From: Porphyrobacter sp. LM 6
Lineage (GTDB): Bacteria; Pseudomonadota; Alphaproteobacteria; Sphingomonadales; Sphingomonadaceae
Length of the DNA: 64,000 bases
NCBI RefSeq assembly: GCF_001720465.1
Contig: NZ_CP017113.1
Coordinates: 682,001 to 746,000, forward strand
Direction of reading: 5' to 3'
Part shown: piece by piece, positions 1-64,000 of the stretch
Position numbering within the stretch: position 1 is the stretch's first letter
Layout of the letters: every line of letters begins with the position of its first letter
Program-made: the position numbers and the translations under genes
The notes under the pieces: model-generated
The model's database searches: none
What the model was told of the DNA's origin: nothing
The model's input: the letters and a program-made list of their open reading frames with translations, nothing else

Positions 1-619
1 GCAGGTTGGTCGCGCTATCGACACCGGCGAAGGCATCGAGGTGGAAATCCTCGTCGGGCATCCGGGTCGGAATGCGCTTGTCGATCACGTTGACCGCGCC
101 GCCGATCGCCTGGCTGCCGTAGAGCAACACCGCGGGGCCGCGCAGCACTTCGATGCGTTCGACCGTGATCGGCTCGATCGTGGTGGCGTGATCGACCGAG
201 GTATTCGAGACATCGGCCGTTCCCACGCCGTCCACCAGCACGCGCACGCGCTCGCCCTGCTGGCCGCGCAGCACGGGGCGCGAGGAGCCGGGGGCGAAGC
301 TGGTGGCCGACACGCCCGGCAGCTTGGTCAGCAGGTCGCCGATCTGGCCGGTCACCGCGTCACGCTGGATTTGGGCGACTTCGACCACGTTGGTGCCGGC
401 CAGCACGTCGAGCTCCTTGAGGCCCGAGGCGCTGACGATGATGTTCCCTTCCTCGTCAGCCTGACGGTTGTGGAGATCGTCTTCGAGCGCTTCGTCCTGC
501 GCCGGCTGGGCGGCGGCGGCATCATCGGTGTTGGCGAGCGCGGGCGCACCGCTGCAGGCAAGACCGATAACGGCGGCGAGCGCAAGGCGGGAAGAAGCAA
601 GGCGAATGGTGGTGTTCAT
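1..619 (-). CDS. TonB-dependent receptor, ZnuD-like (5' part only)
   Basis: This is the first 206 codons of an outer-membrane TonB-dependent receptor; the rest lies beyond the left edge. The start ATG (617-619, read on the minus strand) opens a signal peptide (MNTTIRLASSRLALAAVIGL, then an ALA-type cleavage site near residue 29). The plug domain follows, with LRGQQGERVRVLVDG around residues 120-135 and VERIEVLRGPAVLLYGSQAI around 155-175, then NVIDKRIPTRMP. The run SVDHATTIEP just before VERIEVLRGP and the NVIDxRIP ending resemble the ZnuD zinc-receptor branch. A GTGATA/TATCAC palindrome 23-37 bases upstream fits zinc (Zur) control. Zinc as substrate is inference: the barrel and metal-binding loops are not visible. 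Confidence 0.85.
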   Translation of the reverse strand, partial: MNTTIRLASSRLALAAVIGLACSGAPALANTDDAAAAQPAQDEALEDDLHNRQADEEGNIIVSASGLKELDVLAGTNVVEVAQIQRDAVTGQIGDLLTKLPGVSATSFAPGSSRPVLRGQQGERVRVLVDGVGTADVSNTSVDHATTIEPITVERIEVLRGPAVLLYGSQAIGGAVNVIDKRIPTRMPDEDFHLDAFAGVDSATNL

Positions 620-641
620 GGGGGATCCTGCAAAGGAGAAT

Positions 642-656
642 GTGATAACGTATCAC
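642..656. promoter_or_regulatory. Candidate Zur/Fur-family operator upstream of the ZnuD-like receptor
   Basis: GTGATA-ACG-TATCAC is a perfect 6+6 inverted repeat with a 3-base centre, 23 bases upstream of the receptor start. Size and layout match Fur-superfamily boxes and loosely resemble proteobacterial Zur boxes (TGTTATA...TATAACA). The Zur assignment is inference from the receptor type downstream. No other gene starts within 200 bases. Confidence 0.45.
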
Positions 657-871
657 GCGCCTAACGTCCTGCGCTGCAATTGCAAGACCAAAAGCGCCGG
701 GACGTGCGTGGGGCAGGCAAGCTGCGGCAGGATCGCCACCATGCCCCCGGTAGGATCATATGCACGCTTGGGCCTGCGCGCGCTTGCGGCAGGGCGCTCA
801 ATCTGCAATTTCGCTGGGCACCCCCTCATGGCCCCGCATGGTCGGCGCCCGGCAAAGAGAACCGATCGAGT

Positions 872-1504
872 ATGGCCAGCCACGATCTTGTGCGCCGACG
901 CAACCGCACCGGCGCAAAGCAGAAATGGCGCGAATTCTTCGGGGCGTGGCGGGTGTTCTTCCAGGGGTTTGTCGAACATCCGGTGATGGTCGGCTCGATC
1001 ATCCCCTCCTCGCGCTTCACCATCCGCAAGATGCTCGGCCCCGTCGATTGGGACCGCTGCCGGCTGTTTGTCGAATATGGCCCCGGCGTCGGCACCTTCT
1101 GCCGCCCGGTGCTGGACCGCATGCGCCCCGATGCGACGCTGATCGTGATCGACACCAACCCGCTGTTCATCGGCTATCTCAAGGAACACATCACCGACCC
1201 GCGTTTCATCGCGGTGCATGGCTCGGCCGAGGATGTCGAGGCGATCATCCGCGCGCATGGTCACGAGCAGGCCGATTACGTGCTGTCGGGCCTGCCGTTC
1301 TCGACCCTGCCCGAAGGCCTCGGCCCGCGCATCGCTGCGGCGACGGCGCGGGTGATCCGTCCCGGCGGGGCGTTCCTCACCTACCAGTTCAGCAAGACGG
1401 CGATGAATCTTACCGCAGAGGTCTTCGACCGGGTGGACAGCGATTGGGAATGGCTCAACATCCTGCCCTGCCGCCTCGCCTGGGGCTGGAAGGACGCGCG
1501 CTGA
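872..1504 (+). CDS. Phospholipid N-methyltransferase-like SAM methyltransferase (PmtA/KsgA-like fold)
   Basis: A 210-residue class I SAM methyltransferase. HPVMVGSIIPSSR (about residues 37-49) and FVEYGPGVGTF (about 67-77, the SAM-binding motif I) are typical of the PmtA/COG3963 group, which methylates phosphatidylethanolamine towards phosphatidylcholine at the membrane. LIVIDTNP is motif II and YVLSGLPFSTLP takes the place of the catalytic N/D-P-P-F-like motif IV. ATG at 872 was chosen because the homology begins there and an AGAGAA stretch lies 10-15 bases upstream; longer readings to about 680 carry no family similarity. It stands alone, ahead of the convergent tRNA-Gly. An rRNA dimethyltransferase-like role is less likely because the GSIIPSSR segment is characteristic of phospholipid methyltransferases. 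Confidence 0.75.
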   Translation: MASHDLVRRRNRTGAKQKWREFFGAWRVFFQGFVEHPVMVGSIIPSSRFTIRKMLGPVDWDRCRLFVEYGPGVGTFCRPVLDRMRPDATLIVIDTNPLFIGYLKEHITDPRFIAVHGSAEDVEAIIRAHGHEQADYVLSGLPFSTLPEGLGPRIAAATARVIRPGGAFLTYQFSKTAMNLTAEVFDRVDSDWEWLNILPCRLAWGWKDAR

Positions 1505-1562
1505 GCCGCTCGCCGCGTTCTGGCAAGAACGCGGTCTGACACCCAACCGGATTGTAGGAAAA

Positions 1563-1637
1563 TGGAGCGGGCGAAGGGATTCGAACCCTCGACCCCAACC
1601 TTGGCAAGGTTGTGCTCTACCCCTGAGCTACGCCCGC
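1563..1637 (-). tRNA. tRNA-Gly(GCC)
   Basis: On the minus strand GCGGGCG (1631-1637) pairs with CGCCCGC (1567-1573). The D-arm GTAGCTCAGGGGTAGAGC, the anticodon arm CAACC-TTGCCAA-GGTTG (anticodon GCC) and the T-arm with GGTTCGAATCC are all present. The discriminator T and an encoded CCA end lie at 1563-1566. Confidence 0.97.
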
Positions 1638-1855
1638 TCACTGGCGCTGACAGAAACTAGCGAATGCGCGGTTCCTGCCGGAGAGGCGGCGCGATTAGCA
1701 GCGCCTTGCCGAGCCTGCAAGCGCAAAATTGGCGCTGTCGGGGCTTGATTGCATGCGCCAGAGCGGCCAGCACAAATGCGCGCTTCACATCCGGTGAAGA
1801 TGCCCCACATTGGGGCGAGACAGCGCACCGCGCACATGAACACAGGAGCATCCCC

Positions 1856-2797
1856 TTGGCCAGCATGGGACTGAGCATCGACGAACAGAAGGCGGTCGAG
1901 CGTTTCCGCAAGACCGTGGTCGACCCCTCGCAGACCAGCCTCGTCATCCTCGATTTCTGGGCCGAATGGTGCGGGCCGTGCAAGGCGCTGACCCCGGTGC
2001 TGGAAAAGGTCGCCGCCGACTATGCCGACAAGGGCGTGGTGCTGGCCAAGATCAATGTCGATGAGGATCAGTTCATCGCCGCGCAGTTCCAGGTGCGCTC
2101 GATCCCGACGGTCTATGCCATGTTCCAGGGCCAGCCGGTCGCCGATCTGACCAATGCCCGCAGCGAATCGCAGCTCAAGGCGATGCTCGACCAGCTGCTC
2201 GCCCAGCTGCCGGTGCAGGCTGGCGGAGCGCCCGCAGCCGGCGCCCCCCAAGGCCCTTCGCCCGAAGAGCTGGCGCAGTTCGTCAAGATGGGCGAGGAAG
2301 CGCTCGCCGCCGCCGATCCCCAGCGCGCCGCCAGCATCTTTGCCCAGATCACCGAATTCGCACCCGAAAACGCGCCCGCCCATGCAGGGCTGGTGCGGGC
2401 GCTGGTGCAATTGGGCGAGGTCGATCAGGCACGGCAGGTGATGGAAGTGATCGACAATGATCCGCGCCTCGCCACCGATGCCGCGATTGCGCCTGCCCGC
2501 AGCGCGCTGGAGCTGGCCGGAACGCGGGTGGATGATAGCGAGCTCGCCGCCCTGCGCGCCGCTGCCGCTGCCGCGCCGGATAACATGGACGCGCAGTTCG
2601 CCTTTGCCGAAGCCGCCTTTGCCGCAGGCGCGCGGGACGAGGCTGCCGACACCCTGCTCGCCATGATCGCCGCCGACCGCGAGTGGAACGAAGGCGCCGC
2701 GCGCGCCAAGCTGCTCAAGATCTTCGAGGCGACCGGTCTGGAAGATGAATGGGTGGTCGGCGTCCGCCGCCGCCTGTCGCGCGTATTGTTCGGATGA
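1856..2797 (+). CDS. Thioredoxin-TPR protein (YbbN/CnoX-like)
   Basis: A 313-residue protein with an N-terminal thioredoxin domain (WAEWCGPCK; Cys39 and Cys42) and a C-terminal helical region with TPR-like repeats from about residue 135 (AEKAL/APAHAGLVRALVQLG type). This is the plan of YbbN/CnoX, a holdase that passes clients to GroEL/DnaK; here both active-site cysteines are kept, so redox activity is plausible. TTG at 1856 is preferred as start because AGGAG (1844-1848) is 7 bases upstream; ATG at 1865 is the alternative with poorer spacing. An Ala/Pro-rich linker (GGAPAAGAPQG) joins the domains. The stop overlaps the start of the LON-domain gene (ATGA), so the two are co-transcribed. Confidence 0.88.
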   Translation: MASMGLSIDEQKAVERFRKTVVDPSQTSLVILDFWAEWCGPCKALTPVLEKVAADYADKGVVLAKINVDEDQFIAAQFQVRSIPTVYAMFQGQPVADLTNARSESQLKAMLDQLLAQLPVQAGGAPAAGAPQGPSPEELAQFVKMGEEALAAADPQRAASIFAQITEFAPENAPAHAGLVRALVQLGEVDQARQVMEVIDNDPRLATDAAIAPARSALELAGTRVDDSELAALRAAAAAAPDNMDAQFAFAEAAFAAGARDEAADTLLAMIAADREWNEGAARAKLLKIFEATGLEDEWVVGVRRRLSRVLFG

Positions 2798-3405
2798 CGA
2801 AACGCCTTTCCATCTTCCCCCTTACCGGCGCGGTGCTGTTTCCCGGGATGCAGCTGCCGCTCCACATCTTCGAACCGCGTTACCGCGCGCTGGTGGGCGA
2901 TGCGCTGATTCGCGACCGCCAGATCGCCATGATCCAGCCGCAGCGCCCCACTGAAGGTGCGCCGCTCTACAAGGTCGGCTGCGTCGGGCGCATCGGCGAA
3001 GTGCAGGCGATGGATGACGGGCGCTACAACCTGATCCTTGAAGGCGTGGCCCGCTTCCGGCTGGTGCGCGAGCTCGATGTCACCACCGCCTTCCGGCAGG
3101 TCGAGGCGGAAATCTATGACGAGGACGACGACGAAACCCTGACCCACGCCCAGCGCGGCGGGTTCGAACGCGAGGCGCGCGCCTTTGCCGACCGGCAGGG
3201 TTACAGCGTCGACTGGGATTCGGTCGAACGGCTGGATGACCGCTCGCTGATCAACGGCGTCTCGCAGATCGCGCCGTTCGATCCGGCCAGCAAGCAGGCA
3301 CTGCTCGAAGCGGAAAACCTCGCGGTGCGCTGCGAATTGCTGGTGCAGCTGATGCAGTTCTACGGCCGCACCGATGGCAGCGAGGATATCGTCACGCTGC
3401 AATAG
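2794..3405 (+). CDS. LON substrate-binding-domain protein
   Basis: A 203-residue stand-alone Lon N-terminal (PUA-like) domain: LSIFPLTGAVLFPGMQLPLHIFEPRY at the start is the hallmark, with no AAA+ or protease part following. Such proteins bind polypeptides but have no known catalysis of their own. It overlaps the preceding thioredoxin-TPR gene by four bases; this pairing is common in alphaproteobacteria and suggests a shared protein-quality role. The length is normal for the family (about 200-220 residues). Confidence 0.9.
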   Translation: MTKRLSIFPLTGAVLFPGMQLPLHIFEPRYRALVGDALIRDRQIAMIQPQRPTEGAPLYKVGCVGRIGEVQAMDDGRYNLILEGVARFRLVRELDVTTAFRQVEAEIYDEDDDETLTHAQRGGFEREARAFADRQGYSVDWDSVERLDDRSLINGVSQIAPFDPASKQALLEAENLAVRCELLVQLMQFYGRTDGSEDIVTLQ

Positions 3406-3426
3406 CGGGGCACGTGAGGGCCGGCT

Positions 3427-4155
3427 TCAGTCGGCGATCACCAGCCTGTATCCGGCATCATATTGGTCCATAGCGCGCAGGTGGCCATACCGCCTGTCCC
3501 ATTCCCCGCTTGCCAGATCATCGGCCAGCCGGGAAAGCCCGGCATCGAGTCCGCCGATGGACCAGAAGGATGAGCTTCCCGAGCGAATACGCGCATCAAG
3601 ATAGGCTTCCGGACGGCGCCAGTAGGCATAGAGAAAGCCGTCTGTGCAATCATGCGGGACAGGAACAGGCTCAATCCTGACGGGACCGAGCCAATCGGCA
3701 TAAGCATCGAGCCGCGGCATGTTGCGTTCGTCGAGTGCGGCCAGTTCGGGCAGATAGTCCGTCAGCCACGGACGCTGCGCCGGGTCGAAGGTCAATAGAA
3801 TGATCGGGCCGCGCGTGACGCGCCGCAGCTCGCGCAGTCCCTTGGCCTTGTCGGGCCAATGGTGGATCGTCAGAATAGCCATCGCCGCATCGAAAACCTT
3901 GTCGTCGAACGGCAATTCGTCCGCACTGGCCTGAACCGCCGGTGCCGCCGTTGCGGGGCGCTTGCGGATCATCTCGATCGACGGTTCGACAGCGGTCACT
4001 TCCCTGTCGCCGGGTTCGTAGGACCCGGTGCCCGCGCCCACGTTCACCACAGTTCGTGCCGCGCCCAGCGCATTCGCAATGGTCGCCGCGATCCGGGGAT
4101 CGGGCTGGCGCAGCGCCGCGTAATTGATCCCGATGGTGTCATAAACCGCGGTCAT
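3427..4155 (-). CDS. Class I SAM-dependent methyltransferase
   Basis: A 242-residue soluble methyltransferase. TVVNVGAGTGSYEP (about residues 35-48) is motif I, TAVEPSIEMI is the acidic motif II and FDAAMAILTIHHW is motif IV. This is the general Methyltransf_11 type (UbiE/small-molecule methyltransferases); the substrate cannot be read from the sequence. It is convergent with the LON-domain gene and separated from fliC by the fliC terminator, so it is probably transcribed alone. Confidence 0.8.
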   Translation of the reverse strand: MTAVYDTIGINYAALRQPDPRIAATIANALGAARTVVNVGAGTGSYEPGDREVTAVEPSIEMIRKRPATAAPAVQASADELPFDDKVFDAAMAILTIHHWPDKAKGLRELRRVTRGPIILLTFDPAQRPWLTDYLPELAALDERNMPRLDAYADWLGPVRIEPVPVPHDCTDGFLYAYWRRPEAYLDARIRSGSSSFWSIGGLDAGLSRLADDLASGEWDRRYGHLRAMDQYDAGYRLVIAD

Positions 4156-4222
4156 CGGGATTCCCTAGGACCCTGCGTGCGCCACGGCAACCGTGCCGGG
4201 TGGTCCCCCGGATTGCCCACGC

Positions 4223-4253
4223 AAAAAGCCCGGAGCCCCGCGGGCTCCGGGCT
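4223..4253 (-). terminator. Rho-independent terminator of fliC
   Basis: AGCCCGGAGCCC (4227-4238), a 3-base loop and GGGCTCCGGGCT (4242-4253) form a perfect 12-bp stem. Read on the minus strand it is followed by a U-run (the A-run at 4223-4227). It sits 45 bases after the flagellin stop. Confidence 0.85.
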
Positions 4254-4297
4254 GTGAGGGCTGCTCCCAGGGGCGGGGAGCAGCGGGGGCTTCTCGC

Positions 4298-5128
4298 TTA
4301 ACGCAGCAGCGAGAGGACGTTCTGCTGCGACTGGTTGGCCTGCGCCAGCATCGCGGTCGAGGCCTGGCCGAGGATCTGCGCCTTGGCGAGCGCGGTGGTT
4401 TCCGCCGAATAGTCGGTGTCCATGATGCGCGAACGGGCATCCGACAGGTTGGTCGACACGTTGGCGAGGTTGGTCGCGGCCGACTGGAGGCGGTTCTGGC
4501 CGGCACCGAGCGAGGCGCGGGCGGTCGAGATGCTGTCGATGTCGGCATCGATATCGGCGAGCGCGGTACGTGCCGCCGAGCCATCGGTACCGGTCACGTC
4601 GAACGAGCCGGCAGCGCCGCCGCCCGAGGTCAGCGCGGTGAGGTCTTCCAGCGCCAGATCGACCGTGTCGACATCGTTGGCACCGGCAAGGATCGTCACC
4701 GTGGCGGTCGAACCGTCGAACAGGGTCACGCCGTTGAATTCGGTGTTGGTGACGATCTGGCCGATCTGCGCGGTCAGTTCGTCAACTTCGACCTGGATGT
4801 TGTCGCGGTCGGTCGCGCCATAGGTGTCCGAACCGGCCTGGACCGCCAGTTCGCGGATGCGCTGGAGCATGTTGGTCACTTCATTGAGCGCGCCTTCAGC
4901 GGTCTGGGCAAGGCTGATGCCGTCATTGGCGTTGCGGATGCCCTGCGCCATGCCGCGAATCTGCGAGGTCATCGACGAGGCAATCGCGAGGCCGGCGGCG
5001 TCGTCCGACGCGCTGTTGATGCGGCTGCCGGTCGACAGGCGCTCCATGGCGGTGCCGAGCATGCGGTTGGCGGAAACGCCGGCGTTCTGGGCACGCAGCG
5101 CCGAGATATTGGTGTTGATCACAGTCAT
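4298..5128 (-). CDS. fliC: Flagellin
   Basis: A 276-residue flagellin with both conserved ends: N-terminal MTVINTNISALRAQ and LSTGSRINSASDDAAGLAI (D0/D1), and C-terminal LGAGQNRLQSA...NVLSLLR. The short variable middle (about residues 130-190) makes it a small, D2/D3-poor filament protein, normal for alphaproteobacteria. The ribosome site GGGAG lies 8 bases upstream of ATG 5128. The gene looks intact, but the export-apparatus gene flhB next door survives only as a 3' fragment (6064-6395), so whether a filament can be built depends on flagellar genes outside this window. No clear sigma28 or sigma54 promoter is recognisable in 5129-5398. Confidence 0.96.
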   Translation of the reverse strand: MTVINTNISALRAQNAGVSANRMLGTAMERLSTGSRINSASDDAAGLAIASSMTSQIRGMAQGIRNANDGISLAQTAEGALNEVTNMLQRIRELAVQAGSDTYGATDRDNIQVEVDELTAQIGQIVTNTEFNGVTLFDGSTATVTILAGANDVDTVDLALEDLTALTSGGGAAGSFDVTGTDGSAARTALADIDADIDSISTARASLGAGQNRLQSAATNLANVSTNLSDARSRIMDTDYSAETTALAKAQILGQASTAMLAQANQSQQNVLSLLR

Positions 5129-5398
5129 TGTTCAAACTCCCGAATGGTCAGGCAGGACGAACAGGCCCGTCGCTGCTGGTCACTAGAGCGGCCATCCGCC
5201 GGGATGTTTAAGCAACAAAAAATATCATTGAAAACCAGTGATATAATGAAATTCCGCGGCGGCACGGCAGCGAATGGCGCGTCCGAACGGGGGCCGGAAC
5301 GGGCCTGCGACATACGGAATCCTACGGGGGCTTAAATTTGCCTCATCTCCAGCGTGCCGGCGGCAGAGGTTTGCCGTGACCAGAACACGGGGGCCAGA

Positions 5399-6100
<702 letters not shown>

Positions 6101-6409
6101 CCCTGCGATTGCGCCCGCGCCGGTGGTGCTGGCCAAGGGGCGGGGCGATACCGCGCTCGCCATGCGCGAGATCGCGGGCGAACAGGGCCTGCCGCTGCTC
6201 GAATATCCGCAGCTTGCCCGCGCGGTCTATTTCACCACGCGCCCGAACCAGATGGTGCGCGAGGAGCTCTATGTCGCGATCGCCGCGCTGGTCGCTTTCG
6301 TCATGGCTCTAAAGCGCGGCCAGCACCCGCGCCGCCCGGTGATCGATGTGCCGCCCGAACTGCGGTTCGATGGTGATGGGAGGCTGTGGACGTGATGTGT
6401 CAAACCCTT

Positions 6410-6497
6410 CGTCGCCCCGTGCCTGACACGGGGCTAGGCTCTCTTCGGCAGCCGTCGATCAATGGTAGCCAAGCCCCGTGTCAGGCACGGGGCGACG
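6410..6497. repeat. Long intergenic inverted repeat
   Basis: Two perfect complementary 26-base arms, 6410-6435 and 6472-6497 (core CCCCGTGCCTGACACGGGG), are separated by 36 bases. The shape resembles the REP-like palindromes that sphingomonads carry between genes, and a related but different pair occurs at 47907-47994. It lies between the flhB fragment and fliD. Confidence 0.85.
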
Positions 6498-6537
6498 GGT
6501 TGGTGGAAGAGCTTAAACTTCGCCGCAGGCACCCGTT

Positions 6538-7977
6538 ATGACGGACATGAACACTTCCGGCTCCTCGATCATTTCGGCGCTTGGCGCGGGCAGCGGCATT
6601 GATTTCATCAAGCTGGCCGGAGACATCTCTGCCGCCAGCTTCGCGGTGCAGCGCAGCACTGCCGAGGCGCGGCGCAGCAGCCTTGAAGCGCAGATTTCGG
6701 CCGCCGCGCAGCTGCGCGGGTCGATCACCAGCCTCGCGAGCGCGCTGGGCGACCGGATCCGCAACGGCGACCTCGCGCCTAAGGGCGAGATCGCCAACGC
6801 CGCCGTCGCGAAGGTCAGCGTGCCGACTGGGCTTTCCCCGCGCGGCAGTTTCTCGCTGGAAGTGACCCAGCTTGCCCAAGGGCAGACGCTGGTGTCCAAA
6901 AGCTATGCGAGCGGGGCGGCGCTGGTGGGCGAAGGCACGCTGACGCTGCGCTTCGGCACGGTGGCGGGCAGCGGCTTCACCCCCGATGCCGCGCGCGCCG
7001 CCATCGATATCGCCGTGACCGCCGATGACACGCTGGCAACGGTTGCGAGCAAGATCACCCGGGCAAGCGGCGGGGCGGTGACCGCCTATGTCGCCACCGG
7101 GCCGGACGGCGCGCAGCTGGTGATGAAGGGCGCGGAAGGCGCGGCAAGCGGCTTCGTGCTCGAAGCAACTGGCGCAGGCGGCGGCGCTGTGGCGGGCGAT
7201 CTCAGCTATCTCGGCTGGAGCCCGGCGAGCAATGCGGGCGAATTGCGCTCGACCGCGCGCGATGCCGCCTTTCGGCTCGATACCGTGGCAATGACCAGCC
7301 CGACCAACCGCGTCACCGGCCTGCCGGGCGGGTTCACGCTGAACCTCACCGCCACCAATACCGGCGCGCCGACGACGCTAACCTTCGCCAGCAACACGGC
7401 GGCGATTTCAGGCGTGATGAATGATTTCGTCGCGGCGCTGAACGATATCGTGGCGCAGGTGAACGATCTGGCCGCCCCCGTCGGCGGGGAGCTGGGCAAT
7501 GATCCCGGTGCGCGCGAGCTGCGGCGCGATCTTGCTGCGTTGGCGGGGCAGGTGGTGATGCCGAATGCCGCTGCGGGCGAGCCGCGCACGCTGGGCGACC
7601 TCGGCCTTGCGCTTAATCGCGATGGCACCTTCCGGCTGGATAGTGCGCGCCTCAATCAGGCGCTTGAACGCAGCCCCGACGCGGCTGCCGCGATGTTCAC
7701 CGTCGGCCCGACGGGCGTGTTCGCGACGATTGATCGCTTTGCGCGCGAGAACAGTCTGGTGACCGATCCCGGCTCGCTTGGCGGATCGCTGCGGCGGTTC
7801 GAGACGCAGCTTGCCAGCACCGATGACCGGCTGGCCGCGATTACCGAACAGCAGGAAGCCCTGCGCGAGCGGTTGACCCGCCAGTTCGTCGCTTCCGAAC
7901 GCCGCGTGGCGGCCTCGCAATCGACGCTGACCTTCCTGCGCCAGCAGGTCGACATGTGGTCGAACAGCGACCGGTAA
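6538..7977 (+). CDS. fliD: Flagellar filament-capping protein FliD
   Basis: A 479-residue protein beginning SSIISALGAGSGIDFIKLA, the typical FliD N-terminus (SGLD-type motif). A central beta-rich region follows, then a C-terminal helical FliD_C domain (LNDIVAQVNDL near residue 300; LASTDDRLAAITEQQEALRERL...LRQQVDMW at the end). FliD forms the cap that folds flagellin at the filament tip. fliS follows 12 bases after its stop, the usual fliD-fliS order. The gene appears complete although flhB upstream is not. Confidence 0.92.
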   Translation: MTDMNTSGSSIISALGAGSGIDFIKLAGDISAASFAVQRSTAEARRSSLEAQISAAAQLRGSITSLASALGDRIRNGDLAPKGEIANAAVAKVSVPTGLSPRGSFSLEVTQLAQGQTLVSKSYASGAALVGEGTLTLRFGTVAGSGFTPDAARAAIDIAVTADDTLATVASKITRASGGAVTAYVATGPDGAQLVMKGAEGAASGFVLEATGAGGGAVAGDLSYLGWSPASNAGELRSTARDAAFRLDTVAMTSPTNRVTGLPGGFTLNLTATNTGAPTTLTFASNTAAISGVMNDFVAALNDIVAQVNDLAAPVGGELGNDPGARELRRDLAALAGQVVMPNAAAGEPRTLGDLGLALNRDGTFRLDSARLNQALERSPDAAAAMFTVGPTGVFATIDRFARENSLVTDPGSLGGSLRRFETQLASTDDRLAAITEQQEALRERLTRQFVASERRVAASQSTLTFLRQQVDMWSNSDR

Positions 7978-7989
7978 GGGTGACAGGCC

Positions 7990-8355
7990 ATGCAGATGCT
8001 CGCCCGCAATCCGGCCGCCGCCTATCGCCGTGTCGAGCTTGACGCGCGGATTGAAGCGTCTGGCAGCGCGGATCTGACGCGCATCTGTCTGGAGGAAGCC
8101 TGGGCCGCTTTAGGGGGTGCCTTGGTCCAGCTAGACCGGGGCTTGGGGGTGGTTAGACCCTCTTTGACCCGTGCCCAATCGATCCTTGTGTACCTTGCCC
8201 GCTCGGTCGCCCCCGGCCACCCGCTGCATGCCAGTTTGACGCAGTTCTATGGCGGGCTGGCAGGGCAGGTCGGAGCCAATCTCCTACAACCCGACGCTGC
8301 GGAGCTTTCCAACATCAGAAGCGATATCAGGGACTTGCTGGACGCTGCCGGATAG
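7990..8355 (+). CDS. fliS: Flagellin export chaperone FliS
   Basis: A 121-residue, mostly helical protein placed directly behind fliD. The N-terminal NPAAAYRRVELDARIEAS and the middle ALVQLDRGL/AQSILVYLARSV follow the FliS four-helix pattern (Ala-Tyr near the N-terminus, then helices that clasp the flagellin C-terminus). GGTGA lies upstream of ATG 7990. Sequence similarity to classical FliS is modest, so the call leans partly on position. Confidence 0.75.
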   Translation: MQMLARNPAAAYRRVELDARIEASGSADLTRICLEEAWAALGGALVQLDRGLGVVRPSLTRAQSILVYLARSVAPGHPLHASLTQFYGGLAGQVGANLLQPDAAELSNIRSDIRDLLDAAG

Positions 8356-8366
8356 AAAAACCGGAA

Positions 8367-8382
8367 TGTTCCACGTGGAACA
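8367..8382. promoter_or_regulatory. parS centromere-like site 1 (ParB-binding palindrome)
   Basis: TGTTCCACGTGGAACA is a perfect 16-base palindrome and a standard variant of the ParB site parS (consensus TGTTTCACGTGAAACA; the CC/GG form is known from pseudomonads). It is intergenic, between fliS and the convergent hydrolase gene. An identical copy lies at 46289-46304. Confidence 0.85.
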
Positions 8383-8399
8383 TTTTTCAGGCGTCGATT

Positions 8400-9272
8400 T
8401 TACCCCACCCATTCCGCGATAATCCGCGCCGCATCCGCCGGGTCCTGGAAGGGGTGGAAATGGGTCATGTCCGGGCGGTAGAGGTCAGCCCCCTGCGGCA
8501 ACACCTGCGCCAGCTCCGGCCAAGTCGGCGAGCTCTTGAAATCCTGAAGATCGGTCATCTGCGCCCGCACCACCAGCACCGGAATATCGACCCGCTTCGC
8601 CGCCTCGATCACTGCGCCATTGCTGCGGCTTGAGGCATAGACGCTGGCCTCGACTTCGGGCGCACAAGCGAGTTCCATCCCCTCGCCCGAAGCGGCGGGA
8701 ACGAGGCCGAAACGGCAATAATCCGCGAAAACCCGCGGGTCGAACAGGTTATAGGGATCGCGGCCTGCAAAGCGTTCGATCATCGCCTCGGCGCTCGCAA
8801 AGTCGCGCTTGCGGCGGATCGCGGGGTGGGGGTTGTCGGGGGTGTAGAGCGCCCCGGCGGGGGCATAGAACTCGGGCGCAAGGATCACCGGATCGAACAG
8901 CACCAGCCGTGCGAACCGGCCCGGATTGTCCGCCGCGACCTGCACCAGCGTATGCGCGCCCATCGAATGGCCGATACCGACCGCGCCCGAAATCCCAGCT
9001 TGTTCAAGGAAATCAGAAACATCGCGCGCGACGATGCGCCAGTCTTCGATCGGCCCGCCGCCCGACTGGCCGTGACCGCGCAGGTCGATGGCGAAGGCGG
9101 GATGATCGGGGAAGGCCTCGATGATCGCGTCGAACACCCGTCCGTGAAAGCCGGTCGCATGGGCGAACACCAGCGGCACCCCGCCGCCGGACGAGGCCCA
9201 TTGGTGGACGGCAAGGTCGATCCCGTTGACGGGGTAAAGGCGGGTGACAGGGGCTTGGCGGGTCGAGGTCAT
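8400..9272 (-). CDS. Alpha/beta-hydrolase
   Basis: A 290-residue serine hydrolase of the alpha/beta fold. FAHATGFHGRVFDAI holds the oxyanion region, AIDLRGHGQS follows strand 4, GIGHSMGAHT is the nucleophile elbow (Ser in GHSMG), and the C-terminal MTHFHPFQ supplies the His; the acid is probably Asp in VLVVRAQMTD. ATG 9272 with GGAG just upstream is chosen; TTG at 9284 would add four residues. Substrate unknown. It is the last of a minus-strand run after the flippase gene. Confidence 0.82.
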   Translation of the reverse strand: MTSTRQAPVTRLYPVNGIDLAVHQWASSGGGVPLVFAHATGFHGRVFDAIIEAFPDHPAFAIDLRGHGQSGGGPIEDWRIVARDVSDFLEQAGISGAVGIGHSMGAHTLVQVAADNPGRFARLVLFDPVILAPEFYAPAGALYTPDNPHPAIRRKRDFASAEAMIERFAGRDPYNLFDPRVFADYCRFGLVPAASGEGMELACAPEVEASVYASSRSNGAVIEAAKRVDIPVLVVRAQMTDLQDFKSSPTWPELAQVLPQGADLYRPDMTHFHPFQDPADAARIIAEWVG

Positions 9273-9307
9273 CGCTCCGCCCAACCGGATCGGAGGCGGG
9301 GTGTCAA

Positions 9308-10813
9308 TCAGGCGCTTTTGGCAGGGGTAGGCTTGGGGGTAGGCTCACCCTCGCCGCGATGGCGGACGAAGTGCAGCGCTTCGGCCAGCCGCCCGGGCGC
9401 GATAAGGTGCAGCACGCCGCCATAGAGCGCGATCCCCGCAGGCACGACCGCAATCAACGCCAGCAGCGGCGGCAGGCTTGCGGGCAAGAGCGCGAGCAGC
9501 AGCGCGACCAGCCCTGCCATCGCCAGCGCGGCGACCAGCGGCGGGGTGAGCGCGTGGGCGAGTGCGCCGAGCCGCAGCCCCAGCGCCGGCGCGGACAAGC
9601 GCACCGTCGCTGCAGTCAGCACCGCCATCCCGCCGACCCAGCCCCACGCGAACCCATCAACGCCAAAGGCCGAGCCGATCAGGAAGGCGGCAGGCATCAC
9701 CACGCTCCCTAGCATCGCCACCCGCAGCGCGATGCCCGGCACCCCGCGCGCATTGGTTGCAGGGGCGAACAGGATCTGGAGTGTCATCATCGCCATTGCG
9801 GCGCACAGGATCGGCAGCAACGGGACGATCCCGTTCCATTTGTCCCCCAGCAACACCGGCACCAGCACCGGGGCGACCACCGCAAGGCCGGCATAGGCGG
9901 GCAGCGCCACCAGCATCACCAGCCGGATCGTCGCCAGCAGCGCGGTCGGCGCGCTTGCCTCGACCCCCTCGCCCTGCTGGCGCGCATAGGCGGCATAGGC
10001 GACCTCGTTGATCGGCGGCACGAACTTGGCGGCGAGCAGTTGTGCAAGGAACAGCCCGGTCGAATAGACGCCCAGCGTGTGCGGATCGAGCACCCGCCCG
10101 GCGATCACCACATCGGCCTGGCTCTGCACGAACCAGAACAGCTGGGTCATCGTCATCACCCCGCCAAAGCCGAGGATGTGGCCCGCGCCCGCAAAGCGGA
10201 AGCTCGGCCGGATCGGCGCGCGCGCGGCCCAGGTCATGCCGACCGCTTCGGTCAGCAGCATCATCAAGGGCGCAGCGACCAGCGTCCACACGCCCCAGCC
10301 AGTGAGCGCTCCGGTAAGCGCGGTGACCGCGCCCGCCAGCGCCGCGGCGAGCCGCACCTGCGCGGGACGGCGGAAATCCATCCGGCGGCTGAGGACCGCG
10401 TGCGGCAGCGCGCACCACGGGATCGCCAGAAACGCCAGCGCCTGCACCCGCACCAGATCGGCCACCAGCGGCTGTTCAAACCACAGTGCGACCAGCGGGG
10501 CCGAAAGGAACTGCACCAGCGCAAGGCCGCTGTTGAGCAGGATCAGCATCCCCAGCGTCTGCCGCAGGCGTTGCTCGCTCACCTCGGCCTCGCGGATCAG
10601 CGCGCTCGCCAGACCCCAGCCGTTCATGGTGTTGAGCAGCGTCAGCATCACCTGCGCCATCGCGAAAAGGCCGTAATCCTGCGGCGCGAGCAGGCGGATC
10701 ACGATCAGCGTCGCGCACCACGATACAATCTGGGTGAAGACCTGGCTGCCCGAACGCCACAGCACGGCCGTGCGCACCTGCGCGGCAAGCGAGGGGGCAG
10801 CGGCCTGGTTCAT
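9308..10813 (-). CDS. Oligosaccharide/polysaccharide flippase (Wzx-like, MOP superfamily)
   Basis: About 501 residues with some 12-14 hydrophobic segments. The N-terminal TAVLWRSGSQVFTQIVSW and IRLLAPQDYGLFAMAQVM are the usual signature of lipopolysaccharide/teichoic-type flippases, inner-membrane proteins that turn undecaprenyl-linked sugar units to the periplasm. ATG 10813 is preferred; GTG 10855 would add 14 residues without family similarity. No glycosyltransferase or polymerase genes sit next to it, so the sugar it handles is unknown. Confidence 0.85.
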   Translation of the reverse strand: MNQAAAPSLAAQVRTAVLWRSGSQVFTQIVSWCATLIVIRLLAPQDYGLFAMAQVMLTLLNTMNGWGLASALIREAEVSEQRLRQTLGMLILLNSGLALVQFLSAPLVALWFEQPLVADLVRVQALAFLAIPWCALPHAVLSRRMDFRRPAQVRLAAALAGAVTALTGALTGWGVWTLVAAPLMMLLTEAVGMTWAARAPIRPSFRFAGAGHILGFGGVMTMTQLFWFVQSQADVVIAGRVLDPHTLGVYSTGLFLAQLLAAKFVPPINEVAYAAYARQQGEGVEASAPTALLATIRLVMLVALPAYAGLAVVAPVLVPVLLGDKWNGIVPLLPILCAAMAMMTLQILFAPATNARGVPGIALRVAMLGSVVMPAAFLIGSAFGVDGFAWGWVGGMAVLTAATVRLSAPALGLRLGALAHALTPPLVAALAMAGLVALLLALLPASLPPLLALIAVVPAGIALYGGVLHLIAPGRLAEALHFVRHRGEGEPTPKPTPAKSA

Positions 10814-10871
10814 TGCGCGGGCATAGCGCACGCGCGTAACCACGCGGTTAACCACCCCTGTGATGCAGTGA

Positions 10872-11984
10872 TTAGAAGACCACGACGCTGCGGATCGACT
10901 TGCCTGCGTGCATCAGGTCGAACGCGGTGTTGATCTCCTCGAGCCCCATCACGTGGGTGATCATCGGGTCGATTTCGATCTTGCCGGTCATGTACATGTC
11001 GACGATCTTGGGCACATCGGTGCGGCCCTTGGCTCCGCCGAACGCGGTGCCGCGCCAGTTGCGCCCCGTCACCAGCTGGAACGGGCGGGTGGCGATTTCC
11101 TTGCCCGCTTCGGCCACCCCGATGATGATCGAAGTGCCCCAGCCACGGTGGCAGGCTTCCAGCGCGGTGCGCATCACTTCGGTATTGCCGGTGGCATCGA
11201 AAGTGTAATCGGCCCCGCCATCGGTCATCAGCACGATCTTGGCGACGATATCCTCGCGGCTCATCCCGCGGGTATCGAGGAACTCGGTCATGCCGAACTT
11301 GCGGCCCCATTCCTCGCGGTCGGGGTTGATATCGACCCCGATGATCTTGTTCGCACCCGCCAGCCGCGCGCCCTGAATGACGTTGAGGCCGATCCCGCCG
11401 AGGCCGAAGACCACGACATTATCGCCCACTTGCACCTTGGCGGTGTTGATCACCGCGCCGACCCCGGTGGTCACCCCGCAGCCGATGTAGCAGGCGCTCT
11501 GGAAGGGCGCGTCTTCGCGGATCTTGGCGACCGCGATCTCGGGCAGGACGGTGAAGTTCGAGAAGGTCGAGCAGCCCATGTAGTGGTAGATCGGCTGGCC
11601 CTTGTAGCTGAAGCGCGTGGTGCCATCGGGCATCAGCCCCTTGCCCTGCGTCGCGCGGATGGCGGTGCACAGGTTGGTCTTGCCGCTGAGGCAAGACTTA
11701 CACTGGCGGCATTCCGGGGTGTAGAGCGGGATCACGTGATCGCCGGGCTTCACCGATGTCACCCCCGCGCCCACCTCGCGCACGATGCCAGCCCCTTCAT
11801 GGCCGAGCACGCTGGGGAAGATGCCCTCGCTGTCAAACCCGTCGAGCGTATAGGCATCGGTATGGCAGATGCCGGTCGCCATGATTTCGACCAGAACCTC
11901 GCCGGCCTTGGGGCCTTCGAGATCAAGCTCGACGATTTCGAGCGGCTTCTTGGCTTCAAAGGCAACGGCGGCGCGGGTCTTCAT
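10872..11984 (-). CDS. frmA: S-(hydroxymethyl)glutathione dehydrogenase (class III alcohol dehydrogenase)
   Basis: A 370-residue zinc medium-chain dehydrogenase oxidising the formaldehyde-glutathione adduct with NAD+. Visible are the catalytic-zinc ligands Cys40 (GICHTDAY) and His62-Glu63 (LGHEGAG), the structural-zinc cysteines 92, 95, 98 and 106 ([16 protein letters not shown]), [11 protein letters not shown], and the NAD fold [14 protein letters not shown]. Length and motifs are those of FrmA/AdhC. A DUF5522 gene lies 18 bases upstream in the same direction, so the two form a small operon. Confidence 0.96.
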
Positions 11985-12002
11985 GGACGGGTTCTCCGGT
12001 AG

Positions 12003-14748
<2,746 letters not shown>

Positions 14749-14752
<4 letters not shown>

Positions 14753-15261
14753 TCCGCCGACTGCTCCTGATCGCCGCGCTGGTCATGGCGCCGCTGGCCG
14801 TGATGCCGGCGGCCCCGGCGCAGGCGCATCAGCAGAAGATCGCGATCAGCACGCTGATGGTGAACCCGCGCACCGGTGCGCTCGAACTGGTGCATCAGGT
14901 GCCGGTGCACGATGCCGAACACGCCTTGCGCAGACAGGGTGTGAAGGTCGCGGACATCATCGGCAGCGAAGCGAGCCGCGAGGCCTTTGCCCGTTACGTC
15001 ACGCGCCGTTTCCTGCTCGAAATCGACGGAGCGGCCGTCACCCCCGACTATGTCGGGAGCGAGATCAGCGGCGGCAGTCTGATGATTTATCAGGAGATCG
15101 CGGCCCCTGCGCCGGGCGCACAGATCACCGTCAATTCGCAGATCCTCACCGATGTCTGGGTGCGGCAGGAAAACCGGGTCAATATCGGACGCGGGACGGG
15201 GCTGGTGACCCTGCTGTTCTCCGCCGACAGCGGCCCGCAGAGCGCAACCTTGGCGCGCTGA
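14749..15261 (+). CDS. DUF6702 family periplasmic protein
   Basis: A 170-residue protein with a GTG start overlapping the peptidase stop (GTGA) and a signal peptide (LLLIAALVMAPLAVMPAAPAQA). The mature part begins HQQKIAISTLMVNPRTGALELVHQ and is rich in beta strands, as in DUF6702. Translational coupling to the M1 peptidase is typical of this family and suggests a partner or inhibitor role, but no function is known. Confidence 0.8.
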
Positions 15262-16062
15262 TCAGGCCCGCCGCCGCGCCGCCGGAAGGAGCTCGTCAGG
15301 CATGTCGAATTGCGCGCGCAGATCCGCGATCAGGGCGGGGCGTCCATAGCGATAGCCCTGCACATGGCGGCACCCGATCGCGCGCAGGAAGATTTCCTGT
15401 TCCTCGGTCTCGACCCCTTCGGCGACCACACGCAGGCCAAGGCTCTGGCTCATCTGCATGATCGCCTGCACGATCAGCCGCGACTGGTGATCCTCGCTGA
15501 TGCCGGAAATGAAGTCGCGGTCGATCTTGACCTTGTGGATTGGGAAGGCGCGCAGGTGCGTGAGCGAGGAAAACCCGGTGCCGAAATCATCAAGACAGAT
15601 GGTGAAGCCGCACTCGTCGAGCAATGCGAGCGCGGCATGCACTTGGCTGCGGGCATCGATCAGCATGGTTTCGGTCAGTTCGATAGTGATGTTGCGCGGG
15701 CTGAGCGCGCTATCATCGATCGCCTCGATCAGGTACCGCACGAAATCGCCGTGCCGCAGATCGGCTTCGGACAGGTTCAGCCCGATCCGGCAATCGCTGT
15801 CGATGAGTTCACGGATCGTCGGCCCATCGACGATTAATTGGTTAAGCATCACCCGCGATACCGGACGCTACAGTTCGGCATCAAGCAGCGCTGCAAACAC
15901 ATCGCTGCCTATCACCGGCGTGTCCAGGATCGCGAATTCATCACCGCTCCGGCGCGCCAGAAACACGCCCGGCTTGAGACCGTCGGACAATTGCTGCGAC
16001 ACGCCTTCGAGTACCCGTTCGCTCAGCAGATGGCTGGGTGTCTGGTCATGCGGTCGATTTGA
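15262..16062 (-). pseudogene. Broken GGDEF-EAL cyclic-di-GMP enzyme
   Basis: The frame 15262-15852 encodes the C-terminal two thirds of an EAL phosphodiesterase domain (NLSEADL, IELTETML, LDDFGTGFSSL, VKIDRDFI, VVAEGVET) but lacks the first part with the EAL motif. In the same frame upstream, after a TAG stop at 15868-15870, lies the end of a GGDEF domain (SHLLSERVLEGVSQQL, then RRSGDEFAIL in place of GGDEF), itself cut by a stop at 16063-16065. The link between the domains (roughly 60-80 residues of EAL) is gone. So this is the remnant of a GGDEF-EAL protein with an internal deletion and stop codons. The EAL part keeps the E and DDFG metal ligands but without the EAL strand it should be inactive. 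Confidence 0.8.
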
Positions 16063-16101
16063 CTAGATAATAGTTATGTAAGGCTGTCTTGGCATCCAAG
16101 T

Positions 16102-16159
16102 CGGTGCGGACAACGAGCCACGAGGCCAAATTATGCCCGACCATGGCTCGTCCGCACCG
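16102..16159. repeat. Imperfect intergenic inverted repeat
   Basis: Arms CGGTGCGGACAACGAGCCA (16102-16120) and TGGCTCGTCCGCACCG (16144-16159) are complementary apart from a three-base bulge, with a 23-base loop. The surrounding stretch 16063-16396 (about 330 bases, between the broken GGDEF-EAL gene and the pilin gene) shows no coding sequence I can support. Confidence 0.6.
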
Positions 16160-16396
16160 GGCTCTGCGCAGCGCAGTTGTCGGCGGTTATAGTGCCAATG
16201 CCAATCGCGTTCGGCTGTGATGCTCAGTCGCAATGCTGCCTCGCCCATGCAGATGCAGTGGTGAGGAGGGAGCCTGGCTGTGGGTAATGCAATTAATGCT
16301 GCTATTGCCGTGCCCTTTGAGCGACAATGTCGCGAGGTGCGTGAACCTTGAATGCGCCGCGCCGGGAGGGCGGCCGCCGATTCCATCGGTTGGCCC

Positions 16397-16594
16397 TTAA
16401 TTCATGGCCTCAGCCGCGTTCGCAGCGACGCCATCGTAAAGATCAGCTACGCCCATCCCCAGATAAGACATCGCTCCGATAAGTACGGCGGATATCACGG
16501 CAGCGATCAAGGCATATTCGATGGCCGTGGCGCCGGCTTGATCACGCGTCACGGCGATCAAAAATTGATGGATAGTTGCAAGGCCTTTTCGCAT
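16397..16594 (-). CDS. Flp-type (type IVb) pilin, orphan
   Basis: A 65-residue prepilin. GATAIEYALIAAVISAVLIG is the class signature: a short leader ending in Gly-Ala, then a mature N-terminus with Glu at position +5 and Tyr next to it, followed by the hydrophobic helix. It would be processed by a TadV/CpaA-type peptidase and assembled by a Tad system, none of which is in this window. GGGAG lies 10 bases ahead of ATG 16594. Confidence 0.88.
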   Translation of the reverse strand: MRKGLATIHQFLIAVTRDQAGATAIEYALIAAVISAVLIGAMSYLGMGVADLYDGVAANAAEAMN

Positions 16595-16984
16595 TATAAA
16601 TTACTCCCTCGAAGCTCATTCGCGATCGCTGTAGGTTATGGCAACTGCGCAAAAGGGTGTAATGGCTGATCGAAAGTATCAGAGGCGCGGCATCCGGTGC
16701 CAGACATTGGTGATCGTCGTATCGTCGATAACGGCCTAGCATGTACAGCGTTGCGAATTACCGGGCATTCGCACCTGTGGGCCTCGCCGCAACGACCCGA
16801 ACCTCCGGCACCGCGCTTGCGTCGCCTTTTCAAACTGGGTTGATCCTGGCGTTTGGTGCTAGGGCAAACGCGGCAGTGCGGGCCTTGGTTCCGAAAAGCA
16901 TGCAACTGACAAAATACGCCCCAGATGTTGCTTGCGCGACCAACAACCGCGCATCAGCCAAAGCCTTCAGGAGAAAATCATGAC
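16595..16984. other. Intergenic stretch without a recognisable gene
   Basis: Between the pilin and lipoprotein genes. It contains open frames of 80-90 codons on both strands, but none has a ribosome site, conserved-looking composition or family resemblance. The first 30 bases hold the pilin's ribosome-binding site. Confidence 0.5.
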
Positions 16985-17497
16985 TTAAAAAGGGGCCAAG
17001 TCTTGATCATCGTTCGGCGCCGCTTGAATGGCCGGCGCTGAATCAGACCGGAGGACTGCATTCCCAATGCGCTTGAAGGCATATTGATACATCATGGGGT
17101 CATTCACGATGAGTTCCGCTTTTGACGAACCGAGGGCGCCGCTCTTGATCACTTGCACGATCTTGATGCCCAGTTCGCTGCCATCGTTCTTTGGAAGGAT
17201 CAAGGCGTAAAACTTCAAATCCTTGTCCCTGATTGATCCCTTGTCCCCCGTGGCTCCCCTGAGGCCGCTGATCTGCCCTGTCGCCCGATCGACCACATCA
17301 AGCTTGTACCCCGCTTCGCGGAAGACGACCACCGTGCGGTCGAATGTCTCTTCGATCGGATCGGAATAGAAAAACCTTTGATAATTATTGTCGAGACTGA
17401 ATATTGATCTGTCAGGCTGTATCGCTGATCCACCAGCGCAAGCCGTCAAGCACGCACAGGCGCAAGTAATAAATCCCATCCGAAAAAAATTCGACAT
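16985..17497 (-). CDS. Putative lipoprotein of unknown function
   Basis: 170 residues. ATG 17497 has AGGAG upstream and opens a signal peptide ending in the lipobox LTAC (MGFITCACACLTAC), so the mature protein is probably lipid-anchored at Cys21. The mature part (EETFDRTVVVFREAGYKLDVVDRATGQISGLRG) suggests a small alpha/beta domain, but I do not recognise a family. A longer reading to 17551 is unlikely. Upstream sequence is clearly richer in A+T than the core genome. Confidence 0.7.
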   Translation of the reverse strand: MSNFFRMGFITCACACLTACAGGSAIQPDRSIFSLDNNYQRFFYSDPIEETFDRTVVVFREAGYKLDVVDRATGQISGLRGATGDKGSIRDKDLKFYALILPKNDGSELGIKIVQVIKSGALGSSKAELIVNDPMMYQYAFKRIGNAVLRSDSAPAIQAAPNDDQDLAPF

Positions 17498-17756
17498 TGA
17501 AAATTCTCCTAAAATTAAAAATGTAATGCACATGCAAAATTTGCATCTCATGGGATATCGAAAATGAATGCGAATATATCGCGAAAACCATTATAAGCCT
17601 TTGGGGTAAGCGATTTCAGATCCATCCGAGGTGATAGCTATGACCGATTAGAGAGATTGGTCGTGCCCGCGGCTTGTGATGGACGATCGCTCATGGTTGT
17701 GGCGAATTGGCACATAGCTGCGCAAGCTCTGGTTCATGGGCTATCGCCTGCCCCGG

Positions 17757-18476
17757 TCAGCGGCGCACCACCCAATCTGTGACGTCAAGCGCTCCGAGGA
17801 ATTTTATCGCTTCGAAAAGGCGGCCATTTTCTGCAGCCCAATGCAGTTGCAAGGCTAAAATTCCGACAATCTCGTCTTGCTGGCCGTTAGCGATGCTGGG
17901 CATTGGAGGTGCCGGAGGCAGTTGCCAGTCCGCCACGGATGTCGCAATCTTCTTGTAAAACGCCACCCATTGGGCGCCATGCGGCACTACAAGCCCCTCG
18001 CTGCGAAGGAAAAACATAAATATATCGACGAACTCATTGAAATTGATTTGCTCGTCACGGTCGAAAAACATGAATGTATCCCCAGATCGGTGGGTTTCAT
18101 TATAAATACGTTTCAAAGATCGTTGGAACAATGAGTCGATTCGGCTATTTCTTATGTTTGATACTAAAGATTTCCAATTGAGGATGTATTCATCAAAGGC
18201 TTCGTAGATGTCAGCATAAGAGCCAATGAAGTGACCTCTCGATTCGAATTCTTGCCGTGAGGGCATGCGAAGCGAGCTCTCGGACACATCATCGCAAAGA
18301 TTTTTGATGATCAGATCCCGCCCATTGTGACGCGCGAGCGGGCCTGGGCTGTCCTTGAATATCGCTCTTAACTGATAAAAGCTGGATAGAAACATGAGGG
18401 AATGCCGGACTCCCCAGTAGGACTCAGTCCAATCTTCACCTTCCCTGCGGGGATTTCGAAGTAACAAGGCATTCAT
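17757..18476 (-). CDS. Hypothetical protein, 239 residues
   Basis: Soluble, mostly helical by eye, no signal peptide or membrane segment. Start ATG 18476 has GAAGGA just upstream. I recognise no domain. FFDRDEQINFNEF superficially resembles an EF-hand loop but is two to three residues short, so calcium binding is not claimed. Aromatic- and Asn-rich composition and lower GC than the flanks point to recent transfer. The C-terminus (PPAPPMPSIANGQQDEIVG...ALDVTDWVVRR) follows a Pro-rich hinge. It is divergent from the PilZ-XRE gene across a 481-base AT-rich spacer. Confidence 0.6.
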   Translation of the reverse strand: MNALLLRNPRREGEDWTESYWGVRHSLMFLSSFYQLRAIFKDSPGPLARHNGRDLIIKNLCDDVSESSLRMPSRQEFESRGHFIGSYADIYEAFDEYILNWKSLVSNIRNSRIDSLFQRSLKRIYNETHRSGDTFMFFDRDEQINFNEFVDIFMFFLRSEGLVVPHGAQWVAFYKKIATSVADWQLPPAPPMPSIANGQQDEIVGILALQLHWAAENGRLFEAIKFLGALDVTDWVVRR

Positions 18477-18957
18477 TCCTTCACCTACCGTGCACTTACA
18501 AGCCTAACCGCATTGTTGGCGACACGCTCTCGTGCCGCCCAATGCAACGTTCAACAACACCCTCTTGGCCATGCCAAGCGACTAGCTCAAGGGCTTCTCA
18601 ATGGAGCCACCCCGGTCGCGCCAGTCCGCAACGAGCCCTTTTTTGGGGAGGGGCTGCTGGAGATCCCGCGTCCCGGTTCCGACTATAACTGAATAAGAAG
18701 ATTGTGGGAATTGTTTTTTGATTCAGAACCGTCTATGATACTGCAAGTAATAGAAAATTAGGCACCCGTATTTTTTAACTTTGTCCCATTGTTAGAAATG
18801 TTAGCTAACAATTTAATTAACAGTAGAAGTGTTATCTATCATGAATCATTGCGGATCATGATTGGCGTAATAAAAATACTGCCAAAAAATTTTATAATTT
18901 ATATTATGTAGAGTACAAATTAATAAATTCTCGTTTATGAAGAAATAAGGTGATTTA
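18477..18957. promoter_or_regulatory. AT-rich regulatory region upstream of the PilZ-XRE gene
   Basis: A non-coding spacer whose second half (about 18670-18957) is strikingly A+T-rich against the GC-rich genome. It holds a perfect 12-base palindrome TGTTAGCTAACA (18799-18810) nested with TTGTTAG/CTAACAA (18789-18811), and a second inverted repeat ATCATGA/TCATGAT (18838-18844 and 18856-18862). AAGGTG lies 6 bases before the ATG at 18958. These repeats are plausible operator sites for the XRE protein encoded immediately downstream; that is inference. Confidence 0.5.
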
Positions 18958-19605
18958 ATGAATGAACAAAAATACATCCAGTCTAGGCGATCCAGGCGCA
19001 AAATCCATTTCATGGCCGAATGTAAATTGAACAATCAGGAGATTGTCAAAGTCGCAATAAGGGATATCTCCGCCGGCGGAGTACTTTTAGAGGCGTCGGC
19101 GGCTCCCGATCTGAGGGATGGGTTCGTTTTGCGAATGCCAGGCGTTGGAGAGTTCGCTTGCAACGTCGTATGGCGAAGCGGCGCGCTGTTTGGTTGCTCT
19201 TTCGATCAGGAACTAACCCCCGGCATAATGGCGGCCGCCCAGCTAAGGGGAGCGCCGCTCAATCAGGCCGAGCAATTGCTGCCGGCGGCGTCTTTGGGTC
19301 CTGCCGGTGATACGTTGGGGTTGATTCTTCGGAATTTGCGCCGTCATGCTGGAATGACGCTAGATGAGGTGGCCTCTGCGCTCAACGTCAGCAAGCCGAC
19401 GATCTGGGCATGGGAAAAGGGTAAGGCGCGCCCGTTGCCGGCGCGGCTGAGTGCCATTGCGACCCTGTTCGACGTCGATGTTCAGACCCTCATGAAAACT
19501 AGCGAGCCAACCTCGAGTGCGGAGTTGATCGATCATTGCCGAACTCGCATTGCTGATGCCTTTGGCGCAGCGCCGACAGCAGTCCGGATTATTATCGAAG
19601 TGTAA
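18958..19605 (+). CDS. PilZ-XRE fusion protein: putative c-di-GMP-responsive transcription factor
   Basis: 215 residues in two domains. Residues ~8-85 form a PilZ domain: RRSRR gives the RxxxR c-di-GMP motif and IRDISAGGVLLE gives the D-x-S-x-x-G motif, both intact, and VVWRSGALFGCSF closes the barrel. Residues ~118-180 form an XRE/Cro-type helix-turn-helix (LILRNLRRHAGMTLDEVASALNVSKPTIWAWEKGKARP), with the recognition helix around SKPTIWAWE. The tail (ELIDHCRTRIADAFG) may aid dimerisation. No membrane segment. A cytoplasmic protein that binds c-di-GMP and DNA in one chain is an uncommon layout. The AT-rich, palindrome-bearing upstream region suggests autoregulation. Domain calls are by motif; ligand binding is inferred. 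Confidence 0.85.
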   Translation: MNEQKYIQSRRSRRKIHFMAECKLNNQEIVKVAIRDISAGGVLLEASAAPDLRDGFVLRMPGVGEFACNVVWRSGALFGCSFDQELTPGIMAAAQLRGAPLNQAEQLLPAASLGPAGDTLGLILRNLRRHAGMTLDEVASALNVSKPTIWAWEKGKARPLPARLSAIATLFDVDVQTLMKTSEPTSSAELIDHCRTRIADAFGAAPTAVRIIIEV

Positions 19606-19762
19606 GAGGCTCGCGGTTTGCGTCGGACAAGCGCGAAGGCGGGCGTAGCTTGGCCTCCGGGCACCTTTTTCGCATGGAAAATGTTGCCAAGCTGGCCATC
19701 CAACCTGTCGATGGCCGCATTTGATGCCGCACGGTTCTAAAATTTCCACACAGGTGAGACTG

Positions 19763-20239
19763 ATGTCGCGTCATTCGAAAAAACATATCCTCAGCGTACT
19801 CGATCAAAGATCAGCGACCCGTTACGCGATACACTTCCTGGCCGATGGCCTCGCTCCGCAAAGAAGCTTTGATGTATGCATAAGGTCCATTTCGGCCGAT
19901 GGCCTTGCGATTGAAACCTCAACCGAATTAAGGATCGGGACTGAATTTGAGCTGACACTTCCGATTTCGGGTCCCACGAAGGCCAAAGTGGTCTGGAATA
20001 ACGGGACCATCAGCGGCTGCCTCTTTGAGGCCCCCTTAGACATGGCCGTGCTCAGCGCTGTGCGCCTCAAGGCCCATCCGGCCTGTGCAGGCGGTGCTCG
20101 ATTGAATGAGCCGCTATCTACGATGGTGCAGCTCGCGGCCCCCGAAAGATGGCCTCGACGGGTTCGTGTCGCCATTCATATCCTTGGACCGCTTACAATC
20201 TGGGCGCTCATTGCGCTGCTTGCCAAACTGGTAAGCTAA
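19763..20239 (+). CDS. PilZ-domain protein with C-terminal membrane helix
   Basis: 158 residues from ATG 19763 (AGGTGAG upstream). Residues ~14-95 are a PilZ domain like that of the preceding gene (QRSATRYAIHFLADG carries RxxxR; VVWNNGTISGCLFE matches the end of the barrel). The second motif reads S-I-S-A-D-G, so the usual Asp/Asn is Ser, which may weaken c-di-GMP binding. A single hydrophobic helix (IHILGPLTIWALIALLAKLV) at the very end should anchor it in the inner membrane with the PilZ domain in the cytoplasm. It is 157 bases behind the PilZ-XRE gene and probably arose by duplication of the same PilZ module. Confidence 0.8.
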   Translation: MSRHSKKHILSVLDQRSATRYAIHFLADGLAPQRSFDVCIRSISADGLAIETSTELRIGTEFELTLPISGPTKAKVVWNNGTISGCLFEAPLDMAVLSAVRLKAHPACAGGARLNEPLSTMVQLAAPERWPRRVRVAIHILGPLTIWALIALLAKLVS

Positions 20240-20307
20240 CGGATTTATCCGAGGCATAAGCGAGACCATCTCATTGCGCTGGCATTCCCTGCAATCAAGT
20301 GGCCGGC

Positions 20308-20754
20308 TCATTTGCGCCCAAGCATGCCATATGGCGTAACGATACAAGGGGTGCCATTTTCTTTGAGCTCCTTGAGCGCCACCCACGAGAGATTCATCCA
20401 AATGCCTTGAGTATCAATTACGTCCGGCGCGATGTTTCTTAAGGTCGTTCGCATGCTAGGCGCCCAGTGAAAATTAGCGGGCCCATAGCTGGGATGCGCA
20501 TGGACTTTCCGACCCCAGTACCGAGTATATGGTGGGGAAACAGGGTCTCTAATCCCAGGAACATGCGGATCGACACACGTTACCTCAGTCAAACCGTCGA
20601 CCATCAGGGGAACTGCCGATGAAAGCCCCCCGGCAGCATCAGAAAGCAGCTCTTGCAGTATGGCAACCTTGACTACAGTTTGAACTCCGGGGGTCTCGTC
20701 GGCTGAGGCGATTGCCCCGGATTTTTCTCTGATGCGAGCTTTGAGCATCAGCAT
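20308..20754 (-). pseudogene. Glycosyltransferase family 4, N-terminal fragment
   Basis: 148 codons with the N-terminal Rossmann half of a GT4 enzyme: KVAILQELLSDAAGGLSSAV (the glycine loop), then PDVIDTQGIWMNLSWVALK and CIVTPYGMLGRK, matching the usual DVIHxHGLW...VVTPHGML. The reading ends right after this motif, so the linker and the whole donor-binding C-terminal half are missing. It starts 10 bases after the end of the next remnant, as in a tandem glycosyltransferase operon. Confidence 0.75.
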
Positions 20755-20764
20755 CGTCTTTTGG

Positions 20765-21649
20765 TCACGAGACGGTTTCAATGACTTGGCGCTGCATCTT
20801 GCGCAAAAGTGCCTGGTCCCATGGCCGCAGGGGTCCTTTGCGCGGGGCCATGTGTGCACAATCGACTGCGGCACGCAAGCCAGCCCCGAACCGTTCAGGT
20901 CCCCAGTCCCGGATTGCGTCCGCCGCCGCAAACCCCATCGACGCACGCTGCTCCTCGTCCATTTCGGATATCGTGATATTTGGGCGCAAGCGCTCGCCAA
21001 CCAAAATTATCACGCGCGTACTCCCAGCGCCGCCAAGCACTCGCGGGGTCCTCGGAAAAGAGATCCTGGCGTTGCGCTAGCAATACAGCGAGCGCCCCCG
21101 GTTTCGAGAAGTCTCCATAGGCTACCTCATGACCGTTCAGAAAACGACCCACGGGATAGTCGTGGCAGAAGACCGGCACGCCCTGCGACAGGGCTTCGAT
21201 GTAAACGCGGCCGAACCCTTCCGCAAGCGAACCCAAGACGAACACGTCAGCGGCCGCGTACTAGGTCGGCACCTCGCTTGGCGGGACCGAGCGCGCCACC
21301 ATGCCGCCCTCGCAGAGTTTGGATCGCGCTTCCGCTACGACCTCACCCGAGGCCTCATCCATGGCCCCGATCATCGCCAGGAAGGGGCGCGGCTCGGACA
21401 TGCGTGCAATTTCGTCCGCGACGTAATCCATGCGCTTGTGTTGCCGCGCGATCCAGCCGACCGACAAGACGATCGGACGATCCGCAGGCAAGCCAAGGGT
21501 CTGACGAGCCTGCTGGCGCCGAATAATCCTCGCAACAGGTTTACCAGGATCCTGCTCTTCGACGCTTACCTGCGCGCCGGTCGGGCCGGAGGGGTGGTGA
21601 CTGAGGCGGTGGCACTAGATCGATTGCGTACCCACTTCGAACGGCCGCA
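20765..21649 (-). pseudogene. Glycosyltransferase family 4, C-terminal half with stop and frameshift
   Basis: Reading leftwards: LGLPADRPIVLSVGWIARQHKRMDYV (start of the GT4 C-domain), EARSKL...VPPSEVPT, then an in-frame TAG at 21261-21263, then YAAADVFVLGSLAEGFGRVYIEAL (the nucleotide-sugar site with its E-x7-E pattern) and ARDNFGWRALAP. A frameshift near 20970 moves the last part (MDEEQRASMGFAAADAIRDWGPERFGAGL) into another frame, ending at 20765. The N-terminal acceptor half is absent; the frame is closed by TAA at 21650-21652. At least one nonsense and one frameshift mutation make this a clear pseudogene. Confidence 0.8.
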
Positions 21650-22660
21650 TTAAGCTGCGTTTTCGTTGTCAGCCTCTGTCTGATGATCTTGCCGCAGCGA
21701 CGGTTGGGAAACTCTCGTAAGTAGAGCCGGATAAGGACCGCCGCCTTCGGGCACGGTTAACCCGCAAGCAGCCTGGTTTGCAGTGGGGCTATTTTCGAAC
21801 GGATGGCTGTTGATGAGAATCGTCGTTGACGGGCTGGGTTTCTTCCCATCGATGAAGTGAAGGCAACGCCTAGGCCGGGGGCAAATCGAGTTGCTCAAGG
21901 AAATGAAAGCGATGCTCTGGAGGTCTTTGGGCGGAGCGATACTCGACGCAGATTGCCGTATCACTTTCAGACTGATTGTGTGGTCTTTTTGATCCTTCGT
22001 TAGAGCTGCACCCAAGCGAATGCGCCAAGTGCAAATGCTCCCACGAGGACCACAATGATGAGGTCCATTTCCCACCACGTCCCATTGCGTGCTTTTTCAT
22101 CCGAGATCCCAAGCAGTCCGGCAAGGGCGGATCTCAAATGATAGAGTGGACCATCTCTGCGCATTCTGTGGATTGTATCGCAACTCAAAAAGTTCCTCCA
22201 GTCAACAAGCGCAATCAGCTTGGTGATACCTTACTAAGAGCCAATGATCGAAATGTGGGAAGCAAAACGACCCTTGGTATCACGACATTCCGCTCGACTT
22301 CCCGTGCACTGCAAGCATTGGTGCTGTCACTGAATGGTGAGCCCTCGCGTCGTCGAAGCGATCATTGACGGTCGCCAGCCCGCGCGCCTTGACCGCAGGC
22401 ACCTGCTCGAGGCTGACCTTCCTCTCTGCTGGCATGCGCAGGAGCGAATGCTGGGGTTCCCTGCGTGATGCAGCGCCGCCGCACTTGCAGTCAGTTTTTT
22501 CTAGACAGAGATATGGGGAGAAGAGAGCCGGTAGACCCGGCTCTTACTGCGTGCTCTGACTCACACCCGGCTTAAGGCGAGGCGAAAATCCCGCAGAACT
22601 GCGCCATTTTCGTCGCAGGGTATGCCCGAAGGCGATTCCTGGATTTCGGGAGAGACTGTT
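21650..22660. other. About 1 kb without a supportable gene
   Basis: Between the glycosyltransferase remnant and tRNA-Leu. Frames of up to 142 codons exist on the minus strand, but none shows a domain, start signal or consistent composition. A 22-codon minus-strand frame at 22000-22065 would encode a single hydrophobic helix, too short to support. A small hairpin AGAGCCGG/CCGGCTCT lies at 22524-22544. The stretch probably consists of decayed accessory DNA. Confidence 0.5.
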
Positions 22661-22747
22661 TGGTGCGGTCGAGAAGACTCGAACTTCCACGGGCTTTCGC
22701 CCACAACGACCTCAACGTTGCGCGTCTACCAGTTCCGCCACGACCGC
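22661..22747 (-). tRNA. tRNA-Leu(GAG)
   Basis: On the minus strand GCGGTCG (22741-22747) pairs with CGACCGC (22665-22671). The anticodon arm is CAACG-TTGAGGT-CGTTG (anticodon GAG), followed by the long class II variable arm TGGGCGAAAGCCCG, a T-arm with GTTCGAGTC and an encoded CCA. Its 3' end faces the degraded accessory region. Confidence 0.96.
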
Positions 22748-22854
22748 ACTCGGGTTTTCCGGGGCAGCCTGATGCTGGCCCCGCGGTAGGAGCGCGCCAC
22801 TAGCAAGGGGTTCTGCCCTGTGCAAGCGCTTTGACGCCTTGCCGTGATTACGGG

Positions 22855-23841
22855 TTAATTGGGTGCCCAGCCAAGGTCAGCCACGGCTGCGCCCGGCGGG
22901 ATATTGGCGATCGCTACGGTCACCGTGACAGTCTCGCCCGGGGCCAGCTGGGTCTTGGCCGGAACCACCACCCAGTCACCCACCTTGCGTTCGCGCTGGT
23001 CGGAGAAGACCACCAGCAGATTGGGCACATCCAGCGAGGTGCGCGCGGTGTTGGTAATCGTCCCGCGCACACGGAAGATGGTTTCACCGTTCGGCAGCGC
23101 TTCGGGGCGTTGATCCTCCACAGGGAAATCGAGCTCGAGGCCGGGGCGACCAATGCCGAAGGTCGGGCGGTCGATCGGCACCCATTCGGGCAGGCCATAG
23201 TAGTTGACCGCGGCAATCGTCCCGGTGGCCAGCACCGCGAAAATCACCGCCGCAATCGTCCACATCTTCAGCGTATTGCGCCGCCGGGTGAATGGCGGAC
23301 GGAAATCGAAGCACGATTCCTGGTCGGCGGCGCTGTAATCATCATCGCCAAAGGGCGGATCATCGACAGTCCCCGCGCCCGAGGCATTGTCGCTGAAGGC
23401 AGCAGGCGCATCCATTTGCGGGGCGATGCGCGGTTCGGGGTCGCTGGTCGCCTGCTGGCTCAATCCCCGGCGCAGGGCGCGCACGGCGATCGAGGCATCG
23501 TCGATACTGGCGCCTTCGGTTTCGGGATTGTCGGCTGCACGCCAATGGCTGACCGATGGGCGCTCTGCCACGGGCGCGCTCTCCGCTGCGGGTGCGGGCT
23601 GCGACGGTGCCGGCGTTGGCGCCGGTGCCGGGTGCGGGGCAGGGGCCTCGGCCACTGGGGCGGAAGCGCCTACGTCCTGACGGGCGGCGGCCGCTTCATC
23701 AGGGTAGCGCAGATCGAGAAGCGGCGGTTCCTGGAACCAGCTGTGCTTGCACTTGGCGCAGCGCACGGTGCGCCCTTCGCTGCCGATGGCAGCATCGGGC
23801 ACCGCATAGCGCGTACCGCAGGCTGGGCAGGCGATGATCAT
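22855..23841 (-). CDS. MJ0042-type zinc-ribbon membrane protein (DUF3426-like)
   Basis: 328 residues. It begins with a zinc ribbon (IIACPACGTRYAVPDAAIG...VRCAKCKHSW; CxxC...CxxC). A Pro/Ala-rich, acidic linker of about 120 residues follows, then one membrane helix (TLKMWTIAAVIFAVLATGTI, about residue 205-225) and a periplasmic beta domain (RVRGTITNTARTSLDVPNLLVVFSD) of DUF3426 type. ATG 23841 has AGGG upstream and places the ribbon at the N-terminus. It is divergent from ftsE, a constant neighbour in sphingomonads. Confidence 0.85.
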   Translation of the reverse strand: MIIACPACGTRYAVPDAAIGSEGRTVRCAKCKHSWFQEPPLLDLRYPDEAAAARQDVGASAPVAEAPAPHPAPAPTPAPSQPAPAAESAPVAERPSVSHWRAADNPETEGASIDDASIAVRALRRGLSQQATSDPEPRIAPQMDAPAAFSDNASGAGTVDDPPFGDDDYSAADQESCFDFRPPFTRRRNTLKMWTIAAVIFAVLATGTIAAVNYYGLPEWVPIDRPTFGIGRPGLELDFPVEDQRPEALPNGETIFRVRGTITNTARTSLDVPNLLVVFSDQRERKVGDWVVVPAKTQLAPGETVTVTVAIANIPPGAAVADLGWAPN

Positions 23842-24008
23842 GTCCCTGTTTGCAATAGTCCGTGCACTCCCGTGCACAAGAGCAAGACCAGCGATCAGCG
23901 GCATTTACCGCTTGTTTTCCACATTGCGGCCCTCGTTTCGGGGGCAAAACTGCGTATCTCTACGATGTTCGTCTTTCCCAGGCTCCGGCCCACTGATAGG
24001 TGCGCGGC

Positions 24009-24746
24009 ATGAATGATCGTCTCACCGAGATCGTGAAGTTCGACAATGTCGGGCTGCGCTATGGGACCGATCCAGAGGTGCTGAGCAATCTCAGCTTCAC
24101 CCTCTACCCCGGCAGTTTCTACTTCCTGACCGGCGCGAGCGGTGCGGGCAAGACCAGCCTTTTGAAGCTGCTCTACCTCTCGCAGCGCCCCACCCGCGGG
24201 GCGATCCGGATGTTCGGGCAGGACCTGATGACGATGCCGCGCGCGCGCCTGCCCGATCTGCGGCGGCGGCTGGGCGTGGTGTTCCAGAACTTCCGTCTGG
24301 TGCCGCACCTCACGGCGTTCGACAATGTTGCCCTGCCGCTAAGGCTCGCGGGGGCAGACGAGAAGCGGGTGGTCAAGGCGGTGGCCGATATGCTCGACTG
24401 GGTGGGCCTTGCCCACCGTGCCCACGCCATCCCCGCGACGCTTTCCGGCGGGGAGCAGCAGCGCGTCGCCATCGCCCGTGCGGTGATCGCCCGCCCGCGC
24501 ATCCTCATCGCCGACGAGCCGACCGGCAACGTCGATCCGGAAATGGCGCTGAAGCTGCTGCGCCTGTTCGAGGCGCTCAACCACCGTGTCGGCACAACCG
24601 TGGTGGTCGCAACCCACGATGTCGACCTGCTGCGCAAGGTGCCGGATTCGCTGATCATGCGGCTGCACAAGGGGCAGTTATCCGATCCCACCGGGGCGCT
24701 GCGCTATCCCCCGCGCCCGTCCGCGCCGATAGGAGCCGGAGCGTGA
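24009..24746 (+). CDS. ftsE: Cell-division ATP-binding protein FtsE
   Basis: 245 residues, a complete ABC ATPase: Walker A GASGAGKTS, Q-loop VVFQNFRLVPHLT, signature LSGGEQQRVAIARA, Walker B ILIADEPTGNVDP and switch His in VVATHDVD. With FtsX it forms the inner-membrane complex that controls peptidoglycan hydrolases at the division site. ftsX overlaps its stop (GTGA). ATG 24009 is used; GTG 24000 would add three residues. Confidence 0.95.
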   Translation: MNDRLTEIVKFDNVGLRYGTDPEVLSNLSFTLYPGSFYFLTGASGAGKTSLLKLLYLSQRPTRGAIRMFGQDLMTMPRARLPDLRRRLGVVFQNFRLVPHLTAFDNVALPLRLAGADEKRVVKAVADMLDWVGLAHRAHAIPATLSGGEQQRVAIARAVIARPRILIADEPTGNVDPEMALKLLRLFEALNHRVGTTVVVATHDVDLLRKVPDSLIMRLHKGQLSDPTGALRYPPRPSAPIGAGA

Positions 24747-25708
24747 GCGGGTCTGGAGCGGGCGAGAACGGGGAAATCGGTCTGGGCGGCGACGCCCCCG
24801 CAAACGACGCCGCACCCGCGATGCCGCGCCCGACGCGCGGGGGCGCGCGGATGCTGCCGGCACCGCGTTTTTCCGGGCCAATCCCGTGGGTGATCGCGAT
24901 CCTCATCGCGCTGGTGGTGATTGCTGCCGCGGGCGGGCTCGCGCTGCGCAACCTTGCCACCAGCGCGCAGGCCGATCTGTCTTCGGCGGTGACAGTGCAG
25001 GTGATCGAGGCCAATCCCGATCTGCGCGCCCAGCGCGGCGCGGCGGCGGTCAAGGCGCTGACGGGGGTCGACGGCGTGCAATCGGTGCGGCTGGTGCCCG
25101 AAACCGAACTGGCAGCGTTGCTCGAGCCCTGGCTTGGGGCAGGCGCGGCGAGCGGCGATGTGCCGATCCCGGCGCTGATCGATGTCGAGCTGACCACCAA
25201 CGCTGGCCCGGCGGAAATCGCGCGGATCGAGGCGGCCTTGCAGACTGCGGTTCCCGGCGCGCGGGTTGACGCGCAATCGGACTGGCTGCGCCCGGTCTAT
25301 GGCGCGCTTTCGGCGCTCCAGTGGCTGGCGCTCGGGCTCGTCGTTCTGGTCGCGCTGGCGACCGCTGCGGCGGTATGGCTGGCCGCGCGCAATGCCTTTG
25401 CGAGCGCGCGGGATACGGTCGAGATCATTCACCTGCTGGGGGCGACTGATCGCCAGATATCGGCGGTATTCCTGCGCACCGTGCTCCGCGAGGCATCCTT
25501 CGGCGCTGTGATCGGCGCGGCTCTGGGCGGGGGCGCGGTGTGGCTGCTGGGACAGCAATTTGCGGCGCTCGATAGCGGCATGGCGAGCGGTGGGGTGCTG
25601 ACGCTTGCCAATTGGCTGATGATTGGTGCGGTGCCGGTGGCGGGCGTGCTGCTCGCGCTGCTGACGGCGCGGATCACCATTGCGCTTGCCCTCAAGGACA
25701 TGCTTTAG
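24743..25708 (+). CDS. ftsX: Cell-division protein FtsX
   Basis: 321 residues: a long Gly/Ala/Pro-rich cytoplasmic start of about 45 residues, a first membrane helix (WVIAILIALVVIAAAGGLAL), an extracytoplasmic domain (VQVIEANPDLRAQRGAAAVKAL), and three further helices in the FtsX/MacB permease domain (LGLVVLVALATAAAVWLA; FGAVIGAALGGGAVWLLG; NWLMIGAVPVAGVLLALL). GTG start overlaps ftsE. The sequence is divergent from enterobacterial FtsX, as usual in sphingomonads. Confidence 0.92.
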   Translation: MSGSGAGENGEIGLGGDAPANDAAPAMPRPTRGGARMLPAPRFSGPIPWVIAILIALVVIAAAGGLALRNLATSAQADLSSAVTVQVIEANPDLRAQRGAAAVKALTGVDGVQSVRLVPETELAALLEPWLGAGAASGDVPIPALIDVELTTNAGPAEIARIEAALQTAVPGARVDAQSDWLRPVYGALSALQWLALGLVVLVALATAAAVWLAARNAFASARDTVEIIHLLGATDRQISAVFLRTVLREASFGAVIGAALGGGAVWLLGQQFAALDSGMASGGVLTLANWLMIGAVPVAGVLLALLTARITIALALKDML

Positions 25709-25718
25709 GCCTCACACT

Positions 25719-26252
25719 ATGATGCGGCGCCTGCTTTCCTTTGTATTCCTGCTGTGGGCGATCGGCTTCCTGTGGTTCGTCGTCGCCTTGCCGCAGCCTG
25801 CGACCGACGCGCAGCTCACCGATGCGGTGATCGTGCCGACCGGCGGAGCGGGCCGGATTGCGCGCGGGCTGGACGTGCTGGACCGCGGCCTCGCCAAGAA
25901 GATGCTGGTGAGCGGCGTCGATCCCGAAGTGAAGCCGGCCGAATTCGCTGCCGAGTTCGGCGTTCGCGCGGAGGCAATGGCCTGCTGCATCACGCTGGGC
26001 TTCAGTGCGGTCGATACCCGTTCCAACGCGGCCGAGACGGCGAAGTGGGTGGCGCAGAACGAAGTGCAATCATTGCGGCTGGTGACGACCGACTGGCACA
26101 TGCGCCGCGCGGCCAGCGAGCTTGACCGCACTCTGCCCGATCATGTCACGGTGATCCGCGATGCGGTCCCCTCCAATCCGCAAGTCGGCACGCTGTTTCT
26201 CGAGTATCACAAGCTGCTCGCGAGCCGGGCAGCGGGACTGGCGGACCTTTGA
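25719..26252 (+). CDS. YdcF/ElyC-family (DUF218) envelope protein
   Basis: 177 residues with one N-terminal membrane anchor (RLLSFVFLLWAIGFLWFVVAL), then the DUF218 fold: DAVIVPTGGAGRIARGLDVL, KKMLVSGV, DTRSNAAETAKW and LVTTDWHMRRAASEL. Homologues such as ElyC affect cell-wall or outer-membrane integrity, mechanism unclear. It is the third gene of a ftsE-ftsX-ydcF-plsC run and its stop overlaps plsC (TTGA). Two adjacent ATGs (25719, 25722) can serve as start. Confidence 0.85.
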   Translation: MMRRLLSFVFLLWAIGFLWFVVALPQPATDAQLTDAVIVPTGGAGRIARGLDVLDRGLAKKMLVSGVDPEVKPAEFAAEFGVRAEAMACCITLGFSAVDTRSNAAETAKWVAQNEVQSLRLVTTDWHMRRAASELDRTLPDHVTVIRDAVPSNPQVGTLFLEYHKLLASRAAGLADL

Positions 26253-26971
26253 ACGCGATCGTCGCCGCGCTTCGCAGCCTTGCGTTCTATGTCCTGTTTT
26301 ACAGCGGCAGCGCGCTGCTGGTGGTCGCCTCGGTGGTGGCGGTCGCGGCGCGGCCCCGCTGGCTGCGGGCGGTGGTGGCCAAGTGGGGTGACTGGCACCT
26401 GTGGTGCGTCCGGAATGTGCTCGGCATCACGGTCGTGCTCGATGGTGCCTTGCCGGATGGGCCGGTGCTGATCGCAATCAAGCATGAAAGCTACTTCGAG
26501 GCGATCGATACCCCGCGGTTGCTTGCCTTCCCCGCCGTGTTCGCCAAGCAGGAGCTGTTTCGCATCCCCGGCTGGGGCTATTCGGCGATCGTCTATGGAC
26601 TGGTTCCGGTGGCGCGCGATCAGGGGGCGCGGGCGCTGCGTTCGATGATCGCGAGCGCCAAGGAGCGCGTGGCGGCGGGGCGTCCGCTGGTGATTTTCCC
26701 CGAAGGAACGCGGGTGCCGCACGGGTCCAGGCCACCGCTGCAGGCCGGGTTCGCCGGGCTCTACAAGCTGCTTGGCCTGCCCGTCGTGCCGATCGCGGTC
26801 GATAGTGGGCCGACCTATCACCGCGTGATCAAGCGGCCGGGGCGGATTACGTACAAGGTCGGCGAGACCATCCCTGCAGGCCTGCCCCGCGAAGAGATCG
26901 AGGCGCGGGTCCATGCGGCGATCAACGCGCTGAACCCGGCTTCACCCGATCCTGGAACCTTGCATCCGTGA
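26249..26971 (+). CDS. plsC: 1-acyl-sn-glycerol-3-phosphate acyltransferase
   Basis: 240 residues from TTG 26249. An N-terminal hydrophobic segment (LAFYVLFYSGSALLVVASVVAV) anchors it; KHESYFEAID supplies the catalytic His in an H-x4-E form of the acyltransferase motif, and IFPEGTRVPHG is the phosphate-binding motif. It makes phosphatidic acid from lysophosphatidic acid. Overlapping starts and stops tie it to ydcF and to the NRAMP-like gene (GTGA). Confidence 0.92.
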   Translation: MNAIVAALRSLAFYVLFYSGSALLVVASVVAVAARPRWLRAVVAKWGDWHLWCVRNVLGITVVLDGALPDGPVLIAIKHESYFEAIDTPRLLAFPAVFAKQELFRIPGWGYSAIVYGLVPVARDQGARALRSMIASAKERVAAGRPLVIFPEGTRVPHGSRPPLQAGFAGLYKLLGLPVVPIAVDSGPTYHRVIKRPGRITYKVGETIPAGLPREEIEARVHAAINALNPASPDPGTLHP

Positions 26972-28254
26972 CCGCCCCGGACGAGCACGCGGACGATCGG
27001 CACACCGAACCCGATGGGCGGACATGGGGCGAGGTGCTGGGCCCCGGATTGATCACCGGCGCGGCCGATGATGATCCGAGCGGGATCGGCACCTACAGCC
27101 AGATCGGCGCGCAGTTCGGCTTCAGCCTCGCGTGGATCATGGTGTTCAGCTACCCGCTGCTGGTCGCGACGCAGCTGATCTGCGCGCGCATCGGCGCGGT
27201 GACCGGACATGGCATTGCGCACAACCTGAAGCGCCACTATCCGCGCCCGGTGCTGTGGTTTGCGGTGATGCTCCTCCTAATCGCTAACACGATCAATCTC
27301 GGCGCGGACCTTGGTGCGATGGCGGCTGCGCTCAACCTGCTGCTGCCGGGACCGATCATGCTCTATGTGGTGCTGTTCGGCGGCATTTCGGTACTGCTTG
27401 AGGTGTTCGTTGCCTATGCGCTCTACACCCGCATCCTGAAGTGGTCGGCGCTTTCGCTGCTCGCCTATATCCTTGTGCCCTTTGTCGCGGATATCTCGCC
27501 GCAAGAGGTGCTGCGGGGCGTCGTTGTGCCCGAACTCACGTTTGACCGGCAGACGGCGATGGCCGTCATTGCGGCACTGGGCACGACGATCAGCCCCTAC
27601 CTGTTCTTCTGGCAAGCCGGGCAGGAAGTGGAGGAGCAGCACCGTCTTCACACGCGTCCTCTCGGCGTGCGTCCGCGGACGGCAGGCCCTGGCCTCAAAC
27701 GGATGCAGACCGATACCGTTATCGGCATGGGGGTTACCAGCGTCACCGCGCTGTTCATCGTGATCGCCACGGCCGCCACGCTTCATGCAAACGGGATCAA
27801 CGAGATCGCCTCTGCCGATGCAGCAGCCAGCGCGCTGCGCCCGATCGCAGGGGATTTCAGTTTCCTGCTGTTTGCCGTGGGGATCATTGGCATCGGCTTG
27901 CTGGCGGTGCCAGTGCTAGCGGGATCGGCCGCCTATGCGCTGTCCGAGACCTTCGGCTGGACCGAAGGGCTGGACCGCAAGCCGCATGAGGCCAAGGCCT
28001 TCTACGGCGCGATCGTCGTCGCGGTGCTGAGCGGCGTGGCACTCAATTTGATCGGCATCGATCCTATGCAGGCGCTTTACTGGACTGCGGTGATCAATGG
28101 GCTGCTCGCACCACCCTTGATGGTGATGACGATGCTGGCAGCGAGCAATCCCAAGGTAATGGGCCGGTTGACCTTACCGCCGCTGCTCAAGTTCGGCGGA
28201 TGGGCGGCAACAGCCGTCATGACCCTGGTCTCGGGGATGTTCCTGCTGAGCTAG
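26968..28254 (+). CDS. NRAMP-superfamily transporter with non-canonical metal site
   Basis: 428 residues with about 11 membrane helices. GPGLITGAADDDPSGIGTYSQIG is the TM1 signature, but the canonical D-P-G-N is D-P-S-G; in TM6, where Mn/Fe transporters have M-P-H, the sequence is WQAGQEVEEQ. It therefore belongs to the divergent NRAMP-like branch in which the substrate (Mg2+, another ion, or something else) is not settled. A GTG start overlaps plsC by four bases and its stop overlaps that of tyrC on the other strand. Confidence 0.88.
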   Translation: MTAPDEHADDRHTEPDGRTWGEVLGPGLITGAADDDPSGIGTYSQIGAQFGFSLAWIMVFSYPLLVATQLICARIGAVTGHGIAHNLKRHYPRPVLWFAVMLLLIANTINLGADLGAMAAALNLLLPGPIMLYVVLFGGISVLLEVFVAYALYTRILKWSALSLLAYILVPFVADISPQEVLRGVVVPELTFDRQTAMAVIAALGTTISPYLFFWQAGQEVEEQHRLHTRPLGVRPRTAGPGLKRMQTDTVIGMGVTSVTALFIVIATAATLHANGINEIASADAAASALRPIAGDFSFLLFAVGIIGIGLLAVPVLAGSAAYALSETFGWTEGLDRKPHEAKAFYGAIVVAVLSGVALNLIGIDPMQALYWTAVINGLLAPPLMVMTMLAASNPKVMGRLTLPPLLKFGGWAATAVMTLVSGMFLLS

Positions 28255-29159
28255 TCGGGATGCTGGCGCCCGAAGTCGGGGCGCTCGTCATCCTGACCCT
28301 GCTCGATTACCTGCCGCCGGATGGCGCGGGTGCGGGTGAAGAGATCGAACAGCGTGTCTCCGTCGCCCGAACGGATCGCGCGTTGCAACGCGGTCAGATC
28401 CTCGGTGAAACGCCCGAGCATCTCCAGCACGGCGCCCTTGTTGGTCAGGAACACGTCGCGCCACATCACCGGATCCGACGCGGCGATACGGGTGAAATCG
28501 CGGAAACCGCCTGCCGAATATTTGATGACCTCGCTCTGGGTCACGTCTTCCAGATCGCTCGCCGTGCCGACGATGGTGTAGGCGATGAGGTGCGGGATGT
28601 GGCTGGTGACGGCCAGCACCAGATCGTGGTGCGCCGCGTCCATCAGTTCGACCTTGGATCCGAGCTTCGTCCAGAAGTCCGACAGCGCTTCGAGTGCCGC
28701 AGGGTCGACGCCTTCGGGCGGGGTGATGATGCACCAGCGGCCCGCAAACAGCGTGGCAAAGCCCGCCTCCGGCCCGCTCTGCTCGGTGCCTGCCACCGGG
28801 TGCGCGGGGATAATCGTGGCGCCGGGGAGCGCGGTGGCCAGCGCCTCGGCGACGGCGGCCTTGGACGAACCGACATCGCTCACGACGGCGTGGGGTGCGA
28901 GGCCCGGCGCAATCGCGCGGGCGGCATCGCCCATCGCCCCCACGGGGACGCACAGGATCACCAGATCGGCGTTGGCGACGGCGTCTTCGGCACGCTCGCA
29001 CACCTGATCGACGAGGCCGCGTGCCGCTGCCCGCTCACGCACGGAAGCATCGCGGTCCCAGCCGGAGGTGGCGATGCCCAACCCGCGCGCCTTGACCGCC
29101 AGCCCGATCGAGCCGCCGAGCAGGCCGAGGCCGATGATTGCGACGCGCTGGATGGTCAT
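28251..29159 (-). CDS. tyrC: Prephenate/arogenate (cyclohexadienyl) dehydrogenase
   Basis: 302 residues. [22 protein letters not shown] is the NAD(P) fold; [14 protein letters not shown] (about residues 108-121) carries the catalytic His of TyrA-type dehydrogenases; the all-helical C-domain follows ([33 protein letters not shown]). There is no chorismate mutase or ACT domain. It makes tyrosine precursors. ATG 29159 overlaps the hisC stop (ATGA) and has GAGAGG upstream; hisC-tyrC is a frequent aromatic-amino-acid pair in this order. Confidence 0.93.
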
Positions 29160-30253
29160 GCTGCCTCTCCGCACAGGCGGCGGAGCGTCGCGATGACGTC
29201 GGTCGTCGCTTCGGCGGTGCCGATGGTGATGCGCAGCGAATTGGGCAGACCCTGGCTCGGCAAGTGGCGCACCGCGTAACCCGCGTCGGACAGCGCTTCA
29301 AGCGCCTGCGCCGCCGAAACCGAGCCTTCGAAATGGACGAGCAGGAAATTGGCCTCGCTCGGACAGGCCGAGATGCCATGGTTGCCGAGCATCGCGATAG
29401 CTTCGGCAAAGCGCGTGCGCTCCTTGGCGTTGTGCTCGCGGCTGGCGGTGACGAAGGCCTGATCGCCGAGCGCCGCCAGCGCCGCCTTCTGCCCGCTCAC
29501 CGAGACGTTGAACGCCCCGCGCAGCCGGTTGACCAGATCGATCAGGTTCGGTGCGCCCGTCACCCAGCCGACCCGTTCCGAGGCCAGACCATAGGCCTTG
29601 GAGAAAGTGCGGCTCACCAGCACGTTCTCATGCGCGGCGGCGAGTTCGAAGGCGGCGCTCTGGAACGCCGGATCGACATACTCGCCGTACGCCTCGTCCA
29701 CCACCAGCAGCACGTCCGAGGGCAGGCCGGCGTGCAGCCGCACGACTTCGGACGGTGGCAGGAAGGTGCCGACCGGATTGTTCGGATTGTCGAGCAACAC
29801 CACCTTGGTCCGCTCGGTAACGGCGGCGAGCAGGTTGTCGACACTCGCTGCGTAATTGTCGTCTGCCGCCAGCACCGGCGTCGCGCCCACCTTCTGGGCG
29901 AGCAGCGGGTAGAGCGAGAAGGAGTAGCGCGAGGCCAGCACCTCGTCTCCCGGCCCGGCGAGCGCCTGAACCGCGCAGTGCAGCAGCTCACCAGAGCCGG
30001 TGCCGCACACGATCCGGTCAGGATCAAGTCCGTGCACTTCGGCGATCTTCTCGCGCAGCGCACGCGCATCGGGATCGGGGTAATCCGCCGCCACATGGCC
30101 TTCGGCCAGCGCCGCAAGCGCCGCCGGGCTCGATCCCAGCGGGTTTTCATTGGCCGACAGCTTGGTGAGCGGTTTCCCGCTCGCCGACTTGGACTTGCCC
30201 GGCACATAGGCGTGGATCTGGGCGATCCAGGGCTTGGGTTGCGGTGTGGACAT
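29156..30253 (-). CDS. hisC: Histidinol-phosphate / aromatic aminotransferase
   Basis: 365 residues, PLP fold type [14 protein letters not shown] near the start, [35 protein letters not shown] and [17 protein letters not shown] (PLP-lysine Lys219) are typical HisC2-type motifs. Directly upstream of tyrC with overlap, so it may serve both histidine and tyrosine/phenylalanine synthesis. Its start is 108 bases from the divergent metX start. Confidence 0.93.
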
Positions 30254-30361
30254 GGGACTGGCGCGATAGCCAGTTTGTCGCCGCGAATACAGCGCGAAAA
30301 CGCTTCGCTATCTGTGGCTGCGATTGACATGCGCTGGGGCCTCCCCCAATTCGCTCGGTCA

Positions 30362-31459
30362 ATGAACGCCGCCCCGCTCTCGCCGGTCTATCGCCTCCCG
30401 GATCCCCTGCCGCTCGACAGCGGTCAGGCGCTGGAGAATTGCGAGATCGCTTACGAGACCTACGGCAGCCTCGCGCCCGACAAGAGCAACGCGGTGCTGG
30501 TGTGCCATGCGCTGACCGGCGACCAGTATCTGGCAAGCCCGCATCCGATCACCGGCAAGCCCGGTTGGTGGGAGCGGATGGTCGGCCCGGGCAAGCCGAT
30601 CGATACCGACCGCCGCTTCGTGATCTGCGCCAATGTGATCGGCAGCTGCATGGGATCGAGCGGCCCTGCCAGTCTTGCGCCCGATGGCCAGCCCTATGCG
30701 ATGCGCTTTCCCGTCATCACCATCCGCGACATGGTGCGTGGCTTGGTGGCGCTGCTGGATGGCCTCGGGATCGACAAGCTGCATGCCGTGGTCGGCGGTT
30801 CGATGGGCGGGATGCAGGCGCTGAGCCTTGCCGCCAACTGGCCCGAGCGCGCGGCACGGGTGCTGGTGATCGCCTCGACCGCGCGCCACTCGGCGCAGAA
30901 CATCGCCTTCCACGAAGTCGGGCGGCAGGCGATCATGGCCGATCCCGCCTGGGCCGAGGGCGATTACTACGCGGCAGACGCCAAGCCCGACAACGGCCTC
31001 GCCGTGGCGCGCATGGCGGCGCACATCACCTATCTGTCAGAAGCCGGCCTGACCGAGAAGTTCGGCCGCCGGTTGCAGGACCGCGAGGCCAAGGGTTTTG
31101 GCTTCGACGCCGAATTCCAGGTGGAAAGCTACCTCCGCTATCAAGGCAGCGGCTTTACTCGCCGGTTCGATGCGAACAGCTATCTCTACATCACCCGCGC
31201 GATGGACTATTTCGATATCGCCGAAGAGCATGGCGGCAAGCTGGCTGATGCCTTCGCGGGGACGCAGGCGCGCTTCTGCATCGTCAGCTTCGATACCGAC
31301 TGGCTCTACCCCACTGCCGAAAGTCGCCACATCGTCCATGCGCTCAACGCGGCGGGCGCGAAGGTGAGCTTCGTGGAGCTTTCCGCGCCGCATGGGCATG
31401 ACAGCTTCCTGCTCGAACACGACCAGCTCGACCGCGTGGTGAAGGGGTTTGTGGAGTGA
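30362..31459 (+). CDS. metX: Homoserine O-acyltransferase MetX
   Basis: 365 residues of alpha/beta-hydrolase fold. [25 protein letters not shown], the nucleophile elbow [12 protein letters not shown] (Ser147), and near the end FDTDWLYP (Asp) and [12 protein letters not shown] (His) complete the triad. It acylates homoserine (acetyl- or succinyl-, not resolvable here) as the first step of methionine synthesis. ATG 30362 is used; ATG 30329 in frame would add 11 residues. metW overlaps its stop (GTGA). Confidence 0.93.
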
Positions 31460-32046
31460 CAACGCTGCGCCCTGACCTCGCGGCGATCGCCGCCCATGTC
31501 GCGCCGGGCAGCCGCGTGCTGGATATCGGCTGCGGGGACGGCGCGCTGATGGCGGAGCTGGAAGCGGCGAGCGGCTGCGATGCGCGGGGCATGGAGCTGG
31601 ACGGCGCGCTGGTTGAACGCTGCGTGTCGCGCGGGCTAAGCGTGGTGCAGGGCGATGCCAATCTCGACCTTGCGAACTACCCGGACAAGGCGTTCGATTA
31701 CGCCATCCTCAGCCAGACGCTCCAGACGGCGACCCGGCCGGACCGGATGCTCGACGAGTTGCTGCGGGTGGGGCGGCGGGCATTTGTTTCGTTCCCCAAT
31801 TTCGCGCACTGGCGCACCCGTTCGGCGCTGATGTTCGGCGGGCGGATGCCGGTCACCCGAGCGCTGCCGGTGAGCTGGTATGAAACCCAGAACATCCACC
31901 ACGTGACGGTCGAGGATTTCCGCGATCTGGCGCGCGCCAAGGGCGCGAGCATCGAACGCGCGTGGTTTTTCTCGGGCGAAAAGGAAATCGGCGCACCAGG
32001 TGCTAACTGGCGCGCCGAATTCGCGGTGTTCGAGTTAAGTCGGTAG
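31456..32046 (+). CDS. metW: Methionine biosynthesis protein MetW
   Basis: 196 residues, a SAM-methyltransferase-like fold: [16 protein letters not shown] (motif I), [38 protein letters not shown] and [17 protein letters not shown], all standard MetW. It works with MetX, which in many proteobacteria needs MetW for activity. GTG 31456 overlaps the metX stop. Confidence 0.95.
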
Positions 32047-32048
32047 GA

Positions 32049-32441
32049 TCAACCGGCGCGGTGCAGCATGCACAGCTTGTGCCCGTCGAGATCGCGCACA
32101 TAGCCGAGGTTCAGCGTCCCCATCGCACCGACACGCGGGCCCGGCGCGTCTTCGATCGAGGTGCCGCCTGCGGCGACCGCTGCGTCGTGGAACGCCTTGA
32201 CCTGTTCAAGGCTGTCGCAGGCAAAACCAATGGTCGAGCCATTGGATGCCGTCGCCGGCTCGTTGTTGATCGGTTCGCTGATCGAGAACATCCCGCCCGG
32301 GTGCATCCAGAATGCGCGCTTGTGGCCGGTCGCGGCGACGTTGACCATCCCCGGCTTGACCCCGAGCGTTCCGAGCACGCTGTCATAGAACGCCTTGGCG
32401 CGGTCGAAATCGTTGGTGCCGACCATAATGTGACTGAACAT
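32049..32441 (-). CDS. VOC-family (glyoxalase-like) protein
   Basis: 130 residues with the paired beta-alpha-beta-beta-beta modules of the vicinal oxygen chelate fold: FSHIMVGTNDFDRAKAFYDSVLGTLG at the start and GYVRDLDGHKLCMLH at the end. His4 and the C-terminal part could ligate metal. ATG 32441 with GGAGG upstream is clear; the reaction is unknown. Confidence 0.85.
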   Translation of the reverse strand: MFSHIMVGTNDFDRAKAFYDSVLGTLGVKPGMVNVAATGHKRAFWMHPGGMFSISEPINNEPATASNGSTIGFACDSLEQVKAFHDAAVAAGGTSIEDAPGPRVGAMGTLNLGYVRDLDGHKLCMLHRAG

Positions 32442-32552
32442 GGAAATGCGCCTCCTCTCATAAGACAGGTTGCGGATTAGGACGGATCGGGCGGCCCGGC
32501 AATCGGCTTTTCCGGTAGCCATTGGTTCATCTTCCGATGCATAGACGGGGCT

Positions 32553-33179
32553 ATGCTTACGCCCCTCATCGCCGCGCTGCTTGCGGCCCAATCTGCTCAG
32601 GCACCCGCCCAGCCTCCGGCCGAGCTTCCCCCCCTGTCGCAGGAAAGCCGTGCGCTGCTGCGCTGTTCGGCGGCCTTTGCGCTGGTGTCGCAGCGGCAAT
32701 CGATCGGCGAAGAGGCCGCGCGTAAATGGCCGTCGCTGGAAACCCGCGGGCGCGAATTCTTCGTGCGCTCGCTCGCCCAGTTGATGGACGAGACGGGGCT
32801 GGACCGCGACGGCATTGCGTGGCTGGCCGGGTTCGAGGCCAAGGCGCTGCGCGACAGCGGCGAGACCGACAAGGTCATGCCCTCCTGCCTCGTGATGCTG
32901 GAGGCTTCGGGGTGTAATTCCTCCCCTGTTTACCCGTCTGAAGGCATGGATTTGCCCCGCATTTTGCGGCATGGGATAGCCCACCATGTGGCACCTCTAC
33001 CAATTCCCGCTTTGCCCGTTCAGCCGCAAGATCCGGCTGCTGCTGAGCGAAAAGAACATCCCCTTCGATCTGCTGCGCGAGGACCCGTGGGCGGCCTCGG
33101 ACATGTTCTTCAACCTCAATCCGGCAGGCCGCACGCCGGTGATCGTCAATCAGGAAAAGAACATCGTCATCCCCGATAG
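32553..33179 (+). CDS. Small exported protein, C-terminus overlapping the GST gene
   Basis: ATG 32553 opens a signal-like segment (LTPLIAALLAAQSAQAPAQ) and a helical region of about 100 residues (ALLRCSAAFALVSQRQS, GREFFVRSLAQLMDETGLDRDGI) that looks genuine and sphingomonad-like, ending naturally at MPSCLVMLEASGC near 32920. After that the frame runs on as low-complexity shadow of the GST gene until 33179, overlapping it by about 190 bases. Either the stop has been lost by a frameshift around 32900-32950 or the extension is real; the first is more likely. Function unknown. Confidence 0.55.
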   Translation: MLTPLIAALLAAQSAQAPAQPPAELPPLSQESRALLRCSAAFALVSQRQSIGEEAARKWPSLETRGREFFVRSLAQLMDETGLDRDGIAWLAGFEAKALRDSGETDKVMPSCLVMLEASGCNSSPVYPSEGMDLPRILRHGIAHHVAPLPIPALPVQPQDPAAAERKEHPLRSAARGPVGGLGHVLQPQSGRPHAGDRQSGKEHRHPR

Positions 33180-33654
33180 CCGGGCGATCGCGGAGTTCTT
33201 CGAAGAGACGGTGGACCGCAATCCGATGATCAACGGCACCGCCGCCCAGCGCGCCGAGATCCGCCGGCTGGTCGCGCTGTTCGACGAGAATTTCTATGCC
33301 GATGTCACCGCGCCGCTGCTCTCGGAACGGATGAAGAAGCGCATTCTGCGCCAGCCGCCCGACAGCCGCGCGCTGCGCGATGCGATGAAAATGGCACATG
33401 GGCATCTCGATTATCTCGACTGGCTGATCGACAACCGCCCGTGGGTGGCGGGATCGACCATGAGCCTCGCTGATCTTGCCGCCGCCGCGCAGATTTCGGT
33501 CGCGGACTATCTTGGCGGGATCGACTGGACCGGCCACGAACAATCGCGCGGCTGGTATGCGGTGTTCAAGAGCCGCCCGAGCTTTCGCCCGCTGCTTACC
33601 GAGCGCATGGACGTGATCAAGCCGCCGGCGCACTACGCTCAGCTCGACGGGTAA
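32986..33654 (+). CDS. Glutathione S-transferase family protein
   Basis: 222 residues: a thioredoxin-like N-domain (MWHLYQFPLCPFSRKIRLLL, NPAGRTPVIV with the cis-Pro, PDSRAIAEFFEE with the Ser that binds glutathione) and a helical C-domain (YLDWLIDNRPWVAGSTMSLADLAAAAQIS, with the N-capping box of helix 6). CPFSRK shows a Cys at the catalytic position, as in omega/beta classes. Substrate unknown. Confidence 0.9.
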   Translation: MWHLYQFPLCPFSRKIRLLLSEKNIPFDLLREDPWAASDMFFNLNPAGRTPVIVNQEKNIVIPDSRAIAEFFEETVDRNPMINGTAAQRAEIRRLVALFDENFYADVTAPLLSERMKKRILRQPPDSRALRDAMKMAHGHLDYLDWLIDNRPWVAGSTMSLADLAAAAQISVADYLGGIDWTGHEQSRGWYAVFKSRPSFRPLLTERMDVIKPPAHYAQLDG

Positions 33655-33720
33655 CATTCTTCTGGCGCTTGCGAATTGTCACTGCCGCGCAGATATTGGC
33701 GCGAGCAGAGAGGACCATCG

Positions 33721-34131
33721 ATGGATAACCCCGATCCCCGTAGCCTGACCGACGCCGAATGGCGCGAGAAGCTCACCCCGATGCAGTATCACATCCTGCG
33801 CGAAGCCGGCACGGAACGCGCTTTCACCGGCGAATATGACAAGTTCTACGACGAGGGCGAATATCACTGCGCGGCCTGCGGCACGCAGCTGTTCTATTCG
33901 ACGGCCAAATACAATTCCGGCTGCGGCTGGCCCGCTTTTACCAAGCCCTCGACCGATGAAGTGATCGAGGAAAACCGCGATGTCAGCTACGGCATGATCC
34001 GCACCGAAGTGCGCTGCGGCAAGTGTGGCGGGCATCTTGGCCATGTCTTTCCCGACGGGCCGCCCGAACAGGGCGGCTTGCGCTATTGCATCAATTCCGC
34101 CGCGCTGGTCTTCACCCCGGCGCAGGATTGA
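33721..34131 (+). CDS. msrB: Peptide-methionine (R)-S-oxide reductase
   Basis: 136 residues. The zinc site CAAC...CGKC and the fold motifs [17 protein letters not shown] and RYCINSAAL (catalytic Cys) are complete. It reduces methionine-R-sulfoxide in proteins in the cytoplasm. The partner msrA is in the same window (48594-49148) but not in an operon with it. Confidence 0.96.
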
Positions 34132-34250
34132 GGCGCATTGCCGTAATGAAGGACAGGCCCCGGCTTTGCGGGTTCACCCCCGGTTACAACTTCCCTATGC
34201 AGAGCGCGCAAAAACGCGGTTAACGCGCGTTGAGCAGGTGGACACAGGTC

Positions 34251-36401
34251 ATGTCGAAAAGGGGCGATCGGTTGCAGAACAAGGGCGCACGCGGACAACG
34301 CCGCGCAGCCAATGAGCGGTCGGGCATGGCACCGCCGCGCGCGCCCAAGAGCGCTGCACCGCCGCCTTCCGCCTTCCGCCGCTGGATGAAGTGTCTGATG
34401 GTCTGGGGTGGCGGGCTGGCGCTGCTCGGCCTCGTGTTCCTCGGCTTTGCGGTCGCCTTCGCCGCGCAGTCGCTGCCGAGCTATGCCGCGCTCAAGGCGA
34501 CCCAGCCGGGCCAGACCATCCTGATCCGCGCCCGCGATGGCCGCGAACTGGTGGAGATCGGGCCGAGCTTCGGCGAATGGCTCAACTACAAGGACATTCC
34601 CGAAAGCATGACCAATGCGATGGTGGCGGTCGAAGACAAGCGCTTCCATTCGCACCTCGGGGTCGATCCGTTCCGGCTCACCGGTGCGTTGGTGGAAGGT
34701 CTGACGGGATCGCGCGCGCGGGTGGGCGGCACATCGACCATCACCCAGCAGCTCGCCCGCAACCTGTTCCTCAACAACAACCGTTCGCTCGACCGCAAGG
34801 CGCGCGAGGCGGTGCTGGCGATGGCGCTGGAATGGAAGTTCTCGAAGGAGCAGATTCTCGAGCTCTATCTCAACAAGGTCTATTTCGGCGGCGGCGCTTA
34901 CGGGATCGATTCCGCCAGCCGCAAATTCTTCAGCCATCCCGCGACCGATTTGACGGTGGGCGAAGCGGCGATCATCGCTGGGCTGGTCAAGGCGCCGAGC
35001 CGCTATTCACCGACTTCCGATACCCAGGCTGCAGTCGACCGCGCCAAGGTGGTGCTGCGCTTGATGCGCGAGCAGGGTTATATCACCCCCGATCAGGCGA
35101 TGGTCGATGTCAGCGCGGTGCAGCTCAAGGAGCAGGCCGGACAGAACTCGGTGCGCTATTTCACCGATTGGGTGCTGCCGCAGCTCGATATCATCCTGCC
35201 CGAAACCTATGAACCGATTGAGGTGTGGACGACGCTGGATGTGGGCATGCAGCGCGCGGCGACGGCGGCGATCGAGTCCAATACGCCGGGCGGTGCCCAA
35301 GGGGCGCTGGTCAGCCTTGACCGCGACGGTGCGATCCTCGCGCTCGTGGGCGGCACCGATTATGTCGCCAGCAACTTCAACCGCGCCACCACCGCAATGC
35401 GTCAGCCCGGTTCGGCATGGAAGCTGTTCGTCTATCTCGCCGCGCTCGAGGCGGGCTACACGCCCGAAGACAAGGTGGTCGATACTCCCGTGACGATCGA
35501 CGGCTGGAGCCCGCGCAACTCGAACGGGCGCAATGTCGGTGAAACGGATCTGCGCACGGCCTTTGCCTATTCGATCAACACCGTGGCCGCGCAGCTGGGC
35601 AACGAAGTCGGCTTCGGCACGGTCGCATCGATGGCGCGGCGGTTTGGCGTCACCTCGGAAGTCGAAACCTATCCCTCGATGGTGCTGGGTTCGTCCGAAG
35701 TGCGGGTGATCGAGATGACGCAGGCCTTTGCTGCGATCGCTGCCAAGGGCACGGCCATCGAGCCTTACGGGATCACCAAGGTGACCGGTGCCAGCGGCGA
35801 GGTGCTGTATCGCCACGCCAGCCGGCGCAATGCTGCGCTGGTGCCGGATTATGTCGTTGCCGGGGCGACCGACCTGCTCCAGGCCGCGGTGCAGACCGGT
35901 ACGGGCCGTGCGGCGCAGATCGGCCGTCCGGTGGCAGGCAAGACCGGCACCACCTCGTCGAACAAGGATGGCTGGTTCATCGGCTTCTCGTCCGGGGTCA
36001 CTACGGGGGTGTGGATGGGCCGCGACGATGCCAAGCCGGTGCCGGGCCTTCAGGGCGGCCGCGCGCCGGCGCAGGCCTTTGCCGCCTTCATGCGCTATGC
36101 GGTCAAGGATCGTCCGGTCGAGGAATTCGACGTGACGCTGGAACTGCCCGAGTGGCAGCTGGAACCCGACGAGGAGGCGATGTTCGGCGATCCGGAAGAT
36201 TATTACTACATCGACGAGCAGGGCAATCTGGTCGAGCCGGACCGCCGCGATCCCTCGCAGAGCCCGTTCGGGGTCGAGGGCGAGGGCGCGCCTCCTGCTG
36301 CCAGCGAGGATTTCCTCGAAGAGGCGACCGGCGGGGAAATCCCGCGTGCGCCGCCGCGCCGCCCGCCGTCACAGCCGGCAATGAAACCGCCCGAATACTG
36401 A
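34251..36401 (+). CDS. Class A penicillin-binding protein (PBP1A-type)
   Basis: 716 residues: a basic cytoplasmic start, one membrane anchor (MVWGGGLALLGLVFLGFAVAFA), a GT51 glycosyltransferase domain (MVAVEDKRFHSHLGVDPF with catalytic Glu128; GTSTITQQLARNLFL; RKAREAVLAMALE), and a transpeptidase domain (PGSAWK with Ser388/Lys391, SxN-type SIN, KTGTTSSNKDGWF). The tail is acidic and Pro-rich. It polymerises and cross-links peptidoglycan. ATG 34251 follows AGGT; an earlier TTG at 34230 is less likely. A strong terminator follows. Confidence 0.94.
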   Translation: MSKRGDRLQNKGARGQRRAANERSGMAPPRAPKSAAPPPSAFRRWMKCLMVWGGGLALLGLVFLGFAVAFAAQSLPSYAALKATQPGQTILIRARDGRELVEIGPSFGEWLNYKDIPESMTNAMVAVEDKRFHSHLGVDPFRLTGALVEGLTGSRARVGGTSTITQQLARNLFLNNNRSLDRKAREAVLAMALEWKFSKEQILELYLNKVYFGGGAYGIDSASRKFFSHPATDLTVGEAAIIAGLVKAPSRYSPTSDTQAAVDRAKVVLRLMREQGYITPDQAMVDVSAVQLKEQAGQNSVRYFTDWVLPQLDIILPETYEPIEVWTTLDVGMQRAATAAIESNTPGGAQGALVSLDRDGAILALVGGTDYVASNFNRATTAMRQPGSAWKLFVYLAALEAGYTPEDKVVDTPVTIDGWSPRNSNGRNVGETDLRTAFAYSINTVAAQLGNEVGFGTVASMARRFGVTSEVETYPSMVLGSSEVRVIEMTQAFAAIAAKGTAIEPYGITKVTGASGEVLYRHASRRNAALVPDYVVAGATDLLQAAVQTGTGRAAQIGRPVAGKTGTTSSNKDGWFIGFSSGVTTGVWMGRDDAKPVPGLQGGRAPAQAFAAFMRYAVKDRPVEEFDVTLELPEWQLEPDEEAMFGDPEDYYYIDEQGNLVEPDRRDPSQSPFGVEGEGAPPAASEDFLEEATGGEIPRAPPRRPPSQPAMKPPEY

Positions 36402-36404
36402 TAC

Positions 36405-36445
36405 AAAAAGGGCGCCGGGATGTTCTCCCGGCGCCCTTTCCTTTT
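36405..36445. terminator. Bidirectional terminator between the PBP and degP
   Basis: GGGCGCCGGGA (36410-36420), a 5-base loop and TCCCGGCGCCC (36426-36436) form a perfect 11-bp stem. It is flanked by AAAAA on the left and TTTCCTTTT on the right, serving the two convergent genes. Confidence 0.92.
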
Positions 36446-36454
36446 CGGGCTGGC

Positions 36455-37999
36455 TTAGCGCAGACGCACCGGGACGAAGGCCGGCGGCTGAGTGCGGCGC
36501 TGGATCCGCAGCAGGATCGCCTCGCGCTTTTCGGTCGTGGCGGCGTTGACCTGCGCCAGCAGCGCCTCGACGGTGGCGACGGGCTGGTAATTGGCCGACA
36601 GCACGATATCCCCACGGCGCAGACCCTTGCGGGCCGCATCCGAATTGGGATCGACGGCAGCGATCACCACGCCCTTGGTTTCCGGATCAACGCCGAGCGA
36701 ACGGGCGATCTGCGCGCTCATCGGCATGACCTGCAGACCGAGCTTCTGTTCGATCGTCACGTCCGAGGTGCCGGGCGCCATCGGCTCCTCGGCATCGGGA
36801 TCGAAGGTCTGGGCCTGCTGTTGCAGCTCCGCCTCGGTCGGGCGCTTGCCGAGCGTGACATTGACCGCGAGACGCTTGCCGTCACGCAGCAGTTCGACCG
36901 GCACCAGAGCGCCGGGTTCGAGATTCGCAACGAGGAACGAGACCGTCTGCTCGGCGCTGACGTCCTTGCCATTGACCTTGGTGACGATATCGCCGGGCTT
37001 GAGGCCTGCGCGCTGTGCCGGGCTGTCATCCTGCACGGTCTGCACCAGCTCGCCGCGGCGCTTGGGAAGGCCGAGCGATGCGGCGAAGTCTTCGTCGATC
37101 GGCTGGAGGCCGACGCCGAGGTAACCGCGCTCGATCTCGCGGCCGGCCTTGAGCTGTTCGACGATCGGCGCAGCGATCTCGGCGGGGATCGCAAAGCCGA
37201 TCCCGACACTGCCGCCCGAAGGCGAGAAGATCGCGTTGTTGATGCCGATCACATTGCCGCGCATGTCGAACAGCGGGCCGCCCGAATTGCCGCGGTTGAT
37301 GCTCGCGTCGGTCTGGAGATAGCGATCATAGGCACCGCCCTGGCCGGTGTTGCGATAGACCGCCGAGATGATCCCGCTTGTCACCGTGCCGCCCAGACCG
37401 AAGGGATTGCCGATCGCGACCACCCAGTCGCCCACACGCGCCGCGCTCGAATCGCCGAAGCGGACGAAGGGGAAGGTGCGGTTGGCGCGGATCTTGAGCA
37501 CCGCGAGGTCCGAGGCCGCATCAGCGCCGACAAGATCGGCTTCGTATTCGGTGCCATCGGGCAAGGTGATCGTGATCGCTTCCAGCTTCGCGCGGCTGTC
37601 TGGCGGATTGATCACGTGATTGTTGGTCACCACGTAACCATCGGACGAAATGATGAAGCCCGAACCCAGCGACTGCGCCTCGCGCGTCTGCGGCTGTCCG
37701 CCGCCGTTCTGGCCGCCCTGACGGCGGTTGAACAGTTCGGCAAAGGGCGTGCCGGCAAAGGGATTGTTGGCGACTTCTACCCGCTGGCGCGTGGCGATGT
37801 TGACCACGGCGGGCTGGAGCTGTTCGGTCAGGTCGGCGAAGCTCGCCGGGGCGCCCGCGACGGGCACCACCCGGTCCATGACCGCACCATCGTTCTGCGC
37901 GACCTGCGCGCCCAGAGGCGATCCGGTGATCAGCGAGATGGCAGCGCCGCCCACCAGCAGCGCGCTCGACAGTCCATACACGTAGCGCACGTTGTTCAC
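36455..37999 (-). CDS. Periplasmic serine protease of the Do/DegP family
   Basis: 514 residues counted from GTG 37999, which gives the usual VNNVRYVYGLSSALLVGGAA membrane anchor or signal; a frame to 38056 exists but its extra 19 residues look unrelated. The trypsin-like triad is His128 (VVTNNHVI), Asp164 (SDLAVLKI) and Ser239 (NRGNSGGPLF). Two PDZ domains follow (RGYLGVGLQPI...GDIVTKVNGKDV, and a C-terminal one with KGVVIAAVDPNSDAARKGLRRGDIV). It degrades or refolds misfolded envelope proteins. It is followed upstream by hflC-hflK in the same direction, a conserved order in alphaproteobacteria. Confidence 0.93.
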   Translation of the reverse strand: MNNVRYVYGLSSALLVGGAAISLITGSPLGAQVAQNDGAVMDRVVPVAGAPASFADLTEQLQPAVVNIATRQRVEVANNPFAGTPFAELFNRRQGGQNGGGQPQTREAQSLGSGFIISSDGYVVTNNHVINPPDSRAKLEAITITLPDGTEYEADLVGADAASDLAVLKIRANRTFPFVRFGDSSAARVGDWVVAIGNPFGLGGTVTSGIISAVYRNTGQGGAYDRYLQTDASINRGNSGGPLFDMRGNVIGINNAIFSPSGGSVGIGFAIPAEIAAPIVEQLKAGREIERGYLGVGLQPIDEDFAASLGLPKRRGELVQTVQDDSPAQRAGLKPGDIVTKVNGKDVSAEQTVSFLVANLEPGALVPVELLRDGKRLAVNVTLGKRPTEAELQQQAQTFDPDAEEPMAPGTSDVTIEQKLGLQVMPMSAQIARSLGVDPETKGVVIAAVDPNSDAARKGLRRGDIVLSANYQPVATVEALLAQVNAATTEKREAILLRIQRRTQPPAFVPVRLR

Positions 38000-38178
38000 G
38001 TCCTCTTGGTCCTTATCTTTCCCGGGAACGTCCGCGGCCACCGCGCCGTTCCTCAAACCGTTGACGGGGCATCAGCCGGGTGGCTGATTTCAACGCCCCA
38101 AATGCGCTGTCCGGGCCTGAACGGCGATTGAACGCCGCCCTTCCTTCGCCGGACGTAATCGGCTGCTGGTCGAACTGA

Positions 38179-39024
38179 TCAGCGCTCTCCGCGGAACTGG
38201 CGGAAGTATTCGCTGTCGTCCGACAAGACCATCGTGCTGTCGCCCTGCCCTGCAAGGAAGGTCTGACGATAGCTCTGCATGGCGCGATAGAAGTCGTAAA
38301 ACTTGGGGTCTTTCCCATAAGCATCGGCGTAGATACGGGCGGCCTCGGCGCTGGCTTCGGCCTGGATGATCTGCGCGTCGCGTTGCCCAGCGGCGCGGAT
38401 CGTGGCGGCTTCTTCCTCGCGGTCGGTTTCCATCCGGATGAAGGCGGCATCGAGGGGACGGCCTTCGGGAAGGTCGGCGGCCTTGATCCGCACGTCGAGC
38501 ACCTGCGCCCCATAAGTGCGGGCCTGCTGGTCGAGCGAGCGGGTGATGTTGGTCATTGCCGTACCGCGTTCGGCATTGATCAGCGCGGTGAACGGACGAC
38601 GGCCGAGCTCCTGCCGCAGCACCGAGGTGAGGATCGGCAGCAGCTGGGCTTCGAGCTGGCGTTCGCTGCCAGCCTTCTCCACCAGCTTGACCGGATCGAT
38701 GATGCGGTAGCGGGCATAGGCATCAACCTGTAGCCGCTGCTGATCGTTCGAGAGCACCTGGGTGCGTTCCATGTCGAGATCGAGCACGCGGCGGTCAACC
38801 ATCTGCACCTGCTCGACGAACGGGATGCGCCAGTTGAGCCCGGCACCGGTCTGGCCATAGGGCTCGTTGGGGCGGAACATGTTGAAGATGCGAACCGGCT
38901 GGCCGGTGCGGATCACCACCGCCTGATGCGTTTCGGGCACGATCACGATGCTCGAGATCAGCGCGATCACGATCACAGCTGCACCGATGAGCAGCGCGCG
39001 GGTGTTCTGAAGCAGTTCCTGCAT
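38179..39024 (-). CDS. hflC: HflC, SPFH/band-7 protease modulator
   Basis: 281 residues: N-terminal membrane helix (LLIGAAVIVIALISSIVIV), then the SPFH domain (THQAVVIRTGQPVRIF, GLNWRIPFVEQVQMVDRRVLDLD) and a long helical C-part (RETDREEEAATIRAAGQRDAQIIQAEASAEAARIYADAY-type coiled coil). With HflK it forms the large periplasmic cage around FtsH. It starts four bases after the hflK stop. Confidence 0.94.
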   Translation of the reverse strand: MQELLQNTRALLIGAAVIVIALISSIVIVPETHQAVVIRTGQPVRIFNMFRPNEPYGQTGAGLNWRIPFVEQVQMVDRRVLDLDMERTQVLSNDQQRLQVDAYARYRIIDPVKLVEKAGSERQLEAQLLPILTSVLRQELGRRPFTALINAERGTAMTNITRSLDQQARTYGAQVLDVRIKAADLPEGRPLDAAFIRMETDREEEAATIRAAGQRDAQIIQAEASAEAARIYADAYGKDPKFYDFYRAMQSYRQTFLAGQGDSTMVLSDDSEYFRQFRGER

Positions 39025-39028
39025 GGTC

Positions 39029-40210
39029 TTATTGCCCCTGCTGCTGGACCGGTGGCTTGGCACCGCGCTTGAGTTCAGGCAGCGGCAGATAAGGCACCAC
39101 CTTGCCGGATTCGACAATCGTCTTGTCGGTCTTCGACAGCACGGCCTCCATGGTTTCATAATAGAGGCGGCGGCGCGTCACTTCGGGGGCGAGCTTGTAT
39201 TCTTCGTAGATGTCGTTGAACTCGCTGGCATCGCCCTGCGCGCGGGCGAGCAATTGCTGCGCCACCGCGCGGGCGCGGTTGATCGCCGCGTCGGCATCCT
39301 GCTGCGCGGAAGAAACGTCCTTGAAGGCTTCTTCAACCCGCGCGGGCGGATCGACCTTGTTGATTTCGATCCCCTGCACGCTGATGCCGGAACGATAGGC
39401 ATCGAGCCGCGCCTGCATTGCGGCACGCACATCCTGTTCGATTTCAGCGCGACCAGCGCCGGTCAGCACGGTGTCGAGATCCTGTTTGGCGACCGAAGCG
39501 CGCATCGCCGCCTCGCCGATCTCGAGCAGCGCATTGCGCGGGTCGGACAGCTGGTACTTGTAGAGCGCGAGGTCGGAAATGTTCCAGCGGATCAGATAGG
39601 ACAGATCGACCAGGTTCTGATCGCCAGTGAGGATCAGCTTTTCGGTGTTGGTGCCGGGCACCTCTTCCAGCCGCACCTTGGTCACGTTCTCCTTTTCCAC
39701 TGTTTGCAGCGGCCAGGGAGCGGTGAAGTTGGTGCCGGAATCCAGCGAGTGCGAATATTTGCCGCCGAACCAGGTCACCACTGCCTGTTCGCCCGGCTGA
39801 ATGAAGTGCACGCCCGTCGCGCCGACCCAGATCAGTGCGACCCCGCCGAGGATGACCGGCAGCCAGCTCTTGCCATTCGGGCGCTCGGGCAGGCGGAAGG
39901 TCGGGCCACCCGATCCGCCGCCGCCTGCGCGGCGCGGGCCTTCGGGGCCACGGCTCTTGAAGATGTCTTCGATCCCGGCCGAACGGCGCTTGCCCGGCTC
40001 GCCCGAACCGGGGAGCCACGGGTTGCGTGGACCCCCGCTGCCTCCATTATCGCTGCCGTCGTCGGCCCCGGGGCCATTGCCGCCACCCGCGCTGCCGTCG
40101 CCCGGCTCATCACCGCCGCCCGAGCCGCCCCAAGGGTTGTTCTTGCCAGCCATGGCCAAGCCGCGCGCGGCACCGCCAAGACGTTCTCTCCAGCCGTCCA
40201 ATCTCTGCAT
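39029..40210 (-). CDS. hflK: HflK, SPFH/band-7 protease modulator
   Basis: 393 residues: Gly/Pro-rich cytoplasmic start (KNNPWGGSGGG), one membrane helix (SWLPVILGGVALIWVGATGV), an SPFH domain (IQPGEQAVVTWFGG, NFTAPWPLQTVEKENVTKVR, LTGDQNLVDLSYLIRWNISD) and a coiled C-terminal region. ATG 40210 has an AGGA close by; ATG 40153 (MAGKNNPWG) is an equally possible start. It is divergent from the mrp gene with 75 bases between. Confidence 0.93.
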   Translation of the reverse strand: MQRLDGWRERLGGAARGLAMAGKNNPWGGSGGGDEPGDGSAGGGNGPGADDGSDNGGSGGPRNPWLPGSGEPGKRRSAGIEDIFKSRGPEGPRRAGGGGSGGPTFRLPERPNGKSWLPVILGGVALIWVGATGVHFIQPGEQAVVTWFGGKYSHSLDSGTNFTAPWPLQTVEKENVTKVRLEEVPGTNTEKLILTGDQNLVDLSYLIRWNISDLALYKYQLSDPRNALLEIGEAAMRASVAKQDLDTVLTGAGRAEIEQDVRAAMQARLDAYRSGISVQGIEINKVDPPARVEEAFKDVSSAQQDADAAINRARAVAQQLLARAQGDASEFNDIYEEYKLAPEVTRRRLYYETMEAVLSKTDKTIVESGKVVPYLPLPELKRGAKPPVQQQGQ

Positions 40211-40285
40211 TTCCTATCTATAGGCACGCCTCTGCACGAAAAACAGGGGTTGGCTGCGTGAATTTGGTGTTAGAGGCGTGCCGAA

Positions 40286-41293
40286 ATGAACAACCCCTCC
40301 GAACCACCCCGCCAGCCCGACGCCGAGGAAGCGCTGATTCGCGGTGCGCTGCCGCCCGAAATCAACCACCGCCTGCGTTCCGCCCGCATTGTCTCCCGCC
40401 GTGCGGTGATCGTTGCCGAGGCCGGCGACCTGTCCGATGCGGACCGCTCCGCGCTGGAAAACGCCATCACTGCCGCATTGTCCCCGCTCGCCGAAATTGA
40501 CGAGGTGCGCATCGCGCTGACGGGAGAGCGCCGCCGCCGCCGGTTGATCGCGGTCGGATCGGGCAAGGGCGGGGTCGGCAAGTCGACGCTCACCACCAAC
40601 CTTGCGGTCGCCCTCGCGCGGATGGGGCGCCGCGTCGGGGTGATCGATGGCGACATCTACGGCCCCTCGCAGCCCAAGCTGCTCAAGACCGAAGGCATCA
40701 AGCCCACCGCCACGCCCGAGGGCGACAAGCTGGTGGCGATCGATACGCCCTATGGCGTGAAGGTCCTTTCGATGGGGCACATCGTCGCCCCCGGCAAGGC
40801 GCTGGCATGGCGCGGGCCGATGACCGGCAAGGCGCTCACCCAGCTGGTCGATGCCGAGTGGGGCGATACCGATCTGCTGCTGATCGACCTGCCGCCGGGC
40901 ACCGGTGATGTTCAGCTTTCGATGCTGTCGACCCACAAGCCCGATGGCGCGGTGCTGGTGTCCACCCCGCAGGACCTTGCGCTGATCGATGCTGCGCGCG
41001 CCGGGCAGCTGTTCGAACAGGGCGATGTGCCGATCATCGGGCTGGTCGAGAACATGGCCGGATACGCCTGCCCGCATTGCGGCGAGATGAGTGATCCTTT
41101 CGGGCAAGGCGGCGTGGAGAAGTTCGCCGCCGCGCTCGAAATCCCCTTCCTCGGCCGGGTGCCGCTGACGCTGGCGACGCGCATGGCGGGCGACAAGGGC
41201 GAGCCTCCGGCAGCGGGGGATGACGAAACCGCTGCGCCTTTCGTGGCGATTGCCGAGCGGCTGGCGCGCTGGCTCGATACCGGGACGATCTAG
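40286..41293 (+). CDS. Mrp/NBP35 iron-sulfur carrier ATPase
   Basis: 335 residues. An N-terminal MIP18-like helical/beta segment of about 70 residues is followed by a deviant Walker A GSGKGGVGKST, DGDIYGPSQPKLL, switch II DLPPGTGDVQLS and the cluster-binding CPHC in GYACPHCGEM. It carries or inserts Fe-S clusters (ApbC/Mrp role). A molybdenum-enzyme gene follows after three bases, so the two are probably co-transcribed. Confidence 0.93.
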   Translation: MNNPSEPPRQPDAEEALIRGALPPEINHRLRSARIVSRRAVIVAEAGDLSDADRSALENAITAALSPLAEIDEVRIALTGERRRRRLIAVGSGKGGVGKSTLTTNLAVALARMGRRVGVIDGDIYGPSQPKLLKTEGIKPTATPEGDKLVAIDTPYGVKVLSMGHIVAPGKALAWRGPMTGKALTQLVDAEWGDTDLLLIDLPPGTGDVQLSMLSTHKPDGAVLVSTPQDLALIDAARAGQLFEQGDVPIIGLVENMAGYACPHCGEMSDPFGQGGVEKFAAALEIPFLGRVPLTLATRMAGDKGEPPAAGDDETAAPFVAIAERLARWLDTGTI

Positions 41294-41296
41294 GCG

Positions 41297-43570
41297 ATGG
41301 AGGTCACGCGGCGCGGAATGCTGACCGGGGCTGCCGTAGGCGGCGGTCTGTTGGTGGCATGGTGGTTGATGCCGCGCAGCTACCGCACGCCGCTGGTGGC
41401 GGTCAGCGACGAACAGGTGTTCGGCGCGTGGCTCAAGATCGCCCATGACGGCGTGGTGACGGTCGCGGTGCCGCAGCTCGAGATGGGACAGGGGATCACC
41501 ACACTGCTGCCGCAGATCGTGGCCTATGAACTGGGGGCGGACTGGCGGCAGATCGCGGTCGAACCGGCGCCGGTATCGGGTGCCTATGGCAATGTCCCGC
41601 TGGCGCGCAAATGGATCACGCTCTGGGATCCGGTGGCCGCGGGCCTTTCGGATCGGACCGATACGATGATGGCGGAGCGCTTTGTCGGATCGCAGCGTTT
41701 CACCGCGACCGCCGACGGCACCTCGCTCGAAGCCTATGAAATGCCTTGCCGTGAGGCTGCTGCCGCCGCGCGGGCGATGCTGGCGCAGGAAGCTGCATCG
41801 CGCTGGGGCGTGGCATGGGAAGAATGCGAGGTCACCGGCGGCTTCGTAACCCACGGCGATAACCGCGCCAGCTTTGGCGAGCTGGCGGAGGCGGCTGCCG
41901 AGTGGACACCGCCCGATCCGCCGCCGCTCCGTCCCGAGCCGATGCGCGAAAAGCCCCTGCCTGCCGAGGCCGAGGAAATGCCCGCCTATCCGCGGCTTGA
42001 TTTGCCCTCCAAGGTCGATGGTTCGCACCGTTTCGCGGGTGATGTGCGACTGCCGGGCATGGTGTTCGCTTCGATCCGCCATGGCCCCGCCGACGGGAGC
42101 GAGCTGGCGGGCTTCAACCGCGATGCTGTCGCCGGGATCAAGGGACTGGCAGGGATCGTCGAAAGCAAGCGCTGGATCGCGGTGGCTGCCTCCACATGGT
42201 GGAGCGCCGAGCAGGCGCTCGACGCGATGAAGCCGCGCTTTGCCACGACCACGCCGGTCAGCAGCACCGATCTTGCCGCCCGGCTCGATACGACGCTGAC
42301 GGGCGGCGAGGGCTTTACCATTGCCGAAACCGGGTTCGGCGGGGACGCCTTCACGCGGGTCGACATGGGGCGGCGCTACGAGATCGAGCCCGCCTATGCC
42401 GCGCCGGTCGAAACCGCCACGGCGGCAGCGCATTTCGTCGACGGGCGGCTCGATCTGTGGATCGCCACGCAGGCGCCCGAACAGGCGCGGATCGCCGCAG
42501 CGCGCGCGATCGGCATTTCGGTCGAGGATGTTGCGCTTTATCCGATGCCCGCCGGGGGCAGCTTCGATGCGCGGCTCGAGCATGATCATGCGATCGAGAT
42601 CGCGCTGATTGCCCGCGAACTGGGCCGCCCCGTGCAGCTGACCTGGCCGCGCCGCGACGAGATCATTCGCAGCCGTCCGCGTGCGCCGGCTTGGGTGCTG
42701 ATGGGCGCGCAGCTTTCCCGCACCAACCCCGGCGCGATCGAAGCGATGCGGATGCGGATCGCAACTCCGCCGGCGGCCCGCGAATTCGGCAAGCGGCTGT
42801 TCGGCAATCTCACTCCGGCTGCCGCGATCCGCGAGACGGCGGGCGAGCCCGATCCGCTCGCCTGCGAGGGCGCGGTGCCGCCCTATCAGGTGCCTGCGCT
42901 GCTGGTGGAACACGTGCCGGTAGAGATCGGCCTGCCGGTCGGCCGGGTGCGCGGCAATGCCTATGGGCCGACCACCTTTGCGATCGAAAGCTTCATCGAC
43001 GAAATCGCCGCCAAGCACGAACGCGAGCCGCTGTCGTTCCGCATGATGATGCTCGGCAGCGACGTGCGGCTGGCCGCGTGCCTGCAACGCGCCGCACAGC
43101 TCGCCGGATGGGATGGCGGGGTCAACCAGAGCGGGCAGGGCCTCGCCTGTGCGCGGATCGGCGACGGGCCGGATGCCGCGCGCATCGCCTGCGTTGCCAC
43201 TGCGCGGCAGGGCGAGGGCGGGGTACGGGTGATCCGGCTTTCGGCGGCAGTCGATATCGGGCGGATCGTCAACCACGACATTGCGCTCCAGCAGATCGAG
43301 GGCGGCTTGGTGTTCGGGATCGGCATGGCGCTCGGCAATCCGGTCAAGCTGCGCAGCGGGTTGCCGGAAAACACCGACTATACCGGGCTGGGCCTGCCGA
43401 CACTGGCCGATTGCCCGGAAATGCGGATCGTGTTCATGACCAGCGATGCGCCGCCCGCCGACCCTGGCGAGCTTGGTGCGGTGGTGGCCCCGCCGGCGAT
43501 CGCCAATGCGCTGTTTTCGGCGACGGGCTTGCGTCTGCGCCGCCTGCCCCTACTTTCGGACGGCACATGA
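41297..43570 (+). CDS. Molybdopterin-binding aldehyde/isoquinoline oxidoreductase large subunit
   Basis: 757 residues of the xanthine-dehydrogenase family, IorB-like. A Tat-like start (EVTRRGMLTGAAVGGGLLVAWWL) implies export. Residues with VTVAVPQLEMGQGITTLLPQ (first MoCo contact), then the a/b hammerhead (VDGSHRFAGDVRLPGMVFASIRHGP) and the C-terminal IVNHDIALQQIEGG and GELGAVVAPPAIANAL (the active-site Glu-type motif GE-G near the end) match the family. The usual [2Fe-2S] small subunit gene is not adjacent. Substrate unknown. Confidence 0.88.
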   Translation: MEVTRRGMLTGAAVGGGLLVAWWLMPRSYRTPLVAVSDEQVFGAWLKIAHDGVVTVAVPQLEMGQGITTLLPQIVAYELGADWRQIAVEPAPVSGAYGNVPLARKWITLWDPVAAGLSDRTDTMMAERFVGSQRFTATADGTSLEAYEMPCREAAAAARAMLAQEAASRWGVAWEECEVTGGFVTHGDNRASFGELAEAAAEWTPPDPPPLRPEPMREKPLPAEAEEMPAYPRLDLPSKVDGSHRFAGDVRLPGMVFASIRHGPADGSELAGFNRDAVAGIKGLAGIVESKRWIAVAASTWWSAEQALDAMKPRFATTTPVSSTDLAARLDTTLTGGEGFTIAETGFGGDAFTRVDMGRRYEIEPAYAAPVETATAAAHFVDGRLDLWIATQAPEQARIAAARAIGISVEDVALYPMPAGGSFDARLEHDHAIEIALIARELGRPVQLTWPRRDEIIRSRPRAPAWVLMGAQLSRTNPGAIEAMRMRIATPPAAREFGKRLFGNLTPAAAIRETAGEPDPLACEGAVPPYQVPALLVEHVPVEIGLPVGRVRGNAYGPTTFAIESFIDEIAAKHEREPLSFRMMMLGSDVRLAACLQRAAQLAGWDGGVNQSGQGLACARIGDGPDAARIACVATARQGEGGVRVIRLSAAVDIGRIVNHDIALQQIEGGLVFGIGMALGNPVKLRSGLPENTDYTGLGLPTLADCPEMRIVFMTSDAPPADPGELGAVVAPPAIANALFSATGLRLRRLPLLSDGT

Positions 43571-43649
43571 CCCGGACAAATTCACCTCTCGCGGTCCGGA
43601 AGTTCGCGTCTTGCCGGAAACCAAACGCCCCCCGAACGTTAGGGCCGCT

Positions 43650-44696
43650 ATGACCTGGCAGACCCAGCGCCTTCCGGGCGATCATCCCCCCGCCCGAAGC
43701 GGCAAGATCGGCGTGATGCTGGTCAATCTCGGCACGCCCGACGGGCCCGATCCGGATTCGGTCCGGCGCTATCTCAAGCAGTTCCTGTCGGATCGCCGCG
43801 TGGTCGAGATCCCGCCGATCGTATGGCAGATCATCCTGCGCGGCATCATTCTCAACACCCGGCCCCAGAAAAGCTCCAAGGCCTACAGCAAGATCTGGAC
43901 CGAGCGCGGCTCGCCGCTCGCCGATATCACCGCGCGGCAGGCCGAGGCGATGGCCAAGACTTTCGTTGCCCGCTTTGGCGAGACGGTCGTGGTCGAATAC
44001 GCGATGCGTTACGGCAAGCCTTCGATCGAAAGCCGGCTGACCGCGCTGATGGCGGAGGGGTGCGACCGCATCCTCATCGCCCCGATGTATCCGCAATATT
44101 GCGCCGCCACCACCGCGACCGTGTTCGACGAGGTGGCGCGCGTACTCGGGCAGATGCGCTGGCAACCGGCGCTGCGCTTCGTGCCGCCCTATCACGATGA
44201 TCCCGGCTATATCGGCGCGCTGGCAGAGGATCTGACCCGGCAGGTGCGCGGCCTCAGCTTCAAGCCTGAAGTCATGCTGCTGAGCTTCCATGGGATGCCG
44301 CAGCAGACGCTGGAGAAGGGCGATCCCTATTACTGCCACTGCATGAAGACCGCCCGCCTTCTGCGCGAGGCGCTGGAAGTGCGCCCCGAGTTTTCGGGCG
44401 TGCGGTTTGAAACCACCTTCCAATCGCGCTTCGGCCCCGCGGCGTGGCTTGAACCCTCGACCGATGCGACGCTGATCGCGGAAGGCGGCAAGGGGACCAA
44501 GCGGCTGGTGGTCGCAGCCCCCGGCTTTGCGGCGGACTGTGTCGAGACGATGGAAGAGCTCGCGCTCGAAGGGCGTGACGAGTTCATCGAGGCAGGCGGC
44601 GAGGATTATGCGGTGCTCGATTGCCTCAACACCTCGGGTGATGGCCTCGTCATGATCGAGACAATGCTGCGGCGCGAGCTTTCCGGCTGGATTTGA
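43650..44696 (+). CDS. hemH: Ferrochelatase
   Basis: 348 residues. KIGVMLVNLGTPDGP at the start, the catalytic LLSFHGMPQ (His), PYYCHCMKTA, FQSRFGPAAWLEPST and the C-terminal PGFAADCVETMEEL are the standard motifs. Inserts Fe2+ into protoporphyrin IX, the last step of heme synthesis. ATG 43650 has AGGG 6 bases upstream. A P450 gene follows, a heme consumer, though separated by 66 bases. Confidence 0.96.
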   Translation: MTWQTQRLPGDHPPARSGKIGVMLVNLGTPDGPDPDSVRRYLKQFLSDRRVVEIPPIVWQIILRGIILNTRPQKSSKAYSKIWTERGSPLADITARQAEAMAKTFVARFGETVVVEYAMRYGKPSIESRLTALMAEGCDRILIAPMYPQYCAATTATVFDEVARVLGQMRWQPALRFVPPYHDDPGYIGALAEDLTRQVRGLSFKPEVMLLSFHGMPQQTLEKGDPYYCHCMKTARLLREALEVRPEFSGVRFETTFQSRFGPAAWLEPSTDATLIAEGGKGTKRLVVAAPGFAADCVETMEELALEGRDEFIEAGGEDYAVLDCLNTSGDGLVMIETMLRRELSGWI

Positions 44697-44762
44697 GCGC
44701 GGGGATTATTTACACCCAAGTCAGTTGCGAATCCGAACCTGTAACGGAGCCCGAAACCGACC

Positions 44763-46178
44763 ATGGCGACCCTTGCCGAAGCCCCGACTGCTCGTGATGC
44801 TGCCCCTGCCGATGCTCCGCGTCACTGGGGTGAAGGCCGTCTGACCGAAGCGGACCTTGCCCATATCCCGGGCGAGGCAGGCTGGCCGGTGGTCGGCAAC
44901 ACCTTCACCATGCTTGCCAATCCGCACGCCTTTGCCGACCGGATGATCAAGACCCACGGCAAGGTTTACAAGAACCGCGCCTTTGGCGGCTGGCAGATCG
45001 CGCTGATCGGGGCCGAGGCGAACGAGCTGCTGCTGTTCAACAAGGACAAGATTTTCTCCAGCGAACAGGGCTGGGGACCGGTGCTCGACCAGCTGTTCCC
45101 GCGCGGGCTGATGCTGATCGATTTCGAGCATCACCGCATTGACCGCCGCGCGCTGTCGATCGCGTTCAAGCCCGAACCGATGCGCCACTATTCGGGCGCG
45201 CTCAATCGCGGGATTGCGCGCGAGGTGGCCGGCTGGGCGGGGCCGATGGAGTTCTATCCGGCGATCAAGAAGCTCACGCTCGATCTCGCGGCGGATAGCT
45301 TCATCGGGCTGCCGTGGGGGCCGGAAGCCGACAAGATCAATGAGGCTTTCGTCGACATGGTGCAGGCCTCGGTCGCGCCGGTGCGCAAGCCGCTGCCCTT
45401 CACCAAGATGAAGAAGGGCGTGGATGGCCGCGCGTTTCTCGTCGAGTATTTCACCCGCGAAACCCTGCGCCGCCGCGCGGAAGGCGGGGGGCAGGACATG
45501 TTCAGCCAGTTCGCCACCGCGACCCGCGAGGACGGCTCGCTGCTGCCGGTCGACGAAGTGGTCGATCACATGAACTTCCTGATGATGGCGGCGCATGACA
45601 CCATCACCTCCTCGGCCACCTCGCTGATCTATCACCTCGCCACCAACCCCGAATGGCAGGAGAAACTGCGCGAGGAAATCATGGCAGTCACCGGCGGGCC
45701 GGATGGCGACGGCAACCCGCGCCCGCTCGATTATGATGACCTCGCCAAGCTCGATCTGACCGAGATGGCGTTCAAGGAATCGCTGCGGATGGTGCCGCCT
45801 GTGCCCTCGATGCCGCGCCGGGCGCTGCGCGAGTTCGAGTATGGCGGATACCGCATTCCGGCGGGCGCGATGGTGGGGATCAATATCTACTGGACCCACC
45901 ACTCCGAGGAATATTGGGACAAGCCCTTCACCTTCGATCCGATGCGCTTCACGCCTGACAAGGTGAAGGCACGGCACAAGTATGCGTGGGTGCCGTTTGG
46001 CGGGGGCGCGCATATGTGCCTGGGGCTGCACTTTGCCTATATGCAGGTGAAGATCCTGCTGGCGCAGCTGCTCCAGCGCTACCGGATCGAGGCTGCACCG
46101 GGCTACAATCCCGAATGGCAGGACTGGCCGATCCCGCAGCCCAAGGACGGGCTCAAGGTCACCTTCAAACCGCTTTGA
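44763..46178 (+). CDS. Cytochrome P450
   Basis: 471 residues, soluble. PGEAGWPVVGNTF is the N-terminal proline-rich part; MMAAHDTITSSATSL is the I-helix oxygen-binding motif (AGxDT as AAHDT); FKESLRMVPPVPSMPRRAL holds ExxR; FDPMRFTPD is the PERF-like segment; FGGGAHMCLGLHFA is the heme loop with Cys419. It is not CYP153-like; the heme-loop style FGGGAHMCLG is nearer CYP51/CYP26-type enzymes. No ferredoxin or reductase gene is adjacent, so redox partners lie elsewhere. Substrate cannot be assigned. Confidence 0.93.
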   Translation: MATLAEAPTARDAAPADAPRHWGEGRLTEADLAHIPGEAGWPVVGNTFTMLANPHAFADRMIKTHGKVYKNRAFGGWQIALIGAEANELLLFNKDKIFSSEQGWGPVLDQLFPRGLMLIDFEHHRIDRRALSIAFKPEPMRHYSGALNRGIAREVAGWAGPMEFYPAIKKLTLDLAADSFIGLPWGPEADKINEAFVDMVQASVAPVRKPLPFTKMKKGVDGRAFLVEYFTRETLRRRAEGGGQDMFSQFATATREDGSLLPVDEVVDHMNFLMMAAHDTITSSATSLIYHLATNPEWQEKLREEIMAVTGGPDGDGNPRPLDYDDLAKLDLTEMAFKESLRMVPPVPSMPRRALREFEYGGYRIPAGAMVGINIYWTHHSEEYWDKPFTFDPMRFTPDKVKARHKYAWVPFGGGAHMCLGLHFAYMQVKILLAQLLQRYRIEAAPGYNPEWQDWPIPQPKDGLKVTFKPL

Positions 46179-46200
46179 TTGTCCGCATCGCGTCCGCGAT

Positions 46201-46265
46201 GCGAAATCCTCGCTCACACGGCCTGACGGCCGCGTCGCTGCGGGCGGCCGTTCGGCCTTGCGGCG
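46201..46265. repeat. Dispersed intergenic repeat, copy 1
   Basis: GCGAAATCCTCGCTC (46201-46215) followed by a TCGCTGCGGGCGGCCGTTCGG-type block to about 46265. A second copy with the same two blocks in the same order lies at 51677-51740, downstream of tRNA-Lys. The end is GC-rich and hairpin-forming (GCGGCGGCTGCGCCGCC follows). Confidence 0.75.
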
Positions 46266-46288
46266 GCTGCGCCGCCGAGTGCCACAGA

Positions 46289-46304
46289 TGTTCCACGTGG
46301 AACA
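46289..46304. promoter_or_regulatory. parS centromere-like site 2 (ParB-binding palindrome)
   Basis: TGTTCCACGTGGAACA, identical in all 16 bases to the site at 8367-8382, again intergenic (between the P450 and SdhAF4 genes). The two copies are about 37.9 kb apart. Confidence 0.85.
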
Positions 46305-46313
46305 TTGGCTAGC

Positions 46314-46349
46314 GGGGCCTAGAGGGGGTCTAAGGGGGGTCTAGGCGGG
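46314..46349 (+). other. G-quadruplex-forming motif
   Basis: Four G-runs (GGGG 46314-46317, GGGGG 46324-46328, GGGGGG 46334-46339, GGG 46347-46349) with loops of 6, 5 and 7 bases satisfy the G3+N1-7 rule on the plus strand. It lies ten bases right of parS copy 2 and before the 3' end of the SdhAF4 gene. Confidence 0.6.
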
Positions 46350-46369
46350 CCTGCCGCGCACCTCCCTTA

Positions 46370-46528
46370 TCAAAAATCGACTGCGATCCCGTCTTTCTCC
46401 CAATCCCCATAGCGGGTGGGGCTGAGCTTTTCGTCCTGCTCGACGGGCCTCGGCGCGGGCACCGGATCGTTGGTCCAGTGGGCGGGCTTCCTGAAATTCT
46501 TCGCGGCTTCGGACTTTTCCTTGGTCAT
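46370..46528 (-). CDS. Succinate dehydrogenase assembly factor 4 (DUF1674)
   Basis: A 52-residue protein ending LSPTRYGDWEKDGIAVDF, the invariant C-terminal signature of SdhAF4/DUF1674 (PTRYGDWExxG...DF). The family helps mature flavinylated SdhA. ATG 46528 with GGGAGG upstream is used; an in-frame start at 46564 would add 12 residues. No sdh genes are in the window. It is divergent from rsmB. Confidence 0.88.
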   Translation of the reverse strand: MTKEKSEAAKNFRKPAHWTNDPVPAPRPVEQDEKLSPTRYGDWEKDGIAVDF

Positions 46529-46601
46529 GGCCTCCCAAATGCGCGTGCTGGCGCTTGGTTTCAATAGGGGTTAGGGGCGCGTTTGTGGCCCGCATCGCCG
46601 G

Positions 46602-46643
46602 GGAGCGAAAAACCGGTTCCCACTTTTTCGCGCGATGCTCTAG
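46602..46643. repeat. RIME-like alphaproteobacterial intergenic repeat
   Basis: The stretch contains GCGAAAAA (46605-46612) and its exact inverse TTTTTCGC (46624-46631) around AACCGGTTCCCAC, then GCGATGCTCTAG. Words of the form AACCGGTTCCCACTTTT..CGATGCTC are familiar from RIME-type repeats of rhizobia and relatives. It abuts the rsmB start. Confidence 0.6.
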
Positions 46644-46648
46644 GGGCC

Positions 46649-47902
46649 GTGCATGGCATTACCCCCGGACTTCCCGTGCGCCGTGCTGCGCTCCGCCTGC
46701 TCGATGCCGTGTTCCGGCGGGGCGAGACGCTGGAACAGGCGGAAGGCCCCGCGCTCGCCGATATCCGCAAGGCCCCCGACCGCGCGCTGACCAAGGCGAT
46801 CGCGGGCGAGACCCTGCGCTGGCTGACCGATATCGATGCGTTGATCGACAGCGCGACCAAACAGAACCTGCCCGAAGACGCCAAGGCGCGCATGGTGCTG
46901 CGGCTGATGCTGGCGCAGGCGCTGCGGCTCGATACGCCCCCGCACGCGGTGATCGCCACCGGCCTGCCGCTGCTCGCCGGCGGGCCGCGGCGATTGGCGC
47001 ACGGGGTGTTCTCGGCGCTGGTGAAGCAGGGCGCGGCGCTGCCCGAGGTGCCGACCCTGCCCGAACGCGTCACCGCCCGCTGGGGCGCGGACAAGGCCGC
47101 CGCGATCGCCCCCGGCCTCGCCTACCCGCCCGAGCTTGACCTTGCCTTGAAAGATACGGGCGCAACCGAGGCCCGCGCCGTCCAGATGGGCGGGATCAGC
47201 CTGGCCCCCGGCCATGTCCGCCTGCCGCGCGGCGCGGCGGTGGAGAGCCTCGCCGATTTCAAGGCGGGCGACTGGTGGGTGCAGGATCTCGCCGCTTCGA
47301 TCCCCGCGCGCTTGCTGGGGGCGGGAGAGGGGCGCAACGTGCTCGATCTGTGCGCCGCGCCCGGCGGCAAGACGATGCAGCTGGCGGCGAGCGGGTGGAA
47401 TGTCACCGCGCTCGATCTGTCGAAGCGGCGGCTCGATCTGCTCAAGGACAATCTCAAGCGCACCGGGCTGAAAGCCGCGCCCGTCCGCGCCGATGCGCTG
47501 ACGTGGGAGCCGAAGCACCGCTTCGATGCAATCCTGATTGATGCCCCGTGCTCGGCCACCGGCACCTGCCGTCGCCACCCCGATGTGCTCCACCGCATCG
47601 GCAAGGGCCAGATTGCCGAGATGGTCGAACTGCAACGCGCGCTCACGTCGCGGGCGGCGGGCTGGCTCAATCCCGGAGGCTGGCTGGTCTATGCGGTGTG
47701 CTCGCTCGAAGCCGAAGAGGGCGAGAGCCAAGCGGCGTGGATCGATGCCGAACTGGGTCTGACGCCCCAGCCGGTCACGGCAGAGGAACTGCCCGCCGGT
47801 CTCACTCCCACACCCGAAGGCTGGCTGCGGACGCATCCCGGAATGCTGGCCGATCACGGCGGGCTCGACGGGTTCTTCGTGGCGCGGTGGGTGAAGCAAT
47901 AA
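46649..47902 (+). CDS. rsmB: 16S rRNA (cytosine-967-C5)-methyltransferase
   Basis: 417 residues from GTG 46649. The N-terminal NusB-like RNA-binding domain (VRRAALRLLDAVFRRG, LPEDAKARMVLRLMLAQALRL) precedes the catalytic domain: LDLCAAPGGKTMQLAA (motif I), DAPCSATGTCRRHPD (motif IV Cys) and VYAVCSLEAEEGE (motif VI with the nucleophile Cys). The exact start is uncertain because the upstream 46 bases are a repeat; a TTG at 46583 would read through that repeat and is unlikely. Confidence 0.9.
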   Translation: MHGITPGLPVRRAALRLLDAVFRRGETLEQAEGPALADIRKAPDRALTKAIAGETLRWLTDIDALIDSATKQNLPEDAKARMVLRLMLAQALRLDTPPHAVIATGLPLLAGGPRRLAHGVFSALVKQGAALPEVPTLPERVTARWGADKAAAIAPGLAYPPELDLALKDTGATEARAVQMGGISLAPGHVRLPRGAAVESLADFKAGDWWVQDLAASIPARLLGAGEGRNVLDLCAAPGGKTMQLAASGWNVTALDLSKRRLDLLKDNLKRTGLKAAPVRADALTWEPKHRFDAILIDAPCSATGTCRRHPDVLHRIGKGQIAEMVELQRALTSRAAGWLNPGGWLVYAVCSLEAEEGESQAAWIDAELGLTPQPVTAEELPAGLTPTPEGWLRTHPGMLADHGGLDGFFVARWVKQ

Positions 47903-47906
47903 CTCA

Positions 47907-47994
47907 ACCGTCTTCCCGGGCTTGACCCGGGATCCCGCTTTTCTCTTCGAAGGCGAAAGGCAGCGGGACCCCGGATCAAGTCCGGGGCGACGGT
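47907..47994. repeat. Intergenic inverted repeat (REP-like)
   Basis: Arms of 33 bases, 47907-47939 and 47962-47994, are complementary with a handful of mismatches (cores CCCGGGCTTGACCCGGGA and CCCCGGATCAAGTCCGGGG) around a 22-base loop. Such GGATCAAGTCC-type palindromes are common between genes in sphingomonads. It separates rsmB from the DM13 gene. Confidence 0.8.
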
Positions 47995-48072
47995 AAGTTG
48001 GGGGCGAGGGTAACCGGATCGAACTGTCCCGCGAATGGTGCAGCAACGCCCATTCGCGAAAGACCCCTTCCC

Positions 48073-48543
48073 ATGAAAAAGCTCCTCCTCCTCGCCGCCA
48101 CCCATCTGGGCGCAGTCGCGCTCGGTTTTGCCCTCGGGGTCTATTTCCTGCCGATCCTTGTGGCCGAACGCGCGCCCGATGCCGCGCAGCTTGCCGCTGC
48201 GGCGAAGTCCGCCGCCTACTCCGCCACCTTCAGGAAGGACCTGCCCGGCAGCGACGAGTTCCACTGGGGCACCGGCACGATCAGCGTCACCCCGCAGCGC
48301 ATCGTCCACCAGGGCGAACTGGCGCCGGGGCCGGATTACAAGATCTACCTCGCCCCCCGCTATGTCGACAACGATGCCGATTTCCGCGCGATCAAGGCGC
48401 AATCGGTGCAGCTGGGTTCGATCAAGAGCTACAACGGCTTCATCATCGATGTGCCGCCGGGCGTGAATATCGAGAACTACGATACCGTGGTGATCTGGTG
48501 CGAAGCCTTCGGCAAGTTCATCACCGCCGCCAAATACCGCTGA
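48073..48543 (+). CDS. DM13-domain membrane-anchored protein
   Basis: 156 residues: an N-terminal signal anchor (LLLLAATHLGAVALGFALGVYFLPILV) and a DM13 domain (DEFHWGTGTISV, DYKIYLAPRYVDND, LGSIKSYNGFIIDVPPG, YDTVVIWCEAFGKFITAAKY). The conserved Cys in VIWCEAF is proposed to take part in electron transfer in this family. It faces the periplasm. Isolated between rsmB and the convergent msrA. Confidence 0.85.
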   Translation: MKKLLLLAATHLGAVALGFALGVYFLPILVAERAPDAAQLAAAAKSAAYSATFRKDLPGSDEFHWGTGTISVTPQRIVHQGELAPGPDYKIYLAPRYVDNDADFRAIKAQSVQLGSIKSYNGFIIDVPPGVNIENYDTVVIWCEAFGKFITAAKYR

Positions 48544-48554
48544 GGGTAGCACTG

Positions 48555-48584
48555 GCCCCGCGGCGGATTGCTCCGCCGCGGGGC
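48555..48584. terminator. Hairpin between convergent DM13 and msrA genes
   Basis: GCCCCGCGGCGGA (48555-48567), loop TTGC, and TCCGCCGCGGGGC (48572-48584) form a perfect 13-bp stem. There is no U-run on either side, so it may slow or protect transcripts rather than act as a classic terminator. Confidence 0.55.
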
Positions 48585-48593
48585 TAGCCCTGC

Positions 48594-49148
48594 TCAATCC
48601 TTCACATACTTCTGGAAGCTCTTGCGCAGCTTCATCAGCTTGGGCGGGATCACCGCGAGGCAATAGGGGTTCCGCTGGCCTTCGCCGTCCCAGTATTCCT
48701 GGTGATAGTCCTCGGCCGGATACCATTCGGCCGTTTGCGCGCCGCCCGAAAGACCCTCGATCGTGGTGACCGCCTGCTTGCCGTTCTCGGCATTCCAGCG
48801 CGCAATCGCGGCTTCGGCTTCCGCGCCCTGTTCGTCCGACAGCGGGAAGATCGCCGAGCGGTATTGCGTGCCGATGTCGTTGCCCTGCCGGTTCAACTGC
48901 GTCGGATCATGCGTGCCAAGGAACACGTCGTAGATTTCGGCAAGGCTGATCGCGTGCGGATCAAAGGTCACGCGGATGGCTTCGGCATGGCCGGTCGTGC
49001 CGGTGCACACTTCCTTGTAGGTCGGATGCGCCTTGGTGCCGCCGATATAGCCGCTTTCCACGCCGCTCACGCCGACGACATCGCGAAACACTGCCTCGGT
49101 GCACCAGAAGCATCCGCCTGCAATGATCGCTGTGTCCATGTTGCTCAT
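48594..49148 (-). CDS. msrA: Peptide-methionine (S)-S-oxide reductase
   Basis: 184 residues. IIAGGCFWCTEAVFRDVVGV (catalytic Cys13), YIGGTKAHPTYKEVCTGTTGHAEA, HDPTQLNRQGNDIGTQYRSAI and AEDYHQEYW are all standard MsrA. ATG 49148 with GGAGAA upstream is clear. No signal peptide, so cytoplasmic. Confidence 0.96.
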   Translation of the reverse strand: MSNMDTAIIAGGCFWCTEAVFRDVVGVSGVESGYIGGTKAHPTYKEVCTGTTGHAEAIRVTFDPHAISLAEIYDVFLGTHDPTQLNRQGNDIGTQYRSAIFPLSDEQGAEAEAAIARWNAENGKQAVTTIEGLSGGAQTAEWYPAEDYHQEYWDGEGQRNPYCLAVIPPKLMKLRKSFQKYVKD

Positions 49149-49248
49149 CGAATTCTCCGTTTGTTTGTGCCAGAGATAGGCCACGAAACCGTTTTTGCCA
49201 CCCATGCGTATCAACGTGCATTCGACACCCCAAGGGAGAGAGTTACCC

Positions 49249-50154
49249 ATGAACAAGCTGATCCTTGCCGCCGCCGCGAGCGGCCTTGCCTTTGCGGCCC
49301 CGCTGGCGGCCCAGCACATGGACCATGGCGCGCATGGCGCTCACGGCGCGCATAAGGAAGACACCAGCGATGCGCATATCCGCGACACCGCGATGTTCAT
49401 GAAGCATCACGGCGAGCAGGTGTCGGCCGCGATCAACCACCCGACCCGCGCCGAGGACAAGGCGCGCGACGCGTTCCGCAAGCCGGCGGAAACGCTCGCC
49501 TTCTTCCATGTCGGCCCGCACATGAAGGTTGGCGAATATTCGCCCGGTGGCGGCTGGTATTCGCGCCTGCTCGGACACTACCTCGGCGGCGAGGGCAAGC
49601 TGGTCGGTATCTACGTCAACCCGCTGACCGCCAGCAGCGATCCCGCCCGCCAGCAGCGCGTGCGCGATGCCGCGGCGAAGTTCCCGGCCGAAGTCGCCGG
49701 CTACACCGGGCTTCCGGCCGAAAAGTTCGCAGGGATCACGCTCGAGTCCATTCCGGCCGACCAGAAGGGCACCTTCGACCGCATCCTGCTGATGCGCGCG
49801 CTGCACAATCCGCTGCGCATGGGCATCCTCGACACCGAACTGCGGGCCATGCGCGAACTGCTGAAGGATGACGGGTTGATCGGCATCGAACAGCACCGCG
49901 CCAAGGCGGATGCGCCGTGGTCCTACGCCAATGGCAGCAAGGGCTATCTGCGGCAGGAGGACGTGATCGACCTGATGCGCATCCACGGCTTCGAACTGGT
50001 CGCCGCGAGCGAGATCCTTGCCAACCCCAAGGATGCCGCCAACCACCCCGAAGGCGTGTGGGAAATGCCCCCGACGCTGGCGACCAAGCGCGAAGACCTC
50101 AAGGGTCTGGGTGAAAGCGACCGCATGACGCTGCTCTTCAAGAAGGCCAAATAA
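49249..50154 (+). CDS. Exported methyltransferase-like protein with His-rich N-terminus
   Basis: 301 residues. The signal peptide (MNKLILAAAASGLAFAAPLAA) is followed by HMDHGAHGAHGAHKEDTSDAH, a His-rich stretch that looks able to bind metal. From about residue 85 a class I methyltransferase fold appears (HMKVGEYSPGGGWYSRLLGHYL in the place of motif I, FDRILLMRALHNPLR for motif IV, LLKDDGLIGIEQHRA). Exported methyltransferases are odd because SAM is cytoplasmic; related exported proteins occur in proteobacteria with unknown function. The ribosome site GGGAGAG precedes ATG 49249. Confidence 0.8.
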   Translation: MNKLILAAAASGLAFAAPLAAQHMDHGAHGAHGAHKEDTSDAHIRDTAMFMKHHGEQVSAAINHPTRAEDKARDAFRKPAETLAFFHVGPHMKVGEYSPGGGWYSRLLGHYLGGEGKLVGIYVNPLTASSDPARQQRVRDAAAKFPAEVAGYTGLPAEKFAGITLESIPADQKGTFDRILLMRALHNPLRMGILDTELRAMRELLKDDGLIGIEQHRAKADAPWSYANGSKGYLRQEDVIDLMRIHGFELVAASEILANPKDAANHPEGVWEMPPTLATKREDLKGLGESDRMTLLFKKAK

Positions 50155-50172
50155 TGAAGTAGGGGCGGCGGC

Positions 50173-51051
50173 ATGACCGCTATCACGCTCGCCGCCCTTC
50201 AGCTTCCCCTCGGTTCGGATGACGAAGCCGCCAACATCGCCGCCGTGTCGGCGCTGGTGGAGGAAGCCGCCGCGAAGGGCGCGCAGCTGATCCTGCCGCC
50301 CGAGCTGTTCTCCGGCCCCTATTTCTGCCGCGAGGAGGACGAGGCGCTGTTCGCACTCGCGCGGCCCACCGCAGAGCACCCTAGCGTGATCGCGATGCAG
50401 GCGCTCGCCGCGAAGCTCAAGGTGACGATCCCGACCAGCTTCTTCGAGCGGGACGGGCACCACTATTACAACACCCTCGCGATAATCGGCCCCGACGGCG
50501 CGATCCAGGGCACCTACCGCAAGAGCCACATCCCCGATGGCCCGGGCTATGAGGAAAAGTACTATTTCCGCCCCGGGAATGACGGCTTCAAGGTGTGGGA
50601 CGTGGCCGGAGAGGGCGGCGCGATCGTCAAGGTCGGCGTCGGCATCTGCTGGGACCAGTGGTATCCCGAATGCGCGCGCGTGATGGCACTGATGGGCGCA
50701 GAACTGCTGCTCTATCCCACCGCAATCGGTTCCGAGCCCTATGATGCAGGCCTCGACACCAGCCGCATGTGGCGCCGAGCGATGATCGGCCATGCGGTGT
50801 CGAACTGCATGCCCGTGGCTGCGGCCAACCGCATCGGCACCGAAGGCCCGGACGATGCAGCACAGAGCTTCTACGGCCACTCCTTCATCGCGGACGAATG
50901 GGGCGATCTGGTCGCTGATTACGGCGCGGGCGAGACCGGCGTGCTGATCGCCCGGCTCGATCTGGCGCGTGCGGCGACGCACCGGGCCGGCATGGGCTTC
51001 TTCCGCGACCGCCGCCCGCAGCTCTACGGCCGGATCGCGCAAGATATCTGA
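50173..51051 (+). CDS. aguB: N-carbamoylputrescine amidase
   Basis: 292 residues of the nitrilase superfamily with the complete catalytic set Glu44 (ILPPELF), Lys117 (GTYRKSHIPDG) and Cys159 (GVGICWDQWYPE). YNTLAIIGPDG, KYYFRPGNDGF and RRAMIGHAVSN match AguB, which releases putrescine from N-carbamoylputrescine (arginine-decarboxylase route). No aguA agmatine deiminase is adjacent. folK follows after two bases. Confidence 0.93.
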   Translation: MTAITLAALQLPLGSDDEAANIAAVSALVEEAAAKGAQLILPPELFSGPYFCREEDEALFALARPTAEHPSVIAMQALAAKLKVTIPTSFFERDGHHYYNTLAIIGPDGAIQGTYRKSHIPDGPGYEEKYYFRPGNDGFKVWDVAGEGGAIVKVGVGICWDQWYPECARVMALMGAELLLYPTAIGSEPYDAGLDTSRMWRRAMIGHAVSNCMPVAAANRIGTEGPDDAAQSFYGHSFIADEWGDLVADYGAGETGVLIARLDLARAATHRAGMGFFRDRRPQLYGRIAQDI

Positions 51052-51053
51052 GC

Positions 51054-51542
51054 TTGAGCAGCACCTATCTCGTCGCGCTCGGCAGCAACCGGCGCCACCA
51101 CCTCTATGGCGCGCCGCGCGGCGTGGTGCAGGCGGCGATGGAGGAGATCGCGGCTTTCGGCACCGTGACCGCCCGCGCGCCGATCATCGCGACCCCGGCG
51201 ATGGGCGCGGCGCAGCGGTCCTTCGCCAATGCCGCGCTGGTGATGGAGAGCGAGCTTGCGCCGCCCTCGCTGCTCGCCGCCCTCAAGCGCACCGAGCGCG
51301 CCTTCGGCCGCCGCCCCGGTCAGCGCTGGGGCGACCGCGTGCTCGATTGCGACATCATCCTTTGGAGCGGCGGGGAATGGCGCTCGGCAGGTCTGGCGAT
51401 CCCCCATCCCGCCTTTGCCGCGCGTGACTTCGTGCTCACCCCGGCCCGCGCCATCGCGCCCGACTGGCGCGATCCGACGCATGGTCTGACCATCGCCCAT
51501 CACCATGCCCGCTTGACCCGCCCGCGCCCCCTGCCTAGGTGA
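51054..51542 (+). CDS. folK: HPPK, dihydropteridine pyrophosphokinase
   Basis: 162 residues from TTG 51054. YLVALGSNRRHH at the start, MGAAQRSFANAALVMES, and the metal/ATP motif RWGDRVLDCDIILW (the HPPK RxxxRxxDxDIL pattern) followed by IPHPAFAARDFVLTPA are typical. It pyrophosphorylates 6-hydroxymethyl-dihydropterin in folate synthesis. Probably co-transcribed with aguB. Confidence 0.93.
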   Translation: MSSTYLVALGSNRRHHLYGAPRGVVQAAMEEIAAFGTVTARAPIIATPAMGAAQRSFANAALVMESELAPPSLLAALKRTERAFGRRPGQRWGDRVLDCDIILWSGGEWRSAGLAIPHPAFAARDFVLTPARAIAPDWRDPTHGLTIAHHHARLTRPRPLPR

Positions 51543-51575
51543 GCGCGCCTGCCGCCATTCGCGCGGCACACGTGT

Positions 51576-51651
51576 GGGCCCGTAGCTCAGTAGGTAGAGC
51601 AGCTGACTTTTAATCAGCGGGTCACAGGTTCGAATCCTGTCGGGCTCACCA
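51576..51651 (+). tRNA. tRNA-Lys(TTT)
   Basis: GGGCCCG (51576-51582) pairs with CGGGCTC (51641-51647, one G-U). D-arm GTAGCTCAGTAGGTAGAGC, anticodon arm CTGAC-TTTTAAT-CAG with anticodon TTT, T-arm with GGTTCGAATCC, and an encoded CCA at the end. Confidence 0.97.
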
Positions 51652-51676
51652 TTTCTTTTCGCGCGCCCTCCGGGGC

Positions 51677-51740
51677 GCGAAATCCTCGCTCCCGCTCCCT
51701 ATGGTCGCTTCGCTGCGGGCGCCCGTTCGGGCTTGCGGCC
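51677..51740. repeat. Dispersed intergenic repeat, copy 2
   Basis: GCGAAATCCTCGCTC (51677-51691) and a TCGCTGCGGGCGCCCGTTCGG-type block to 51740, matching copy 1 at 46201-46265 with a different spacer. It starts about 25 bases after tRNA-Lys. Confidence 0.75.
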
Positions 51741-51770
51741 TTTCAGGCCGTTTGGTGCGACTGCGTGGGG

Positions 51771-52463
51771 TTACGCCTTCTTTGCGTCCAGCCACAGCGC
51801 TGCCTTTACCCCGAAGGTGATCAGGAACGGCACCAGCACCACGCTCAGGAACACCTTGGCGAGCACCTGGCCGATCATCAGGTCGGTGATGTCGAACTCG
51901 CCGTAGAAGGCGAGGGTGATGAAGATCACCGAATCCACCGCTTGGCTCAGCGCCGAGGCAATCGCGCCGCGCACCATCAGGCCGATCGCGCCTTCCTCGC
52001 CCTGCCCGCGCAGGCGGTCGAAGATCCAGATGTTGAGCAGCAGCGAGGTGATGTAGGATGCGGGGCCTGCCATCCACACCCGCCAGGTCGACTGGTGCAC
52101 CCGCTCAAAGGCGGCGAGATCATCGGGGCGGAAGGCGAGCATTTCCGACGAGGCGGGTAGGCCCAGCACCAGCTGCATCAGCAGCGCCGAGAGGCCGAGC
52201 GGGAAGAACCCCCACCACACGATCCGCTTGGCCGCATCGCGCCCGTAAAGCTGCGAGAGCGTGCTGGAGATCACCACCAGCATCAAGAACGGGAATATCC
52301 CGCTTTCGACTGCAAGGCTCGTCGGCCACAGCTGCACCTGCTTGAACGCAAGTACGCCCGCGAGCACTGTCATCCCGCCATAGAGCAGCGTGAAGACGAA
52401 CATGCCCAGCGGCATGGAGATAGTGGAGACGGCGGGTGCGGCAGGCGCGGCGGTATCGGTCAT
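51771..52463 (-). CDS. Queuosine precursor transporter (YhhQ/VUT family)
   Basis: 230 residues with about six membrane helices. MFVFTLLYGGMTVLAGVLAFKQV near the start, AGPASYITSLLLNIWIFDRLR, IASALSQAVDSVIFITLAFYG and GQVLAKVFLSVVLVPFLITFG match COG1738, which imports queuine precursors (preQ0/preQ1) for tRNA modification. QRTR-like charged Lys/Arg are at loop ends. Monocistronic. Confidence 0.88.
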   Translation of the reverse strand: MTDTAAPAAPAVSTISMPLGMFVFTLLYGGMTVLAGVLAFKQVQLWPTSLAVESGIFPFLMLVVISSTLSQLYGRDAAKRIVWWGFFPLGLSALLMQLVLGLPASSEMLAFRPDDLAAFERVHQSTWRVWMAGPASYITSLLLNIWIFDRLRGQGEEGAIGLMVRGAIASALSQAVDSVIFITLAFYGEFDITDLMIGQVLAKVFLSVVLVPFLITFGVKAALWLDAKKA

Positions 52464-52700
52464 CGCCCGCTTGCTAGCCAGCGCGCAGGCAAAAGAAAAG
52501 GCGCACGCCCGCCCCTGTCACCGACCGGATTTCGTCCCCAGTGCGCACACTGTGCCTTGCCCTTGTGGAGCCGCGCGGCGCCAACCCTTGCAAGTCGTTC
52601 GGCAAACTGCCACCCACCCTTGGCGCGCGCGGGCCTTTCCGTCCGGTCAGCGCGGGGGTCAGATCGTCTTTTCCTTGCAAGCAAAGGGCATGTCGCTGCC

Positions 52701-54176
52701 GTGAACCAAGGTATCACGTCCATCCTGCTGAGCCTCGGCGGGGTCTTCGCCATTCTCGGCATCGCCTTCGCGCTTTCCTCCGCAAGGCGGAAGATCAACC
52801 TCAGGGTGGTGGGTTCCGCCTTTGCCTTGCAGGCGATCACTGCGCTGGTTGTGCTGCGCACCGAAGCGGGCGTTGCCGTTATTGGCGGTCTGTCACGCGG
52901 GGTCATTGCGCTGCTCGATTTCTCGAAGGTAGGCATCACCTCGGTGTTCGGGCCGATGGAGAACAATCCCTTCGCCAACACCTTCGTGATCGGCGCGCTG
53001 CCGGTGATCGTGTTCTTTGCCGCGATTGTCTCGATCCTCTATCACCTCGGCATCATGCAGCGGCTGGTGCGCTGGGTGGGCGGGGCGATCGGCTGGATCA
53101 CCGGGATCAGCAAGGTCGAGGCGCTGGGCGCGGCGGCCAATATCTTCGTCGGCCAGTCGGAAAGCCCGCTGGTGGTGCGCCCCTATCTCGCAGCGCTCAG
53201 CCCCTCGGGCCTGTTCACGCTGATGGCGGTGGGCATGGCGGGCGTGGCGGGGACGATCCTTGCCGCCTATGCCAGCTTCATCGGCGAAGAGGCGGTGCCG
53301 TTCCTGCTCGCCGCGGCCTTCATGTCGGCGCCGGGCGGGATCCTGATGGCCAAGATCATGATGCCCGATGATGGTGTGGCGGCTTTAGGCGCTGATATCG
53401 GTGCTGCGGCGGTGGCCAAGGCGCGTGGCAAGAGCAACACCCTGACCGAAGCGACCCGGGTGGTGATGTATGACGAGAACGGGCAGGAGGTCGAACTCCC
53501 CCAGGCGCGCATCAGCGCGGTCGGCCCGGCGTCGATTGTCGAACCCGGCCAGAAGGCTGACGAGGTGACTTCGGCCGAAACCTTCGAGGAAGGCCAGCGC
53601 CCCGCCAACATCATCGAAGCCGCAGCCCAGGGCACGCAGACCGGCGTGAAGCTCGCCGTCGCAGTGGGCGCGATGGTGATGGTGTTCGTCGCGCTGGTGG
53701 CGCTCGCCAACGGGATGCTTGCCGGCATCGGCGGTGGGATCGTGAACCTTGCCGCGCAGACCGGCAGCCCGCTGTCGCCTGATGTCGCCGCGTGGCTTTC
53801 CACCATCAGCTTCCAGAAGCTGCTCGGCTATATCTTCGCGCCGGTGATGTTCCTGATCGGCATTTCCGACTGGGATCAGGCGCAGATCGCGGGTGGGCTG
53901 TTTGGCACCAAGATCGTGCTCAACGAATTCGTCGCCTTCATCGATCTGGGCGCGATGCAGGCGGGCGAATTGACCGCGCGCAGCCGCGCGATCATCACGT
54001 TCGCGCTGTGCGGCTTTGCCAACTTCTCCTCGATCGCGATCCAGATGGCGGTGACCGGCGGGCTGGCCCCCAACCAGCGCCCGGTGATCGCCAAGCTGGG
54101 GCTGAAGGCGCTCGCGGCAGGCAGCCTTGCGAACCTGATGAGCGCGGCGCTGGCGAGCCTGTTCCTGCCCTACTGA
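52701..54176 (+). CDS. Concentrative nucleoside transporter (NupC/CNT family)
   Basis: 491 residues from GTG 52701, where the homology begins (ITSILLSLGGVFAILGIAFALS). ANIFVGQSESPLVVRPYL is the QSE CNT core motif; ILAAYASFIGEEAVPFLLAAAFMSAPGGI and GTKIVLNEFVAFIDL (NEF motif) complete the nucleoside/Na+ site. A polar cytoplasmic or periplasmic insert of about 100 residues (about 225-335) is normal in this subgroup. It imports nucleosides with Na+ or H+. Confidence 0.92.
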   Translation: MNQGITSILLSLGGVFAILGIAFALSSARRKINLRVVGSAFALQAITALVVLRTEAGVAVIGGLSRGVIALLDFSKVGITSVFGPMENNPFANTFVIGALPVIVFFAAIVSILYHLGIMQRLVRWVGGAIGWITGISKVEALGAAANIFVGQSESPLVVRPYLAALSPSGLFTLMAVGMAGVAGTILAAYASFIGEEAVPFLLAAAFMSAPGGILMAKIMMPDDGVAALGADIGAAAVAKARGKSNTLTEATRVVMYDENGQEVELPQARISAVGPASIVEPGQKADEVTSAETFEEGQRPANIIEAAAQGTQTGVKLAVAVGAMVMVFVALVALANGMLAGIGGGIVNLAAQTGSPLSPDVAAWLSTISFQKLLGYIFAPVMFLIGISDWDQAQIAGGLFGTKIVLNEFVAFIDLGAMQAGELTARSRAIITFALCGFANFSSIAIQMAVTGGLAPNQRPVIAKLGLKALAAGSLANLMSAALASLFLPY

Positions 54177-54215
54177 GGCTTGGCAGTCATGGCGGCCTGG
54201 GTGTAAGGGCCGCGC

Positions 54216-55145
54216 ATGACTGACATCGCTTCCGTTTCGCTCGCCCAGCCGCTCGAGACCATCGCCGACGAACTGGGCCGCAGCTTTGCCGAATATGGTT
54301 TCGCCGTGGTGCGCGATCACGGCATTCCGCAGGATCTGATCGACCGCGCCGAGGCCGCCTCTAGGGCGTTTTTTGCGCTGCCTGATGATGTGAAGCGCGC
54401 CTACAAGATCGAAGGCGGCGGCGGGGCGCGGGGCTACACGCCGTTCGGCACCGAGAAAGCCAAGGACGCCAACATCTTCGATCTGAAGGAGTTCTGGCAC
54501 GTCGGCCGCGATCTGCCCGCTGGTCACCCGCTGGCCGAATACATGGCCCCCAATGTCTGGCCGTCCGAGGTCGAAGGTTTCCGCGAAACGCTCAGCGCAC
54601 TCTACTCCGCCTTCGAGGTTGCCGGGGGCCGGGTGCTCGAAGCGATCGCGCTGCATCTGGGCCGCCCGCGCGATTTCTTTGCCGACAGCGTCGAGAACGG
54701 CAATTCTGTGATGCGCCTGCTGCATTACCCGCCGCTCGCCGAAGGCGCGCCCGAAGGTGCGATCCGCGCCGCCGCGCACGAGGACATCAACACCATCACG
54801 CTGCTGCTGGGGGCCGAGGAAGCCGGGCTCGAACTGCTCACCAAGACGGGCGAATGGCTGCCGATCCCGGCGGCTGAGGGCGCGTTGGTGATCAATGTCG
54901 GCGACATGCTCCAGCGCCAGACCAACGGGCGGCTGCGTTCGACCACGCACCGGGTGGTGAACCCGCGCGGGGATGCGGCACGACGGGCGCGCTATTCGAT
55001 GCCGTTCTTCCTGCATTTCCGGCCCGATTTCCTGATCGAGCCGCTGCCCGAATGCGTCAGCGCCGACGATGCGACCCCGCCCGAACCGGCGATCACCGCG
55101 CATGATTATCTCATGCAGCGCCTGCGCGAGATCAACCTCGCCTGA
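54216..55145 (+). CDS. Isopenicillin-N-synthase-like 2-oxoglutarate/Fe(II) oxygenase
   Basis: 309 residues. GFAVVRDHGIPQDLIDRA is the DIOX_N start; iron ligands His and Asp are in AAHEDINTITLL, the third His in STTHRVVNP, and RYSMPFF holds the Arg-x-Ser that binds 2-oxoglutarate. KEFWHVGRD is typical of bacterial IPNS-like oxygenases. Substrate unknown. It lies 39 bases after the nucleoside transporter, so co-transcription is possible. Confidence 0.9.
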   Translation: MTDIASVSLAQPLETIADELGRSFAEYGFAVVRDHGIPQDLIDRAEAASRAFFALPDDVKRAYKIEGGGGARGYTPFGTEKAKDANIFDLKEFWHVGRDLPAGHPLAEYMAPNVWPSEVEGFRETLSALYSAFEVAGGRVLEAIALHLGRPRDFFADSVENGNSVMRLLHYPPLAEGAPEGAIRAAAHEDINTITLLLGAEEAGLELLTKTGEWLPIPAAEGALVINVGDMLQRQTNGRLRSTTHRVVNPRGDAARRARYSMPFFLHFRPDFLIEPLPECVSADDATPPEPAITAHDYLMQRLREINLA

Positions 55146-55309
55146 CCGGCCCGGCTGACCTGCGGCCAACGCCCGTGCCGAAGAATTTCCGCGGGCGTTG
55201 CTGCAGTGCAACACCCGCGCGCAGAACACGCGCAATCCGGAGACTTTTCTAGCGTTCGCACGCGGGCGGGTTAAGGACTCGCGCAGCCACGGCAGGGCGA
55301 TTCATCAAA

Positions 55310-55327
55310 CTGTCACAGAACAGTCGC
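55310..55327 (+). promoter_or_regulatory. Possible Pho-box-like direct repeat upstream of the Oar-like receptor
   Basis: CTGTCAC-AGAA-CAGTCGC, an 11-base-period pair resembling a PhoB box (CTGTCAT-N4-CTGTCAT) with two mismatches in the second half-site. It is 84 bases ahead of the receptor start. A weak match, reported as a lead. Confidence 0.25.
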
Positions 55328-55410
55328 TTTGCCGAAAGCGTTCGGGCCTAGGGCAGGCCACAGCACTTTGATTCTGTTCTCTCTCTTTACCGTCATCAGG
55401 GGCTCCACTC

Positions 55411-58400
55411 ATGAAGCTTAAATATCTCCTTGCGGCGAGCATCGTCAGCCTTGCTGCGACGACCACCATCGCAACGCCGGCCTTCGCGCAGGAAACCACC
55501 TCGTCGGTCCGCGGCGACGTTTACGATCAGGACGGCAACCCCGTTGCCGGCGCGACCGTCATCGTGACGCACGTGCCCTCGGGCACCCGTTCGACCCAGA
55601 CCACCGATGCCGAAGGCGGCTTCAACGCTGCTGGTCTGCGTCTTGGCGGCCCCTTCACGATCGAAGTGTCGGCTGCCGGCTTTGAGACCGCTTCGCAGGA
55701 AATCGGCTTCCTTACTGCCGGTCAGGCCCAGCGTATCAGCGTCTCGCTCGCCAGCGTCGGCCAGACCATCGTCGTGTCGGGCACCCGCACCAAGTCGGCG
55801 ATTTCGCTCGCCACCGGTGCCGCCACCGTGCTCACCGCCAACGACATCGCCGGCGTTGCGAACATCAACCGCGACGTCCGTAACCTGGCCGCGCGCGATC
55901 CGCTGGTGACGCTTGATGCCACCAACAACGGCGCGATCAGCATCGCCGGGCAGAACAACCGCTTCAACCGCTTCACCGTCGACGGTGTGGCCTTCGGTGA
56001 CCCCTTCGGTCTCGAATCAGGCGGCCTCGTGTCGTCGCGCGGCCCGGTGCCGCTTGACGCGATCGGCGAATTCTCGGTCGAAACCGCGCCGGTCGACATC
56101 CAGCAGGGCTTCTTCCAAGGCGGCGCGATCAACACCCAGCTCAAGGCGGGCGGCAATGCGTTCACCTTCATGGGCGCGGCCTACTACCAGAACGACGATC
56201 TGCGCGGCACCCGTGCGGACAACCTCCGCCGCGTCGGCGATTTCGACTCGCAGGTCTATGTGGCGCAGGTCACCGGCCCGATCATCAAGGACAAGCTGTT
56301 CTTCGCGGTCACCTACGAGCGCACCCGTGACACCGTCCCGGCCGACGTGCAGCCCTCGCAGCTCGGGATTACCGATGCCGAGCTCGACCTGATCAACGAC
56401 ACGGCCGAGAGCGTCTACGGCTTCGATACGCTCGGCGTTGCTAGCGACATCGTTGAAAGCGACGACAAGCTGGTCACCAAGCTCGACTGGAACGTGGCCG
56501 ATGGTCACCGTCTGAGCGCGACCTACATCTGGAACGAAAGCGCTCTGCTTGCCGGCCAGACCGGTACCGGCCAGATCGTTGCCAACAACCCGACCTTCAA
56601 CCTGCTGTCGAACAACTACACGCAGGGTGCGAAGAACCACTTCGGGATTCTGCAGTCGAACAACCAGTGGTCGGACAACTTCTCGACCCAGCTGCGTATC
56701 TCTTACGCCGATTACGTGCGCCTGCAGGAGCCGTTCGGTGAAAAGACCTTCGGCGAGTTCAGCGTCTGTCTTGACCCCACCAACCCGACCACTGGCGTCG
56801 GTGCGGCTCCCGCGGTCTGCTCGCCCAACCAGCAGCGCCTCGTGTTCGGCCCGGACATCAGCCGTCAGGCGAACGAGCTCGACAGCCAATCGCTCGCAGT
56901 CGAATTCGCCGCGACGCTGAAGATCGAAAACCACACCCTCAAGCTGATCGCAGAGCGTCGTCGTCAGGACGTGCGCAACCTGTTCGCCCAGCGCGTTTCG
57001 GGTGCATGGCTGTTCGACAGCGTGGCCGATTTCCAGGCACGCCGTGCGAACGAGCTCGACTATGCCGTGCCGCTGCGTGGCGGGATCGACACCGTTACCG
57101 CCGAATTCCAGAACAACAGCTGGACCTTCGGCCTGATGGACACGATCGACCTGACCGACAACCTCACCGTTGTCGCTGGCGTTCGTTACGACCTGTTTGA
57201 CACCCCGGATGAGCCGTTCTTCAACCAGTTCTTCCTCAACCGCTTCGGCTTTGCGAACAACGACACGCTCAACGGGCGTGACCTGTTCCAGCCGCGCTTC
57301 GGCCTGAACTGGCAGCCGACCGACCGTCTGCAGATCCGCGGTTCGGCGGGCCTGTTCGGCGGGGGCAACCCGCTGGTGTGGATTTCGAACAACTACTCGA
57401 ACCCCGGTCCGACGCTTCAGCGCGTGCGCGTGCGCCGCAATGCTGACGGCACCTTCTCGACCCCCGAACAGGCCGTGCTCGGCCTGACCACCGCTCAGGT
57501 GCAGGCGCTCGGCGCTGCGACCCTGAACAACGTGTCGGGTGGCGAAGGCGTGCCGCAGGCGCTGATCGATGCCGTCCGTCAGGCCGGTTTCGCCGGTTCG
57601 CCGACCAACGCGCTCGACCCGAACTTCGAGCCGCCCTCGCAGTGGCGCTTCTCGGGCTCGGTCGACTACGAAGCCAACCTCGGCTTCCTGGGCGATGGCT
57701 GGAACGTCGGCGTCGACGTGATCTACTCGAACATCAACAATGCTCTCGAGTGGACCGATCTGCGTTCGGTCGAGCAGACCAGCACCCTGCCGGACGGCCG
57801 TCCGCGCTACAACGTGCTGACCGGCGCAGCGGGTGAAAACACCGACATGCTGCTCACCAACACCGGCTTCGGCGAAAGCTGGAACGTGGTAGCCCGGTTC
57901 GACAAGAACTGGAGCTCGGGCTTCTTCCTGAACGGTTCCTACACCTTCCAGGACGTGCAGGATCAGAACCCGGGCACGTCGTCGGTGGCGTTCTCGAACT
58001 ACACCAACACCGCCTTCACCGATCCGAACTTTGCGGCACAAGGCATCGCGAACTACCAGCGCGATCACCAGTTCCGCCTCGGGGCCGGCTTCGACAGCGA
58101 GCTGTTCGGTGACAACAACACCCGCATCGAGTTCTTCTACAACGTCCGTTCGGGCCAGCGTTACAGCTACACCATGAACGACCCGACCAATGGTCGTTCG
58201 GCGGTGTTCGGTGTGAACGGTCGCGGTAGCCGCGGTCTGCTCTACGTTCCGAATGTCAGCAGCCAGACTGCCGATGCGCGCGTGGTCTATGACTCGGCGG
58301 CGACTTTCGCGGCGGTTCAGGCTCTGGTTCAGGGCTCGGAACTGGCTGATTACCAGGGCCAGATCGCGCCGAAGAACATCGCCAAGACCCCGTGGGTGCA

Positions 58401-58710
58401 CAAGCTGGACCTCTCGGTGCGTCAGGAAGTGCCGTTCGTCTTCGGCGGCAAGCTTGAGCTGATGGCCGACGTCGAGAACATGCTGAACCTGATCGACAAG
58501 GATTGGGGCACCATCCGCCAGGTTGGCTTCCCCTACACCGCGGCGGTTGTGAACGTGCAGTGCCTCCAGACGGTCGGCGGCGCTGCTGCCACCTCGGCAG
58601 CTCAGCCCTGCGCTCAGTACCGCTACTCGAGCTTCCGCGCTCCGGTCGAAGCGACCAACATCAACGGCTCGCTCTGGGGCGTCCGCTTCGGTGTTCGCGT
58701 CCGCTTCTGA
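55411..58710 (+). CDS. Oar-like TonB-dependent receptor with N-terminal carboxypeptidase-regulatory domain
   Basis: 1099 residues. Signal peptide (MKLKYLLAASIVSLAATTT...AFA), then a CarboxypepD_reg Ig-like domain (SSVRGDVYDQDGNPVAGATVIV, about residues 32-110), a plug with TIVVSGTRTKSAISL and FTVDGVAFGDPFGLESGG, and a long beta-barrel ending GVRFGVRVRF with the terminal aromatic that outer-membrane assembly needs. This is the Oar/large-substrate branch; the ligand (peptide, protein or sugar) is unknown. Codon use is smooth and highly biased, typical of an abundant protein. A strong terminator follows. Confidence 0.92.
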   Translation: MKLKYLLAASIVSLAATTTIATPAFAQETTSSVRGDVYDQDGNPVAGATVIVTHVPSGTRSTQTTDAEGGFNAAGLRLGGPFTIEVSAAGFETASQEIGFLTAGQAQRISVSLASVGQTIVVSGTRTKSAISLATGAATVLTANDIAGVANINRDVRNLAARDPLVTLDATNNGAISIAGQNNRFNRFTVDGVAFGDPFGLESGGLVSSRGPVPLDAIGEFSVETAPVDIQQGFFQGGAINTQLKAGGNAFTFMGAAYYQNDDLRGTRADNLRRVGDFDSQVYVAQVTGPIIKDKLFFAVTYERTRDTVPADVQPSQLGITDAELDLINDTAESVYGFDTLGVASDIVESDDKLVTKLDWNVADGHRLSATYIWNESALLAGQTGTGQIVANNPTFNLLSNNYTQGAKNHFGILQSNNQWSDNFSTQLRISYADYVRLQEPFGEKTFGEFSVCLDPTNPTTGVGAAPAVCSPNQQRLVFGPDISRQANELDSQSLAVEFAATLKIENHTLKLIAERRRQDVRNLFAQRVSGAWLFDSVADFQARRANELDYAVPLRGGIDTVTAEFQNNSWTFGLMDTIDLTDNLTVVAGVRYDLFDTPDEPFFNQFFLNRFGFANNDTLNGRDLFQPRFGLNWQPTDRLQIRGSAGLFGGGNPLVWISNNYSNPGPTLQRVRVRRNADGTFSTPEQAVLGLTTAQVQALGAATLNNVSGGEGVPQALIDAVRQAGFAGSPTNALDPNFEPPSQWRFSGSVDYEANLGFLGDGWNVGVDVIYSNINNALEWTDLRSVEQTSTLPDGRPRYNVLTGAAGENTDMLLTNTGFGESWNVVARFDKNWSSGFFLNGSYTFQDVQDQNPGTSSVAFSNYTNTAFTDPNFAAQGIANYQRDHQFRLGAGFDSELFGDNNTRIEFFYNVRSGQRYSYTMNDPTNGRSAVFGVNGRGSRGLLYVPNVSSQTADARVVYDSAATFAAVQALVQGSELADYQGQIAPKNIAKTPWVHKLDLSVRQEVPFVFGGKLELMADVENMLNLIDKDWGTIRQVGFPYTAAVVNVQCLQTVGGAAATSAAQPCAQYRYSSFRAPVEATNINGSLWGVRFGVRVRF

Positions 58711-58736
58711 TCGCTTCCGCGATTGCAAAACATGCG

Positions 58737-58766
58737 AAGGGCGGTCCGGCAACGGGCCGCCCTTTT
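58737..58766 (+). terminator. Rho-independent terminator of the Oar-like receptor gene
   Basis: GGGCGGTCCG (58739-58748), loop GCAA, CGGGCCGCCC (58753-58762), then TTTT. One G-T pair in a 10-bp stem; AA/TT extend it. The convergent kinase gene ends at 58783. Confidence 0.88.
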
Positions 58767-58782
58767 GCTATGGGGCGCAGCT

Positions 58783-61623
58783 CTAGCCGTTGGCGCTGTC
58801 GGCAGGTTGGGGGGTGCCTGCCTGCCCGGCACCTTCGGCCAGCGCGACCAGCTCTTGCGCCAGCGCGCGGCTCACAGCCGGGCTGGCCTTGTCCTGTAGC
58901 GAGCGTTCGAGTGCGGCGGCGCAGCGTCCCAGTTCATCCTCGCCGAACAGCCCGGCGGTGCCGGCAAACTGGTGGGTGAGGCGGATCAGTTCATCGCGCG
59001 TAGGATGGGCGGCGGTGGGTGCGCCGCTAGCCACATCGGACAGCATACCGCCCTCGGCCAGCGCCGCCTCCACCGCCGCCAGCGTCTCGCGCCGGCGGGC
59101 CTGCCAGCGGGCAAGCATCTGCGGTGAACGTGCAGAGGATGTCGCGCCCCTCATCACTTCTGGTGCGCGGGGCGGTGTGTCGCTCTCGACGATCCGGGTC
59201 GGCAACCAGCGTTGCAGCGCGCGCGCAAGATCGGCGAATACCACCGGCTTGGCGAGGTGCCCCTGCATCCCCGCCACCCGCGCGGCGGCGACATCCTCGG
59301 GAAAGGCATTGGCGGTGAGCGCGATGATCGGCAGCACGTCCGGCCCGATCCCTTCGGTGCGGATCGCGCGGGTGGCGGCATAGCCATCGCAGCTCGGCAT
59401 CTGCACATCCATCAGCACCAGATCATAGGGGCGGGCGCGGAGCATGCTGTCGATCACCATCGCGATCGCTTCGTTTCCATCATGCGCGGCTTCGACCTCA
59501 AGCCCGCAGCGCTCAAGCATTTCGCTCACCAGCAGGCGGTTGATGTCGTGATCCTCGACCAGCAGGATTCGCGACCCGGTGGGGAGCGGCGGCGGACTTT
59601 CGGGCACAGCGGGCCCGGCAACCGGTACGGGGGCGGCCAGCACCGCAGGCAGCACCAGCGTGAAATGCGACCCCCTGCCCGGCGCGCTCGCCGCCTCGAT
59701 CCGCCCGCCCAGCAGCGCGGTAAGCTGGCGGCTGATCGACAGCCCGAGCCCGGTGCCGCCAAAGCGCCGATCGGTATCGCTTTCGCCCTGGGTGAAGGGC
59801 TGGAAGATGCTTTCGATCCGTTCGGCGCTGATGCCGATGCCGGTGTCGGCGATGGTGATCCGCACCTCGTTCGGGGTGATGCGATAGGCCAGCCGAACCT
59901 GCCCTGCCTCGGTGAACTTGACCGCGTTGCCGAGCAGGTTGAGCACGATTTGGCGAAGCCTTAGCCCGTCAGTGGTGATCCACGGAGCGGACGGCGCCGG
60001 AGCCTCCGCTTCCCCGTCATCTTCGCGCAGCAATTCGAGCGTCAGCCCCTTGCGTTCGGCGGCGGGACGAAGCAGCGCGGCACATTCGGCGAGGCTCGCA
60101 TGGAGATCGACCGGCGCTGTCGCAATCGCGAACTGCCCGCTTTCGATCTTGCTGAGGTCCAGCACATCGTTGAGCAGCGTCATCATCGACCGGCCCGATT
60201 GCACGATCAGTTCGGCAAAATGGCGTTGCTGATCGTCGAGATCGCCCTGCAGCATCAGTTCGGCAAAGCCCAGCACCCCGTTCATCGGCGTGCGGATCTC
60301 GTGGCTCATGTTGGCGAGGAATTCGGACTTGGCACGCGCGGCATTTTCGGCGGTGCGGCGGGCGCGGGTGAGCAGCAGTTCGAGTTCGATCCGTTCAGTC
60401 ACATCGCGCGCGGCGACCACCACGCCTTCGCGCTGCCCGGTCTCGGCATTGCGCACCACCGCGCAATCGGCTTCGAGGAACACGGGCGTGCCATCGGCGC
60501 TGTCACGGAACCGCCGATAGGTGACGCGCTCCTTTTCGCTGGCCCCTTCGAGCAATCGGGCAAGCGCGCCGATCGCCCTGTCTCGTGAGTCCGGATGGAG
60601 GCGCGCACCAAGCGGCTTGCCGACATAGGTTTCCGGCGGCGCGCCCATCACCTCGCGGACAGAGGGTGAAGCATAGGTGCATACGCCGTGGAGATCATAA
60701 CGCAGGATCGCGTCGGTGATGTTGTCCGCCAGCAGATCGACCTCGCGCTTGCCAGCTGCAAGCGCCGCCGTCATCCTGTCGCGCCCGGCGATGATCGCGG
60801 CGATCGGTAGCCCCGTCAGGAAATTGGCGGCGACGAAGGCCTGCAGCAGATAGAGCTGCGCCAGATCGCTCACCCCTGACATGCCGCGAACAGCCGCGAT
60901 GGGGCCAAGACCGGCCGAGGTCATCGTCCCTGCCACCAGCGCCACGCCCACAACGTGGACCGCGCTGCCCAGACTGCCGAGCCTGAAGGCGTGGAGCAGC
61001 GTGATCGGCGGGATCAGGAACATCAGCGGATACTGGCTCTGGTTGAAGATCAGGAAGGCGCTGGTCATCCCTCCGGCCAGCAGGGCGAGGCTTTCCGCGA
61101 GGCCTGCCTCGCTGCGCGGCAATTCGCCCCTGACATGATCGGTCACCAGCAGCACGGTCGGCACGATCAGCAGTAACGCCATGCCGTCTGCCATCAGCCA
61201 TGCGAGCACCCCGCTGCGTGCCGCATCAAGGCTGCCGCCCAGCACCGGCGTCACGCACAGCGCCGAAAGCGCAGGGCCGACCAGCCCACCCGCCCAGACG
61301 AAACGAACCAGATCGGACAGCCGCGTCATGTCCGGGCATCGTCGCGGGCCCGCCCGGCTCAGCGCCAGCACCGCGATGATTTCAATGAGATTGGCGATCG
61401 CGAAGGCGGCGACCACGTGTTCGGGCTGGGCGATAACCAGATTGACCGCCAGGCGGGCCGCCGGCACCGCCAGCAGGAACGGCACCTCGTTGCTCAGCCG
61501 GGCCCGCAGCAGGAAGGCGACTGCAAAGGCGTTCGCCAGCCAAATCGGGCTGATTGCGCCGACCTGCACCGGAAGCGTCAGGCTGAGGTAGGCAAGGGCG
61601 GAATACCCGGCCGCGCCGAGCAC
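58783..61623 (-). CDS. MASE1-PAS hybrid histidine kinase with receiver and HPt domain
   Basis: About 946 residues from GTG 61623, the only usable start in the frame before the divergent gene is reached. Order: MASE1 with about eight membrane helices (ALAYLSLTLPVQVGAISPIWLANAF first), PAS (ITDAILRYDLHGVCTYASPSVREVMG), HisKA (FLANMSHEIRTPMNGVLGF), HATPase (NLLGNAVKFTEAGQV, DTGIGI, GGTGLGLSIS), receiver (RILLVEDHDINRLL, VLMDVQMP, LTANAF, KPV) and a C-terminal HPt (LTHQFAGTAGLFGE with the phospho-His). It is a complete intramolecular phosphorelay; the signal and the output regulator are not visible. If the true start were upstream it would overlap the TonB gene's leader region. Confidence 0.88.
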   Translation of the reverse strand: MLGAAGYSALAYLSLTLPVQVGAISPIWLANAFAVAFLLRARLSNEVPFLLAVPAARLAVNLVIAQPEHVVAAFAIANLIEIIAVLALSRAGPRRCPDMTRLSDLVRFVWAGGLVGPALSALCVTPVLGGSLDAARSGVLAWLMADGMALLLIVPTVLLVTDHVRGELPRSEAGLAESLALLAGGMTSAFLIFNQSQYPLMFLIPPITLLHAFRLGSLGSAVHVVGVALVAGTMTSAGLGPIAAVRGMSGVSDLAQLYLLQAFVAANFLTGLPIAAIIAGRDRMTAALAAGKREVDLLADNITDAILRYDLHGVCTYASPSVREVMGAPPETYVGKPLGARLHPDSRDRAIGALARLLEGASEKERVTYRRFRDSADGTPVFLEADCAVVRNAETGQREGVVVAARDVTERIELELLLTRARRTAENAARAKSEFLANMSHEIRTPMNGVLGFAELMLQGDLDDQQRHFAELIVQSGRSMMTLLNDVLDLSKIESGQFAIATAPVDLHASLAECAALLRPAAERKGLTLELLREDDGEAEAPAPSAPWITTDGLRLRQIVLNLLGNAVKFTEAGQVRLAYRITPNEVRITIADTGIGISAERIESIFQPFTQGESDTDRRFGGTGLGLSISRQLTALLGGRIEAASAPGRGSHFTLVLPAVLAAPVPVAGPAVPESPPPLPTGSRILLVEDHDINRLLVSEMLERCGLEVEAAHDGNEAIAMVIDSMLRARPYDLVLMDVQMPSCDGYAATRAIRTEGIGPDVLPIIALTANAFPEDVAAARVAGMQGHLAKPVVFADLARALQRWLPTRIVESDTPPRAPEVMRGATSSARSPQMLARWQARRRETLAAVEAALAEGGMLSDVASGAPTAAHPTRDELIRLTHQFAGTAGLFGEDELGRCAAALERSLQDKASPAVSRALAQELVALAEGAGQAGTPQPADSANG

Positions 61624-61895
61624 CGCCGCCCACAGACTGCGCTCGTCGATCGGGCCGAGGCTGATCCAGTTGCCGGGCCGGACGAGCCACCACTGGCCGA
61701 GGCGACCGGTCAGCCCGCGGTGCGGGCGGGAAACCCGGCGGAAACGGGGCGCGTGTGCCCCTTCGCCCGCCGGGGCTTGACCGGCTGCGCCCTGCGGAAG
61801 ATCGCTGATGCGTTCCCCGTGGTCATGAATTGCGCGCCCGATGCCTGCGCTCCATCGCCAAATGCTGTGGCATTGGTATAGTTGCCCGAGGGCGG

Positions 61896-61921
61896 ATTCC
61901 GGACGAAACCTCGTCCGGAAT
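61896..61921. promoter_or_regulatory. Perfect inverted repeat in the kinase/tonB divergent region
   Basis: ATTCCGGACGA (61896-61906), AACC, TCGTCCGGAAT (61911-61921): 11-bp arms. A third related word TATCCGGAAC follows at 61927-61936. It ends 28 bases before the tonB start and could be an operator or a leader hairpin. Confidence 0.55.
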
Positions 61922-61949
61922 GGAGCTATCCGGAACGAAGGGCTTAACG

Positions 61950-62675
61950 ATGTCGCAGGCCAGAGGATTTCGTGCGCAGCGCCGGCGGCCAAGTGTGCCG
62001 CTGATCGTGCTGATCGTGCTGTTCCATCTGGCGGCGCTCTATGGCTTGGCGCGCGTTTTCGCGCCGGACATGACGGCGACAGTCGAGCGCGAGGTGGTGT
62101 CGGCCTTCACGGTAACGATTACTGCGCCGCCCGATCCTCCGCCGCCCGAAAACCAGCCCGAGCCCGACGAGGGCGCGCAGGGTGCGCCGGGACGCGAGGC
62201 GGTGGCCAAGCCCGTCTCCGCGCAGCCGCCCAAGGTCAAGGTCAAGCAGGATCAGGCGCTGCCGCGGGCCTCATCGACCGGGAACGCGAACGATTCCGGC
62301 GCGGCTGCGGCGGGCGATGGCACCGGGGCGGCCGGAACGGGTCTTGGCACGGGCAGCGGCAACAGCGGCAGCGGGCGCGGCGGCGTGGCCGTGTCGAAGC
62401 CGGTGCACATCTCGGGTCGGATCGACAATGCCAGAGATTTTCCGGTGCCGCCGGGCGGACGCGAAGCGCGACGCGGGACGCAGGTGATCGTGCGGGTCAT
62501 CGTCGGCACCGACGGGCGCGCGCGCAATTGCTCGGTCTATCGCCCCAGCCCCGATCCCGAGGCTGATCGCATCACCTGTCAGCTGGTCGAAAGCCGTCTT
62601 GGCTTTCGTCCGGCCACCGATGCCGCAGGGAATCCGGTGCCTGCTCCGTTCTATTGGCGCCAGCAATGGTTCTGA
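61950..62675 (+). CDS. TonB-family energy transducer
   Basis: 241 residues: short basic start, one membrane anchor (VPLIVLIVLFHLAALYGLARVFA), a Pro/Glu-rich periplasmic spacer (ITAPPDPPPPENQPEPDEG), a Gly/Ser/Ala-rich stretch and a C-terminal TonB domain (RRGTQVIVRVIVGTDGRARNCSVYRPSPDPEADR...LGFRPATDAAG), ending in a tail YWRQQWF. It may energise one of the TonB receptors in this window. AAGG precedes ATG 61950. Confidence 0.88.
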   Translation: MSQARGFRAQRRRPSVPLIVLIVLFHLAALYGLARVFAPDMTATVEREVVSAFTVTITAPPDPPPPENQPEPDEGAQGAPGREAVAKPVSAQPPKVKVKQDQALPRASSTGNANDSGAAAAGDGTGAAGTGLGTGSGNSGSGRGGVAVSKPVHISGRIDNARDFPVPPGGREARRGTQVIVRVIVGTDGRARNCSVYRPSPDPEADRITCQLVESRLGFRPATDAAGNPVPAPFYWRQQWF

Positions 62676-62781
62676 TTGCGCCAGATCGGGGGCATCGCTC
62701 GGCGAACCGGGCCAAGAGTACTGGCTTTGTCCGGGGGTTCCGGTGTAGCAATTGGCTCAGGAAGGACGAAAAATCAGCGTG

Positions 62782-63822
62782 ATGGCGATTCATCCGGTTA
62801 TCCTGTGCGGCGGCGGCGGCACCCGTCTGTGGCCGGTCAGCACCCTTTCACTGCCCAAGCCGTTCCTGCCCCTGCTCGGGGCCGAAACCCTGTTCCAGCA
62901 GGCGGTTGCCCGCGTGGCTGGTGACGCGCAGTTCGCGCCGCCGCTGGTGGTGGCAGGTGCGGCCCATGCCGATCTGGTCATGGCGCAGCTTGGCGATGTG
63001 CCCGGCGCGCGTCTGGTGATCGAGCCGGCGGCGAAGAACACCGCCCCTGCGATCGCGCTCGCTGCGGCGCTGCTTCCGCAAGATGCGGTGATGCTGATCT
63101 GCCCGAGCGACCATTACATCGCCGATCCCGCAGCCTTCCGCGCCGCCGCACTGGCCGCGGCCGCGCTGGCAGCCCAGGATTATCTGGTGTCCTTCGGCAT
63201 CACTGCCGACCGGCCCGAAACCGGCTACGGCTATCTCCAGCGGGGCGAACCGCTGGCAGGTGGTTTTGCCGTGCGGCGCTTCGTCGAAAAGCCCGATCGC
63301 GTGGCCGCAGAGGCCTACCTCGCCAGCGGCGAATACAGCTGGAACGGCGGCATCTTCGCCTTCCGCGCCGGAAAGCTGTTGGCCGAACTCGCTGCCCATC
63401 GTCCCGAGATGGCGCGGCTGGTGGCCGAAGCCGTGGCACAGGGCAGCAACGATGGCACCCGCTTCCACCCCGCACCCGGCCCCTTTTCCGCGATCGCCGG
63501 GGAATCGATCGATTATGCGGTGATGGAAAACACCGCGCGCGCAGCGATGGTGCCGGCCAGCATGGGCTGGTCGGATATCGGCAACTGGGCGGCACTGGCC
63601 GATGCCATGTCCGAAGTCGCGGATGACGCGGGCAACATCGTGCGCGAAGGCGAGGTCAATCTTCTGCAATGTCGCGGCGTGCTGGCGACGAGCGATGGGC
63701 CGCGCATTTCCGCCATCGGGCTCAAAGATGTGTGCATCATCGTATCCGGCAACGAAGTGCTGGTGACCACGCGCACTGGCGCGCAGGCGGTGGGCAAGCT
63801 GCCGGGAGCGGCAAACCAGTGA
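62782..63822 (+). CDS. manC: Mannose-1-phosphate guanylyltransferase
   Basis: 346 residues. HPVILCGGGGTRLWPVSTLSLPKPF is the nucleotidyltransferase signature; LICPSDHYI, ETGYGYLQRG, FVEKPD and YSWNGGIFAF follow. It makes GDP-mannose for polysaccharides. It lacks the fused phosphomannose-isomerase domain found in ManC/AlgA; that activity is the next gene, whose GTG overlaps its stop. ATG 62782 is used, with an AGGAAGGA 14 bases or more upstream; GTG 62779 is the alternative. Confidence 0.93.
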   Translation: MAIHPVILCGGGGTRLWPVSTLSLPKPFLPLLGAETLFQQAVARVAGDAQFAPPLVVAGAAHADLVMAQLGDVPGARLVIEPAAKNTAPAIALAAALLPQDAVMLICPSDHYIADPAAFRAAALAAAALAAQDYLVSFGITADRPETGYGYLQRGEPLAGGFAVRRFVEKPDRVAAEAYLASGEYSWNGGIFAFRAGKLLAELAAHRPEMARLVAEAVAQGSNDGTRFHPAPGPFSAIAGESIDYAVMENTARAAMVPASMGWSDIGNWAALADAMSEVADDAGNIVREGEVNLLQCRGVLATSDGPRISAIGLKDVCIIVSGNEVLVTTRTGAQAVGKLPGAANQ

Positions 63823-64000
63823 ATAACGCGCGTCAGCTTCCCGCCCTGATGGTCGAGAAGGTTTGGGGTCGCGATGATCTGCCAGCGCCGTTCGTGGCTC
63901 CGCAAGGCCAGCGGATCGGCGAGATCTGGTTCGAACCCCCGCCCGAATTGCCGCAAGTGCTGATCAAATACCTGTTCACCTCCGAGAAGCTGTCGGTGCA
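63819..64000 (+). CDS. manA: Mannose-6-phosphate isomerase, class I (5' part)
   Basis: The first ~60 codons from GTG 63819, overlapping the manC stop (GTGA): LMVEKVWGRDDLP, GQRIGEIWFEPP and LIKYLFTSEKLSVQ, the start of a cupin-type phosphomannose isomerase. The gene continues past the right edge. With manC it supplies GDP-mannose from fructose-6-phosphate, apart from phosphomannomutase. Confidence 0.85.
   Translation, partial: MNNARQLPALMVEKVWGRDDLPAPFVAPQGQRIGEIWFEPPPELPQVLIKYLFTSEKLSV

Follow-up and report, generated by a model that had tools for sequence, protein, structure and literature searches.

A diverged PilZ-XRE protein of Porphyrobacter sp. LM 6 as a likely one-component c-di-GMP transcription factor

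Does a single chain that joins a PilZ domain to an XRE helix-turn-helix act as a one-component transcription factor that responds to c-di-GMP? This question is raised by a gene at positions 18958-19605 (forward strand) of a 64,000-nucleotide stretch of the Porphyrobacter sp. LM 6 genome, hereafter called the window. A sequence-only reading of this DNA had proposed a 215-residue open reading frame with both domains in one chain. The frame is present at these coordinates, and the encoded protein (P0001) exceeds the Pfam cut-offs for PilZ (PF07238; residues 8-88, 18979-19221, 34.3 bits against 22.5) and for an XRE region at residues 120-181 (19315-19500), in which HTH_31 (residues 120-175, 46.2 bits against 27), HTH_3 (residues 124-176, 43.1 bits against 23), HTH_19 (33.2 bits) and HTH_26 (25.3 bits) are all accepted. 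The presumed recognition helix is SKPTIWAWE (residues 145-153, 19390-19416), and the chain ends in a tail (residues 187-215, 19516-19602) that is conserved among relatives (CRxRIA...VRIxIE) and matches no Pfam family.

The predicted structure agrees with this domain content. An AF2 model built from an alignment of 30 sequences has a mean pLDDT of 82.6 and a pTM of 0.45, values that give fair confidence in each domain but not in their mutual arrangement; the N-terminal segment with the arginine cluster is of low confidence (pLDDT 44 for residues 1-10 and 65 for residues 11-20). The model contains both a beta-barrel and a helix-turn-helix fold. The barrel is predicted to be of the PilZ type: Foldseek ranks Alg44 PilZ-c-di-GMP complexes first (TM by target about 0.55), followed by BcsA and MapZ and, lower, by PlzA, YcgR and MrkH (5kec). 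The helix-turn-helix part of the model matches DdrO, SinR and ClgR. MrkH was not among the 50 structure matches listed in a PDB alignment search, which is no sign of difference, and a PilZ-only profile gave no significant match to PDB sequences, the best PilZ chain being PA4608 at E 1.4.

We next consider how far this architecture extends. At E <= 1e-3 the window protein matches 65 other proteins, 57 of which have a precomputed PilZ label beside their helix-turn-helix labels, and it matches a profile of the family over positions 11-224 of 224 (E 6.1e-86), being itself one of the 30 profile rows. The fusion is real and, rather than being peculiar to this locus, common in the lineage, as 108 of 114 genomes of the genus (its own included) have a match at E <= 1e-3. 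Two of these (G065 and G090) show weak matches only, near 1e-4. The best match is strong (2.7e-24 or better) in 106 of the 114, although in G054 it spans only the helix-turn-helix and tail. Of 397 genomes sampled from the family, 69 have a match at E <= 1e-15, spread over 21 of 96 genera. A scan of named genomes gave 161 loci, the best 80 of which were kept for neighbour counts, from Erythrobacter, Porphyrobacter, Altererythrobacter, Qipengyuania, Pelagerythrobacter, Novosphingobium and relatives. When at most seven candidates per genome were scored, a sample of the class (385 genomes) gave full-length matches in two genomes only, both of the same genus, and a third match from another family over the helix-turn-helix only, while long matches in a sample of the phylum (398 genomes) were confined to the same taxonomic family. 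No full-length PilZ-XRE protein was thus found outside that family among the 385 and 398 genomes, samples in which this scoring may have missed some. PilZ-XRE is not unique to the window: it is a family conserved across Erythrobacter and Novosphingobium relatives, real, well delimited and apparently uncharacterised.

The presumed recognition helix of the DNA-binding head hardly varies among these proteins. The stretch S145-E153, SKPT[VI]WAWE, is identical in 151 of 151 alignment rows except for I149 in place of V in the window copy, an identity that is partly built in because the 80 named loci were found with patterns taken from this stretch and a script filter required it; the same stretch occurs in 31 of the 31 best-scoring loci from genome searches made without patterns. 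The head and tail also occur by themselves: among eight extra stretches, three (L194, L195 and L196) encode the helix-turn-helix and tail with no Pfam PilZ match, one (L199) encodes a full PilZ-XRE protein and four gave nothing under the pattern used. An XRE-tail unit without PilZ is as expected if PilZ is an added sensor.

The genome of Porphyrobacter sp. LM 6 itself contains a second full-length member at C1:86425-87090 (L149, 6426-7091; L010 in the tree), hereafter the standard copy. Its identity is 44% with the window copy (residues 30-214) and 61% with P0049, an Erythrobacter dokdonensis 'helix-turn-helix domain-containing protein', and its PilZ domain is accepted by Pfam at 31.7 bits. 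A family search gave at least 12 PilZ matches in this genome, a lower bound since that search missed the PilZ domain of the standard copy. Domain order, recognition stretch, C-terminal tail and the second PilZ motif are alike in the window copy, the standard copy and the orthologues of the latter. The window copy differs from the standard copy in S9 for R9 and RDIS for HNIS, and also in having no downstream PAS-GGDEF gene, no CtrA-like box and low-GC surroundings. In a tree of 95 thinned rows, made by a quick method with eight rows left out beforehand and with many weak forks, the window protein and its nearest homologue, P0003, form a pair of their own (support 100) whose stem measures 2.03 changes per column, whereas the standard copy falls among the Erythrobacter and Porphyrobacter members. 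One other genome in the genus listing (G072) has two matches over PilZ and helix-turn-helix, and in no other genome is such a match more than 51% identical to the window copy. These comparisons make the window gene a second paralogue that has diverged strongly, and what is special to it is this divergence and its place in the genome.

Whether the diverged barrel still binds c-di-GMP depends on two motifs. The second, D/NxSxxG, is present as DISAGG (D36-I-S38-A-G-G41; 19063-19080). The first is represented by RRSRR (R10-RSR-R14; 18985-18999), an RxxxR string that lies one residue off the usual register of the family alignment, R9-xxx-R13, as the window copy reads S9 R10 R11 S12 R13 R14. The c-di-GMP site had been called intact; DxSxxG is, while the first arginine is displaced by one residue. 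For motif counts, 176 sequences were reduced to 151 unique rows and then, after 6 short or stretch-lacking rows were dropped, to 145. D/NxSxxG is found in 144 of the 145, an RxxxR string near R13 in 138 and the usual register in 118; the rows with no RxxxR are L015, L079, L089 and P0003, plus L025, L035 and P0041, whose starts are missing or mis-set. Position 13 is arginine in all 142 of the 151 rows that have a residue there.

A structural comparison places these arginines on a characterised receptor. In the alignment of the model to VCA0042 (2rde_B) the first pair is model residue 10 with residue 137, so that, if the alignment is ungapped there, R13 pairs with R140 and S9 with R136. VCA0042 is the Vibrio cholerae protein PlzD (according to a table in PMC10519070), in which, according to the available text of PMC10653909, R136 and R140 touch guanine and R140A abolishes binding. 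On an ungapped alignment the window copy would thus have kept the essential arginine, R13, with the other displaced by one residue in a flexible segment. With D36, S38, G41 and R13 in place and the first arginine shifted by one, we infer c-di-GMP as the ligand, and binding by the window protein is likely, though not certain.

It is also possible, although a good deal less probable, that the barrel has lost c-di-GMP binding and that the protein is a constitutive XRE competitor at the sites of the standard paralogue. The serine at position 9, the very long stem shared with P0003, the unchanged recognition stretch and the missing PAS-GGDEF neighbour would all fit such a protein. So would P0003, which is 57-59% identical to the window protein and has lost both motifs (RGAR and YISIGG), so the lineage of the window copy may not need the ligand. 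Against this, the window protein retains R10, R13 and R14 as well as DxSxxG, and its arrangement is not peculiar to it: R9 is absent with R10 and R13 present in 24 of the 151 rows, namely the window copy, P0003, four others and all 18 Novosphingobium-named loci; each of these 18 loci retains a PAS-GGDEF neighbour.

That neighbour is nearly constant at the standard loci. In 79 of the best 80 named loci (the exception is L088) the pilZ-XRE gene is followed on its own strand, at a distance of no more than 1.5 kb, by a PAS-GGDEF homologue, the domains having been assigned by Pfam for the protein of one locus (L028) and the homologues elsewhere by tblastn. The gap between the pilZ-XRE stop codon and the earliest possible start of the partner has a median of 227 nt (range -4 to 956; 78 loci measured). 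Among standard loci with enough flank, 55 of 78 have lysC on the upstream side and 46 of 73 have purT on the downstream side, and 19 of the 20 loci with neither gene nearby still keep the PAS-GGDEF neighbour, which indicates that the pilZ-XRE/GGDEF pair outlasts its surroundings. An active diguanylate cyclase was considered for the partner and dropped: all 79 homologues have a degenerate GG[DE]EF motif at the position given by tblastn alignment (DGERF in 29, GSERF in 14, the rest varied), and the partner of the standard copy in Porphyrobacter sp. LM 6 has DGERF. The partner is therefore probably non-catalytic. An RxxD c-di-GMP I-site stands at the right distance before the degenerate motif in 17 of the 79, and in this part of the family the partner may perhaps be a c-di-GMP receptor; the other 62 have no I-site at the expected place. 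Given the degenerate motif and these 62, the linkage is no proof of c-di-GMP synthesis, and it ties the family to c-di-GMP only in part.

The DNA upstream of the standard gene points to a probable regulator. Within 150 nt before the gene, CTAA-N7-TTAA occurs on either strand in 25 of 63 loci against 0.43 expected (200 shuffles), while CTAA/TTAA at all other spacings from 2 to 13 occurs in at most 4 of the 63; as the 63 are a thinned subset of 98 upstream stretches, shared descent inflates the counts but affects the spacing preference less. TTAACCAT is found before 17 of the 63 genes against 0.16 expected and exact TTAA-N7-TTAA before 0 of 63; the standard copy of Porphyrobacter sp. LM 6 has TTAACCAT as well. 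The available text of PMC6180460 gives TTAA(N7)TTAA as the full CtrA site and TTAACCAT as a variant of it. It is therefore a fair inference that CtrA controls the standard gene, through a site with C at its first position. Upstream of the window copy there is no such N7 pair, and no TTAACCAT in 18601-18957.

The DNA between pilZ-XRE and PAS-GGDEF at several standard loci (L028, 6628-6880; L031, L032, L060 and others) includes an AT-rich block that is strongly conserved (TATGGTAAAC ... TGATTCGTTTTTTAGTC ... CTAAC ... GTTAG) and contains long inverted repeats. Folding this intergenic stretch as RNA gave z-scores from -0.64 to -6.10 in 7 sequences, the value of -0.64 being that of Porphyrobacter sp. 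LM 6, whose stretch was cut in another register. RNAalifold gave 0 pairs with 37 sequences and 23 pairs, 2 of them with a double change, with 16 sequences, and Rfam had no match in the stretch at 6 loci. With folding strong in some sequences and covariation weak, a structured RNA here is no more than a possibility.

The window copy has upstream DNA of its own kind. The sequence-only reading had described this region as AT-rich and palindrome-bearing, and so it is: 18670-18957 has 29.5% GC against 64.8% for the window and contains inverted repeats, among them a perfect 12-bp palindrome, TGTTAGCTAACA, at 18799-18810, which ends 147 nt ahead of the start codon and is a candidate operator. Within the genome its core, GTTARYTAAC, is confined to the window site (a reversed control pattern has 4 matches per strand), and a regulon drawn from this core was therefore rejected; the standard copy lacks the core. 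The core also occurs in 5 of 63 pilZ-XRE/GGDEF intergenic stretches against 0.14 expected. This is suggestive, and we regard GTTARYTAAC as a candidate autoregulatory site only.

On this evidence the diverged PilZ-XRE protein of the window likely works as a one-component transcription factor, in which c-di-GMP in the PilZ barrel would alter the DNA binding of an XRE dimer. The observed basis is its domain content, its predicted folds, its family membership, its divergence, the base composition of the gene, unlike that of resident genes, and the place of the gene in a variable stretch at tRNA-Leu. In the mechanism that we propose, c-di-GMP would bind the barrel with the arginine cluster closing over it, the C-terminal tail would be the part of the dimer that holds the two XRE heads together, and binding would shift the relation of these heads on palindromic DNA. 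The first candidate site is TGTTAGCTAACA in the gene's own promoter; its position ahead of the start codon would make binding there autoregulatory. With a presumed recognition helix that is almost unchanged, the window copy would reach sites of the kind that the standard paralogue reads, and as the head is that of the standard regulator, it could plausibly act there as a competitor or as a second, additive input.

The place of the gene bears on two further explanations. Between 15974 and 22660 the GC content is 54.2%, and outside this stretch the window has 66.0%; within the stretch GC falls to 42% around the start of the gene, and third-position GC is 0.61 in the gene against 0.79-0.86 in three resident genes. 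Of six relatives compared, five are homologous on the left up to 15906 or 15907 and one up to 15198, and two have a short extra homologous fragment within 15911-15973; by blastn homology resumes in all six at 22653-22661, at the 3' end of a tRNA-Leu(GAG) gene (22661-22747, reverse strand). On the left the stretch adjoins the remnant of a GAF-PAS-GGDEF-EAL gene (15262-15973, reverse strand), of which the C-terminal EAL part (profile positions 82-236 of 236) and a short further fragment are left. Full homologues have 733 aa (L174), in a GAF-PAS-GGDEF-EAL gene that begins 142 nt from the tRNA, and 750 aa by its frame (L177), with other genes between gene and tRNA. Sixty-one genomes were compared for the distance between the flanking genes, both of which lie on one contig in only part of them. 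Three genomes (G038, G067 and G082) have 4.2 kb where the window has 9.25 kb, and in others the distance is larger (for instance 26 kb in G004 and 39 kb in G111). Low GC, homology breaks and the remnant indicate a variable stretch beside a lost c-di-GMP-enzyme gene, and one that was probably acquired. As for signs of classical integration, no repeat of the tRNA end of the attL/attR kind was found among direct repeats of at least 14 nt in 14500-23200. A Flp/Fap-type pilin gene of 65 aa also lies within the stretch (16397-16594, reverse strand).

Directly downstream of the window copy, in place of a PAS-GGDEF gene, is a 158-aa PilZ protein (19763-20239, forward strand; Pfam 28.4 bits) with a C-terminal hydrophobic stretch, judged by eye and not by a transmembrane program. 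Its first motif is in register (RSATR) and its second, SISADG, is degenerate, with neither D nor N. The neighbouring PilZ-membrane gene of the first reading is thus present, with one motif short of the usual form. The 'dedicated c-di-GMP module' that the reading drew from this gene and the upstream region finds no support at this locus: the conserved GGDEF-type neighbour belongs to the standard paralogue and has a degenerate GGDEF motif, and the second motif of the PilZ-membrane protein lacks D/N.

A low-GC variable stretch at a tRNA might suggest an island-maintenance or antitoxin-like XRE regulator, with the barrel as a protein-interaction surface, perhaps for the neighbouring PilZ-membrane protein. 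HigA antitoxins are indeed among the structural matches that span the helix-turn-helix and tail (rmsd 5-8 A), and the neighbour's PilZ domain matches the PilZ-XRE profile at E 2.8e-20. We consider this improbable, as those ORFs of the stretch that were scanned include no recognisable integrase or toxin, and most standard copies are flanked by lysC and purT, which are conserved genes of the chromosome. Still more improbable is a decaying, non-functional copy: the EAL gene is a remnant and a neighbouring GT4-like glycosyltransferase gene lies in pieces in different frames (20311-21491, reverse strand), but both PilZ genes are intact ORFs and the window copy keeps the helix-turn-helix residues that are invariant in the family.

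How does the preferred reading, a c-di-GMP-responsive PilZ-XRE factor, compare with known systems? The PilZ domains of Alg44, BcsA and YcgR/VCA0042 share fold and motif positions with the window protein, but they act in polysaccharide synthesis or motility and are not known to have a DNA-binding domain. BldD has an XRE-type helix-turn-helix and binds c-di-GMP without PilZ, through the signature R-x-D-x8-R-x-x-D, which by eye is absent from the window protein, as no Arg has an Asp at +2. BldD, from Streptomyces, is a c-di-GMP-binding transcription factor (PMC4151990, available text). The c-di-GMP transcription factors named in the available parts of two reviews have many unrelated ligand folds, MrkH being the PilZ-based one, and the layout of the window protein differs from them all, in keeping with the sequence-only reading. 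MrkH of Klebsiella pneumoniae (PMC3161979, available text) resembles the window protein in its PilZ fold match (5kec; Foldseek match undivided between the MrkH halves), and the XRE helix-turn-helix of the window protein apparently stands in place of the MrkH-type DNA-binding half; the available part of a 2025 review calls the DNA-binding domain of MrkH novel against the canonical helix-turn-helix of the others. For the genus itself, the nearest case described in the available texts is mPilZ-1753 of Erythrobacter flavus 21-3, a PilZ protein of 123 aa that binds c-di-GMP and targets the enzyme TsdA, with no helix-turn-helix mentioned there (PMC10267684, PMC12172448). In the texts on PilZ and c-di-GMP regulators covered here we found no description of a PilZ-XRE regulator; PilZ effectors and XRE regulators are each known, and none of these texts reports their combination.

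A bolder reading, which we put forward as speculative, is that a PilZ sensor, a canonical XRE repressor head and a dimer tail form a whole class of c-di-GMP transcription factors of which we found no description. In sphingomonads this class would belong to the CtrA cell-cycle network and have as its partner a non-catalytic PAS-GGDEF protein, which in part of the family would be a c-di-GMP receptor through its I-site; mobile stretches like the one in the window would then bring in copies whose head is unchanged and whose ligand site is re-tuned, so that a fixed set of operators receives a different second-messenger input. A PilZ sensor on a canonical XRE head would be about the simplest possible c-di-GMP switch, and a genome with two paralogues that share a head but differ in their sensors offers a ready test of how PilZ occupancy affects DNA binding. 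Elsewhere in the Porphyrobacter sp. LM 6 genome, PilZ and GGDEF matches in same-strand 743-aa frames at C1:2194297-2195820 apparently belong to one GGDEF-PilZ protein, and two PilZ matches lie in tandem in a 278-aa frame at C1:354263-354811.
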